A DNA stretch of 39,467 bases from a bacterium (lineage in GTDB: Bacteria > RBG-13-66-14 > B26-G2 > WVWN01): contig DATKVX010000017.1 of assembly GCA_035529855.1 (NCBI GenBank), positions 1 through 39,467 on the forward strand, written 5' to 3'. Positions 1 through 39,467 of this stretch are shown in pieces. Below the pieces are notes generated by a model. That model saw nothing but the letters and a program-made list of their open reading frames with translations, searched no databases and was not told where the DNA came from. Both the position numbers and the translations under genes were made by a program. Position 1 is the first letter of the stretch. Every line of letters starts with the position of its first letter.

Positions 1-1
1 G

Positions 2-1492
2 TTCAACGTCTGGGAACCGGCGGGGTTTTTTACTTTTTTGTTCTGGCCGATGGTCGTACTTATAGTCGCCGGGGCCGTTATCGTATATAAATTATTGGGT
101 AAAATAAAAAGGCCCGCGCGCGTCGCGGGGGCGGCGGCCGCAGTTACGCTCGTCGGCTGGGTTGTACTCATTATATGGAACGTCGCGCAAGCCGCGGCCC
201 GGCCGGAACCGCCGGCCGGCTGCCCGGACGTCGTCTTCGTAACGCTGGACGCGTGGCGAGCCGACGCGTTCGGCCCCGGCAACGACGGCGAATCGTTGAC
301 GCCCAACATAGACCGGTTCGCCGAAAACGCGTTCGTCTTCGGATACGCGCGTACTCAGGCTTCGTGGACCTTACCGTCTTTCGCGACGATATTCACTTCC
401 CAATACCCGGCCGTACACGAGGCCGCGGCCCACCGGCCTTTGGGGACGAGCCAACCTACGTTAGCCGAACTCCTCGCCGCCCGCGGCTACGACACCCGGG
501 CCGTCGCGGCCAACGAACTGTGTCTACCCTTCACCGGCGTAGCCCGCGGCTTCCGGGACTACCAATATTGGAATATGGCCGGCTGGCTTAAGGCCGTCGG
601 TTACTACGACACCAACCTCTTCTTCCCCGCTTTCCGCAAGGGCCGCGAGGAGAAGCGCGACTCCAGGATAACGACCGTGCTGACGGACGCCGCGCTCGAG
701 CGGCTCGAGCGCCGCCGCCGTCGCCCCTTCTTCCTCTGGCTCCACTATCTCGACCCCCACGCGCCGTATTGGCCGCCCCCGGAGTACGTGGACGCCGCCA
801 CCCTCGAGCGGGCAGAACGCGACGAGCGGGCGGGTCGCGCGAAAGGCCGCCTCCGCCGCGAAAATTATTACGGCGAGGTTCGGTACGTCGACGACGATCT
901 CGGCCGAATCCTCCGGGTGCTCGAGCGCCGACCCAATACGGTCGTCATCATCTCCAGCGACCATGGCGAGGAATTTTTCGAGCACGGCGCCGTCGACCAC
1001 GGCCACACCGTATACGAAGAATTACTACGCGTGCCGTTGATAGCGAAATTCCCCGGCTACGGCTCGGGATATATCGATACGCCCGTGGACGCCATCGACC
1101 TCGCCCCCACTATACTCGACTACCTTGGCGTCGGAATACCCGCCTCTATGCAAGGCCGCTCTCTTCTCCCCGTCATCGCCGGCCTGGGCCGCGAACGCCC
1201 CTCTTTCGCTGGCCCGACGCAATTGAAGGGCAGCAGTAAGGAAGCGATATATTACAAAGGCAACAAGTTAATATACGATTACAAATACCGCGACGCCGCC
1301 AGCTGGTACGCTCTCGCCGACGACCCGGGAGAACGCCGGCCTCGGCCGCCGGCGGACGCCGCCGCCGTCGAACTTTGGGGTTTGTTGACCGATTGGCGCA
1401 ACGCCAACGTCGAGCTGCGGCGAGGTTATCGCGCTGCTCGCGAAGACGGCGCCATCCGCGACGCTATGAAGGCCATGGGCTACGTCGACTAA
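2..1492 (+). CDS. Membrane-anchored sulfatase-fold (alkaline phosphatase superfamily) hydrolase, 5' partial
   Basis: The frame is open from base 2 without a stop, so the true start lies upstream of the window; TTG 38 and ATG 50 have no Shine-Dalgarno sequence. Two hydrophobic segments come first (about bases 20-105 and 125-195), then an extracytoplasmic catalytic domain. Superfamily landmarks are visible: the metal-binding VTLDAWRAD (about 238-264), LPSFATIFTSQYP (about 371-409) and SSDHGEEFFEHG followed by DHGH (about 953-1005). In true sulfatases the nucleophile lies in C/S-x-P-x-R; here the aligned stretch reads T-L-P-S-F (Thr codon 368-370), so neither the formylglycine-forming Cys/Ser nor the Arg is present. 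This suits a Thr-nucleophile phosphatase or phosphotransferase better than a sulfatase. The substrate cannot be told. The fold call is firm and the activity is not. Confidence 0.85.
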   Translation, partial: FNVWEPAGFFTFLFWPMVVLIVAGAVIVYKLLGKIKRPARVAGAAAAVTLVGWVVLIIWNVAQAAARPEPPAGCPDVVFVTLDAWRADAFGPGNDGESLTPNIDRFAENAFVFGYARTQASWTLPSFATIFTSQYPAVHEAAAHRPLGTSQPTLAELLAARGYDTRAVAANELCLPFTGVARGFRDYQYWNMAGWLKAVGYYDTNLFFPAFRKGREEKRDSRITTVLTDAALERLERRRRRPFFLWLHYLDPHAPYWPPPEYVDAATLERAERDERAGRAKGRLRRENYYGEVRYVDDDLGRILRVLERRPNTVVIISSDHGEEFFEHGAVDHGHTVYEELLRVPLIAKFPGYGSGYIDTPVDAIDLAPTILDYLGVGIPASMQGRSLLPVIAGLGRERPSFAGPTQLKGSSKEAIYYKGNKLIYDYKYRDAASWYALADDPGERRPRPPADAAAVELWGLLTDWRNANVELRRGYRAAREDGAIRDAMKAMGYVD

Positions 1493-1672
1493 AGAGCGGC
1501 GGTTTTAAATCCCCCAAGACCGCTTATAAATACCGATACTTAAACCGATTGACCGACCCGCCTCGCGCGCTCACCTCGACTCTCACATTTCTTAAGGCAA
1601 ACGCGGGGCGGCGCGTTAAACCGGCGCGAGTCGGCGAGAAACTAAGTTATACTTCCGCACAAAACGCGCTTA

Positions 1673-1681
1673 TGGTAATAT
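1673..1681 (+). promoter_or_regulatory. Possible extended -10 promoter of the M28 peptidase gene
   Basis: TG-G-TAATAT, an extended -10 form, lies about 50 bases upstream of ATG 1731. No convincing -35 hexamer sits 17 bases upstream, which extended -10 promoters can tolerate. The rest of the 238-base gap between the sulfatase-like gene and the peptidase shows no other clear element. Confidence 0.35.
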
Positions 1682-1730
1682 AAGCCTAACGACGAGGGCT
1701 GAAATCGTACTAATTTAAGGCGGTACGCTT

Positions 1731-4166
1731 ATGCTCACCCGTAAAATCATCATAATAATCTTTTCGACGTTAGCCGTCGCGGCCGTACCGGCGTTAGGTA
1801 CGTACGACTACCTAATCCGCATCTACTACGACGGCGCGCCCGCGCGCCTGGCGGATACCTCCTTCGTCCCTTACGCGGTTTACGAGACCTACGCCGTAGG
1901 CGAAGTCAGCGTCGGCTACAGCGCGCGCCTGGCCGAGCGAGGCTTTCGCTTCGACGTAATCGCCGAAGACCCGGCGTTGAAGAAGATATGGGAAGTTAAT
2001 TTGCCGGTCGCCGCGCTGCCCCCCTCCACCGAAGTCTTGTTCACCGTCGCCCCCTCGCACTATATCGTGGCCACCCCTCGGGACGTCGACGTCGTCGCGG
2101 GAGACCGCGCCCGGCGGCTTAAGCCGATTGCGGTCGCCTTCGAGGCGTTGGCGAAAAAGCCGCGGCCTATCCAATTCGAAGCGCAAGACGAAGTGGCGAA
2201 AATAGTGGCGGCGGTCGACCGCGGCCGTTACGAACGGACGGTACGCGACCTTGTCGCGCCGGGCACACGGTACTCGTATAGTACGAAATGTAAAGCGATG
2301 GCCGATTACGTCGAGGACGCCTTTAAGGATTCGAACCTTGACGTCAAACGGGACCGGTATTTCGGGCCGGAGTTGAAATACGCAACCGCGGCCGACCGCG
2401 ACGTCGCTTGGGCCGCGGGGGAAATCGGCGTCGTCGCTAAAACGACGGACGGCGGCAAGCGGTGGGAAGTTGTGACCCGGGCGGGCGAGGACGACGTCAG
2501 CGTCATAGCTTGCGCCTCATCGGACGTGGCTTGGGTCGGCGCGGAACGGGGGGTAATATGGCGCACCGACGACGGCGGCCTAACGTGGAGTAAACGAACT
2601 ATCGGCCAAGGTGACGTTACCGGTCTATCTTTCCTGGACCGCGAGCGGGGTTGGGCCGTCACCACGTACGGCGACGTCTTCCGCACGTCGGACGGCGGCG
2701 ACAGCTGGCAACGAACGAGCACCGTCGGCGCGTGGCTGCGGGCGGTATCGTTCAGCGACGGCAACCACGGCCTTATATGCGGTTCATCCGGCTACCTCGC
2801 CCGGACCACCGACGGCGGCGCGAATTGGACCCGGGTCGGCGCCGCCCCCGACGTAAAACTTAACGCCGTTACCCATCGAAACGCGGCCGAAGCGTACGTC
2901 GTCGGCGGAGGCGGGACCGTCCTTCGCTCCACGGACGGCGGCGCGACCTGGGCCCCGCTCGAGCTCGGGATGGACGTACTCCTACGCGACGTAAGCTACG
3001 CCGGGAATTACGGATACATCGTGGGGGACATAGGAGGTTTCTGGCGCACGCGCGACGGCTCGAGCTGGCAAAAAAAGGACGCACCCAAATACGTCCTGTA
3101 CACCGTCGCCGCGGCGCAACCTGAAATAGTGTGGTGCGGCTCGGGGGGCGGCGCGCTCCTCTATAGCCCCGACGGCGGCGATTCGTGGGAAGACCACGCC
3201 GCGAACGCGGACCCCGCGTCCCGGTTCGTCTGGGACAACGTTTGGGCGGAAAAACGCGGCCGCGGCGGCGCTCCCGGGACCGTGCTGGTGTGCGCCCACT
3301 ACGATTCCGTATCCGAGTTATCCTCACTCGAGAAACCCGACGCGCCGGCACCGGGCGCGGACGATAACGCCACCGGGACGGCCGCGGTGCTCGAGTTCGC
3401 GCGCGCCAGCCGCGACCACGCATACCACCGCGACGTGATATACGTCTGCTACTCGGGCGAGGAGGAAGGGCTCCTCGGCTCCTCTCACTTCGCCTCCCGG
3501 ATGGCCACGGCCCGTGAGCCGCTCTTGGGCGTATTGAACATGGACATGTTGGGGTACAAGAGTAAATCCCCCGACGACGCGGACGTCATTACGAACCGCC
3601 ACAGCATCTGGCTTGCCGAATACGCCCGGGCCGCGGTCGCGACGTACGTCGCCGACCTCTACGTGGACGCAATCGTCGACGAGAAGATGTTCTACAGCGA
3701 CCACAAGCCTTTCTGGAATTTCGGTTACGCCGCCAACCTCGTCATCGAGGATTGGCCCCTAATCTATAAATACGCTAACACCAGCAAAGACACGATCGAA
3801 AAAGTGAACTTCGACGTCGCGACGACGATGACGCGCGGCGTCGTCGCCGCCGCGGCCTCGCTCGCCTCGCCCACGTCCCTGCCGGCAGTTAGCTCCCTCA
3901 ACGCCGTTAAAGTATACCCGAATCCCTATAAAACCGGAAAACACAAAGGCCGGGTCTACTTCGCCGACCTCCCTCCCAACTCCAAGATTAATTTTTATAA
4001 TATCGCGGGCGAACGCGTTTACGAAGGCGCAAACGGCGCCGAGCCGCTTTGGGCGCTCGAGCTCGAGCGAGACCCCGCACCGATAAAGTCCAGCGGCGTC
4101 TACCTGTATATAATCGAAGCCCCCTCGGGCGAACGGAAAATAGGTAAACTCGCGGTCATCCGCTGA
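1731..4166 (+). CDS. Secreted M28 zinc peptidase with an inserted seven-repeat Ycf48/BNR-type propeller and C-terminal sorting-like domain
   Basis: 811 residues, exported. Signal peptide at about 1-23, then a beta-rich N-terminal region to about 150. The M28 domain starts near residue 155 (helical part with TRYSYSTKCKAMADYVE) and resumes near 505. All five zinc-site regions are present: H523 (AHYDS), D544 (GADDNATG), E577/E578 (SGEEEGLLGS), D605 (NMDMLGY) and H658 (YSDHKPF), so it should be an active aminopeptidase-type enzyme. Between the two halves (about 217-495) lie seven repeats of about 40 residues carrying the (T/S)xDGGxxW motif of Ycf48/sortilin-like propellers. The C-terminus (about 730-811) has VYPNPYK, INFYNIAGERVY and SGVYLYII, as in FlgD/Por-type C-terminal modules. 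ATG 1731 is preceded by a weak AAGG. Family assignment is from motifs; the substrate is unknown. Confidence 0.9.
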   Translation: MLTRKIIIIIFSTLAVAAVPALGTYDYLIRIYYDGAPARLADTSFVPYAVYETYAVGEVSVGYSARLAERGFRFDVIAEDPALKKIWEVNLPVAALPPSTEVLFTVAPSHYIVATPRDVDVVAGDRARRLKPIAVAFEALAKKPRPIQFEAQDEVAKIVAAVDRGRYERTVRDLVAPGTRYSYSTKCKAMADYVEDAFKDSNLDVKRDRYFGPELKYATAADRDVAWAAGEIGVVAKTTDGGKRWEVVTRAGEDDVSVIACASSDVAWVGAERGVIWRTDDGGLTWSKRTIGQGDVTGLSFLDRERGWAVTTYGDVFRTSDGGDSWQRTSTVGAWLRAVSFSDGNHGLICGSSGYLARTTDGGANWTRVGAAPDVKLNAVTHRNAAEAYVVGGGGTVLRSTDGGATWAPLELGMDVLLRDVSYAGNYGYIVGDIGGFWRTRDGSSWQKKDAPKYVLYTVAAAQPEIVWCGSGGGALLYSPDGGDSWEDHAANADPASRFVWDNVWAEKRGRGGAPGTVLVCAHYDSVSELSSLEKPDAPAPGADDNATGTAAVLEFARASRDHAYHRDVIYVCYSGEEEGLLGSSHFASRMATAREPLLGVLNMDMLGYKSKSPDDADVITNRHSIWLAEYARAAVATYVADLYVDAIVDEKMFYSDHKPFWNFGYAANLVIEDWPLIYKYANTSKDTIEKVNFDVATTMTRGVVAAAASLASPTSLPAVSSLNAVKVYPNPYKTGKHKGRVYFADLPPNSKINFYNIAGERVYEGANGAEPLWALELERDPAPIKSSGVYLYIIEAPSGERKIGKLAVIR

Positions 4167-4197
4167 GCCACCATTTGAGGACTAAGGGGAAACGCAA

Positions 4198-5376
4198 GTG
4201 AGAGATCAAATCATGACCGCGGCGGTTACGGCGCTGGTCGTCGCCGCGCTCGTACCTATTCCCGGTTGCGCACAACCACCCCGAAAAGGGATGCCGGCCG
4301 GTTTGGAGGAACCTTCCGTGGCGGCGGTCGACGCCGCCGTAACCGCCAGTCGCAACAACGCCATCGTCACCGCTTCCGCGAAATGCAGCAAAGCCGTCGT
4401 TACCGTAAATACGGTACAGACGGTCCGCCGCCGCGTCTTCAACCCCTTCTTCAGCCCGCCGTGGCAAGACTTCTTCCGCGACTTCATGGGCCCGCCCTTC
4501 CAGGAATTCGAGGAGGAGGTACCGTCCATGGGGTCCGGGTTCATATTCGACCCCGACGGCTACATCCTGACCGCGGAACACGTCATCCACGGCGCCGATA
4601 AAATCGAGGTAACGCTTCCCGACGACCGAACCTTCGAGGCCGAGTGGATAGGTTCCGATTACGAGCACGACGTCGCCGTACTCAAAATCGAAGGTGCTAA
4701 CTTCCCGTACGTCGAGCTGGGCGATTCCTCCGACCTTATGATCGGCGAGTGGGCCATCGCCATCGGCAACCCCTTCGGCCACGTCGTCGAGAGCGCGTCC
4801 CCCACGGTCTCGGTGGGCGTTATATCCGCCCTCCACCGCCAAATGAAAAGCGCCGGCCAGGGTGGTTTTCGCCTCTATGGCGACTTAGTCCAGACCGACG
4901 CCTCCATCAACCCGGGGAATTCCGGCGGGCCGCTGGTGAACGCGCTGGGCCAGGCGGTAGGCGTTAACGTAACCATCATAACCACCAGCGGCGGTTCCGT
5001 CGGCATCGGCTTCGCCGTCCCCGTCAACGTCGCCCGGGACGCCGCGCGGAAACTCATCGCCGAAGGTCATCCCGGTCGCGCCTGGATCGGCGCTTACCTC
5101 GTCGAAGTGACGCCCGCGGTCGCCAAATACCTCGGCCTGCCCGACGAAGACGGCTTGCTTATGAGCGACATCGACGAGAACGCGCCCGCGTTTAAAGTCA
5201 ACTTACGCCGCGGCGACGTTATCCTGGCGGTAAACGGCAAAACGGTCGACGACGTGGATAGCTACTGCTCGATATTTTCCGGGATTAAACCCGGCGCCGC
5301 GGTAAACGTCAAAGTACGCCGGGACGGCCGGATAATGGAAGGCAAAGTCCCGACGGAGGCTTGTCCCGGCCCGTAA
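4198..5376 (+). CDS. HtrA/DegP-like trypsin-fold serine protease with one PDZ domain, probable lipoprotein
   Basis: 392 residues. The GTG start at 4198 is chosen because AAGGGGA lies 8 bases upstream; ATG 4213 in the same frame is the alternative. The N-terminus is hydrophobic and ends in IPGC, a plausible lipobox, which would tether the protease to a membrane facing the periplasm. The catalytic triad is intact: H128 (TAEHVIHG), D158 (EHDVAVLKI) and S242 (PGNSGGP). Residues about 290-385 form one PDZ domain (GRAWIGAYL, then DENAPAFKVNLRRGDVILAVNG). DegP has two PDZ domains and DegS one, so the layout is DegS-like, but DegS is anchored by a helix rather than lipid. It lies 31 bases after the M28 gene, so the two exported proteases may be co-transcribed. 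Likely role: envelope protein quality control. Confidence 0.92.
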   Translation: MRDQIMTAAVTALVVAALVPIPGCAQPPRKGMPAGLEEPSVAAVDAAVTASRNNAIVTASAKCSKAVVTVNTVQTVRRRVFNPFFSPPWQDFFRDFMGPPFQEFEEEVPSMGSGFIFDPDGYILTAEHVIHGADKIEVTLPDDRTFEAEWIGSDYEHDVAVLKIEGANFPYVELGDSSDLMIGEWAIAIGNPFGHVVESASPTVSVGVISALHRQMKSAGQGGFRLYGDLVQTDASINPGNSGGPLVNALGQAVGVNVTIITTSGGSVGIGFAVPVNVARDAARKLIAEGHPGRAWIGAYLVEVTPAVAKYLGLPDEDGLLMSDIDENAPAFKVNLRRGDVILAVNGKTVDDVDSYCSIFSGIKPGAAVNVKVRRDGRIMEGKVPTEACPGP

Positions 5377-5441
5377 CTCGAAGGCGCCCTACCCACCGCC
5401 GGCACCCGCGCGACTAACCCGCGAAGAAGGGCGAGTTTGCG

Positions 5442-6752
5442 ATGATCCCCCGATATACCCTCCCGCCGATGGCGAAGCTCTGGTCCGAAGAGGCCAAGTA
5501 CCGCCGCTGGCTCGAGGTGGAGCTCGCCGTCTGCCGGGCGTGGCACCGCGCCGGCCGCATACCGGCCGAAGCTCTCCGCGAGATAGAGAGCCGCGCCCGC
5601 TTCGACGCAGGCCGCATCCTCGAGATAGAGAAGACCGTAGGCCACCACGTCATCGCCTTCCTCACCAACGTCAACGAAAACGTCGGCCCCGCAAGCCGCT
5701 TCATCCACCTGGGGCTCACCTCCGAAGACGTAGTCGATACCTCGCTCATACTGGCGCTCAAGCAGACGGCAACGTTGATACTCCGCAAACTCGAGGGTAC
5801 GATAGCCGCCGCGGCCGCGCTCGCGTTGAAATACAAGAACACGCCTATTATAGGGCGCACGCACGGCATCCACGCCGAGCCCACTACCTTCGGCCTGAAA
5901 TTCCTCGTATACCACCAGGAGCTTTTACGGACTCGCGAGCGTATTCGCCGGGCCCGCCGCGGCATTTCGGTGGGCAAGATAGCGGGGGCGGTAGGGACGT
6001 TGGCGCAGATCCCCCCCGCCGTCGAGGCCGACGCGCTCCGGCAGCTCGGCCTTAAACCCGTGGCCGCCGCGACGCAAGTAATACAACGCGACCGCCACGC
6101 CGAGTACGTCGCCGCGCTCGCCATTTGCGGCGCGACGCTCGAGAAGGTAGCCCTCGAGATCCGGGCGCTGCAGCGTACCGAGGTTGGCGAGGCCGCGGAG
6201 CCGTTCCGCCGCGGCCAAAAGGGCTCGAGCGCCATGCCCCACAAACGCAACCCGGAGTTGTGCGAACGCATCTGCGGCCTGGCGCGCCTGCTGCGGGGGT
6301 GGCTCGTCCCGGCCCTGGAGAACGTCGCGCTGTGGCACGAGCGCGACATAAGCCACTCCTCCGCCGAACGCATAATATTCCCGGACGCGACGACGACGGT
6401 ATACTACATGCTGGACGTTATGAACTACGTACTGGAGGGGCTAGACGTCTATCCGCGGCGCATGAAAGAGAACCTCGAGTCAACGCGGGGTTTGATCTTC
6501 TCGGGGAGGGTTTTGGTGGAGCTCGCCGCGGCCGGCGCGTCGCGGGAGGAGGCGTACGACGTCGTCCAACGGCAAGCGAAGAAAGTCGCAGCCGGGCGGG
6601 CGAAAGACCTGCGAACGGCGCTCGCCCGGGAGCCGCTTGTTAAAAAGTACCTCCCCGGCAAAAAACTGAGCGATTGTTTCCGTGTCGAATATTTTCTTAG
6701 GCACGTCGACGACATCTTCGCCCGGGCGGGGCTCGGAACCGACGGGAAATGA
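5442..6752 (+). CDS. purB: Adenylosuccinate lyase
   Basis: 436 residues, the normal size for the short bacterial form. It catalyses two beta-eliminations of purine synthesis, SAICAR to AICAR plus fumarate and adenylosuccinate to AMP plus fumarate, in the cytoplasm. The fumarase/aspartase superfamily signature is at residues 262-271 (SSAMPHKRNP, with S263 on the catalytic flexible loop), and GRTHGIHAEP supplies the catalytic His141. The start MIPRYTLPPMAKLWSEEAKY is typical of PurB. ATG 5442 has a good purine-rich ribosome site (GAAGAAGGGCGAG) just upstream. No other purine gene is adjacent. Confidence 0.97.
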   Translation: MIPRYTLPPMAKLWSEEAKYRRWLEVELAVCRAWHRAGRIPAEALREIESRARFDAGRILEIEKTVGHHVIAFLTNVNENVGPASRFIHLGLTSEDVVDTSLILALKQTATLILRKLEGTIAAAAALALKYKNTPIIGRTHGIHAEPTTFGLKFLVYHQELLRTRERIRRARRGISVGKIAGAVGTLAQIPPAVEADALRQLGLKPVAAATQVIQRDRHAEYVAALAICGATLEKVALEIRALQRTEVGEAAEPFRRGQKGSSAMPHKRNPELCERICGLARLLRGWLVPALENVALWHERDISHSSAERIIFPDATTTVYYMLDVMNYVLEGLDVYPRRMKENLESTRGLIFSGRVLVELAAAGASREEAYDVVQRQAKKVAAGRAKDLRTALAREPLVKKYLPGKKLSDCFRVEYFLRHVDDIFARAGLGTDGK

Positions 6753-6794
6753 ACCGTGACGCCGGCCTAACGGCGCCGCGACCGCGGAGGAATT

Positions 6795-7292
6795 ATCGCT
6801 AAACCCTATAAACACGCGGCGTTAATCTGCGTCGTCTTGACGGCGTTGGCTCTAATCGGCGCCGGTATCGGCTTCCTCATAGCCAGCCCGCTACCGCTCC
6901 TCATACTGCTCCTGCCCACGGTTATCTACGAAGTTTACCGAACCCAGGGCGAATCGACGAAATGGGCCTCCAGGTTACTCCTCGTCATCGTGGCGGCCGA
7001 AATCATATTGGTTATTGCCGACGTCGAGTTCGACCTCGCCGCGTATCTGGGAGAGGAGACGAAATACGTCGGCGGGTACGACGTGCCGTTGGGCGATTTG
7101 AGGGTAGTGGCGCCCGCCGCGGTCGCGGTCCTGGCGATAATACTATTGCTCCGGACGCGGGGGGCGTACACGAAGTGGTTGGCGGTCGTAATATTCCTCG
7201 CCGCCTTCGCCATAGTATACTCTTTGGACGCCGGTTACTTCGGCCGGCTGGTCCGCGTCGGCGTGGAGGAAGCCGCTTACGAAATCCCCTAA
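6795..7292 (+). CDS. Small integral membrane protein of unknown function
   Basis: About 165 residues with roughly four to five hydrophobic segments; no family recognised. The frame opens at 6771 and holds no ATG, GTG or CTG before TTG 6837. Yet GGAGG sits at 6786-6790, and the codons after it, from ATC 6795 (or ATT 6792), read AKPYKHAALICVVLTALALIG, an ideal N-terminus for a membrane protein. TTG 6837 would start inside that first helix and has no ribosome site. I therefore place the start at 6795, implying a rare ATC or ATT initiation codon; the conservative alternative is 6837-7292 (151 residues). It lies 42 bases after purB and ends at a strong terminator. The presence of a gene is likely; the function is unknown. 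Confidence 0.7.
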   Translation: MAKPYKHAALICVVLTALALIGAGIGFLIASPLPLLILLLPTVIYEVYRTQGESTKWASRLLLVIVAAEIILVIADVEFDLAAYLGEETKYVGGYDVPLGDLRVVAPAAVAVLAIILLLRTRGAYTKWLAVVIFLAAFAIVYSLDAGYFGRLVRVGVEEAAYEIP

Positions 7293-7314
7293 GGCCGGAT
7301 TTAAACAAGAAAAT

Positions 7315-7340
7315 AACGGCGCTGCGGCGCCGTTTTCTTT
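7315..7340. terminator. Bidirectional intrinsic terminator between convergent genes
   Basis: A perfect 8-bp stem (AACGGCGC / GCGCCGTT, 7315-7322 and 7327-7334) with loop TGCG is followed by TTCTTTT on the plus strand. The matching A-rich AAGAAAAT before the stem gives a U-tract on the minus strand. It serves the small membrane gene (+) and the DUF389 gene (-). Confidence 0.9.
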
Positions 7341-7359
7341 TATAAAGGAGTACCTCCCC

Positions 7360-8352
7360 CTACTTAGTACTCAAATCATCGTACGCGACGTAACGGACTT
7401 GCAGCGTCGTCTTCTTCCCCAACTTGTCCTCAAGCGCTCCCCGGATAAAATCCAGCCGGTCCGGCGCCGGCTCGTCCTTACCGTAGACCAACGCCGAAAC
7501 CCGGTACCGGCCGTCCCGGTAAACCCACTCCACCGCGCCGACATGGTAACCCTCCCGCGCCGGCAGGTATTGCTCGATGACGCCGCCCACGTTCTTCTGT
7601 CTGCTTGTAGTGGTAATGTTGGAGAAGGTGAAGTACACCATCGGGACCGTAACCAGGCCCAGCAGGACCGCCGTCCCGATAAGGCTCTTCAGCCGCCACT
7701 CCCCTTCTGCGCCTTTAACCTTCGGGTAAAAACCCAACGCGATAAAAGTTACCGCGCCGCCGAACGCTATCGCGATGAGGTTGGCGCCGAAAAGCAGGAG
7801 CGCCCCCCACATTATCTGGTGGTAGCCGAAGCCGAAACCGATGCCCACGACGCTGAGCGGCGGGATGAGGGCCGCCGCTATAGCCACGCCCGGCAGCGCC
7901 GCCGAGAGGTCCTTGGAGGAAAAAGTATACGCCCCCGCGATGCCCGAGGCGAAAGCCACCGCCAGGTCGAAAAGGTTAGGCCGCGTCCTGCTTAGGATCT
8001 CTCTACCCGGTACGAGCTCGGGCGAAATCACGGCCATCGCCGCGGCGCAGACCACGGCCACCACCGCTCCCTTGGCGACCGACTCGAGCGCGCCCCGCAA
8101 GAATTTCGGGTCGCCGCGCGCGACGCCCAGGCCCGTGGCCAGCACCGGCGACATCAACGGCGCTATAAGCATCGCGCCGACAATCACTGCTACGCTGTCG
8201 AGAAAAAGGCCGAACGTCGCGATGAGCGCCGAGAGCGCGGTCATAATAAAGTAACCGCTATCCGGCTGCGACGCCTCGCGTAAGTCGTGGAAAGCGAGCC
8301 TGCTCTCCGGCGTGCTCTTAACGCGCCTCTTAAACCAATTGAAAACGCCCAT
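7360..8352 (-). CDS. DUF389 family membrane protein
   Basis: 330 residues from ATG 8352 (MGVFNWFKRRVKS). A longer frame to 8379 exists but its start has no ribosome site, whereas GAGG precedes 8352. The protein has a soluble N-terminus, then a set of membrane helices with the family hallmark run of GLFLDSVAVIVGAMLIAP and LMSPVLATGLGVARGD, a central glycine-rich helical region (LIPPLSVVGIGFGFGYH) and a soluble C-terminal domain of about 100 residues after residue 230. The family (often labelled TIGR00341 or hydrophobic-domain protein) has no established biochemical role. It is monocistronic here, with 112 bases to the end of the ABC permease gene upstream. Confidence 0.88.
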   Translation of the reverse strand: MGVFNWFKRRVKSTPESRLAFHDLREASQPDSGYFIMTALSALIATFGLFLDSVAVIVGAMLIAPLMSPVLATGLGVARGDPKFLRGALESVAKGAVVAVVCAAAMAVISPELVPGREILSRTRPNLFDLAVAFASGIAGAYTFSSKDLSAALPGVAIAAALIPPLSVVGIGFGFGYHQIMWGALLLFGANLIAIAFGGAVTFIALGFYPKVKGAEGEWRLKSLIGTAVLLGLVTVPMVYFTFSNITTTSRQKNVGGVIEQYLPAREGYHVGAVEWVYRDGRYRVSALVYGKDEPAPDRLDFIRGALEDKLGKKTTLQVRYVAYDDLSTK

Positions 8353-8464
8353 AATATTTACGCCTCGAGCGGCGCACATCTACCCGTTTAGACGTTTATC
8401 CGAAACACCTTTCTCCTCGCCCATAATAATTACATAAAAAGGGGAGCCCGGGCTATAAAGAAAA

Positions 8465-9580
8465 TTACGCCACCTTCTTGCGCATCCGGGCAACGGCCAA
8501 GCCCAATATAACGGCCCCCATCACCGCCAATACGACCGTCTGGCGCAAGAGGTGCTCGAACCCCTGACCCTTCAATATAACCCCTCTACATATCTCCAAA
8601 AAGTACGTTAGTGGTATCACGTACGAGACGGGCCTTATTAAACCGGGCATCGCCGCCACCGGGAAGAAGAAACCCGAGAGCATTATCGACGGGAGGAATA
8701 CGAAGAACGACATCTGCATCGCCTGTTGCTGCGTCTTCGCGATAGTGGATATCAAAAGGCCGAAGCCCAGCGTCGACGCCAGGAAGAGGAACGCGAGAAC
8801 GTAAAGGGCGAAGAGGTTACCCGCAATCGAGACGCCGAAGACGTACCGCGCGATAAGAAAGGCAAGCGTTATGTCGACGTAGCCCAGGACGACGTACGGT
8901 ATCAATTTACCCAAGATAAGCTCGAGGCGGTTGACGGGCGAAACCAACAACTGCTCGAGGGTCCCGCGCTCGCGTTCGCGCACTATAGCCATCGCCGTTA
9001 GCATCATCGTCACCAACTGCATGATAACGCCGATTAGGCCGGGGACCATAAAGTTGGCGGACAGCATCTGCGGATTGTACCAGGCGCGCGTCCTTATCTC
9101 GAACGGCATCTCGCGGACCTCGCGGCCGCGGGCGAGGATTCGGATGGAACGGTACATCCCTATGGCCTGCGCGCTCGAGATCGCCGACCCCGCGGTCATA
9201 GGGTCCGACGCGTCGAAGACGACCGCCGCGGTCGCCGCCTTCCCGGCTTTTAAACGCCGTTTCATATCGGGCGGGAAGACGATGCCGGCCTTAACGACGC
9301 CCTTGTCTATCAACGCCGTTAGCTCCCGGTAACTGGATACGTAACGACGCACGTCGAAATATTGCGAGTTGACGAAATCCTGGACGACGGCGCGGCTCTC
9401 AGCGCAGCGGGCGTAGTCGAGGACGGCCGTCGGAAGATGCTTGACCTCGAAATTTATGGCGTACCCGAAAAGGCACAGCTGTACGGCGGGTATGGCGAAG
9501 ATTACCGCCACCGTAACGCGGTCCCGGAAGAACTGACGGTACTCTTTGCGGAGAACGGCCCAGAAGCGCGCGAAATTCAC
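8465..9580 (-). CDS. ABC-2 type transporter permease (YhhJ/YbhS-like)
   Basis: 371 residues. One N-terminal helix (about 20-40), a large extracytoplasmic domain (about 45-170), then five C-terminal helices: the ABC2_membrane_3 layout. MAIVRERERGTLEQLLVSPV, at the cytoplasmic coupling loop, is a strong family motif. The GTG start at 9580 overlaps the ATPase stop in GTGA, indicating translational coupling, and GGAG lies just upstream. It should form the membrane channel with the preceding ATPase, probably as a homodimer because only one permease gene is present where the related E. coli ybh cluster has two. Likely cargo is drugs or another hydrophobic compound, by analogy only. Confidence 0.93.
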   Translation of the reverse strand: MNFARFWAVLRKEYRQFFRDRVTVAVIFAIPAVQLCLFGYAINFEVKHLPTAVLDYARCAESRAVVQDFVNSQYFDVRRYVSSYRELTALIDKGVVKAGIVFPPDMKRRLKAGKAATAAVVFDASDPMTAGSAISSAQAIGMYRSIRILARGREVREMPFEIRTRAWYNPQMLSANFMVPGLIGVIMQLVTMMLTAMAIVRERERGTLEQLLVSPVNRLELILGKLIPYVVLGYVDITLAFLIARYVFGVSIAGNLFALYVLAFLFLASTLGFGLLISTIAKTQQQAMQMSFFVFLPSIMLSGFFFPVAAMPGLIRPVSYVIPLTYFLEICRGVILKGQGFEHLLRQTVVLAVMGAVILGLAVARMRKKVA

Positions 9581-10500
9581 GGGCGGCTCTCCTCCCCTAT
9601 GTACATCACGAAGAGGTCTTCGAGGCTGGGGGTCGCGCGCTCGAGCGCCGAATATCCGACGCCCGCGCCGTCCAGCGCCGCCGCCAACGTCGCTTCGTCT
9701 ATGCCGGCGCCCGAGACGTGTACGTTATTACCCAGTATGCTTACCATCGCACCCGGGAACCCGCGCACCAGCGCCGCGTACGCTCCGCCGACCGACGCCG
9801 GCGTTATTTTGTAAACCTCCGCGGCCACGCCCGCCTTTAACGCGTCGGGCTTACCCTCGGCGATCAACCTGCCGCCGAAAATAAAGCCGAGGCGATTGCA
9901 GTGCTCGGCCTCGTCCATATAATGGGTCGTGACCAGAATCGTCGTACCGCCCGCGGCCAGCTCGTACAGCAAATCCCAGAAATCGCGACGGCTCACCGGG
10001 TCCACGCCGGCCGTCGGCTCGTCCAGAAACAGCAGCTCCGGCCGGTGGACGAGCGCGCAGCCCAGCGCGAGCCGCTGCTTCTGGCCGCCGGAGAGGGTCC
10101 CGGCCAGCTGCCGCGTTCGCCCGGCGAGGCCGGCGGTTTCGAACAATTCCCCGGTTCGCTCCCTTTTTACGGAACCCGTCAGGCCGTAGATGCTGGCGTA
10201 GAAATCGACGTTCTCGGCCACCGTGAGGTCCTCGTAAAGGCTGAACCGCTGCGACATGTAACCTATCCGCTTCTTAACTTGCTCCGCTTCCGCTACGACG
10301 TCGTAGTCCAGAACGCGGCCGCCTCCCGCCGTCGGCTCGAGAATCCCGCACAGCATGCGAATGGTCGTCGTCTTCCCGGCGCCGTTGGGCCCCAGGAAGC
10401 CGTATATCTCGCCCCGGTTAACGCGGAGGTCCAACTCGTCCACGGCGACTATGTCGCCGAACCTCTTCGTCAACTTCTCGGTATAAACCGCGTATTCCAT
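9577..10500 (-). CDS. ABC transporter ATP-binding protein
   Basis: 307 residues with a single nucleotide-binding domain. Walker A GPNGAGKTTT, the signature LSGGQKQRLALG, Walker B LLFLDEPTAGVDP and the switch His in TTHYMDEAEHC are all intact. The C-terminal 80 residues form the extra domain common in DrrA/YbhF-type exporters. The family partner YbhF in E. coli carries two ATPase domains; this has one. ATG 10500 lies 21 bases after the HlyD gene, and its stop overlaps the permease start. It powers the export complex with the adjacent permease and HlyD adaptor. Confidence 0.95.
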   Translation of the reverse strand: MEYAVYTEKLTKRFGDIVAVDELDLRVNRGEIYGFLGPNGAGKTTTIRMLCGILEPTAGGGRVLDYDVVAEAEQVKKRIGYMSQRFSLYEDLTVAENVDFYASIYGLTGSVKRERTGELFETAGLAGRTRQLAGTLSGGQKQRLALGCALVHRPELLFLDEPTAGVDPVSRRDFWDLLYELAAGGTTILVTTHYMDEAEHCNRLGFIFGGRLIAEGKPDALKAGVAAEVYKITPASVGGAYAALVRGFPGAMVSILGNNVHVSGAGIDEATLAAALDGAGVGYSALERATPSLEDLFVMYIGEESRP

Positions 10501-10521
10501 AACCCTATCGCAACCGGCCCT

Positions 10522-11418
10522 TCACTTCGTGCGCGCCGCGGCCGCGGTAAAGGCCGCGTCCGCCGGCATACCGGGCTTCAACCTGCCTTCGCGGTTGGGC
10601 ACCGTTACGGTTACTTTGAAAACCAGCGTTACGCGGTCCTCCTTGGATTCAATGTTGCGCGGGGTGAACTCGGCCCGGCTCGAGACGGCCTTGACCTTCC
10701 CGGCGAACTTCTCCCCGGGGAAAGAATCGACGGCGACCTCAACCGCGTCGCCGGCGTTCACGGCGCCTACCTTACCCTCCGGAACGTAAACGTAAAGCTC
10801 GAGCGTGGACAAATCCGCCAGCGTCATCAACGACACGCCGGGGCTGAGCACTTCGCCCGGCTCGAGGTTGCGGCTCAATACGGTCCCGGACAACGGCGCC
10901 ACGATTTCTATCTCTTTGCGGCGGGCGTCGAGTTGGGCCTTGGCAGCCTCGGCCTGCGCCGCCAGCGAACGCGCGCTCGCCAACTCGGCCGACGCGGCGT
11001 CCCGCTCGGCTTTGGCGCGTTCGTACTCCGCCTTCGTGACGCCGCCGCCGGGGTACACCCGGGCGACGCGCGCGAAACGGTCCTGGGCCGCGGCGTAGGC
11101 CGCTCCCGCCGCGGCGATGCGGTCGTCGGCCGCGGCTGCCGCGGCTTCGGCCGCGGCGAGGCCGGCCTCGAACTCCTCGGCATCGAGCGTCGCGACCGTG
11201 GCGCCCTCGGCCACGTCGTCGCCTTCGTCGTAATAAACGGCGACGATGCGCCCCGCAACCAGCGCGCCGACGTCAACCTCGATCGCCTCGAGCATACCCG
11301 CGGCTTCCAAAGGCCGGCCGCGTTCGCGAAGATGGTTTACTACCCAATACGCCGCCAACGCCGCGACGCCGGCCGAAATTACGACCGGCACGACGACCCT
11401 CCTATTTATTAGTGCCAC
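10522..11418 (-). CDS. HlyD-family periplasmic adaptor (membrane fusion protein)
   Basis: 298 residues. One N-terminal membrane helix (about 8-28), the first half of a lipoyl/barrel-sandwich domain (IEVDVGALVAGRIVAVYYDEGDDV), an alanine-rich coiled coil (about 80-165), the second half (IVAPLSGTVLSRNLEPGEVL) and a beta-barrel (LYVYVPEGKVGAVNAG...VAVDSFPGEKFAGKV). The GTG start at 11418 has GGAGG at good spacing and overlaps the tetR end by 17 bases. Such proteins bridge an inner-membrane ABC exporter to an outer-membrane channel; no TolC gene is present in the window. The order tetR-hlyD-ABC-permease mirrors the E. coli cecR-ybhGFSR cluster. Confidence 0.93.
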   Translation of the reverse strand: MALINRRVVVPVVISAGVAALAAYWVVNHLRERGRPLEAAGMLEAIEVDVGALVAGRIVAVYYDEGDDVAEGATVATLDAEEFEAGLAAAEAAAAAADDRIAAAGAAYAAAQDRFARVARVYPGGGVTKAEYERAKAERDAASAELASARSLAAQAEAAKAQLDARRKEIEIVAPLSGTVLSRNLEPGEVLSPGVSLMTLADLSTLELYVYVPEGKVGAVNAGDAVEVAVDSFPGEKFAGKVKAVSSRAEFTPRNIESKEDRVTLVFKVTVTVPNREGRLKPGMPADAAFTAAAARTK

Positions 11419-12052
11419 GCTTACCTCCGCTACCGGCGGCCTTCGCGCCGAGCGCCCGCCGGACGTAGCCGCGATAGAAATCCACGTACGCGCTACCTTC
11501 CGACAAAACCTCCGCGGCCCGGCCGAAGAACGGTCCGCCCGCCGCCAAACCGAAGTTGGGCATGATCATCCCGCTCAAGACCGCGACGGCGGCCATAAGG
11601 GGAGCCGCGCCGTCGAAATCACCCCGCGCGGCCCCCTCCTCGATTATCTCGGCTAAGTGTACCGCGTTCGGCACGATGTATTGTTTAAATATAAGTTCGC
11701 GCTCCGGCCCTCCGGTCGATATCTCCCGCATAATGACGGGCATAGCGTCGCGATTCTCCGCCAGCGTTCGCCACAGCGCCGCCACGTAGTTGTCGAGGCG
11801 TTCGACGGGCGACCCTTCCTTTACGGCGGGCCTTTCCCATAACGCGGGTATCAACTCGAGGACGCTCTTTATCGTCTCCCGATATAAATCCCGCTTATTC
11901 TTGAAATAGTAATAGAGTACGGCGCGGTTAACCCGGGCCGTCTTCGCCAGGTCCGTAATCGATACCGCGTGGTACCCGCGGGCCGCAAAAAGCCGCCGCG
12001 CCGCCTTGAGGATGCGACGCCGCGTAGGATTATCTTTATTAATTCCGCTCAT
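11402..12052 (-). CDS. TetR/AcrR-family transcriptional repressor
   Basis: 216 residues. N-terminal TetR helix-turn-helix (about 10-60) with RRILKAARRLFAARGYH, ITDLAKTARVNRAVLYYYFKNKRDL, then an all-helical ligand domain. As the first gene of the exporter operon it probably represses its own promoter and is released by an exporter substrate. A 27-base imperfect palindrome directly over the -10 box (12085-12111) supports this. ATG 12052 has no clear ribosome site. Confidence 0.94.
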   Translation of the reverse strand: MSGINKDNPTRRRILKAARRLFAARGYHAVSITDLAKTARVNRAVLYYYFKNKRDLYRETIKSVLELIPALWERPAVKEGSPVERLDNYVAALWRTLAENRDAMPVIMREISTGGPERELIFKQYIVPNAVHLAEIIEEGAARGDFDGAAPLMAAVAVLSGMIMPNFGLAAGGPFFGRAAEVLSEGSAYVDFYRGYVRRALGAKAAGSGGKRGTNK

Positions 12053-12084
12053 AGGCCGTAGGAGTTGTAAAGTTAATAGAATAA

Positions 12085-12111
12085 CCGTTTATTTACATTT
12101 TAACTAAACGG
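12085..12111. promoter_or_regulatory. Probable TetR operator
   Basis: Palindrome with arms CCGTTTAtTT and AAcTAAACGG (nine of ten positions pair) around a 7-base centre. It covers the -10 box and start region of the tetR promoter, where a TetR dimer would block transcription. Confidence 0.7.
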
Positions 12112-12125
12112 CGAGTTAATATCAA
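12097..12125 (-). promoter_or_regulatory. Sigma-70-type promoter of the tetR-exporter operon
   Basis: Read on the minus strand: TTGATA (12125-12120), exactly 17 bases, TAAAAT (12102-12097). Start of transcription expected near 12090, about 38 bases before ATG 12052. Confidence 0.8.
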
Positions 12126-12172
12126 GTGAAAAAAACGTTCCTATTCCCTACCGGCGCGGTTAAAAAGAACCC

Positions 12173-13537
12173 CTATCCAGGGAATATTTTCCCCGGGTTC
12201 AACAAGCCCGGCGCGTCGAAGGAATGCTTCACGCGACGCGCGTATGCGAATTCCGCCGCGCTTTGCTCGAGCGGTAAAAACGAAGCCTTGGCCGTACCGA
12301 CGCCGTGCTCGCCGGTTATCGTACCGCCCAGCTCCACCACCCGGGCCATAAGTCCCGATACCGCCTCGGCGACGCGGCGGCGCTGCTCGTCGACCCGCCG
12401 GTCGTACATGAAGTTTACGTGGAGGTTGCCGTCGCCGATATGGCCGAACGTGGGGACCGGTACGTCGTACGCCTCTTCCTGTTGCGCGACGAATTCCAAC
12501 AAGGCCGGGATTTTGGAAAGGGGAACGCATACGTCTTCGTTCGTCTTGTGGGGCGCGAGCATCCCCAACGCCGGCGAAATGCCGCGCCGCGCGCGCCAAA
12601 GACGCTCCGCCGTCGCGGCGTCCGGAGCGGTCTCCACTCTACGCGCCGCGGCCTTGCCGGCTATCGCGGCCGTCGCCGCCAACTCGCCCGCGACGGCGTC
12701 CGGCGAGCCGTCGAACTCGAACATCAACGCCGCGGCCGCGCCTTCGTCCAACACCCCCGGCTCCTTGGCATTTACGCACTCGAGGCAACGGCGGTCCAGG
12801 AACTCGAGCTTGGCGGGGAGGACGCCCGCGCCGAGTACGTCGCCCGCTACCTCGGCCGCCGCGACCGCGTCGTCGAACGTCGCTACCGCCGCGGCCGTGG
12901 CCTCGGGGGCCGTCAATACCCGCAGCCATATCCGAAGGAATACTGCCAGCGTACCCTCCGACCCGACGAGGACGCTGAGCACGTCCGGTTTACCCGGTTC
13001 GTCGCGGTATAGCTCCCGGCCGCGGGAGGGGCTTACGACCTCTACGGCGGCGACGTAATCGCGCGTCACGCCGTACTTAAGCGCGCGCGGGCCGCCGGCG
13101 TTCGTCGCGACGTGCCCCCCCAGCGTCGACGCCTCGGCGCTGGCCGGGTCCACGGGGTAAAACTTACCGTAGTTCTTCAAATAACGGTTGAGGTCGTCGC
13201 CCACGACACCCGGCTCCACGGCTACGGCGCCGCCTTCGGGGCCCTCGACCCTTTTCAATCTGTCGCATACGATTACGGCCCCTCCTCGAGCCGGCACCGC
13301 GCCGCCGGCGTAACCGGTCCCCGCGCCCCGCGGCGTCGTCGCGACGCCCGCCGCCCACAGCGTCTCGCACGCCCACGCCAAATCTTCCACCCCGTTGGGG
13401 ACGACGACCACGTCCGGCAAGGCCGGGCTCGCCGTCGCGTCGAAGGCGTGAACGTAGCGATCCGCGGCGCCGTCCAAAACCGCGGCGGCGCCCAGCCGCG
13501 ATCTTAATTGTTTAACCAATCTCTTGGGAAGGGTCAA
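12173..13537 (-). CDS. FAD-linked oxidase, GlcD / D-lactate dehydrogenase type
   Basis: 454 residues. N-terminal PCMH FAD-binding domain (about 35-215) with PRGAGTGYAGGAVP, EPGVVGDDLNRYLKNYGKFYPVDP and GGHVATNAGGPRALKYGVTRDYV; C-terminal FAD-oxidase domain with GHIGDGNLHVNF and GGTITGEHGVGTAK, the flavin and 2-hydroxyacid site motifs. It should oxidise a 2-hydroxy acid such as glycolate or D-lactate. GlcE and GlcF partners are absent, so it may act alone like the D-lactate dehydrogenase branch. Start uncertain: TTG 13537 abuts GGAGG too closely, and TTG 13519 is an alternative. With either start the gene overlaps or abuts the end of the phosphorylase-like gene (stop at 13512), so the two are co-transcribed. 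Confidence 0.92.
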   Translation of the reverse strand: MTLPKRLVKQLRSRLGAAAVLDGAADRYVHAFDATASPALPDVVVVPNGVEDLAWACETLWAAGVATTPRGAGTGYAGGAVPARGGAVIVCDRLKRVEGPEGGAVAVEPGVVGDDLNRYLKNYGKFYPVDPASAEASTLGGHVATNAGGPRALKYGVTRDYVAAVEVVSPSRGRELYRDEPGKPDVLSVLVGSEGTLAVFLRIWLRVLTAPEATAAAVATFDDAVAAAEVAGDVLGAGVLPAKLEFLDRRCLECVNAKEPGVLDEGAAAALMFEFDGSPDAVAGELAATAAIAGKAAARRVETAPDAATAERLWRARRGISPALGMLAPHKTNEDVCVPLSKIPALLEFVAQQEEAYDVPVPTFGHIGDGNLHVNFMYDRRVDEQRRRVAEAVSGLMARVVELGGTITGEHGVGTAKASFLPLEQSAAEFAYARRVKHSFDAPGLLNPGKIFPG

Positions 13538-14348
13538 CCTCCGGCTCCATTTCCTCCAGCGGCGGTAAGGGGTCCGGCAAGTTACTCACTATATCCAAGG
13601 CGATATCCGCCAGCTCGTCGAACGCGCCGTACAAGTCGCCGTACGGGAAGCGCCCCTCGCCGAAGGGGTCGAGGCCCGCGGCGCGAACGTCGCTCACCGC
13701 CATCACGGCCAGGGCGTGCGCGCCGGCCCGCCGGCCTAAGTGGTATATTACGCTGGTTTCCATATCGACCGCCGCCGCCCGCCGCCGCCATTCCCGGTGC
13801 ATCTCGTCCGTCTGGTGGTGGAAGGTATCCACCGTCGCGACGGCGGCGTTATGGTAGCGGCCGCCCGGGCGACGGGCCAAGACGTCTCCGGCCAATTTTA
13901 AAAGCAGCGGCGACGCCGGTACGTCGGCGTCGCCCGCGATAAGGCGCGTCGTATTGTCGAACGGTACGGCCCGTTCCGCGACGACGACGTCGCCCACCTT
14001 CATACCCGGCTCGAGGCCGCCGCAGATATCCACCCGCAACAAGACTTCGGCGCCGACGCCCAGGCAAGCGAAGACTTTACCCTCCGCCGACGGCGCGCCC
14101 ACGCCGGTATTCACTACCGAAACGTCGCGGCCCGCGACCGTACCGCGGTAGGTGTCGCCGCGTTTCTTGCGCCGGCGCAAAGCGGACGCCAAACGCGACG
14201 TCATGGGCCGCGTCACCGGTAATAAAACGACCGGCGCTACGGCCGCCGTTCCTAGTTCCGCCCGGGCTACTTTTTCGGCCCGGCTCCGCGCGCCGCTGAC
14301 GGCGCCGTATAAGTTCCCCAGTATGCGACTCTTAACGCCCATCATCAC
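13512..14348 (-). CDS. Nucleoside phosphorylase / MTA-SAH nucleosidase superfamily protein
   Basis: 278 residues. The core (about 40-250) shows the uridine/purine phosphorylase fold: VVNTGVGAPSAEGKVF, LLRVDICGGLEPGMKVGDVVVAERAV and AVDMETSVIY near residue 200, where Met-Glu contacts the ribose; VMAVSDVRA carries the usual Ser-Asp active-site pair. It would cleave a nucleoside to base and sugar phosphate or sugar. The residues that set base specificity cannot be read with confidence, so I give no symbol. Three consecutive start codons (GTG 14348, ATG 14345, ATG 14342) have no strong ribosome site. Its 3' end overlaps the GlcD-type gene by 26 bases. The minus-strand start lies just outside the plus-strand promoter of the lipoprotein gene. 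Confidence 0.85.
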   Translation of the reverse strand: MMMGVKSRILGNLYGAVSGARSRAEKVARAELGTAAVAPVVLLPVTRPMTSRLASALRRRKKRGDTYRGTVAGRDVSVVNTGVGAPSAEGKVFACLGVGAEVLLRVDICGGLEPGMKVGDVVVAERAVPFDNTTRLIAGDADVPASPLLLKLAGDVLARRPGGRYHNAAVATVDTFHHQTDEMHREWRRRAAAVDMETSVIYHLGRRAGAHALAVMAVSDVRAAGLDPFGEGRFPYGDLYGAFDELADIALDIVSNLPDPLPPLEEMEPEVDPSQEIG

Positions 14349-14358
14349 GCGACGTTAC

Positions 14359-14387
14359 TTGACAACCAACGCTACAAGGTTTAATAT
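14359..14387 (+). promoter_or_regulatory. Consensus sigma-70-type promoter of the NHL lipoprotein gene
   Basis: TTGACA (14359-14364), a 17-base spacer, TAATAT (14382-14387). Transcription should start near 14394, leaving a leader of only about 10 bases before ATG 14404 and no clear Shine-Dalgarno sequence. Confidence 0.85.
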
Positions 14388-14403
14388 CCCGGGTACCGTT
14401 AAT

Positions 14404-15300
14404 ATGCGTATACATTATATCATACCGGCCTTCCTGCTGGCGCTATCGTGCGCCCCGCAAGAACGCACCGAGCGCTACGTCGACGTGGGCCGCTTGAACC
14501 TACCCGGCGATTCGTGGGAACCGACGGCCTTAGCCGTCGCCCCGGACGGGAAAATATACGTCGGCGATTCGTCGCTAAATTGCGCCGTTCAAATTTTCGA
14601 CGTCGACGGCTTGTACCTCGGCGCCATCGGCGGCTTGGGAAAAGGGCCCGGCGAGCTCTTCGTGCCGACCGACGTCGCCGCCGACCCGGATGGTAATATA
14701 TACGTCGCGGAATTCGGGACCCACCGCGTTTCGGCCTTCCGCGCCGACGGGACTTTCGTCAGGACCATAGGCGAGCGCGACCTCGCCGCGCCGTTCGGCG
14801 TAGCCGCGGGTCCGGACGGGAAGATATACGTCGCCGACGCCGAAGCCGGCGGCCTATTAATATTTTCGCCCGAAGGCGTACTCCTCGAGACGTGGGGAGA
14901 AGACCGCGATACGGGCCAAATACTGGACGTCGCCATCGCTCCCGACGGCGGCGTAGCGTACGCACCCGGGGCCGCGGGCGACGTTTTATTCTTCACGGCC
15001 GGCCGCGCCAACCCGCTCCGTTTAAAAATCGGGGAAGACCTCGCGTCCGTACCGGCCGAAATCGCGTTCGGCCCCGGCGGCAATTTCTTCATCCTAAGCC
15101 AGCGCACGGACGCCGGCGGCGCGCTGGAGAATTTCGTCGCGGAGTTCTCGCCCAAAGGCGAACTGCTCGAGGAGGTCCCGCTCTCGCTGACCGCCCCCTC
15201 GGCCGTCGCGGTAGCGCCCAACGGGACCTTATACGTGGCCGACGGCACCCGCCGCGAGGTACGGATATACCGGCCCCGGCAAAGCGAGCCGCCGCGCTAA
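14404..15300 (+). CDS. NHL-repeat six-bladed propeller lipoprotein
   Basis: 298 residues. The open frame extends upstream to 14152 but ATG 14404 is chosen: it directly follows a consensus promoter and begins a textbook lipoprotein signal (MRIHYIIPAFLLALSC, lipobox ALSC). Six repeats of about 40-45 residues follow, each with a core like VAxxPDGKIYVADxxxxxVxxF, matching NHL/6-bladed beta-propellers. No enzyme residues are evident. These proteins are often extracytoplasmic binding or sensing scaffolds, and the ligand is unknown. Convergent with another exported propeller protein across a shared terminator. Confidence 0.88.
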   Translation: MRIHYIIPAFLLALSCAPQERTERYVDVGRLNLPGDSWEPTALAVAPDGKIYVGDSSLNCAVQIFDVDGLYLGAIGGLGKGPGELFVPTDVAADPDGNIYVAEFGTHRVSAFRADGTFVRTIGERDLAAPFGVAAGPDGKIYVADAEAGGLLIFSPEGVLLETWGEDRDTGQILDVAIAPDGGVAYAPGAAGDVLFFTAGRANPLRLKIGEDLASVPAEIAFGPGGNFFILSQRTDAGGALENFVAEFSPKGELLEEVPLSLTAPSAVAVAPNGTLYVADGTRREVRIYRPRQSEPPR

Positions 15301-15324
15301 ACCCGGCGAACCGCCTAAAAAAAA

Positions 15325-15350
15325 GCCGGCTCGGCGAGCCGGCATTTTCT
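15325..15350. terminator. Bidirectional intrinsic terminator
   Basis: An 8-bp perfect stem GCCGGCTC / GAGCCGGC with loop GGC (15325-15343) is flanked by eight A residues (15317-15324) on one side and ATTTTCT on the other, so it can stop transcription from both convergent genes. Confidence 0.9.
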
Positions 15351-15361
15351 ACACTCGACCG

Positions 15362-16099
15362 CTAGCGGTACAACGCCTTGACGCGGCCGAAAGACGCCGG
15401 CGCTACGGCGGGATATCCGCCGAAGTCGGCCTTGTATACGTCGCCGGTCCCGCCTGTACTCGTTACCCACAGGTAATCGCCGTCGAAGCCGAGGCCCCAG
15501 GGCTGTCCCGCCGGAAACGAGTACGACGCCACTAAAGAACCGGCGGTGGTAAGCCGGTACAACGCAGGTTGGTTATATTCGGCGGTCCAAAGGTAGTACC
15601 CGTCGAAGGCGACGCCGGTAGGCCGCCAACCGGTGCCGAACGACCCCACCAACGAGCCCGTTTCAGTAGCCCAACCGAGAACGCCGAAATAAGAGCTCAA
15701 CCAGAAGTAAGAACCGTCCCATCCCACGCCTACCGTCCGGGCGAGCGGCGATTTCCACGACGATAAGATGGAACCGGTATCCGTAACCTGGTATATGTAA
15801 TAATCGAGCGAGGTATTAAGCGCGTCGTACCACAAGTACGAGCCGTCGTAAACGCAACCGAATAGGCCGGTAGTATCGACCTTGAAGGAAGACACCACGC
15901 TGCCGGAGGCGGGGTCGCACTTGAACATTATTTCCTTGCCGTCCTCGTTGCACGACACCCAGATATATGAGCCGTCGTAGGTAACGCCGTACGGCGTCTG
16001 GGCCGGCGAAGGCCACGACGAGACTATGGAAATATCGGCGAACGCGGCGCCCGCCGTCGCTACGGCCACGGCCAAAAACAGCGAACGTTTCACTTTCAT
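15362..16099 (-). CDS. Exported repeat protein, probable beta-propeller
   Basis: 245 residues with a cleavable signal peptide (cut expected after AGAAFA, about residue 21). Five repeats of about 40 residues follow, each opening with a core like (Y/F/V/W)GVxxDGSYLW and a serine-rich strand (SLVGSF, SILSSW, SVVSSF), as in secreted PQQ/NHL-like propellers of uncharacterised type. The C-terminus ends in the basic tail FGRVKALYR, which lies outside the repeats. ATG 16099 has a strong site, AAGGAGGTAGCG. No enzymatic motif is visible and no function can be assigned. Confidence 0.82.
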   Translation of the reverse strand: MKVKRSLFLAVAVATAGAAFADISIVSSWPSPAQTPYGVTYDGSYIWVSCNEDGKEIMFKCDPASGSVVSSFKVDTTGLFGCVYDGSYLWYDALNTSLDYYIYQVTDTGSILSSWKSPLARTVGVGWDGSYFWLSSYFGVLGWATETGSLVGSFGTGWRPTGVAFDGYYLWTAEYNQPALYRLTTAGSLVASYSFPAGQPWGLGFDGDYLWVTSTGGTGDVYKADFGGYPAVAPASFGRVKALYR

Positions 16100-16152
16100 C
16101 GCTACCTCCTTAAACGCGCGTCACTCCCGTCACGAAAGCGCCCCTACGACCG

Positions 16153-16198
16153 GTACCGCCCGGCCGGGAGCTTCCGCCGTCGCCCCCCCGGGCGGTAC
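16153..16198. repeat. Long perfect inverted repeat after the chemosensory operon
   Basis: 11-bp perfect arms GTACCGCCCGG (16153-16163) and CCGGGCGGTAC (16188-16198) around a 24-base loop, starting 1 base after the stop of the GAF gene on the minus strand. It is not followed by a U-tract, so it is not a canonical intrinsic terminator; it could be a 3'-end stabiliser, attenuator or protein site. The rest of the 100-base gap holds only the ribosome site of the next gene. Confidence 0.6.
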
Positions 16199-16199
16199 G

Positions 16200-17081
16200 T
16201 TAGCGGTAGTCGGTTTGACCGTCGTCGCGGGGTATCTTCAATAAATCCAAGAACGAGCGGAAAGTATCCAGCCTTCGTTCGGAGAGGGCGTACAGCTTAG
16301 AGGAATAAAGCGCGGTCGCGGCGTGGCCCGCCAATAAGTCGAATAGCTTGAAATCGATGGACGTGAAACCGTCCTTCTGGCGTAGGAGTCTGTATATCGA
16401 TATTACGCCTATCAAACGGTTCTGTATTTTCGCCGGTATGCAGGCGATGGGCTCGCCCGCTTTTTCGGCCCCGCGTTGTTTCGCCTCGTCCGTTATATAG
16501 TACGATTCGCCGAACGCGGCAACCTTTCCCTGAAGGCCTTCGCCGATTACGATGGGGCGCCTTTCCCCTTTCGCGAGGCCTTCGTGAGCGACACACTCCA
16601 AACGTTCGGTTTCCTCGTCGAAGATGAAGACGCCGAGCTTCTCCGCGCCGATGAGGTTGATTACGATTTCGACGACGATGCGAACGACCTCGGCGAAGTT
16701 GAGGGTGGAATGGAGCTGGTAGGAGGCGACGTACAAATTGGCGAGGCTGGTGTTCTGTTCTTCTATTTCGACGTACTTCTTAGCGAAGTCGATGTTCTCG
16801 GTTTTTATGGCGTTCAACTCTCCGGCTAATTTCCGGTACCGGTCGCGCAAGCCGTTATAGGCGGCCGCGAGCTCGTCGTACTTCTTCTTCAGCTCGGGGT
16901 CGTCGGCAGGCGGCGCCTTACCCAGCCCCGGCCCTTCACCGGCCTGCTTCTGCAACCGGTTAATCGCAGCCCGAAGCTCCGCGTTCTCTTTGAGTAACTG
17001 CTCCGTAAAAGTTTTGCCTTGCTCTAAAACGTGGAGCAGGTACTCCCCCTGCGCCTTCTTGTCTTTGGTCCCGTCGGTCAT
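16200..17081 (-). CDS. Coiled-coil plus GAF domain protein of a chemosensory operon
   Basis: 293 residues, cytoplasmic. Residues about 18-125 are heptad-rich coiled coil (LLHVLEQGKTFTEQLLKENAELRAAINRL; KKKYDELAAAYNGLRDRYRKLAGELNAIK), interrupted by a Gly/Pro linker near 50-65. A GAF domain follows (about 128-285): YQLHSTLNFAEVVRIVVEIV, GVFIFDEETERLECVAHEGL, GLQGKVAAFGESYYITD, CIPAKIQNRLIGVISIYRLL. No output enzyme is attached. It is the last gene of the che-like operon, 36 bases after the response regulator, and could be a small-molecule sensor or scaffold for it. The ligand is unknown. Confidence 0.88.
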   Translation of the reverse strand: MTDGTKDKKAQGEYLLHVLEQGKTFTEQLLKENAELRAAINRLQKQAGEGPGLGKAPPADDPELKKKYDELAAAYNGLRDRYRKLAGELNAIKTENIDFAKKYVEIEEQNTSLANLYVASYQLHSTLNFAEVVRIVVEIVINLIGAEKLGVFIFDEETERLECVAHEGLAKGERRPIVIGEGLQGKVAAFGESYYITDEAKQRGAEKAGEPIACIPAKIQNRLIGVISIYRLLRQKDGFTSIDFKLFDLLAGHAATALYSSKLYALSERRLDTFRSFLDLLKIPRDDGQTDYR

Positions 17082-17117
17082 AATGGTTTCGACCCGCGCC
17101 GTGGCGATGTCGCGCCG

Positions 17118-17495
17118 TTAACTCCGCCCGAGTAATCGGTTTATCTTATCGAGCAACTCTAACTTCCTAATGGGCTTGAAGACGTAATCGTCGCATCCGG
17201 CTTCCAAACACCGTTCGACGTTTTCGGCTTCGCTCCGCGCCGTAACGATAACTACCGGGATGTTCTTGAGCTCCGGGTCCCCCTTCATGACGCGGCAAGC
17301 CTCGATGCCGTCCATCACCGGCATGAATATGTCGAGCAAAACGAGGTCCGGCCGCTCGCGGCGGGCTCGTTCGACCGCCTCGGCACCGTTCTTGGCCGTC
17401 AAAAAATCGAAATCCTGGCCGGCCAGAAGCGTCTTCAGGAATAACAGGATCGTTTCGGTATCGTCGACTAAGAGTATCCTTCTGCGTTCCCTCAT
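17118..17495 (-). CDS. Single-domain (CheY-type) response regulator
   Basis: 125 residues, one receiver domain and nothing else. Acidic pair D11-D12 (VDDTE), phospho-acceptor D55 (LVLLDIFMPVMDG), the conserved Thr in VVIVTARS and Lys in YVFKPI are all present, so it should accept phosphate from the CheA kinase two genes upstream. Without an output domain it acts by protein contact, as CheY does, but the target is not evident because no flagellar or pilus gene is in the window. It lies 25 bases after cheB. Confidence 0.94.
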   Translation of the reverse strand: MRERRRILLVDDTETILLFLKTLLAGQDFDFLTAKNGAEAVERARRERPDLVLLDIFMPVMDGIEACRVMKGDPELKNIPVVIVTARSEAENVERCLEAGCDDYVFKPIRKLELLDKINRLLGRS

Positions 17496-17520
17496 ACCGA
17501 CCTTCGTACGTTCCCCCTGC

Positions 17521-18573
17521 CTAAGACGTAAGCGAGACCATCTCGGCCGCGATGTCCCCGAGCGACAATACTTTATCTACGACGCCCGCCGCCACCGCCT
17601 CTTTGGGCATCCCGTATATGACGGCACTCTTTTCATCCTGGGCGAACGCGAGGCCACCCGCGCGCTTTACCTCCGCCAAACCGGCCACGCCGTCCTTGCC
17701 CATACCGGTCAGCAGAGCGCCGATACAGCGCGACCCCCACGTTCGCGCCGCAGTCGTAAAAAGGCGGTCAACGGAAGGTTTATGGCCTTTCTCGGGCGGG
17801 CCGTCGTCCAAGGCAATAAGGCCGTACTGGTCTACGACCATATGGTACCCGTCGGGAGCGAAATAAACCGTACCCGGTTGCGGTTCCTCCCCCGCCGCGG
17901 CGACTTTAACGTGCAACCCCGAGCCTTGGGTCAACCACTCGGCGAGGCCGCCGATGAAGCCCGGCGCGATGTGTTGCACTGCCAAAACCGGGGCCGGGAA
18001 CTTAACCGGTAGTTGTGAAAATATCTTCTCGAGCGCGGCCGGCCCTCCGGTCGAGCTCCCGATAAGTACCACCCGCCCCTTTTCGCCCGCCCGCAAAACC
18101 GCCTTCGGTAGGCGCGAACGACGCCGCAACCTAGCCTCCGGCATCCGGCGAACGACTTTCACTTCGCTCATCGCTTTGACGGCCCTGTTTAGCCTACCCC
18201 GGACGGCCTCGTAGTCCTTCTGGCCGATTCCCTTCGGTTTTTCTATAATCTCGAGGGCGCCGGCGCGTAAGGCTTCAAACGTAATGTTCAAATCCTGCAC
18301 GTTTACGCTCGCACTCACGACAACGATGGGCGTCGGCATCTCCTCCATAATTTTTCGCGTGGCGACTAGGCCGTCCATCTTGGGCATCCGGACGTCCATC
18401 GTTATAAGGTCGGGTTTGAGCGACTTCGCCATCGCGACCGCTTCGACGCCGTCGGCGGCTACCCCGACTACTTCGATATCCGGGTCCGTCGTTAGCACGT
18501 CGACTAAGACTCGCGCCACGACGGCGGAATCTTCCGCCACCAAAACCCGGATAGGTCGTATCTTTTCTTCCAT
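17521..18573 (-). CDS. cheB: Chemotaxis protein-glutamate methylesterase/glutaminase CheB
   Basis: 350 residues, the normal CheB length. N-terminal receiver domain (about 6-125; acidic E14-D15, phospho-site D60 in TMDVRMPKMDG) linked to a C-terminal methylesterase domain (about 165-345). The catalytic triad is intact: S174 (GSSTGGP), H201 (VQHIAPGF) and D294 (TGMGKDG). It demethylates or deamidates receptor glutamates when phosphorylated by CheA. AAGGA lies 9 bases before ATG 18573. No cheR methyltransferase accompanies it in the operon. Confidence 0.97.
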   Translation of the reverse strand: MEEKIRPIRVLVAEDSAVVARVLVDVLTTDPDIEVVGVAADGVEAVAMAKSLKPDLITMDVRMPKMDGLVATRKIMEEMPTPIVVVSASVNVQDLNITFEALRAGALEIIEKPKGIGQKDYEAVRGRLNRAVKAMSEVKVVRRMPEARLRRRSRLPKAVLRAGEKGRVVLIGSSTGGPAALEKIFSQLPVKFPAPVLAVQHIAPGFIGGLAEWLTQGSGLHVKVAAAGEEPQPGTVYFAPDGYHMVVDQYGLIALDDGPPEKGHKPSVDRLFTTAARTWGSRCIGALLTGMGKDGVAGLAEVKRAGGLAFAQDEKSAVIYGMPKEAVAAGVVDKVLSLGDIAAEMVSLTS

Positions 18574-18587
18574 CCTCGTTTAATCCT

Positions 18588-20831
18588 TCAGATAAACTGC
18601 TCAATAACCGACAGCAATTCGCGTTGGTCGAAGTGGCTTTTCTTTATGTACGCGTCGGCGCCGGCCTCCAGGCCGCGGGCCATATCCTTGTCCGTCTCGA
18701 GCGACGTCACGACGACAACCGGCAAATCGCGGTAATCCGCGGACGCGCGGAGGCGCCTCGTCAACTCGTACCCGTCCATCCGGGGCATCTGGAGGTCGAC
18801 GACGGCAAGGTCGCACGGCACTTCGGCCAGCACCTCCAACGCTTCCCGGCCGTCGCTCGCGACGGCGACGTCGTACCCGGCCGCCTCGAGGATATTCTTC
18901 TCCAACGCGCGCGTCGTTAAGGAGTCGTCGACTACGAGTACGGTTCGCTTCCGCACCTCGGGCGCCGCCGCCGCGACGGGGCGAACGGCCACTTCCCCGC
19001 GCATTATCTCGCGCACTAAAACGTCGGCGTTCAATATCAAGATTACTTCGCCCTTCCCGGTAACGTGCGCGGCGCCGAAATACGGCATCTGCGCGCCGAC
19101 GTCGCTCAAGTCTTTCGTCAGGAATTCGCCCTCCCCCGCTACGCCGGAAACGACCAGCGCGGCATCCCCCGAGGGCGAAGATAAAACCAATACCGCGGAA
19201 CCGGCTTCGAAACCCCCGTTGCCGCCGGTGCCCAAAATCGCCGCCAGCTCGCCGGCCGCGATCGTCCTTCCTTCGTACCGCATTACCGGCCTACCCTCCA
19301 CCGTTTCGAAGTCGCCGGCCGACGCCAGGGCCACCCGCCTGATGGCGCTCGAGGGTACGATGAATCGGGCGTTTCCCGCTTCAACTAACGCCCCCCGGGC
19401 CGTCGCTATAGTAAGGGGTAATTGGATCGTAAACCTGGTACCCACGCCGGCTTCCGTCCAAACGTCAACCGCCCCCCCCAGCGCGGCGACGTTGGCGACG
19501 ACGATATCGAGCCCCACGCCCCGGCCGCCGAATTCGGAAACCTCCGCTTTCGTCGTTAACCCCGGCTCGAACACCAGCCTCGCGATTTCCCCCGGTTCCA
19601 GACCCTCCGCCGCTTCGGCACGGACCACGCCGGCACCTACCGCCGCTTTCTTGACTTCCTCCAAATCTATCCCCCGGCCGTCGTCCTCTATCTCGATAAA
19701 CAAACGCGAACCCACGCGCGTGCTCGATATAAGAACCCTACCCGCTTGCGGTTTACCCGCCGCGCGCCGCGTGCTCTCGCCCTCGATGCCGTGGTCGACC
19801 GCATTCCGCAAGATGTGGTTGAGGGGGTCTTTAATAAGTTCGATTATAGTTTTATCGAGTTCTTTGTCCTCGCCTACGATATCCAGTCGCACGTTTTTCC
19901 CTAATCGAACGGCGAGGTCGCGCACCGGCCGCCGGAAACCCCTGAATAACCCCCGCAGCGGCGCCATCCGAAGCCGGCTCAACTCATCTCCGAAACCGGC
20001 GAGATTTAGCTCGAACGCCTTCGCCGCGCCGCCGTAGTCGAAATCGATGGCGCGTATCTCGCGGTCAGCCGAGTTGAAAGCCTCGGCCGCTTTTTCCACC
20101 TGACGTAAAAATTCCTCCGCGTCCCCCCCCCGCCGGTACGTCTCGAGGGCTTCGTCAAGCGTCTTACCGGCGGCCCGGGCCGAGAGCGCTAGGCCGTGAA
20201 ACCGGGCGCCGAATTCGTCGTTTCTGAATTTCTCTTCCCACATTTCGGAAAAACCGTCTATCACCGCGTCCAGCTTCGCGACCGGCAGCCGTACCGTCTC
20301 CTCTCCCGAACGCCGCACTCCGCTACCCCGTTTCTCCTCGAACGCCGTCGCCCCCGCGTCGGCCGCGGCTTTACCCTTTTCCATAACCCCCCCGCCCTCG
20401 GCGCGAGACGGCGACCGCCCGGTGCCGCCGCCGGCTTCGAGCAAACGCCGCACCCCATCGGCCGCCACCGGCGCGCGGGGGTCATCCGCCTCCTGTTCCG
20501 GCGTGGCCTCTTCGATTAATACGCTTATCACATCCAAGGCGGCCAATATCTCGCTATTGGCCTTTTCGTCGTACTTGACCTCGCCCCGCCTTACCGCGCC
20601 GAAGACGTCTTCCATGGCGTGCGCGATCTCCGCCACGCCGTTAACGCCCAGCGTACTGGCAGACCCCTTCAAACTATGCGCGGCACGAAACAACTCCTCC
20701 AATCCGGCGGCGTCGACGTCGCCGCGCTCCAAAGCGAGCAGGAGCTCGGTTACGCGGTTCACGTGCTCCCGACCCTCCGCCCGGAACATAGCGAAAATTT
20801 CTTCCATCGGGTCCTGCGACGCGTCGCTCAT
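18588..20831 (-). CDS. cheA: Hybrid chemotaxis histidine kinase CheA with C-terminal receiver domain
   Basis: 747 residues. HPt domain (about 8-110; phospho-acceptor H52 in AAHSLKGSAST), a variable linker and helical region, an HATPase domain (about 310-480) with N-box ILRNAVDHGIE, G1 IEDDGRGID and G2 FGGRGVGLDIV, a CheW-like P5 domain (about 485-610) and a terminal receiver (about 625-745; DD in VVDDSLTT, phospho-Asp in VVDLQMPRMDG). The fused receiver is typical of CheA in type IV pilus or other non-flagellar clusters and can serve as a phosphate sink. No separate CheW gene is present, so the P5 domain may couple directly to the MCP or use a CheW encoded elsewhere. It begins 12 bases after the MCP gene. 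Confidence 0.95.
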   Translation of the reverse strand: MSDASQDPMEEIFAMFRAEGREHVNRVTELLLALERGDVDAAGLEELFRAAHSLKGSASTLGVNGVAEIAHAMEDVFGAVRRGEVKYDEKANSEILAALDVISVLIEEATPEQEADDPRAPVAADGVRRLLEAGGGTGRSPSRAEGGGVMEKGKAAADAGATAFEEKRGSGVRRSGEETVRLPVAKLDAVIDGFSEMWEEKFRNDEFGARFHGLALSARAAGKTLDEALETYRRGGDAEEFLRQVEKAAEAFNSADREIRAIDFDYGGAAKAFELNLAGFGDELSRLRMAPLRGLFRGFRRPVRDLAVRLGKNVRLDIVGEDKELDKTIIELIKDPLNHILRNAVDHGIEGESTRRAAGKPQAGRVLISSTRVGSRLFIEIEDDGRGIDLEEVKKAAVGAGVVRAEAAEGLEPGEIARLVFEPGLTTKAEVSEFGGRGVGLDIVVANVAALGGAVDVWTEAGVGTRFTIQLPLTIATARGALVEAGNARFIVPSSAIRRVALASAGDFETVEGRPVMRYEGRTIAAGELAAILGTGGNGGFEAGSAVLVLSSPSGDAALVVSGVAGEGEFLTKDLSDVGAQMPYFGAAHVTGKGEVILILNADVLVREIMRGEVAVRPVAAAAPEVRKRTVLVVDDSLTTRALEKNILEAAGYDVAVASDGREALEVLAEVPCDLAVVDLQMPRMDGYELTRRLRASADYRDLPVVVVTSLETDKDMARGLEAGADAYIKKSHFDQRELLSVIEQFI

Positions 20832-20843
20832 GCTGCGAAGTAT

Positions 20844-22016
20844 CTACACCTCCAACCTGTAACGGCCCGTCAAGCCCGCCAGCCGGGCACCCAAATCGCT
20901 CAAGCCGCGGGCGGCGTCCTCGATCTCTTTGATGCTGGTCACGTTCTCGGCCGCGACCTGGTTAATGTTCTCCATAGCTAACGCTACCTGCTCCATACCG
21001 ATGCTCTGCTGATTGGAAGACGACGCGATTTGCTTCGCCGAACGTCCGACGGTTGCTACGGCCTCGGATAAGTTCTCCATACGTTCGCGTAAGATACCGA
21101 CGATCTCTTTACCGCGGTCAACCCTCTTCGACGCTTCTTCGGCTACCATCACGGAGGTGTTGGCCGCGCTTTGGATTTCGTTCAATATCTCCTGGATCTG
21201 CGACGCCGCGGCCTTCGACTGGTCGGCAAGGTTCTTGACCTCGACGGCAACGACGCCGAAACCCTTGCCGGCCTCGCCCGCCCGGGCGGCTTCGATGGAC
21301 GCGTTCAACGACAGGATGTTCGACCGCTCGGCGAGCTCTCGAACAGTACGCAGTATTTCGCTTATCTGTTGGGTCTTCTCGGACAACGTTAAAACGCTGA
21401 CGGCGCTCTTCTCCACCTGGTCGGCGATGAGATCGAATTCTTCGACCGTCTTCTCGACCGACGTTTCGCCGTCGGTGCAAAACTCGGCGGACTGTTCCGA
21501 GACGCCGACGATGTCCTGGGCGCGACCCGCCGCTTGCTCGCTCGTCTGTTTGACCTCCGTCACGGTCGTGCTGGTCTCGCTTATCGACGACGCTTGCTCG
21601 CTCGCGCCCGCGCTCTGCTGGACGATGGAGGCCAGTATCTCGCTGGTCCCCTTGTTAATGTCCAGGCCGGCTTGTTTGATACCGACTAAAAGCTCGCGGA
21701 TGCCCACCGCCATAGCGTCTATGGCGCGATATAGCCTTCCTATTTCGTCTTCGGTCCGCGGGCGCGGTTCCACGCTCAAATCGCCAGCCGCGATGCTCTC
21801 CAGGAAAGCCACGGCGCCCCCCAGCGGTCGGAATACGCGCTTGTCGAACCACCAATATATCGCCGCCGCGCCCAACACGGTAAACGCGAGTACCGCCGCG
21901 ACTAAACCCCAAGCGCCGGTAATTCGGGCCGCCGCGGCCAATACCACCAGTACCACGATATATACCAAAAATATCGCGAATAACTGGAACCTTAACGTTA
22001 CCCGCCGCGAGCCCAT
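20844..22016 (-). CDS. Methyl-accepting chemotaxis protein without a periplasmic sensor domain
   Basis: 390 residues from ATG 22016, which has AAGGAG at good spacing; a longer frame to 22061 lacks one. Two membrane helices (about 9-30 and 36-54) are separated by only about six residues, so there is no periplasmic ligand domain. A HAMP domain follows (about 55-108), then the signalling coiled coil with the hairpin-tip motif AERSNILSLNASIEAARAGEAGKGFGVVAVEVKNLA, quoted here in part: SNILSLNASIEAARAGEAGK. Signals must come through the membrane, cytoplasm or partner proteins. First gene of the operon. Confidence 0.95.
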   Translation of the reverse strand: MGSRRVTLRFQLFAIFLVYIVVLVVLAAAARITGAWGLVAAVLAFTVLGAAAIYWWFDKRVFRPLGGAVAFLESIAAGDLSVEPRPRTEDEIGRLYRAIDAMAVGIRELLVGIKQAGLDINKGTSEILASIVQQSAGASEQASSISETSTTVTEVKQTSEQAAGRAQDIVGVSEQSAEFCTDGETSVEKTVEEFDLIADQVEKSAVSVLTLSEKTQQISEILRTVRELAERSNILSLNASIEAARAGEAGKGFGVVAVEVKNLADQSKAAASQIQEILNEIQSAANTSVMVAEEASKRVDRGKEIVGILRERMENLSEAVATVGRSAKQIASSSNQQSIGMEQVALAMENINQVAAENVTSIKEIEDAARGLSDLGARLAGLTGRYRLEV

Positions 22017-22069
22017 AATACTCCTTTCGTAAATGTTAGGCACGCGCGTATTACGCCACAACGTTAATG

Positions 22070-22098
22070 AATATAAGTATTTATCCTCCTCAAGTCAA
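22070..22098 (-). promoter_or_regulatory. Sigma-70-type promoter of the chemosensory operon
   Basis: On the minus strand: TTGACT (22098-22093), a 17-base spacer, TATATT (22075-22070). The predicted leader is about 47 bases. The remaining gap to the end of trmFO (22099-22235) contains only a weak 7-bp inverted repeat. Confidence 0.8.
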
Positions 22099-22235
22099 TA
22101 GAATACCGCCGGGCGTACTTAACGACCGGGAATTATCGCCCATAGGCCGAATACCTAACCGCGCCCGCGCGCCGTAAACGGAAACGCGGCGCGTACGATT
22201 ACTATTAAGGTTCTATGAAAAACGGTAAAGGGCGG

Positions 22236-23546
22236 TCAGGATGACAGCTCGAGCTGCTCCGCCCACCGGCCGAACGCGCTCCGCGCCCGCGCGACGACCC
22301 GACGTTGCCGGTCTCTTTTACCCTTTCCGCCGGCCGGCGGGAACAGGCCGAAGTTCACGTTCATAGGGGCGAACGTAGCCCGCGGGGCCGTCGATATGTA
22401 GCGCAGCAGCGCCCCCGTCGCCGTCTCGGGCGGCGGATAGACGAGCGGCTCGCCCCGGGCGTACCGGGCCGCGTTCATGCCGGCGATTATACCGGCGGCG
22501 GCCGCCTCCATATACCCCTCTACTCCCGTTAATTGTCCCGCGACGAATATACCCCGCCTCGAGCTCAGCTCCGTCGTGGCATCGAGGACGGCGGGCGAGC
22601 AAATATACGTGTTGCGGTGGGCGGCGCCGTAACGGAGGAACTCGGCTCCCGCAAGGGCCGGTACCATCCGTAAAACGCGGCGCTGTTCGCGTTGGGTTAG
22701 GCGCGTCTGAAAGCCGACGAGGCCGAACATCTCGCGGCCCAGGTCTTCGGCGCGGAGCTGTACGACGGCGTAGGGCCTTTTACCCGTTCGGGGGTCTTCT
22801 AAACCGACCGGCTTCATCGGCCCGAACCGCAACGTATCCTCGCCTCGGCGCGCGAGTTCCTCCAGCGGAACGCACCCCTCGAAGAACAAACGTTTTTCGA
22901 AATCGCGCAAGGGGGCCGTCGTCGCCGCGACCAGTGCCCGCGTAAACGCCCGGTACTCCGCCGCCGTTAACGGACAGTTGACGTATACCCCTTCGCCTTT
23001 GCCGTACCGGCTGGCCTCGAACGTTTTATCCCTATCGACGCTCCGGGCCGACACTACGGGCGCAAGGGCGTCGAAGAAAAAGAGGTTCTCCCGCCCCACC
23101 GCGGCGGCGAGCTCCCCGGCCATAGCCTCCGACGTCAGCGGCCCGGCGGCGACCACGGCGGGCGCCGGGGGCAATTCCTCGACCTCGGCCCGAACCACGT
23201 CTATGCCGGCGTGTCCCTCGAGCGCGGCGGTAACCTCCTCCGCGAAGCGTACCCTGTCTACGGCCAAGGCGCCGCCGGCCGGAACGCGGGCCGACGCCGC
23301 GGCCTGAAGAGTTAACGAACCCAAACGCCGCATCTCCTCTTTCAGCAAAGCAGGCGCCGTACCCTCCACCATAGATTTAAAAGAGTTGCTGCACACCAAT
23401 TCCGCCAGAGCGCCGGTGCGGTGGGCCGGCGTCATCTTCGCGGGCCGCATCTCGTAAAGCTCCACCGGCACGCCAAAGCGGGCGCATTGCCACGCCGCCT
23501 CTACGCCCGCTAAGCCGCCGCCGATAATAACGGTCGGCATCTTCAT
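22236..23546 (-). CDS. trmFO: Methylenetetrahydrofolate-tRNA-(uracil-54-C5)-methyltransferase TrmFO
   Basis: 436 residues from ATG 23546 (MKMPTVIIGGGLAGVEAAW); the frame continues upstream to 23690 but GAGGG precedes 23546 and the family starts here. The flavoprotein makes 5-methyluridine at position 54 in the tRNA T-loop using methylene-THF and FADH2. The dinucleotide-binding GGGLAG is at 9-14; the two key cysteines are present, C52 (LVCSNSFKS) and C225 (FEGCVPLEE). MRPAKMTPAHRTG and the C-terminal MNVNFGLFPP are characteristic. ATG overlaps the stop of the ImmA gene (ATGA), so translation is coupled to it. Confidence 0.96.
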   Translation of the reverse strand: MKMPTVIIGGGLAGVEAAWQCARFGVPVELYEMRPAKMTPAHRTGALAELVCSNSFKSMVEGTAPALLKEEMRRLGSLTLQAAASARVPAGGALAVDRVRFAEEVTAALEGHAGIDVVRAEVEELPPAPAVVAAGPLTSEAMAGELAAAVGRENLFFFDALAPVVSARSVDRDKTFEASRYGKGEGVYVNCPLTAAEYRAFTRALVAATTAPLRDFEKRLFFEGCVPLEELARRGEDTLRFGPMKPVGLEDPRTGKRPYAVVQLRAEDLGREMFGLVGFQTRLTQREQRRVLRMVPALAGAEFLRYGAAHRNTYICSPAVLDATTELSSRRGIFVAGQLTGVEGYMEAAAAGIIAGMNAARYARGEPLVYPPPETATGALLRYISTAPRATFAPMNVNFGLFPPAGGKGKRDRQRRVVARARSAFGRWAEQLELSS

Positions 23547-24046
23547 GTTTTCCCTCGGGCCGGCCCTTCCAATCCCAATTCCTTGACGCGCAGTTTTAGA
23601 GCCGCGGGGGACACTTCGAATAAGTCCGCAAGTATAGCGGACCGGTTTTCGTAGTTGGCGGCGTAAGCCGCCCAGTAATGCCGCACCCACGCCGCCGGCA
23701 TAAGCAGATAAGCCGCAAACCGCTCGGCGTCACGCTCCCGGCGGTTTCGTCCTCCGGGTTCCGCGAAGGACTTTCGGCCGTGGCCTAAAAAATAATGGCC
23801 CAACTCGTGGGCGATGGTGAAACGTTGCCGTTCCCGCCGTTCGCGCGAGTTAACGACTATTACCGGGAAGACGTCATCGTTTATAAATAAACCCGCTACG
23901 TAATCAAACGGTCGAACGCGGACCGTAAAGCCCAAAACGCGACAGACATCCTCCAACGCGACCGGCGGCCCCGTCAAGCCGAAACGGGCGATAACCTTTT
24001 GGGCCCGCCGTTCCACAGCAGCCGACCCTCCGTCCCGTTGCGCCAT
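23543..24046 (-). CDS. ImmA/IrrE family metallopeptidase
   Basis: 167 residues from ATG 24046, chosen for the GGGGAGG site; an upstream in-frame start at 24085 would overlap the SH3 gene. The zinc peptidase core has HExxH at 80-84 (TIAHELGHYFLGH) and a following AERFAAYLLMP, whose Glu is the usual third ligand. Residues about 85-110 are Arg/Gly-rich, and the C-terminus (LADLFEVSPAALKLRVKELGL) is helical, as in this family. ImmA and IrrE cleave XRE-type repressors, and an XRE gene lies two genes upstream in the same operon, an expected partner. An exported SH3 protein sits between them. The proteolytic target is inferred from context. Confidence 0.93.
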   Translation of the reverse strand: MAQRDGGSAAVERRAQKVIARFGLTGPPVALEDVCRVLGFTVRVRPFDYVAGLFINDDVFPVIVVNSRERRERQRFTIAHELGHYFLGHGRKSFAEPGGRNRRERDAERFAAYLLMPAAWVRHYWAAYAANYENRSAILADLFEVSPAALKLRVKELGLEGPARGKT

Positions 24047-24075
24047 GGGCCTCCCCGATGAAGCGGTACGGTCCT

Positions 24076-24429
24076 CTACTCGCAATCGGAGCCGGCGACC
24101 GTCGCGTCTCCTTCGCCAACCGGCTTAATGTCGAGATAGGTGCTGAATACCCAGCCTTCCGCGCCTCCCATTACCTCGGCTCTATACCAATGACCCTCTT
24201 CGCCCTCTAACGTTCCCTTATCCTTCATGCGGGCGACGAGCGTCAGCGGCGCGCCGGCGTTTAAGCAAATGATTATGTCCGATTCGCCGTCGGGCGATAC
24301 GTGCAGGCAGAAATTATCCTTCAACGTCGCCTCGAGCGGCGTAGAGAGTTTGAGCTCGACGTTGGCGGCGGCCGCCAACCCCGCGGACATCAGTACCAAT
24401 ATTACGGTGCGAATTAACCTGCCGGCCAT
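24076..24429 (-). CDS. Exported SH3-domain (bacterial SH3b-like) protein
   Basis: 117 residues with a signal peptide (about 1-22, cut after AGLAAAA). The mature part is one SH3b-like barrel: FCLHVSPDGESDIIICLNAGAPLTLVARM, then GHWYRAEVMGGAEGWVFSTYLDI, with the typical W-Y-x-V ... GWV pattern. Such domains bind peptidoglycan or periplasmic partners. A pair of cysteines (in NFC and IIIC) could be disulphide-linked. It sits between the XRE repressor gene (18 bases upstream) and the ImmA gene, in the same operon; a periplasmic protein between two cytoplasmic partners is odd. It may be a passenger, or it may link envelope state to the repressor. Confidence 0.85.
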   Translation of the reverse strand: MAGRLIRTVILVLMSAGLAAAANVELKLSTPLEATLKDNFCLHVSPDGESDIIICLNAGAPLTLVARMKDKGTLEGEEGHWYRAEVMGGAEGWVFSTYLDIKPVGEGDATVAGSDCE

Positions 24430-24447
24430 TCCAACCTCCTAGTACTT

Positions 24448-24813
24448 CTACGTACGTTTTTTCTTTTTAACTTTCGGCGTCCGGCCTCGCCGCGCGCGTT
24501 CACGACGCCACCAACTGAAAAAGGACAGCAGCTCTTCGCGGTCCGTAGCCGTCACGTGTTCGCTGCGGAAAAACTCGACGATTTCCTCGGGGACGCCTTC
24601 CACCGACGGGCCTTTATCGTCGCGCAGCAGGTAATCCAACGACGCGCCCAACGTATCCGCCATCCGCCCAATAAGGTCGCGAGACGGTTTACGTAAACCC
24701 ATCTCGAGCTGACTGAGATACCCGGGCGAGATGTCGAGTTCCCGGGCGAAGGCGCTCTGCGTATAACCGCGCGCCGTTCTCAACTTTTTTATCTTTTCGC
24801 CAAGAGTAACCAT
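24448..24813 (-). CDS. XRE-family transcriptional regulator, DdrO-like in size
   Basis: 121 residues. Helix-turn-helix at about 5-62 (LGEKIKKLRTARGYTQSAFA, LDISPGYLSQLEMGLRKPS), then a short helical C-terminal region (VPEEIVEFFRSEHVTATDREELLSFFSWW) and a basic tail ending KKKKRT. Size and HTH-plus-helices layout resemble DdrO and other repressors cleaved by IrrE/ImmA peptidases. It is the first gene of the operon and probably regulates its own near-consensus promoter. Only a weak GGAAA precedes ATG 24813. Confidence 0.93.
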   Translation of the reverse strand: MVTLGEKIKKLRTARGYTQSAFARELDISPGYLSQLEMGLRKPSRDLIGRMADTLGASLDYLLRDDKGPSVEGVPEEIVEFFRSEHVTATDREELLSFFSWWRRERARRGRTPKVKKKKRT

Positions 24814-24859
24814 TTTTTCCGTTGCGTAGTTTTAGACCCGTTTCACGTACCCGCCGTTT

Positions 24860-24888
24860 ATTCTAACACGCCGCCCGCCGGTTGTCAA
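24860..24888 (-). promoter_or_regulatory. Near-consensus sigma-70-type promoter of the XRE-SH3-ImmA-trmFO operon
   Basis: On the minus strand: TTGACA (24888-24883), a 17-base spacer, TAGAAT (24865-24860). Expected leader about 40 bases. This is one of the two best promoters in the window, consistent with a gene that needs a repressor. Confidence 0.85.
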
Positions 24889-24904
24889 AACGGTAACGCC
24901 GCGT

Positions 24905-25906
24905 TCACAAGAACCGCTTTAGCTCCGCCGCCCGGGCTATGGACGTCCCGTCTCGAGCTACGACGGCCGCCGCGGCGAGGTTCGCGAACGTCGCGGCCGC
25001 GGTTAAACCCAAACCCGCTCCCAACGCCACCGCCAACGCCGCGGTTACGGTATCGCCCGCCCCCGTTACGTCGACCACGTCGCGCGCCGCCGTAGGGAGG
25101 TGCAGCGCGCGGCCGCGCACCGGCCACGCGTACATTCCCTCCTCACCGGCGGTAATAACTAAATAGTGGACGTTAAGCCTCGCCGCCGCGGCGTCTATGG
25201 CGGCCCCGAGGTCGCCCCCGGCCAAGGCGTTACGTCCGGCGAGGTCGGCTAGCTCTTCCATATTGGCCACCGCGGCCGCGGCTCCGCGGAACTTCTTTAA
25301 GTCGCCGCGCGCGTTCGCCACCGAGACGACGCCCCGGCGCGCGCTCTCCGCGATAAGCCACTTCGCGAAGCCGGCGCTGAGCGTGCCGTTACCGTAATCC
25401 GATAGCACCAACGCCCGGGCGTTCTTCAAAGCCGCCGCGGCCAAAGCCCGCACCCGCCGCGCCGTCCCCCGGGCGGCCGGCCTCTTTTCCTGCCGGTACA
25501 CGTGGAAGAGGTGCTGGTTGTGCCGTTGCGCTTCGCGGCCTACGTACTTAATTTTAAACGTCGTCGGCCTCCCGGCCTCGGCGACCAGGCCGCCCGCGTC
25601 CACGCCCAATCCGTTTAAAAGTTCCGCCAAACGGACGCGCCGTTCGTCGTCGCCGGCGACGCCGACGAAGTACACGCGGGCACCCAACGCCGCGGCGTTA
25701 GCGGCGACGTTCGTAGCCTGACCGGGGGCGAACACTTCTTCGGCCGCCTCGAGCGCGACTACCGGCGCTTCCCTCGCCACCGAGTCCGCCCGGCCGTAGA
25801 CGTTCGCGTCCAGACACGGGTCTCCCGCGACGACGACGCGCGTCTTCTCCACCCGGCGCAATATCTCCGCCAGCTTTTGGGGCCGCACGTAAACAGCATA
25901 CGACAA
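24905..25906 (-). CDS. PfkB-family sugar kinase, RfaE1/HldE kinase-domain-like
   Basis: 333 residues. Overall pattern follows the heptose-7-phosphate kinase half of HldE: VVVAGDPCLDANVYGRADSVAREAP near the start, ATNVAANAAALGARVYFVGVAGDDE, and the ATP/anion-hole motif DVTGAGDTVTAAL with catalytic D285. Differences from HldE are the usual GGAANVA, here PGQATNVA, and the usual DPKG, here NARG (198-201), so the substrate may not be heptose-7-phosphate. No nucleotidylyltransferase domain is fused. If it is HldE-like it points to ADP-heptose for LPS or glycan synthesis. Start uncertain: TTG 25906 or GTG 25888, neither with a good ribosome site. Divergent from the carbamoyltransferase gene. Confidence 0.82.
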   Translation of the reverse strand: MSYAVYVRPQKLAEILRRVEKTRVVVAGDPCLDANVYGRADSVAREAPVVALEAAEEVFAPGQATNVAANAAALGARVYFVGVAGDDERRVRLAELLNGLGVDAGGLVAEAGRPTTFKIKYVGREAQRHNQHLFHVYRQEKRPAARGTARRVRALAAAALKNARALVLSDYGNGTLSAGFAKWLIAESARRGVVSVANARGDLKKFRGAAAAVANMEELADLAGRNALAGGDLGAAIDAAAARLNVHYLVITAGEEGMYAWPVRGRALHLPTAARDVVDVTGAGDTVTAALAVALGAGLGLTAAATFANLAAAAVVARDGTSIARAAELKRFL

Positions 25907-25969
25907 ACATACTTACGCGGCAATAAAAAACGGGCGGCTCGACGATACAAGCACGAACGCAAACATAAA

Positions 25970-25998
25970 TTGACTAAAGCCCCCGCTTATGTTATTTT
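25970..25998 (+). promoter_or_regulatory. Probable promoter of the carbamoyltransferase gene
   Basis: TTGACT (25970-25975), a 17-base spacer, TATTTT (25993-25998); leader about 26 bases to ATG 26031. The -35 is good and the -10 is weaker. Confidence 0.6.
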
Positions 25999-26030
25999 TA
26001 ATGCTAAAATTCACCGCAACCGGAGAATAT

Positions 26031-27740
26031 ATGAAAGTCTTAGGAATACATGACGGCCACAACGCCACCGCGGCGCTCGTCGAAGACGGCCGCGTCGTAG
26101 CGGCGATTTCCGAAGAAAGACTCGTCCGCGTCAAGAACATAGACTGCTTCCCCGAAAACGCCGTCGCCGAATGCCTCAGGCTGACCGGCTGTTCCGTGGA
26201 CGACGTCGACGTCGTCGCCTTCAACGGCGAACATCAACCGTACTCCCGTACCCGCGCCGAACTCATGGCGGCGTTCCGCCAAGCATCGAGCAGCCGCACC
26301 GCGGTCAGGAAATTCCTCAGGAGTACCCCCGTAAACCGCTATTTCCGCAAGCGGCGCCGCGCCGGCCGGCTCGAGGACGCGGTCCGCCTCGGCTTCGACG
26401 AGAAGCGCGTCCGCTTCGTCGAACACCACAACGCGCACGCCTACGCGGCGTACTGGTGTTCGCCGTGGCGGGAGGGCCCGGTCCTGATCCTGACGTGCGA
26501 CGGCTCGGGCGACGACCTGTGCGCCACCGTCAACGTAGGCCAAGACGGCAAGATCGAACGGATAGCCGCCGTCCACGAGAGCAACTCGCTCGGCATAATA
26601 TACGCCATAGCCACGACCCTCCTCGGCATGATGCCGTTGGAAGACGAGCACAAGGTCATGGGGATGGCGCCGTACGGCGCCCGGCGCCTCGCGTCCAAAC
26701 CGGAGGAAAACTGCTTCTCGGGCCTCTTCCGCGTCAACGGCCTGTCCTGGGAACGCGCCGACGGCCTGCCCGACGCTTACCGATCCTTCAAATACATGAG
26801 AGGACGGCTGGCCTTAACGCGCTTCGACAACGCCAGCGCATCCATCCAACTCCTCGCCGAGAAGGTCCTGGCGGAATGGGTCGCGAACTGCGTCCGCGAA
26901 ACCGGCATCAAACGAGTCGCGCTCTCCGGCGGCGTCTTCATGAACGTGAAGGCCAACAAAGTAGTATACGATTTGCCGGAAGTGGAGGAGCTCTTCGTAA
27001 TGCCGTCGTGCGGCGACGAATCCAATACCATCGGCGCGTGTTACGTGGTTTACGACGAGGAGCGGCGCCGCGCCGGCCTGGCCACCGACATACCTCCCCT
27101 GGGGCCCATCTATTTCGGCGGCGAATTCGGCGACGTCGATTGCGGGCGCGCGCTCGTCGCCGTAAGGCGCGCCGACGACGTTAAGGTTTCCGAACCCGAA
27201 GATATCGATTGGGAATTGGGCCGGCTGGTGGGGGCGGGTAACATCGCGGCGCGCTACGCCGGCCGGATGGAATTCGGCGCCCGGGCGTTGGGCAACCGGT
27301 CCATACTGGCCGACCCCACCGACATGGCCGTCATCCCCAGAATAAACGAGATGATAAAAAGCCGCGACTTCTGGATGCCCTTCGCGCCTTCGGTTCTGGC
27401 CGAACGGGCCGAGGAGTACGCCGTCAAACCCAAAGCTATGGCCGCGCCGTACATGGTCATGGCCTTCGACTCCACCGCTCAACGCGACGAGTACCGCGCC
27501 GCGACCCATCCGTACGACAAGACGACGCGGCCGCAGGAAGTATTCGAAGATTGGAACCCCCGTTACTACCGGGTGCTGAAATCTTTCGAGGAGGCGACGG
27601 GCCGCGGCATAGTACTAAACACCTCTTTCAATCTCCACGGGTACCCCATCGTCTACAAGCCGGAGGAAGCGGTGGAGGTGTTCCTTCGCTCCAGCCTGGA
27701 CGCGCTGGCGTTGGGGCCCTACCTCGTCCAGCGGAAGTAA
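26031..27740 (+). CDS. NodU/CmcH-family carbamoyltransferase
   Basis: 569 residues from ATG 26031 (MKVLGIHDGHNATAALVEDG), with CCGGAG 6 bases upstream; the frame reaches 25989 but without a ribosome site. The N-terminal ASKHA/TsaD-like domain has the metal-binding EHHNAHAYAAYW (H132, H133, H136), CDGSGDD and the conserved LSGGVFMNVKANK; the C-terminal domain has GRMEFGARALGNRSILADP and GIVLNTSFNLHGYPIV, all hallmark motifs. It should use carbamoyl phosphate and ATP, through carbamoyl-AMP, to carbamoylate a hydroxyl, usually of a sugar or secondary metabolite. No glycosyltransferase or biosynthetic cluster is adjacent, so the acceptor is unknown; the divergent sugar kinase hints at a glycan. 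Confidence 0.94.
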   Translation: MKVLGIHDGHNATAALVEDGRVVAAISEERLVRVKNIDCFPENAVAECLRLTGCSVDDVDVVAFNGEHQPYSRTRAELMAAFRQASSSRTAVRKFLRSTPVNRYFRKRRRAGRLEDAVRLGFDEKRVRFVEHHNAHAYAAYWCSPWREGPVLILTCDGSGDDLCATVNVGQDGKIERIAAVHESNSLGIIYAIATTLLGMMPLEDEHKVMGMAPYGARRLASKPEENCFSGLFRVNGLSWERADGLPDAYRSFKYMRGRLALTRFDNASASIQLLAEKVLAEWVANCVRETGIKRVALSGGVFMNVKANKVVYDLPEVEELFVMPSCGDESNTIGACYVVYDEERRRAGLATDIPPLGPIYFGGEFGDVDCGRALVAVRRADDVKVSEPEDIDWELGRLVGAGNIAARYAGRMEFGARALGNRSILADPTDMAVIPRINEMIKSRDFWMPFAPSVLAERAEEYAVKPKAMAAPYMVMAFDSTAQRDEYRAATHPYDKTTRPQEVFEDWNPRYYRVLKSFEEATGRGIVLNTSFNLHGYPIVYKPEEAVEVFLRSSLDALALGPYLVQRK

Positions 27741-27758
27741 CCCGCCGGGAATAAAATT

Positions 27759-27785
27759 AAAGGCGGCCGAGAGGCCGCCTTTTTT
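27759..27785. terminator. Strong intrinsic terminator, usable from both sides
   Basis: A 10-bp perfect stem AAAGGCGGCC / GGCCGCCTTT (27759-27768 and 27773-27782) with GAGA loop is followed by a T-run. On the minus strand it is followed by TTTAATTTTATT-like sequence. It separates the convergent carbamoyltransferase gene and the end of the nine-gene minus-strand operon. Confidence 0.93.
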
Positions 27786-27802
27786 GCTATCCTGCCGCGC
27801 GT

Positions 27803-28069
27803 TTAAAATTTCCCGAAGAAAATTAAAACGCCGAAAGCGACGAAGAGGACGCCGGCAACTTTTTGGATAACGGTCGGCGGGACCAACTTCGCGATGCCCA
27901 CCCCCAGGAAGACGCCGACGAAGGTCAACGCCGCCAGGGCCAGCGCGGCGCCGAAAAATACGTGCCACGGCTTGCCGGTTTGCGACGCCATCGCGATGGC
28001 CGCGAGTTGCGTCTTGTCGCCGAGTTCGGCAAGGAAAATCAACCCAAACGCGGTAACGAAGGTCTTCAT
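27803..28069 (-). CDS. GDT1/TMEM165 (UPF0016) family membrane protein, single-repeat form
   Basis: 88 residues from ATG 28069 (MKTFVTAFGLIFLAELGDKT); AAGGAG 10 bases upstream is provided by the end of the preceding gene. The family motif E-x-G-D-K-T is present, and there are three hydrophobic helices. Most family members are about 200 residues and carry two such repeats with two E-x-G-D motifs that form a cation path (Mn2+/Ca2+ with H+). This has one repeat, so it would have to work as a dimer or with a second half encoded elsewhere. Last gene of the operon, followed by a terminator. Confidence 0.88.
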   Translation of the reverse strand: MKTFVTAFGLIFLAELGDKTQLAAIAMASQTGKPWHVFFGAALALAALTFVGVFLGVGIAKLVPPTVIQKVAGVLFVAFGVLIFFGKF

Positions 28070-28083
28070 AATTCGCGTTCTCC

Positions 28084-31000
28084 TTAAAGTTTCGCTTCTT
28101 CCCGGAAGCGGGCCACGCGGTCCAACCAATACTGCCAATCGTGTTTACTAAATACGCGTTCGGCCGACTCGAGGTAATGGGCGGCGTCGTCGCGGCGGCC
28201 CGACGCGAAGCAAGCCTGCGCCAAACGGAAGGCGGCGCGCGGCCAGTGCAAGAAATCGCGGCCGTCGGTCTGGCGCATTACCCAGTCGAATTCGGCCGCC
28301 GACCCGGCCGCGTCCCCCAGAAATAATTTAAGCTCGCCGAGCCGCAAGCGGCCCTCGTGTACCTCTTCGGCCTTCTTCGCCGCGGCCACCGCCGCCGCCA
28401 CTTCTTCCACCATCTCGGCCGCGCGCCCGGCATCCCGCCGCGCCAGCGCCAAATCGGCGTCGAGGTTCGCCCGGGCGAGGGCGGCGGTCTCCCGGGACGG
28501 CGGCTCGAGCGCGAAGACCGCCCGGTAGTGGCGACGGAACTCGTCGGAGTCGTACGCGCCGGCGTCCACCTCTACGCGCGCTCCCAATAATTCGGCGTAA
28601 AATTTATGCGCCGCCGACCCGATCTGAGCGGCCGCCTCCAAAGCCGCCGCTGCGTGTTCGCGCGCCGCGTCCCACCGGCCCCGGCAACGTTCGAGCTCGC
28701 CTACGTTAATATGTGCCCCGGATAAGATTTCGTAGCTGGAGATATCCTCGGCCAACGCCACCGCTTCCCGGCCGTATTCCTCGGCCTTCGAAGGCTCGAG
28801 GTACAGGTAATAAGCTATCAAATTGCAGACCGCGGCTGCCTCGGTCCGGCGGGTGCCGATGCGCCGCGTTATCTCCAGCGCCCGTTCGGCGAAATCCACC
28901 GCGTCGTGATAACGCCCTAAAAGGTAGTCGGCGAAGCCCAAGTTAGTTAAAGCGATGGCCTGCCCCGGTAGATCTCCGGCCTGTTGCCAAATATATAGGC
29001 CGTCGTGGAAATACTCCAGCGCTCGCTCCGGTTCGTCGGCGTTCAAATAATCGGACCCTATAATATTGTAACAATACGCGACGGCTACGTCGTCGCCGGC
29101 CTCGGTGAAACGCGCTAACGCTTCGGCTATAGCCCGACGGCGCGCGCCGTCTTCGCCCAAACACGCTAAAACCTTTACCAAAGATTGGAGCGTCTTCCCT
29201 TCCAGAAGGGGTTCGTTCAAAGCGTTATAGATATTTCGCGCGTCCTCCAAGTACAGCCGTGCTTCACGATTCTCCCCCAATTCGCTATAAGCTTTACCGG
29301 CCAGGCACAATAGCTTCGCCCTCGCGACCGACGTCTCGGCATACTTCAACTCTTCCTCGGCGAGCTCGAGAGCACGCTTCGGGTCGGCGTAGTCCAGAAG
29401 ACAAGAAGACAACTTCTCGATTAATTCCACTCTTAAACCGGGGTCTACCGGGCCCACGTCACGGACGCACTCGAACGCGCGTTGGTAATGCGATATCGCC
29501 TCCAAAAGCGCGTAAACCGCCGCCGCCCGGTCCCCCGCCGCCTTGAGATGCTCGACCGCGTCCCGATTTCGTCCGGCCTCCAAAAGGTAGTGTGCCACCA
29601 TTCCCGGTTCGGTACCCCTCTTTTCGGCCGCGCGAGCGATCGCGGAAAAAATCGCGCTTCGCTCCTTCTTAATTAAAGATTCGTACAAAACCTCTCCCGT
29701 TACGTCGTGAGCGAACGAGAACCTCCCTCCCGAAACCGTCAGGACCCCGACGCGCTCGAGCTCGGCGATTAACTCGTCGACGACCTCGCGGATTTCAGCG
29801 GGCGCTACGTCGCGCACCAACGCGAGCTCGCCCTCCAACCCTACGCACGACGCTATCTTCGCTACTTTCGACGCCTCCGGGCTCAACCTGTCCGCGCGCG
29901 CCCGGGCCGCCGCCTTAACCGACGCCGGCGGCTTGAAAGCCTCCCCCGCCCCCCGGGTCAAAACCGCCGCCGCGACTTCCTCGCAGTACAAAGGGTTACC
30001 CCTCGCCCACGTAATAATGCGCCGCAGCAATTCCGGCGCGAGGCGCTCGCGGGGGATTAGAGCGCGGACCAGCTCTGCGACGTCGCCGTCCGCCAACGGC
30101 GGCAACTCGACGACGTCCGCGGTAACGCGCCGCAGAAGCTCCGGCTCCCGCGCCGTTACGATTAACAATAACCGAAGCTTATTTACGCGAGAGGCGAAGC
30201 GCGAGAGGAGCAGGAAATCCGCGTTCGACGCCCATTGCGCGTCCTCGAGTATTAACACCGCCGGCCCTCTCGCGGCCACGTCGGCCCAAACGGTTTCGAA
30301 TAACTCGTAAAGCCGTTCGAACCGCGCGACGCCCCTAAGTTGTTCGGTAATAGGGGTTTCGAGGGGGTGCTGCTCTAAAACCGCGCTCAAGAGCGGCGCC
30401 GCCTCGAGCAACTCCGGCTTCCCGGCGCGGAGGAGGTCCTCGGCCCGCTCGAGATAGCTCGCGCCGGAGAAGTGCGCCAGCGCATCGCTCAACGGGCTTC
30501 GGAACGCCGCGTACGAAACCTCGACCGTTACCGGTAAACATTTGCCGACGAAAACGCGTACGTCTTCCAGGCCCGCCAAAGCCTCCGTCACGAGGCGCGT
30601 TTTGCCTATCCCCGGGCCGCCGGAAATACCGACCGCCGCGCCCCGCCCCGCGCGGAGGTCTTCCAACGTACGACGCAACCTCAGCAATTCCCCGTCCCGA
30701 CCGACGAACACCTTACGCGACGGCGCGACTCCCGCAAACGAATCGGCGAACCCGTCGACGATAAAACCGGTTTCGGCAAGGCCGTCGGGGGTAGTAGCGC
30801 CGAGCGATACCGGCTTCACCGTGAATAACCGCCGCACTTGGTCCGCCGCCGCGGCGCTTAATAAAACCGTATTAGGCCGGGCGTTGTTTCGTAAGCGGGC
30901 GGCGTTTTCGACGGTCGAACCCAGGGCCACGTAATCGGCCGCGGCGACGTTGGCCCCCACCCGGACCACGCCGAAATCGACCGCGAACCTGGTCGCGACG

Positions 31001-31392
31001 TTTTGGCCCGACGCGGCGTGCAACCGCTTCGAGACGTCGGCTATGCAGTCGCGCGACGCAAAGGCGGCGCGTACGGCCAGCTCCACTTCCCGCTCCCTCG
31101 CTACCGGCGCGCCGAAAATCGCCGTTAGGCCGGCGGTATACCTGTTAATCACCGTACCCCCGTGCGCCGTACACGCGTCGTCGAGGGCCGCCATACATTC
31201 GGCTACGTAATCGGAAACCTGCGCCGTAGGCATACTGCCCACGAGCTTCGCCAACCCCTGCACGTCGCCCGCCAGGCATGCTACCTCGCGCAACTCGACG
31301 CCGTAACCGCCGGCCCGACCGACCGGCGCGCCGCAAACGGGACAGAAGTTAGCGTCGGCCCTTACCGTCGCGTGGCAAGATGGACATAGCAT
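28084..31392 (-). CDS. Zinc ribbon - degenerate class III cyclase - AAA/STAND ATPase - TPR regulator-like protein
   Basis: 1102 residues. A zinc ribbon (CPSC 3-6, CPVC 17-20), then a class III nucleotidyl cyclase fold (about 33-205), a STAND-type ATPase (about 228-560; Walker A GGPGIGKT with K264, Walker B VLILEDAQW with E383/D384), and a long TPR-type helical array (about 620-1090). The cyclase domain keeps the first metal Asp (D43 in AGDVQG) and D153, but where active enzymes read K-F-L-G-D-G it has N-R-Y-T-A-G (N83, A87), and the transition-state Asn of V-N-x-A-A-R is Glu (E162). It is therefore probably inactive as a cyclase and may act as a nucleotide or protein sensor controlling the ATPase. 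The domain order is common in MalT/LuxR-like signalling ATPases, without a DNA-binding domain here. ATG 31392, 18 bases after the formiminotransferase gene. Confidence 0.9.
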   Translation of the reverse strand: MLCPSCHATVRADANFCPVCGAPVGRAGGYGVELREVACLAGDVQGLAKLVGSMPTAQVSDYVAECMAALDDACTAHGGTVINRYTAGLTAIFGAPVAREREVELAVRAAFASRDCIADVSKRLHAASGQNVATRFAVDFGVVRVGANVAAADYVALGSTVENAARLRNNARPNTVLLSAAAADQVRRLFTVKPVSLGATTPDGLAETGFIVDGFADSFAGVAPSRKVFVGRDGELLRLRRTLEDLRAGRGAAVGISGGPGIGKTRLVTEALAGLEDVRVFVGKCLPVTVEVSYAAFRSPLSDALAHFSGASYLERAEDLLRAGKPELLEAAPLLSAVLEQHPLETPITEQLRGVARFERLYELFETVWADVAARGPAVLILEDAQWASNADFLLLSRFASRVNKLRLLLIVTAREPELLRRVTADVVELPPLADGDVAELVRALIPRERLAPELLRRIITWARGNPLYCEEVAAAVLTRGAGEAFKPPASVKAAARARADRLSPEASKVAKIASCVGLEGELALVRDVAPAEIREVVDELIAELERVGVLTVSGGRFSFAHDVTGEVLYESLIKKERSAIFSAIARAAEKRGTEPGMVAHYLLEAGRNRDAVEHLKAAGDRAAAVYALLEAISHYQRAFECVRDVGPVDPGLRVELIEKLSSCLLDYADPKRALELAEEELKYAETSVARAKLLCLAGKAYSELGENREARLYLEDARNIYNALNEPLLEGKTLQSLVKVLACLGEDGARRRAIAEALARFTEAGDDVAVAYCYNIIGSDYLNADEPERALEYFHDGLYIWQQAGDLPGQAIALTNLGFADYLLGRYHDAVDFAERALEITRRIGTRRTEAAAVCNLIAYYLYLEPSKAEEYGREAVALAEDISSYEILSGAHINVGELERCRGRWDAAREHAAAALEAAAQIGSAAHKFYAELLGARVEVDAGAYDSDEFRRHYRAVFALEPPSRETAALARANLDADLALARRDAGRAAEMVEEVAAAVAAAKKAEEVHEGRLRLGELKLFLGDAAGSAAEFDWVMRQTDGRDFLHWPRAAFRLAQACFASGRRDDAAHYLESAERVFSKHDWQYWLDRVARFREEAKL

Positions 31393-31410
31393 AGCCGTTA
31401 CGTTCCGCCG

Positions 31411-32319
31411 TTAATCCGGCGACGCTTCGAATATCTGCGCCTCGAGGACCTGCTCGCGTTTGAAGTCGTCCAGCTGTAAGTACCAGGCCGCGCAATCGAG
31501 CAGCGCCTGCAACGGCGACATACCGACGAGCTCGGTGTTGATAATGGGGACGCCGTAACGCGCGGCCTCACGACGTATCAACTCCACGACGCGGAAGACG
31601 GGCGTTTTCTCGTAGTTCGTCAGGTTCATCGAAACCTGCGCCACGTTCGGGTCTTCGGTGGCGAAGCCTTTGGCCTTGACGAACCGAAGGCCGCCGCCGA
31701 GAAAGCGCACCTCGTTCGCGATCTTCTCCGCCACTTCCAACCTGTTAGTCCCCAAGTTGACGTTGAAGGCGATGAGGAACGGCCTCGCGCTGACCGCGGT
31801 GCATCCGGCCGTGGGGTGTACCTCGGCCGGGCCGAAATCGGGCTTCCAGGCCGGGTCTTTAATCTTCTCGAAAAACCCCTCGAACTGCCCTTTCCGGACG
31901 GTGGCGAGGTTCTTGCGCTGCGAAGACGTCGCGCTGTCCTCGTACAGGTAAACCGGAACGTTGAACTTCTCCGCGATCATCTCGCCCACTTCGCGCGAGA
32001 GCTCGACGCAATCGTCGGTGGTCGCCCCCACTATCGGGACGAACGGCACGACGTCCACCGCGCCCATCCGGGGATGTTCGCCCTTTTGCTTGGTGAGGTC
32101 GACGTGTTTGAGCGTCTCGTCGAAGAGCGCCTCCACCGCGGCCGGAAGCGAGTTCCGGTCCCCGACCATCGTAAAGACGGTCCGGTTCTGAGCCGCGTCG
32201 GGGGCGACGTTCAACAGCCGTACGCCTTCCACCGCCCGTATCCGTTCGGCTACTTTTTCGACGACATCCAGTTTCGTACCTTCGCTGATGTTGGGAACGC
32301 ATTCAATTATCTCGGCCAT
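31411..32319 (-). CDS. ftcD: Glutamate formimidoyltransferase (FTCD N-terminal-type)
   Basis: 302 residues, the size of the stand-alone formiminotransferase domain. It transfers the formimino group of N-formiminoglutamate to tetrahydrofolate. MAEIIECVPNISEG, GEHPRMGAVDVVPFVP with catalytic H82, YLYEDSA, and GPAEVHPTAGCTAVSARPFLIAFNVNL are all diagnostic. There is no fused cyclodeaminase domain and no hutH, hutU or hutI nearby, so the source of formiminoglutamate is unclear. AGGAGG precedes ATG 32319. It lies 40 bases after the creatininase-family gene. Confidence 0.96.
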   Translation of the reverse strand: MAEIIECVPNISEGTKLDVVEKVAERIRAVEGVRLLNVAPDAAQNRTVFTMVGDRNSLPAAVEALFDETLKHVDLTKQKGEHPRMGAVDVVPFVPIVGATTDDCVELSREVGEMIAEKFNVPVYLYEDSATSSQRKNLATVRKGQFEGFFEKIKDPAWKPDFGPAEVHPTAGCTAVSARPFLIAFNVNLGTNRLEVAEKIANEVRFLGGGLRFVKAKGFATEDPNVAQVSMNLTNYEKTPVFRVVELIRREAARYGVPIINTELVGMSPLQALLDCAAWYLQLDDFKREQVLEAQIFEASPD

Positions 32320-32359
32320 ACCAACTCAACCTCCTAACGCCGTTATACTTGAATAAATA

Positions 32360-33115
32360 CTATTTTCCAAGCTCCTCGCGCCAACCGGCGAACGCTTCCG
32401 CGACCGCCTGGGCGCAGTGCTCTTCGATTAACGCCATATACTTTTTCGCTTTCTCCGCGTCCGCGGACGGCATCCCCTTGCCGGCCTCTCGCGTGCCTAC
32501 CGGCCGCGGGAACGGCATCCGGAATACCCCTTTGTCGTACGTCGCGGCCTTCAAACCCTTGAGCATATCGGCCTTCACCAGCTCGGGCCTCGCGGCGAGG
32601 ACGCCGGCGGTCTCCTCCGCGGCGCCGTGGCCGCCCTCGGCGCCGAACACCTCTTCGCTCGCCTCCGGCGCCAGTAACCACCAATGGAGCACGATAGTGA
32701 ACAGGCCGGTATCCCGATACGCGGCTTGCGCCGCCTCCTTCAGCTCGTCTATATGGCCGCCGTGGCCGTTCACGACGACGAGCTTGCCGAATCCCATCCG
32801 GCCGAAGCCGACGAAGATTTCGGTTACGTATTGCGTAAACGTCGCCGACGTGACGGTATGCGAACCGGGATACGGCAGCAGGCTCCGCGTAACGCCGTAG
32901 TTCACCGTCGGCGCGATTATTAAATTTAACCGCCCGGCGAGCCGTTCCGCGAGGTATTCGGGTATTATTATATCGGTCCCGAGCGGGATGCCGCCGTGCG
33001 CCTCGACGGTTCCAATCGGTATAACGACGCCGTCGTACTTTGCCGGCACCAGCGCCCCGAATTCTTTCCAATTGAGCTCCGCCAACCGCGGCGCGCTACC
33101 CTTTTCTTCGGCCAT
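32360..33115 (-). CDS. Creatininase-family metal-dependent amidohydrolase
   Basis: 251 residues from ATG 33115, with GGGAG just upstream; an in-frame TTG at 33130 is less likely. Metal-binding residues of the family are visible: E38 and H40 (GTVEAHG), D48 (PLGTDIIIP), H118-H121 region (VVNGHGGH), and a Glu pair in GGHGAAEETAGVLA. Members hydrolyse creatinine, FAPy intermediates of deazaflavin and riboflavin pathways, or mycofactocin precursors, so the substrate cannot be fixed by family. It neighbours a YjbQ-type gene and formiminotransferase, which suggests a small-molecule or one-carbon/cofactor pathway. Inferred operon member. Confidence 0.92.
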   Translation of the reverse strand: MAEEKGSAPRLAELNWKEFGALVPAKYDGVVIPIGTVEAHGGIPLGTDIIIPEYLAERLAGRLNLIIAPTVNYGVTRSLLPYPGSHTVTSATFTQYVTEIFVGFGRMGFGKLVVVNGHGGHIDELKEAAQAAYRDTGLFTIVLHWWLLAPEASEEVFGAEGGHGAAEETAGVLAARPELVKADMLKGLKAATYDKGVFRMPFPRPVGTREAGKGMPSADAEKAKKYMALIEEHCAQAVAEAFAGWREELGK

Positions 33116-33132
33116 ATTTTTCTCCCGCAAAC

Positions 33133-33552
33133 CTAGTCGCCGACGACGGTTACCGTGATTTCCCGGCGCCGTTTTTTATTGTCGAAGTCAATGAAGACCA
33201 CCTGTTGCCACGTACCCAACGACGGCGCGCCGCCCGCGACCGGAAACGCGAACGTGGGCCCGAGGAGCGACGAGCGGACATGCGAGTGGCCGTTGCCGTC
33301 GCCCCAGCGCTCGTCGTGGCCGTATCGCTCGCCCTTGGGAGCGAACTTCTCGAAAAGCCTTTTAATGTCCGATACCAACCCGGGCTCGTATTCGACGGTC
33401 GTAATGCCGACGGTCGAGCCGGCCGACGCTACCAGCCCTATACCATCCTTCACGCCCGAGGCCGCGACCAACCGCACCACCTCGGCCGTAACGTCGTGGA
33501 TGTCGGCATCGCCCTTACACGAGAGCTCGAACGAATCGCGGTAAACGGTCAT
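33133..33552 (-). CDS. YjbQ family protein (UPF0047, secondary thiamin-phosphate synthase type)
   Basis: 139 residues, full length. GNGHSHVRSSLLGPTFAFPV and LGTWQQVVFIDFDNKKRRREITVTVV are the family signature. Members form compact beta-rich trimers, and some show weak thiamin-phosphate synthase activity, so the name is provisional. ATG 33552 overlaps the bioY stop (ATGA), and its own stop is 17 bases before the creatininase-family start. No thiamin genes are adjacent. Confidence 0.93.
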   Translation of the reverse strand: MTVYRDSFELSCKGDADIHDVTAEVVRLVAASGVKDGIGLVASAGSTVGITTVEYEPGLVSDIKRLFEKFAPKGERYGHDERWGDGNGHSHVRSSLLGPTFAFPVAGGAPSLGTWQQVVFIDFDNKKRRREITVTVVGD

Positions 33553-34127
33553 ACGGCCCCCTTCGGAAGGAATAAACGCTTAAACGCCGCGGCCGCCGGC
33601 CCGAATGAAACCACCGCCAGGAAGTACTTCGCCGCGGCCCCGAATAAGAACGGCGTGCAGCCGAGCGCGAACGCTCGGCGCCACTCGAGGTGTAATATCA
33701 CAACCAGATGCCCCAGGCCGCACGCGTATATGGCGACCAGCGATAATAGAAAGCAAGCCGCCCGGATGTGCCACGGCCGGCGATGCGCCAACCCCGCGAT
33801 CGCCGCCCCGGCGACGAACCCGATTAAATAGCCGGCCGTCGGCCCGGCGATTACCGCCCACCCGGCGCCGCCGGCAAAGAAAGGCGCGCCCATTACGCCG
33901 GCGGCGATGTACGCCAATACCGCAGCGATACCCCACCGCACGCCGAGCGCGGCGCCCGCTATCATTACGACGAACGTTTGCATGGTCACCGGTACGGGCG
34001 TAAAAGGAAGCGGCACCCTAACAGCCGCCGACAAGCCCAGCGCCGCGACGAAAACCAACGCCCCGGCGAGTTTCGACATCCACCCGTATTCCGCCGCCCG
34101 CGACGCAACGCATACACGAGATTTCAT
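33549..34127 (-). CDS. bioY: BioY biotin transporter S component
   Basis: 192 residues with about six membrane helices. The family hallmarks VPLPFTPVPVTMQTFVVMIAGAALG and GPTAGYLIGFVAGA are clear. It binds biotin at the membrane and works alone or with an ECF energising module; no ecfA/ecfT is near. ATG 34127 has GGAGGAG 10 bases upstream, located inside the end of the SelA-like gene 7 bases away; an internal ATG 34079 is a less likely alternative. Its stop overlaps yjbQ. Confidence 0.95.
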   Translation of the reverse strand: MKSRVCVASRAAEYGWMSKLAGALVFVAALGLSAAVRVPLPFTPVPVTMQTFVVMIAGAALGVRWGIAAVLAYIAAGVMGAPFFAGGAGWAVIAGPTAGYLIGFVAGAAIAGLAHRRPWHIRAACFLLSLVAIYACGLGHLVVILHLEWRRAFALGCTPFLFGAAAKYFLAVVSFGPAAAAFKRLFLPKGAV

Positions 34128-34134
34128 ACTAATT

Positions 34135-35070
34135 TTACTCCTCCGTTAAAAACCGCCAGAGGGCCGCCGCGGCCTCTTCGTACAAAGCCGCGTCGCCGGC
34201 CGAACCGACCGAACCAGGAACTTTTACGAATACCAAGTCATAAGGCCGCGCTTCCCGCGGCGTCGCGAATACGACGACGTCGCCCGCCAACCGCCGCGGC
34301 GCGCCGCGTTCGTCGAAGAGCGCGTCGTCGGCCGATATATTCACGAAAGTTACGCCGGCCGCAGCAGCAGCCGCGGCCAATTCCTCGGCTTCGGGCGAAG
34401 CCACGAACCCCTCCATCGCGAAATCGCCGGCCCGGCACGCCACGACGGCGTCGACGCCCGCGAATTTATCCTCGTAATCCGCCAATTTAACTTTATTGGT
34501 CGTCCCAACCTCGGCGACGCTAACGCCGTCGAGGTAGTCAAAAAACGTCGCGCCGGACCGGAACGTCAATATGTCTCGCGTCGCAACGACCGCGGTAGCA
34601 ACGTTCGGCGCCACGTCTCGCACGCGCGCTTTGCCGCCGGCGCAGACGGCGACGCTCGCGTCGTCGCCGGCGACGTACGCCCACATCGCCGCGGCGTCTT
34701 GCCGGGAAGCGATGGACGCCGCGAACGCCGCCGTACCCTCTACGGAAGCCGCGCCGCCGGCCTTCGTTAACGTCGTTATGGCGCGTTTGACGAGGAATTT
34801 TACCAGCTCGGCCGGGAGCGCCGGCGCGCCGGGGAGGCCTTCCCACGCCTCGAGGCAAGCGTTAACCGACGGCGGCCTGGCGCCGACCGTCACCGTAAAA
34901 TAGGCCGCGCCGTCGGCCGGCGTACCTTTCAGGCCGACGCGCTGACCCCACGCGTCCACGACGTATATAGCGCCCTCGGCCGCGGCCCGCCTTTGCCCTT
35001 CGGACAATGCGCTCTCGACGGGCGCGCCGGCCCGGACCCGTAGCTCTTTGCCGTCGACGAATACCTTCAT
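34135..35070 (-). CDS. SelA-fold protein lacking PLP residues, with N-terminal beta-grasp-like domain
   Basis: 311 residues. Residues 1-62 (MKVFVDGKELRVRAGAPVESAL ... YFTVTV, given in part) look like a small beta-grasp/ThiS-like domain without cysteines or a C-terminal Gly-Gly. Residues about 150-290 align by eye with the core of selenocysteine synthase SelA: EVGTTNKVKLADYED (187-201) against EVGTTNRTHxxDY, then a match to its next strand-helix unit. But the Schiff-base lysine segment FSGDKLLGG becomes FATPREARP (R272 where Lys belongs), and the PLP-binding Asp of VTDLGSG is Ile in VNISADD. It also lacks about 150 N-terminal residues of SelA. It is probably not a PLP enzyme. ATG 35070 overlaps the nucleotidase stop (ATGA). 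Function unknown. Confidence 0.75.
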   Translation of the reverse strand: MKVFVDGKELRVRAGAPVESALSEGQRRAAAEGAIYVVDAWGQRVGLKGTPADGAAYFTVTVGARPPSVNACLEAWEGLPGAPALPAELVKFLVKRAITTLTKAGGAASVEGTAAFAASIASRQDAAAMWAYVAGDDASVAVCAGGKARVRDVAPNVATAVVATRDILTFRSGATFFDYLDGVSVAEVGTTNKVKLADYEDKFAGVDAVVACRAGDFAMEGFVASPEAEELAAAAAAAGVTFVNISADDALFDERGAPRRLAGDVVVFATPREARPYDLVFVKVPGSVGSAGDAALYEEAAAALWRFLTEE

Positions 35071-36560
35071 TCTCCTACGAACTCGATCCTCCCAGCCGGC
35101 TGTTCCGGGACGGCCCGGCCTTCGCGCAGGCCGGAGGCGACGACGTCGTAGAGGACGAGGCCGGTTTTATATGCCGGCTCGAGCGACGCAAACATCGCGT
35201 AACCGTCGCCGCCCTCGGCGAGGAAGTCCGGCATCGCGACCTTATAGGTAACGCCGTCGTCGAGCGGCGCCCCGCCCACGTTCACGGCCGCGAGTATGTT
35301 ATCCGGGCCGATGGCGTATTCACAACCCGAGACCTGCAGGAAGCCTCCTTCGCCCACCTTCTCCCGGGCGCACAACTCGAAAGCCCGGCGCAACGTCGCG
35401 CCGGGAACGTCGAGGACGACGACCTCGTTGCCGAACGGGAGCGCGGTCAGGACGTCGCCCAACGTAATCTCGCCCGGGCCCAGGTCCGCGCGGACGCCGC
35501 CGCCGTTCACCAGCGCCGCGTCCGCCCCCGTCGCCTCGCGCACCAGGTCCGCCACGAAGTCGCCGAAGTTGGTCTCTTTCTCGGTAACCGCCTTACGGTT
35601 TAGGACGGTATCTACGGTGCCGACGACGACGTCGAGCTTCTCCGAAAGGCCCGTTTTATATTGGTCAATAACGGCCGCCACCGCTTCATTTTCCGGAGTA
35701 GAGGCGGTGACGGGCAGCAACGCGTAACCTTTAACGGCGATTCCCCCGTCCACGATTTCCAAATCCATACGGCCCAAGTACATCCCGTACTCGTACGCGG
35801 AACAAATTATCGTATCCCGCTTAGTTACCATTTCTCCTAAATGAGTATGCGTATGGCCGCTGACTACTACGTCCAACTCGGGGACGTCGCCGGCGAGGGC
35901 GAGGTCGTTCTCGAAGCCGAGGTGCGTAAGGGCCACTATCGCGTCGGCGTCTTCGCCGTACTCCCCTATCACGGCCTTGGCCGTCGCCGCCGGGTCGGCG
36001 AACTCCAGGCCGACGACGTTGCGCGGCGCCGTCGTGATGGGCGTCTCGGGCGTGGTCAGGCCGATTACGAGGACCCTTTTGTCGCCCGCCTCGAGCCACA
36101 CGAACCCTTTCGTGAAGGCGCCGTCCCCGGCCGTACCGGTTACCGTTACGTTGGCGCTAATGACGAGGAAATCGGCCAACTCCATAAGGTCCCGTAGGTT
36201 CTCCCGGCCGTAGTCGAACTCGTGGTTGCCGAGACACATCGCGCTCACGGCCATTTCGTTCAGGCACGTGAACTCGACCTCGCCGCGGTAGACCGTCGAG
36301 TACGGCGTCCCCTGCACCATATCGCCGGCGACCAAGAGGAACGTCGGCGCGCCGGCGGCCTCGTTTTCGCCGCGGACTTCGTCGGCCAGGCCGGCGAGAC
36401 GCGCCAGGCCGCCCACCTCTCCTTCCGTTCCCGGGACCTCGAACGGCTCGAGGTGCGCGTGGAAGTCGTTGAAGAATAGAATTGTGAACGGTTGGCCGGC
36501 CCAGGAGACGCCCGCGCAAATCAGGAAAATTAAAACAGCTTGTGCGATCTTAACGCGCAT
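35067..36560 (-). CDS. Periplasmic 5'-nucleotidase / UshA-type metallophosphatase
   Basis: 497 residues. Signal peptide (about 1-21, cut after GVSWA), metallophosphoesterase domain (about 24-245) with all metal motifs: FFNDFHAHLEP, AGDMVQGTPYS, LGNHEFDYG, ALTHLGFEND, VSGHTHTHL; then the 5'-nucleotidase C-terminal substrate domain (about 300-490; GDVLTALPFGNEVVVLDVPG and FLAEGGDGYAMF). It dephosphorylates nucleotides or related sugar esters outside the cytoplasm. First recognisable gene of the nine-gene operon; it overlaps the SelA-like gene by ATGA. It follows the giant repeat gene by 34 bases, so transcription may enter from there. Confidence 0.95.
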   Translation of the reverse strand: MRVKIAQAVLIFLICAGVSWAGQPFTILFFNDFHAHLEPFEVPGTEGEVGGLARLAGLADEVRGENEAAGAPTFLLVAGDMVQGTPYSTVYRGEVEFTCLNEMAVSAMCLGNHEFDYGRENLRDLMELADFLVISANVTVTGTAGDGAFTKGFVWLEAGDKRVLVIGLTTPETPITTAPRNVVGLEFADPAATAKAVIGEYGEDADAIVALTHLGFENDLALAGDVPELDVVVSGHTHTHLGEMVTKRDTIICSAYEYGMYLGRMDLEIVDGGIAVKGYALLPVTASTPENEAVAAVIDQYKTGLSEKLDVVVGTVDTVLNRKAVTEKETNFGDFVADLVREATGADAALVNGGGVRADLGPGEITLGDVLTALPFGNEVVVLDVPGATLRRAFELCAREKVGEGGFLQVSGCEYAIGPDNILAAVNVGGAPLDDGVTYKVAMPDFLAEGGDGYAMFASLEPAYKTGLVLYDVVASGLREGRAVPEQPAGRIEFVGE

Positions 36561-36594
36561 AGTTTCCGACTCCGGGTAAATATGGGTTTGAGCT

Positions 36595-39467
36595 TTAATC
36601 GCCTTTCTTTACGACCGAAACCAAATCGCCGTTAACGTTATAAGTCCGCTCTTCAATTACCGAACCTTGGTCGTCATAACCCCATTCATAACGGTGTATA
36701 CCGTGGCCGTCGAAGACGGGTTCGTCGCCCGGGCCGAAGTAACTTTCGGACGCTTCATTATGGCCCCAACGGTCGTACGTCCATTCGTACCGGTGTATCC
36801 CCTCGGCGTCGCGGGCCGGCCCTTCGACGGCCCAAAGGCTCTGCGTTACCTTCCTGCGCCCTTCGTTGTACGCCCACTCCTGGCGATGGACGCCGTCCTT
36901 ATTGACGGCGGGATTCCCTTCCCCGTCGTAATAACTCTCGCTCACTTTAACGTAATCGCCGTCGTATTCGTACTTGTAGAAGTGTACGCCGTACTCGTCG
37001 GCGACCGGCTCGCCGCCGGGGCCCCAATATCTCTCCGACAATAACACGTCGCGGTCGTATTCGCGCTCGTAGCGGTGAATACCTTTTTCATCCGCCGTGG
37101 GTTCGCCGTCGGCGCCGAAGAACGCCTCCGACGTACAATTCCCCCAGTTGTCATGCCCCTGCGCATAACGCGCGATACCCCTCTTATCGGCCCGCAACTT
37201 CCCGTCGGGCCCGTAATAAGTACGGCCTATTCCGCGGCCGTACTCATCGTAATTTAATTCGTAAAAATGGATACCATTTTCGCCCGCAACGGGTTCGCCG
37301 CTAACGCCGAAGTACCTCTCGCCGATGAAAAGGCCCCTATCGTCGATTACGGTTTCGTACCGGTGCGTGCCGACGCTATTCGTTACCGGCTTCCCGTCGA
37401 CCCCGAAATAGCTCTCGGCTACGGGGTTTCCCCTATCGTTGAATTCGTATTGCTTTCTATGTGTTCCTTCCCACGGAGCGACCGGCTCGCCGTCCACGCC
37501 GAAATAACTCTCCGCGGCCTTGTTGCCCTTAACGTCGTACGTATACTCCGTACGGTGAAGGCCGTCTTCGCTCGCCGCGGGCTTCCCTTCGACGTCGAAA
37601 TAAGCCCTTGCTATCTCCCTGCCCCGTTCGTCGTAGAATACTTCCTCTTTATGAACGTCGCCGCGGTCCGGCATCGGTACGGGGCGTCCGGCCTCGTCAA
37701 CGGCGTAAAAAGATTCTTCCTTACCCTCGGGAGTTACGGTACTTACGAAATTCGGCTGTCCCCCGGGTAACACGGCCTCGCCGTCGACGCCGTAGTACCT
37801 CCGAAAAGAAGCCCCCGTTTCCGAGTCGTAACCTCTCTCGCAACGGTGTACGCCGGCGGCGTCGTTTACCGGCTCGCCGTCGGGACCGAAATAGCTTTCG
37901 GACGTAAGACGGCCCTGCTCGTCGTACGAGAACTCGGTGCGATGGATATTACTCCCGAATTCCGGGGTCGGTACCGGTCGGCGGCCAAAAAGACTTACCT
38001 CGCGGAAAATATGATTATCCTTATCGACGGCCGGTTTACGGTCAACCCCGAATATGCTAAACGACGACATATTACCGTCGGCGTCGTACTCGTACTCGTA
38101 TCGGTGAACGCCGTCCGGGTCCGCAACCGGTTCCCCATTGACGCCGAAGTAGCTTTGGGAAGTCTTGTTCCCTCGGGCGTCGTACGTACACTCAAGGCGG
38201 TGCCAATAAAGAGAGGTAACGGTTTCGCCTTCTTTACCGAAGTAACTCACCAAAAGCTCGTTGCCCCTCGCGTCGTACTCCCGCCGCACCTCGTACCACA
38301 CGCCGTCCCGAGCCAAGGGCGCGCCGTCGACGCCGAATACCCGGTCGGACGTCACGTTCCCGTACTCGTCATAAGTGCACTCGTACTTGTGGACGCCGCC
38401 AAAGCGCGCTACCGGTTCGCCGCCGGCGCCGAAATAACTTGCCGACGTCGTCCTACCGTTTTCGTCGAAAACGTACTTATATTCGTGTATTCCCTCGCGG
38501 TTTTCGACCGGCTCCCCGGACACCCCGAAATACCGCAAAGGCTTTTTACCTTGGCCGCCGATATCAATCCATTCAAACCGGTGGACGTCGCCCCCCCTTT
38601 CTTGAGTAATGGGTTCGCCGTTCACGCCGAAATAACTCTCCGTCGTGCGGCCGCCGTCGCCGTACGTCCACTCATATTTATGGACGCCACTAATATCGAG
38701 ACCCGGGCCGCCGTCCGGGCCCAAATAACTTTCGTACACCCTCCGCCCCTCGTCGTCGAAGGTACGTTCGTAGCCGTATACGCCGTTGCTGCCGCGAGTA
38801 AGCTTCCCGTCCGCGCCGTAAAAACGCTCGGAAACGGTATTCCTTCTGTCGTTTTCGACCCATTCCCGCTTATGGACGCCCTCTCCGTCCGTGACCGGTT
38901 CGCCGTCTTTGCCGAAATTGCTTTTCGTCCTCTTTATCCCCGCGGCCGTTTTTTCTTCGTAGAATTCGAAGGCGTATACGCCGCCGTCCGGTACGAGGTT
39001 CCCGTCAACGTCGTAGCGTCGGTACATTGTACCGCCGCTTGGCCCCGGGTCGCGTTCCTCCTTATGCCAACCCCATTTGTCATTGACCCGCTCACCCTTC
39101 ACGCCGAAATGACCTTCGTAAACCCGCTCTCCCTTATCGTCGTAACGGTACTTCGTGCAGTGGGCTCCGTCCACGGCGACCGGCTCGCCGTCGACGCCGA
39201 AATACGCCGACGACGTTTCGTTACCGTCGGCATCGTACGTAAACTCTAATCGGGAGTACCGACGGCCGTAGAGGACCGGTTTGCCGTCGACGCCGAAGTT
39301 GCTCTCGGACGTTTTATTGCCGGCGGCGTCGTACTTCCATTCCCTCTTATGAACCGAATCCCACGCCGCCGCCTCGCCGCCAAGGCCCCAACGCACTTCG
39401 GCTGTTCTATTTCCCCGGCCGTCGTACGCGTACTCCACCAGGTGAACGCCGGTTTCCGTAATCGCTT
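36595..39467 (-). CDS. Giant tandem-repeat protein, about 32-residue repeats, N-terminal part outside the window
   Basis: At least 957 residues; the frame stays open to the window end (reading ITETGVHLVEYAYDGRGN), so the gene starts further on. The whole visible part is repeats of about 32 residues with consensus GVHRYEYTYDExGNxTSESYFGVDGEPVxxxx: I count about 29-30 units. Strongest positions are H-R-Y-E, Y-D-x-x-G-N, S-Y-F-G and D-G-E-P-V. Two units carry a GR(R)PVPxP variant, and one (near 37940-38010) is shortened. The pattern recalls RHS/YD and MORN-like beta repeats, but the period is longer than the YD repeat and I do not recognise the family. No signal peptide, toxin or protease domain is visible at the C-terminal end, which stops shortly after the last repeat (VVKKGD). 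Confidence 0.85.
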   Translation of the reverse strand, partial: AITETGVHLVEYAYDGRGNRTAEVRWGLGGEAAAWDSVHKREWKYDAAGNKTSESNFGVDGKPVLYGRRYSRLEFTYDADGNETSSAYFGVDGEPVAVDGAHCTKYRYDDKGERVYEGHFGVKGERVNDKWGWHKEERDPGPSGGTMYRRYDVDGNLVPDGGVYAFEFYEEKTAAGIKRTKSNFGKDGEPVTDGEGVHKREWVENDRRNTVSERFYGADGKLTRGSNGVYGYERTFDDEGRRVYESYLGPDGGPGLDISGVHKYEWTYGDGGRTTESYFGVNGEPITQERGGDVHRFEWIDIGGQGKKPLRYFGVSGEPVENREGIHEYKYVFDENGRTTSASYFGAGGEPVARFGGVHKYECTYDEYGNVTSDRVFGVDGAPLARDGVWYEVRREYDARGNELLVSYFGKEGETVTSLYWHRLECTYDARGNKTSQSYFGVNGEPVADPDGVHRYEYEYDADGNMSSFSIFGVDRKPAVDKDNHIFREVSLFGRRPVPTPEFGSNIHRTEFSYDEQGRLTSESYFGPDGEPVNDAAGVHRCERGYDSETGASFRRYYGVDGEAVLPGGQPNFVSTVTPEGKEESFYAVDEAGRPVPMPDRGDVHKEEVFYDERGREIARAYFDVEGKPAASEDGLHRTEYTYDVKGNKAAESYFGVDGEPVAPWEGTHRKQYEFNDRGNPVAESYFGVDGKPVTNSVGTHRYETVIDDRGLFIGERYFGVSGEPVAGENGIHFYELNYDEYGRGIGRTYYGPDGKLRADKRGIARYAQGHDNWGNCTSEAFFGADGEPTADEKGIHRYEREYDRDVLLSERYWGPGGEPVADEYGVHFYKYEYDGDYVKVSESYYDGEGNPAVNKDGVHRQEWAYNEGRRKVTQSLWAVEGPARDAEGIHRYEWTYDRWGHNEASESYFGPGDEPVFDGHGIHRYEWGYDDQGSVIEERTYNVNGDLVSVVKKGD
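36640..39467. repeat. Tandem DNA repeat of about 96 bases encoding the 32-residue units
   Basis: On the plus strand the motif GG(T/C)TCGCCGTCGACGCCGAA(A/G)TA and close variants recur about every 96 bases through the gene. Units have diverged at synonymous and non-synonymous sites, so this is an old array with protein-level constraint, not recent expansion. Confidence 0.8.

What the first reader, a model, noticed from the sequence alone, without database searches (positions are those of the whole stretch)
34135..35070. SelA-fold protein that has lost both PLP-anchoring residues and gained a beta-grasp-like N-terminus
The stretch EVGTTNKVKLADYED and the segments after it follow the core of selenocysteine synthase SelA, yet the aligned lysine is R272 and the PLP-binding Asp is not acidic. 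The SelA N-terminal region is replaced by a 60-residue beta-grasp-like domain. A SelA-derived pseudoenzyme in an operon with a nucleotidase and BioY has no role I know of; it could be a binding protein or a partner of a true SelA. The motif match is seen by eye; the loss of PLP is inferred from the alignment.
Basis: partly seen in the sequence, partly recalled or inferred. Interest (0 to 1): 0.7.

Follow-up and report, generated by a model that had tools for sequence, protein, structure and literature searches.

The report
Two-protein (split) selenocysteine synthase
In one phylum of uncultured bacteria the enzyme that makes selenocysteine, the 21st amino acid, appears to be divided between two proteins, a catalytic one that has lost its tRNA-binding domain and a catalytically dead relative (the gene in this window) that seems to have kept it, which would overturn the rule that this enzyme is a ring of identical subunits.

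Summary
The 311-aa ORF is a SelA-derived protein without PLP chemistry: K285 and D247 of A. aeolicus SelA are replaced, and so are the other catalytic residues. Two details are wrong. R272 is not conserved (R,R,R,P,D). The SelA N-terminal domain is not replaced: it is predicted at residues 65-110, behind an extra 63-residue domain.

The larger finding lies elsewhere in the genome. Organisms of this phylum make selenocysteine: they have tRNA-Sec, SelB, and a SelD that is itself a selenoprotein in 13/13 genomes. Their only catalytic SelA lacks the tRNA-binding N-domain in 12/12 genomes, a loss published as the hallmark of SelAs not used for Sec. 13 of 14 genomes also carry a PLP-dead SelA paralogue like this one, and neither form was seen elsewhere among 386 genomes. 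Residues invariant in 33 ordinary SelAs but lost from the catalytic protein's dimer-dimer interface strip are all kept by the dead paralogue.

Best explanation: a hetero-oligomeric selenocysteine synthase in which the dead subunit holds tRNA-Sec and completes the interface while the catalytic subunit does the chemistry. The genomic pattern is shown; the physical complex and tRNA binding are inferred. BioY is an inconstant neighbour.

The parts
34135..35070 (-). Whole gene: PLP-dead SelA paralogue ('pseudo-SelA'), 311 aa, stop codon included
   Evidence: ORF; Pfam SelA above cut-off; hhalign to 18 ordinary SelAs P=8.8e-16; found in 13 of 14 genomes of the phylum and not in 372 others
34882..35070 (-). 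Residues 1-63: extra N-terminal domain, predicted beta-beta-alpha-beta-beta, present only in families f1-f2
   Evidence: Alignment; AF2 secondary structure, moderate confidence; no Pfam or PDB match
34741..34878 (-). [quoted passage not shown]
   Evidence: hhalign score 32.3 vs maximum 15.0 in 300 column shuffles; same register in five relatives though each single-sequence score is weak; class relatives G005 and G006 pass the Pfam Se-cys_synth_N cut-off
34333..34596 (-). Residues 159-246: retained SelA core strip (A. aeolicus SelA about 158-245)
   Evidence: Pfam/phmmer/hhalign matches and alignment
34474..34512 (-). EVGTTNKVKLADY: dimer-dimer interface segment; holds the E188 and T192 equivalents that the catalytic SelA of the same genome has lost
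   Evidence: interface role of T191/T192/D199/Y220 from PMC4607533 and mutant entries 3wcn/3wco
34255..34257 (-). R272 codon, at the position of the PLP-binding lysine (K285 in A. aeolicus SelA)
   Evidence: R,R,R,P,D in five relatives
34138..34332 (-). Residues 247-311: degenerate remainder; PLP/selenophosphate residues and C-terminal domain lost
35067..36560 (-). UshA-like 5'-nucleotidase, overlapping pseudo-SelA by ATGA; conserved upstream neighbour in 7/7 genomes of the class
33549..34127 (-). BioY family protein; inconstant neighbour (G000 and G003 only)

Best explanation
The gene encodes the non-catalytic, tRNA-binding subunit of a hetero-oligomeric (split) selenocysteine synthase. An ancestral selA duplicated early in this phylum. 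One copy (C124 in this genome) kept the PLP and selenophosphate site but lost the tRNA-binding N-domain. The other (this gene) lost the PLP chemistry but kept the N-domain and the dimer-dimer interface strip. [quoted passage not shown] Here that division is proposed to be permanent: pseudo-SelA docks on the catalytic SelA through the EVGTTNK...DY / GDFxxxGF surface, grips the D- and T-arms of tRNA-Sec with its N-domain, and presents the acceptor end to the partner's PLP site. Shown: presence, absence and residue patterns. Inferred: the duplication, the physical complex, tRNA binding, stoichiometry.
For: (1) Sec is made here. tRNA-Sec scores 66.7 bits with a tca anticodon, SelB is over its cut-off, and SelD carries an in-frame TGA at its catalytic position (GUxxK) in 13/13 genomes. 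No SepSecS route is seen in the own genome. (2) The only catalytic SelA passes TIGR00474 (394 bits vs 268) from model position 73 of 455 and has 5-17 residues before the INATG Asn in 12/12 genomes, against 73-120 in 18 ordinary SelAs. Pfam Se-cys_synth_N finds no other N-domain in these genomes: its only hits over cut-off are the pseudo-SelAs of G005 and G006. (3) PMC4607533 states that this N-domain binds tRNA-Sec, is present in all Sec-using organisms, and that its loss marks SelAs of other function. (4) Pseudo-SelA occurs in 13/14 phylum genomes and nowhere else in 386 (E <= 4e-51, next best 1e-25 to ordinary full-length SelAs). N-domain-less SelA with a complete catalytic core was likewise seen only there. 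(5) Reciprocal loss: of residues invariant in 33 ordinary SelAs (94% or more) within the strip 158-225, those lost from the catalytic SelA are all kept by pseudo-SelA, 3/3 in the class (E188, T192, F224) and 4/4 in family f5 (R163, R174, T192, F224). (6) Purifying selection: dN/dS 0.19-0.29 among congeners.
Against: No direct evidence of interaction. Pseudo-SelA travels with a UshA-like nucleotidase, not with sel genes. In family f5 the N-domain match is not significant by itself (11/300 shuffles as good). The reciprocal-loss test is suggestive only (P = 0.10 and 0.04). G013 (88% complete) lacks a pseudo-SelA hit. The C-terminal domain and half of the PLP domain are missing in f1, f2 and f5, so the fold may differ from a SelA subunit; the AF2 model is poor. 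The genomes are mostly draft assemblies.
Confidence: 0.7

Rival explanations
1. Pseudo-SelA is a tRNA-Sec chaperone or regulator that is not part of the synthase: it binds tRNA-Sec or SelA and modulates supply, while the catalytic SelA has evolved a way to work without its N-domain.
For: N-domain retained, co-occurrence with Sec machinery, gene order unlinked to sel genes.
Against: The catalytic SelA lost both the N-domain and interface residues invariant elsewhere, and the paralogue keeps exactly those, which a mere regulator does not explain.
Confidence: 0.17
2. Pseudo-SelA has nothing to do with Sec synthesis: a SelA scaffold re-used as a binding protein, perhaps linked to the UshA-like nucleotidase beside it.
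For: Strict gene order with the nucleotidase across the class (7/7); extra N-terminal domain in f1-f2; no PLP.
Against: No nucleotidase neighbour was found in family f5 although pseudo-SelA is kept; the distribution coincides with loss of the SelA N-domain; the interface strip is the most conserved part.
Confidence: 0.1
3. Decaying gene copy without function.
For: Loss of most catalytic residues and of two large SelA segments.
Against: Intact frame in relatives, dN/dS 0.19-0.29, kept in 13/14 genomes across a phylum.
Confidence: 0.02

Closest known systems
Bacterial selenocysteine synthase SelA (A. aeolicus 3W1H/3W1K, 8UZW), homodecamer
   Same: Shares the core strip 158-245 including the dimer-dimer interface residues, and an N-domain profile match
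   Different: No PLP lysine or aspartate, no selenophosphate arginines, lacks half of the PLP domain and the C-terminal domain; proposed to work with a separate catalytic SelA
N-domain-less SelA relatives: H. pylori SelA, DgaE (D-glucosaminate-6-phosphate ammonia lyase), archaeal MJ0158 family
   Same: The catalytic partner here also lacks the tRNA-binding domain
   Different: Those occur without Sec decoding or beside a full-length SelA (PMC4607533). Here it is the only SelA in a Sec-decoding genome and it keeps all catalytic residues
Split pyrrolysyl-tRNA synthetase PylSn/PylSc
   Same: tRNA-binding domain and catalytic domain on two polypeptides (PMC7609411)
   Different: Unrelated fold; PylSn is a small stand-alone domain, not a degenerate full paralogue
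Fold-type-I PLP heterodimers with one dead subunit, e.g. serine palmitoyltransferase LCB1/LCB2 (from general knowledge)
   Same: One paralogue keeps the lysine, the other has lost it and is still needed
   Different: No tRNA substrate; no partition of a tRNA-binding domain

Membership tests
SelA (selenocysteine synthase) as an enzyme | PLP Schiff-base lysine (K285) and PLP/selenophosphate residues (D247, S217, R86, R312, R315) | tested here: not met
   Replaced or deleted in the window protein and in close relatives; R272 at the lysine position
SelA (selenocysteine synthase) as an enzyme | Score above the selA equivalog model TIGR00474 | tested here: not met
   28 bits vs cut-off 267.9
SelA homologous superfamily (Pfam PF03841) | Score above the curated cut-off | tested here: met
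   28.2 bits vs 22.8
SelA homologous superfamily (Pfam PF03841) | SelA fold | tested here: inconclusive
   SelA is the top Foldseek match but the model has pLDDT 51
[quoted passage not shown]
   By profile-profile comparison for the window protein, though the window sequence alone does not reach the Pfam cut-off; by Pfam cut-off for G005 and G006; not significant in family f5 alone
[quoted passage not shown]
   Needs binding assay or structure
Sec-decoding trait in the host genome | tRNA-Sec, SelB, SelD, SelA and at least one selenoprotein | tested here: met
Hetero-oligomeric synthase | Physical complex of the two subunits with joint activity | not testable with these tools
   Only indirect genomic evidence: co-occurrence, complementary domains, reciprocal residue loss

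The most novel reading that the evidence does not exclude
Bacterial selenocysteine synthase exists in an obligate two-subunit form, in which a catalytically dead SelA paralogue supplies the tRNA-Sec-binding domain and the interface loop in trans to a catalytic SelA that has lost both. This form is fixed in a whole phylum and, in two deep lineages, interface residues were partitioned differently but always complementarily.
Probability: 0.65. Interest if true: 0.87.

Novelty: new variant of a known kind. Interest (0 to 1): 0.78.

Why it matters
SelA is described as a homodecamer whose N-domain is indispensable for Sec synthesis, and loss of that domain is used to call a SelA 'not for Sec'. Here a Sec-decoding phylum breaks that rule and appears to have solved it with a pseudoenzyme partner. 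If true it gives a naturally heteromeric SelA, in which tRNA holding and catalysis can be studied separately. It would also correct annotation of N-domain-less SelAs and show how an active site that already works across dimers can split by gene duplication.

Tried and rejected
A conserved Arg272 was rejected: the position is R,R,R,P,D. A lysine elsewhere at the Schiff-base position was rejected: the only invariant Lys in f1-f2 is K91, in the N-domain. Replacement of the N-domain by beta-grasp was rejected. Identity of the first 63 aa: Fer2_4 at E=0.019 on the whole protein, nothing with the isolated profile in PDB or Pfam. BioY as functional partner was rejected because it is present in only two of five close relatives. 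Sec synthesis by a PSTK/SepSecS route: no hit except weak aminotransferase-like ones in G004. N-domain-less SelA outside the phylum: G372 is a gene cut by a contig end; four other short, low-scoring frames (G089, G250, G288, G306) were not individually resolved. Position-wise statistics over the whole protein were dropped because MAFFT misplaced the N-domain of the short pseudo-SelAs; the block test replaced it. Itoh 2013 and 2014 could not be read, so interface facts come from PMC4607533 and the PDB mutant sequences.

Full report
WHAT WAS CLAIMED.

CHECK OF THE OBSERVATION. The ORF is intact (311 aa) and its ATG overlaps the stop of the 5'-nucleotidase gene. The SelA relationship is real: Pfam SelA 28.2 bits (cut-off 22.8) at aa 182-244, TIGR00474 28 bits, far below its cut-off of 267.9, A. 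aeolicus SelA as best PDB sequence match, and profile-profile P = 8.8e-16 against 18 ordinary SelAs over aa 65-255. In A. aeolicus numbering the residues D247, K285, S217, H215, R312 and R315 are replaced or absent. R272 sits at the lysine position but is R,R,R,P,D among five relatives, so Arg itself is not the conserved feature.

WHAT THE N-TERMINUS IS. The SelA N-domain was not replaced. Residues 65-110 (RPPSVNACLEAWEGL...LVKFLVKRAITTL) align with the SelA tRNA-binding N-domain. The profile of five relatives scores 32.3 by hhalign against a maximum of 15.0 in 300 column shuffles, with all five single sequences in the same register though individually weak. The more complete pseudo-SelAs of the same class, G005 and G006, pass the Pfam Se-cys_synth_N cut-off (26 and 36.7 bits). 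The first 63 residues are an additional lineage-specific domain with predicted beta-beta-alpha-beta-beta order; no family matches it. What the protein has lost is the first half of the PLP domain and the C-terminal domain.

THE GENOME. This genome and its relatives use selenocysteine. tRNA-Sec, SelB and SelD are present, and SelD itself has an in-frame TGA in the GUxxK active-site motif in all 13 genomes where it was found. Each determinable genome has one catalytic SelA. It passes TIGR00474 in the three tested, keeps K285, D247, D284, R86, R119, S217, S282, R312 and R315 in 12/12, but starts 5-17 residues before the INATG Asn, whereas 18 ordinary SelAs have 73-120 residues there. In G005 selC and selB lie beside it, and in G006 selC does. 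A whole-genome Pfam Se-cys_synth_N search of the phylum finds hits above cut-off only in the pseudo-SelAs of G005 and G006. SepSecS is absent from the own genome. [quoted passage not shown] also PMC7609411).

DISTRIBUTION. Among 386 genomes, the 12 N-domain-less catalytic SelAs form a distinct set (554-591 bits, frames 388-450 aa, the longest being an over-extended frame), followed by ordinary SelAs at 461 bits or less with frames of 436 aa or more apart from a few partial genes (which lists only part of the matches; one short one checked, cut by a contig end). Pseudo-SelA is found in 13 of the 14 genomes of this phylum (E <= 4e-51) and nowhere else; the next matches are ordinary full-length SelAs at 1e-25. 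Related records are labelled Candidatus Zixiibacteriota or Candidatus Coatesbacteria. The two features, N-domain loss in SelA and a dead paralogue, therefore coincide.

RECIPROCAL LOSS. Against 33 ordinary SelAs, invariant positions in the trustworthy block 158-225 were scored. In the class (f1-f4) the catalytic SelA lost E188 (P/A/V), T192 (A/V/I) and F224 (R/E/W/Q); pseudo-SelA keeps E188 7/7, T192 6/7 (S once) and F224 6/7 (Y once). In family f5 the catalytic SelA keeps E188 but lost R163 (V), R174 (A/E), T192 (V) and F224; pseudo-SelA there keeps R163, R174, T192 and F224 4/4 and has lost E188. Position-level chance of such overlap is 0.10 and 0.04, so the test is suggestive rather than conclusive. 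T191, T192, D199, Y220 and the stretch 218-224 are dimer-dimer contacts in A. aeolicus SelA, and R174 hydrogen-bonds D199 of the next dimer (PMC4607533); the depentamerised mutant sequence 3wcn shows T191Y, T192Y, D199R and Y220P. Pseudo-SelA is under purifying selection, dN/dS 0.19-0.29 versus 0.13-0.16 for the catalytic SelA.

MECHANISM. [quoted passage not shown] tRNA holding and catalysis are therefore already on different subunits. A gene duplication followed by complementary loss would yield a catalytic subunit without N-domain and a holding subunit without PLP site that must assemble together. This is the best explanation (0.7). The duplication, the complex, its stoichiometry and tRNA binding are inferred. 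A ring of five dimers cannot alternate evenly, so the assembly probably differs from the known decamer. The AF2 model is too poor to say more.

RIVALS. A tRNA-Sec chaperone or regulator outside the synthase (0.17); a re-used scaffold unrelated to Sec and linked to the UshA-like nucleotidase (0.1), against which no nucleotidase neighbour was found in f5; a decaying copy (0.02), contradicted by selection and by conservation across a phylum.

NOVELTY. No paper in the searched open-licence library describes a split or heteromeric SelA or Sec synthesis in Coatesbacteria; most subscription papers could not be searched. It is a new variant of a known enzyme system.

Noticed in passing
window 36595-39465 (-): Long ORF (at least 956 aa, running off the window edge) built of many imperfect repeats of about 45 aa (type 'GVHRYEWTYDARGNKTSESYFGVDGEPV'), YD-like; no Pfam repeat family recognises it (only a spurious 20-residue match).
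   Followed up: partly
window 28084-31392 (-): 1102-aa protein: zinc ribbon, adenylate/guanylate-cyclase-like domain (just under cut-off), AAA_16 ATPase and TPR repeats; kept downstream in G001-G004.
   Followed up: partly
window 35067-36560 and L112:8290-9828, L113:8151-9665: UshA-like 5'-nucleotidase is invariably upstream of pseudo-SelA in the class (7/7); it has weak similarity to the NCBIfam 'UshA-like (seleno)protein' families, and in G005/G006 a gene shared by both (NapH-like ferredoxin in G005) precedes it and glyA follows pseudo-SelA. Reason for the linkage unknown.
   Followed up: partly
L096, L094-L106 (SelD loci): SelD is itself a selenoprotein (in-frame TGA in GUxxK) in all 13 genomes of the phylum where it was found.
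   Followed up: yes
L112:6961-8247 (G005): This pseudo-SelA seems to start at ATT (SD GGAGGTG before ATTCAAACA); no ATG/GTG/TTG lies before the N-domain.
   Followed up: partly
catalytic vs pseudo-SelA alignment, position R174/D199: The R174-D199 inter-dimer pair is kept as catalytic R174 + pseudo D199 in the class but as pseudo R174 + catalytic D199 in family f5, as if the orientation of the contact had swapped.
   Followed up: no
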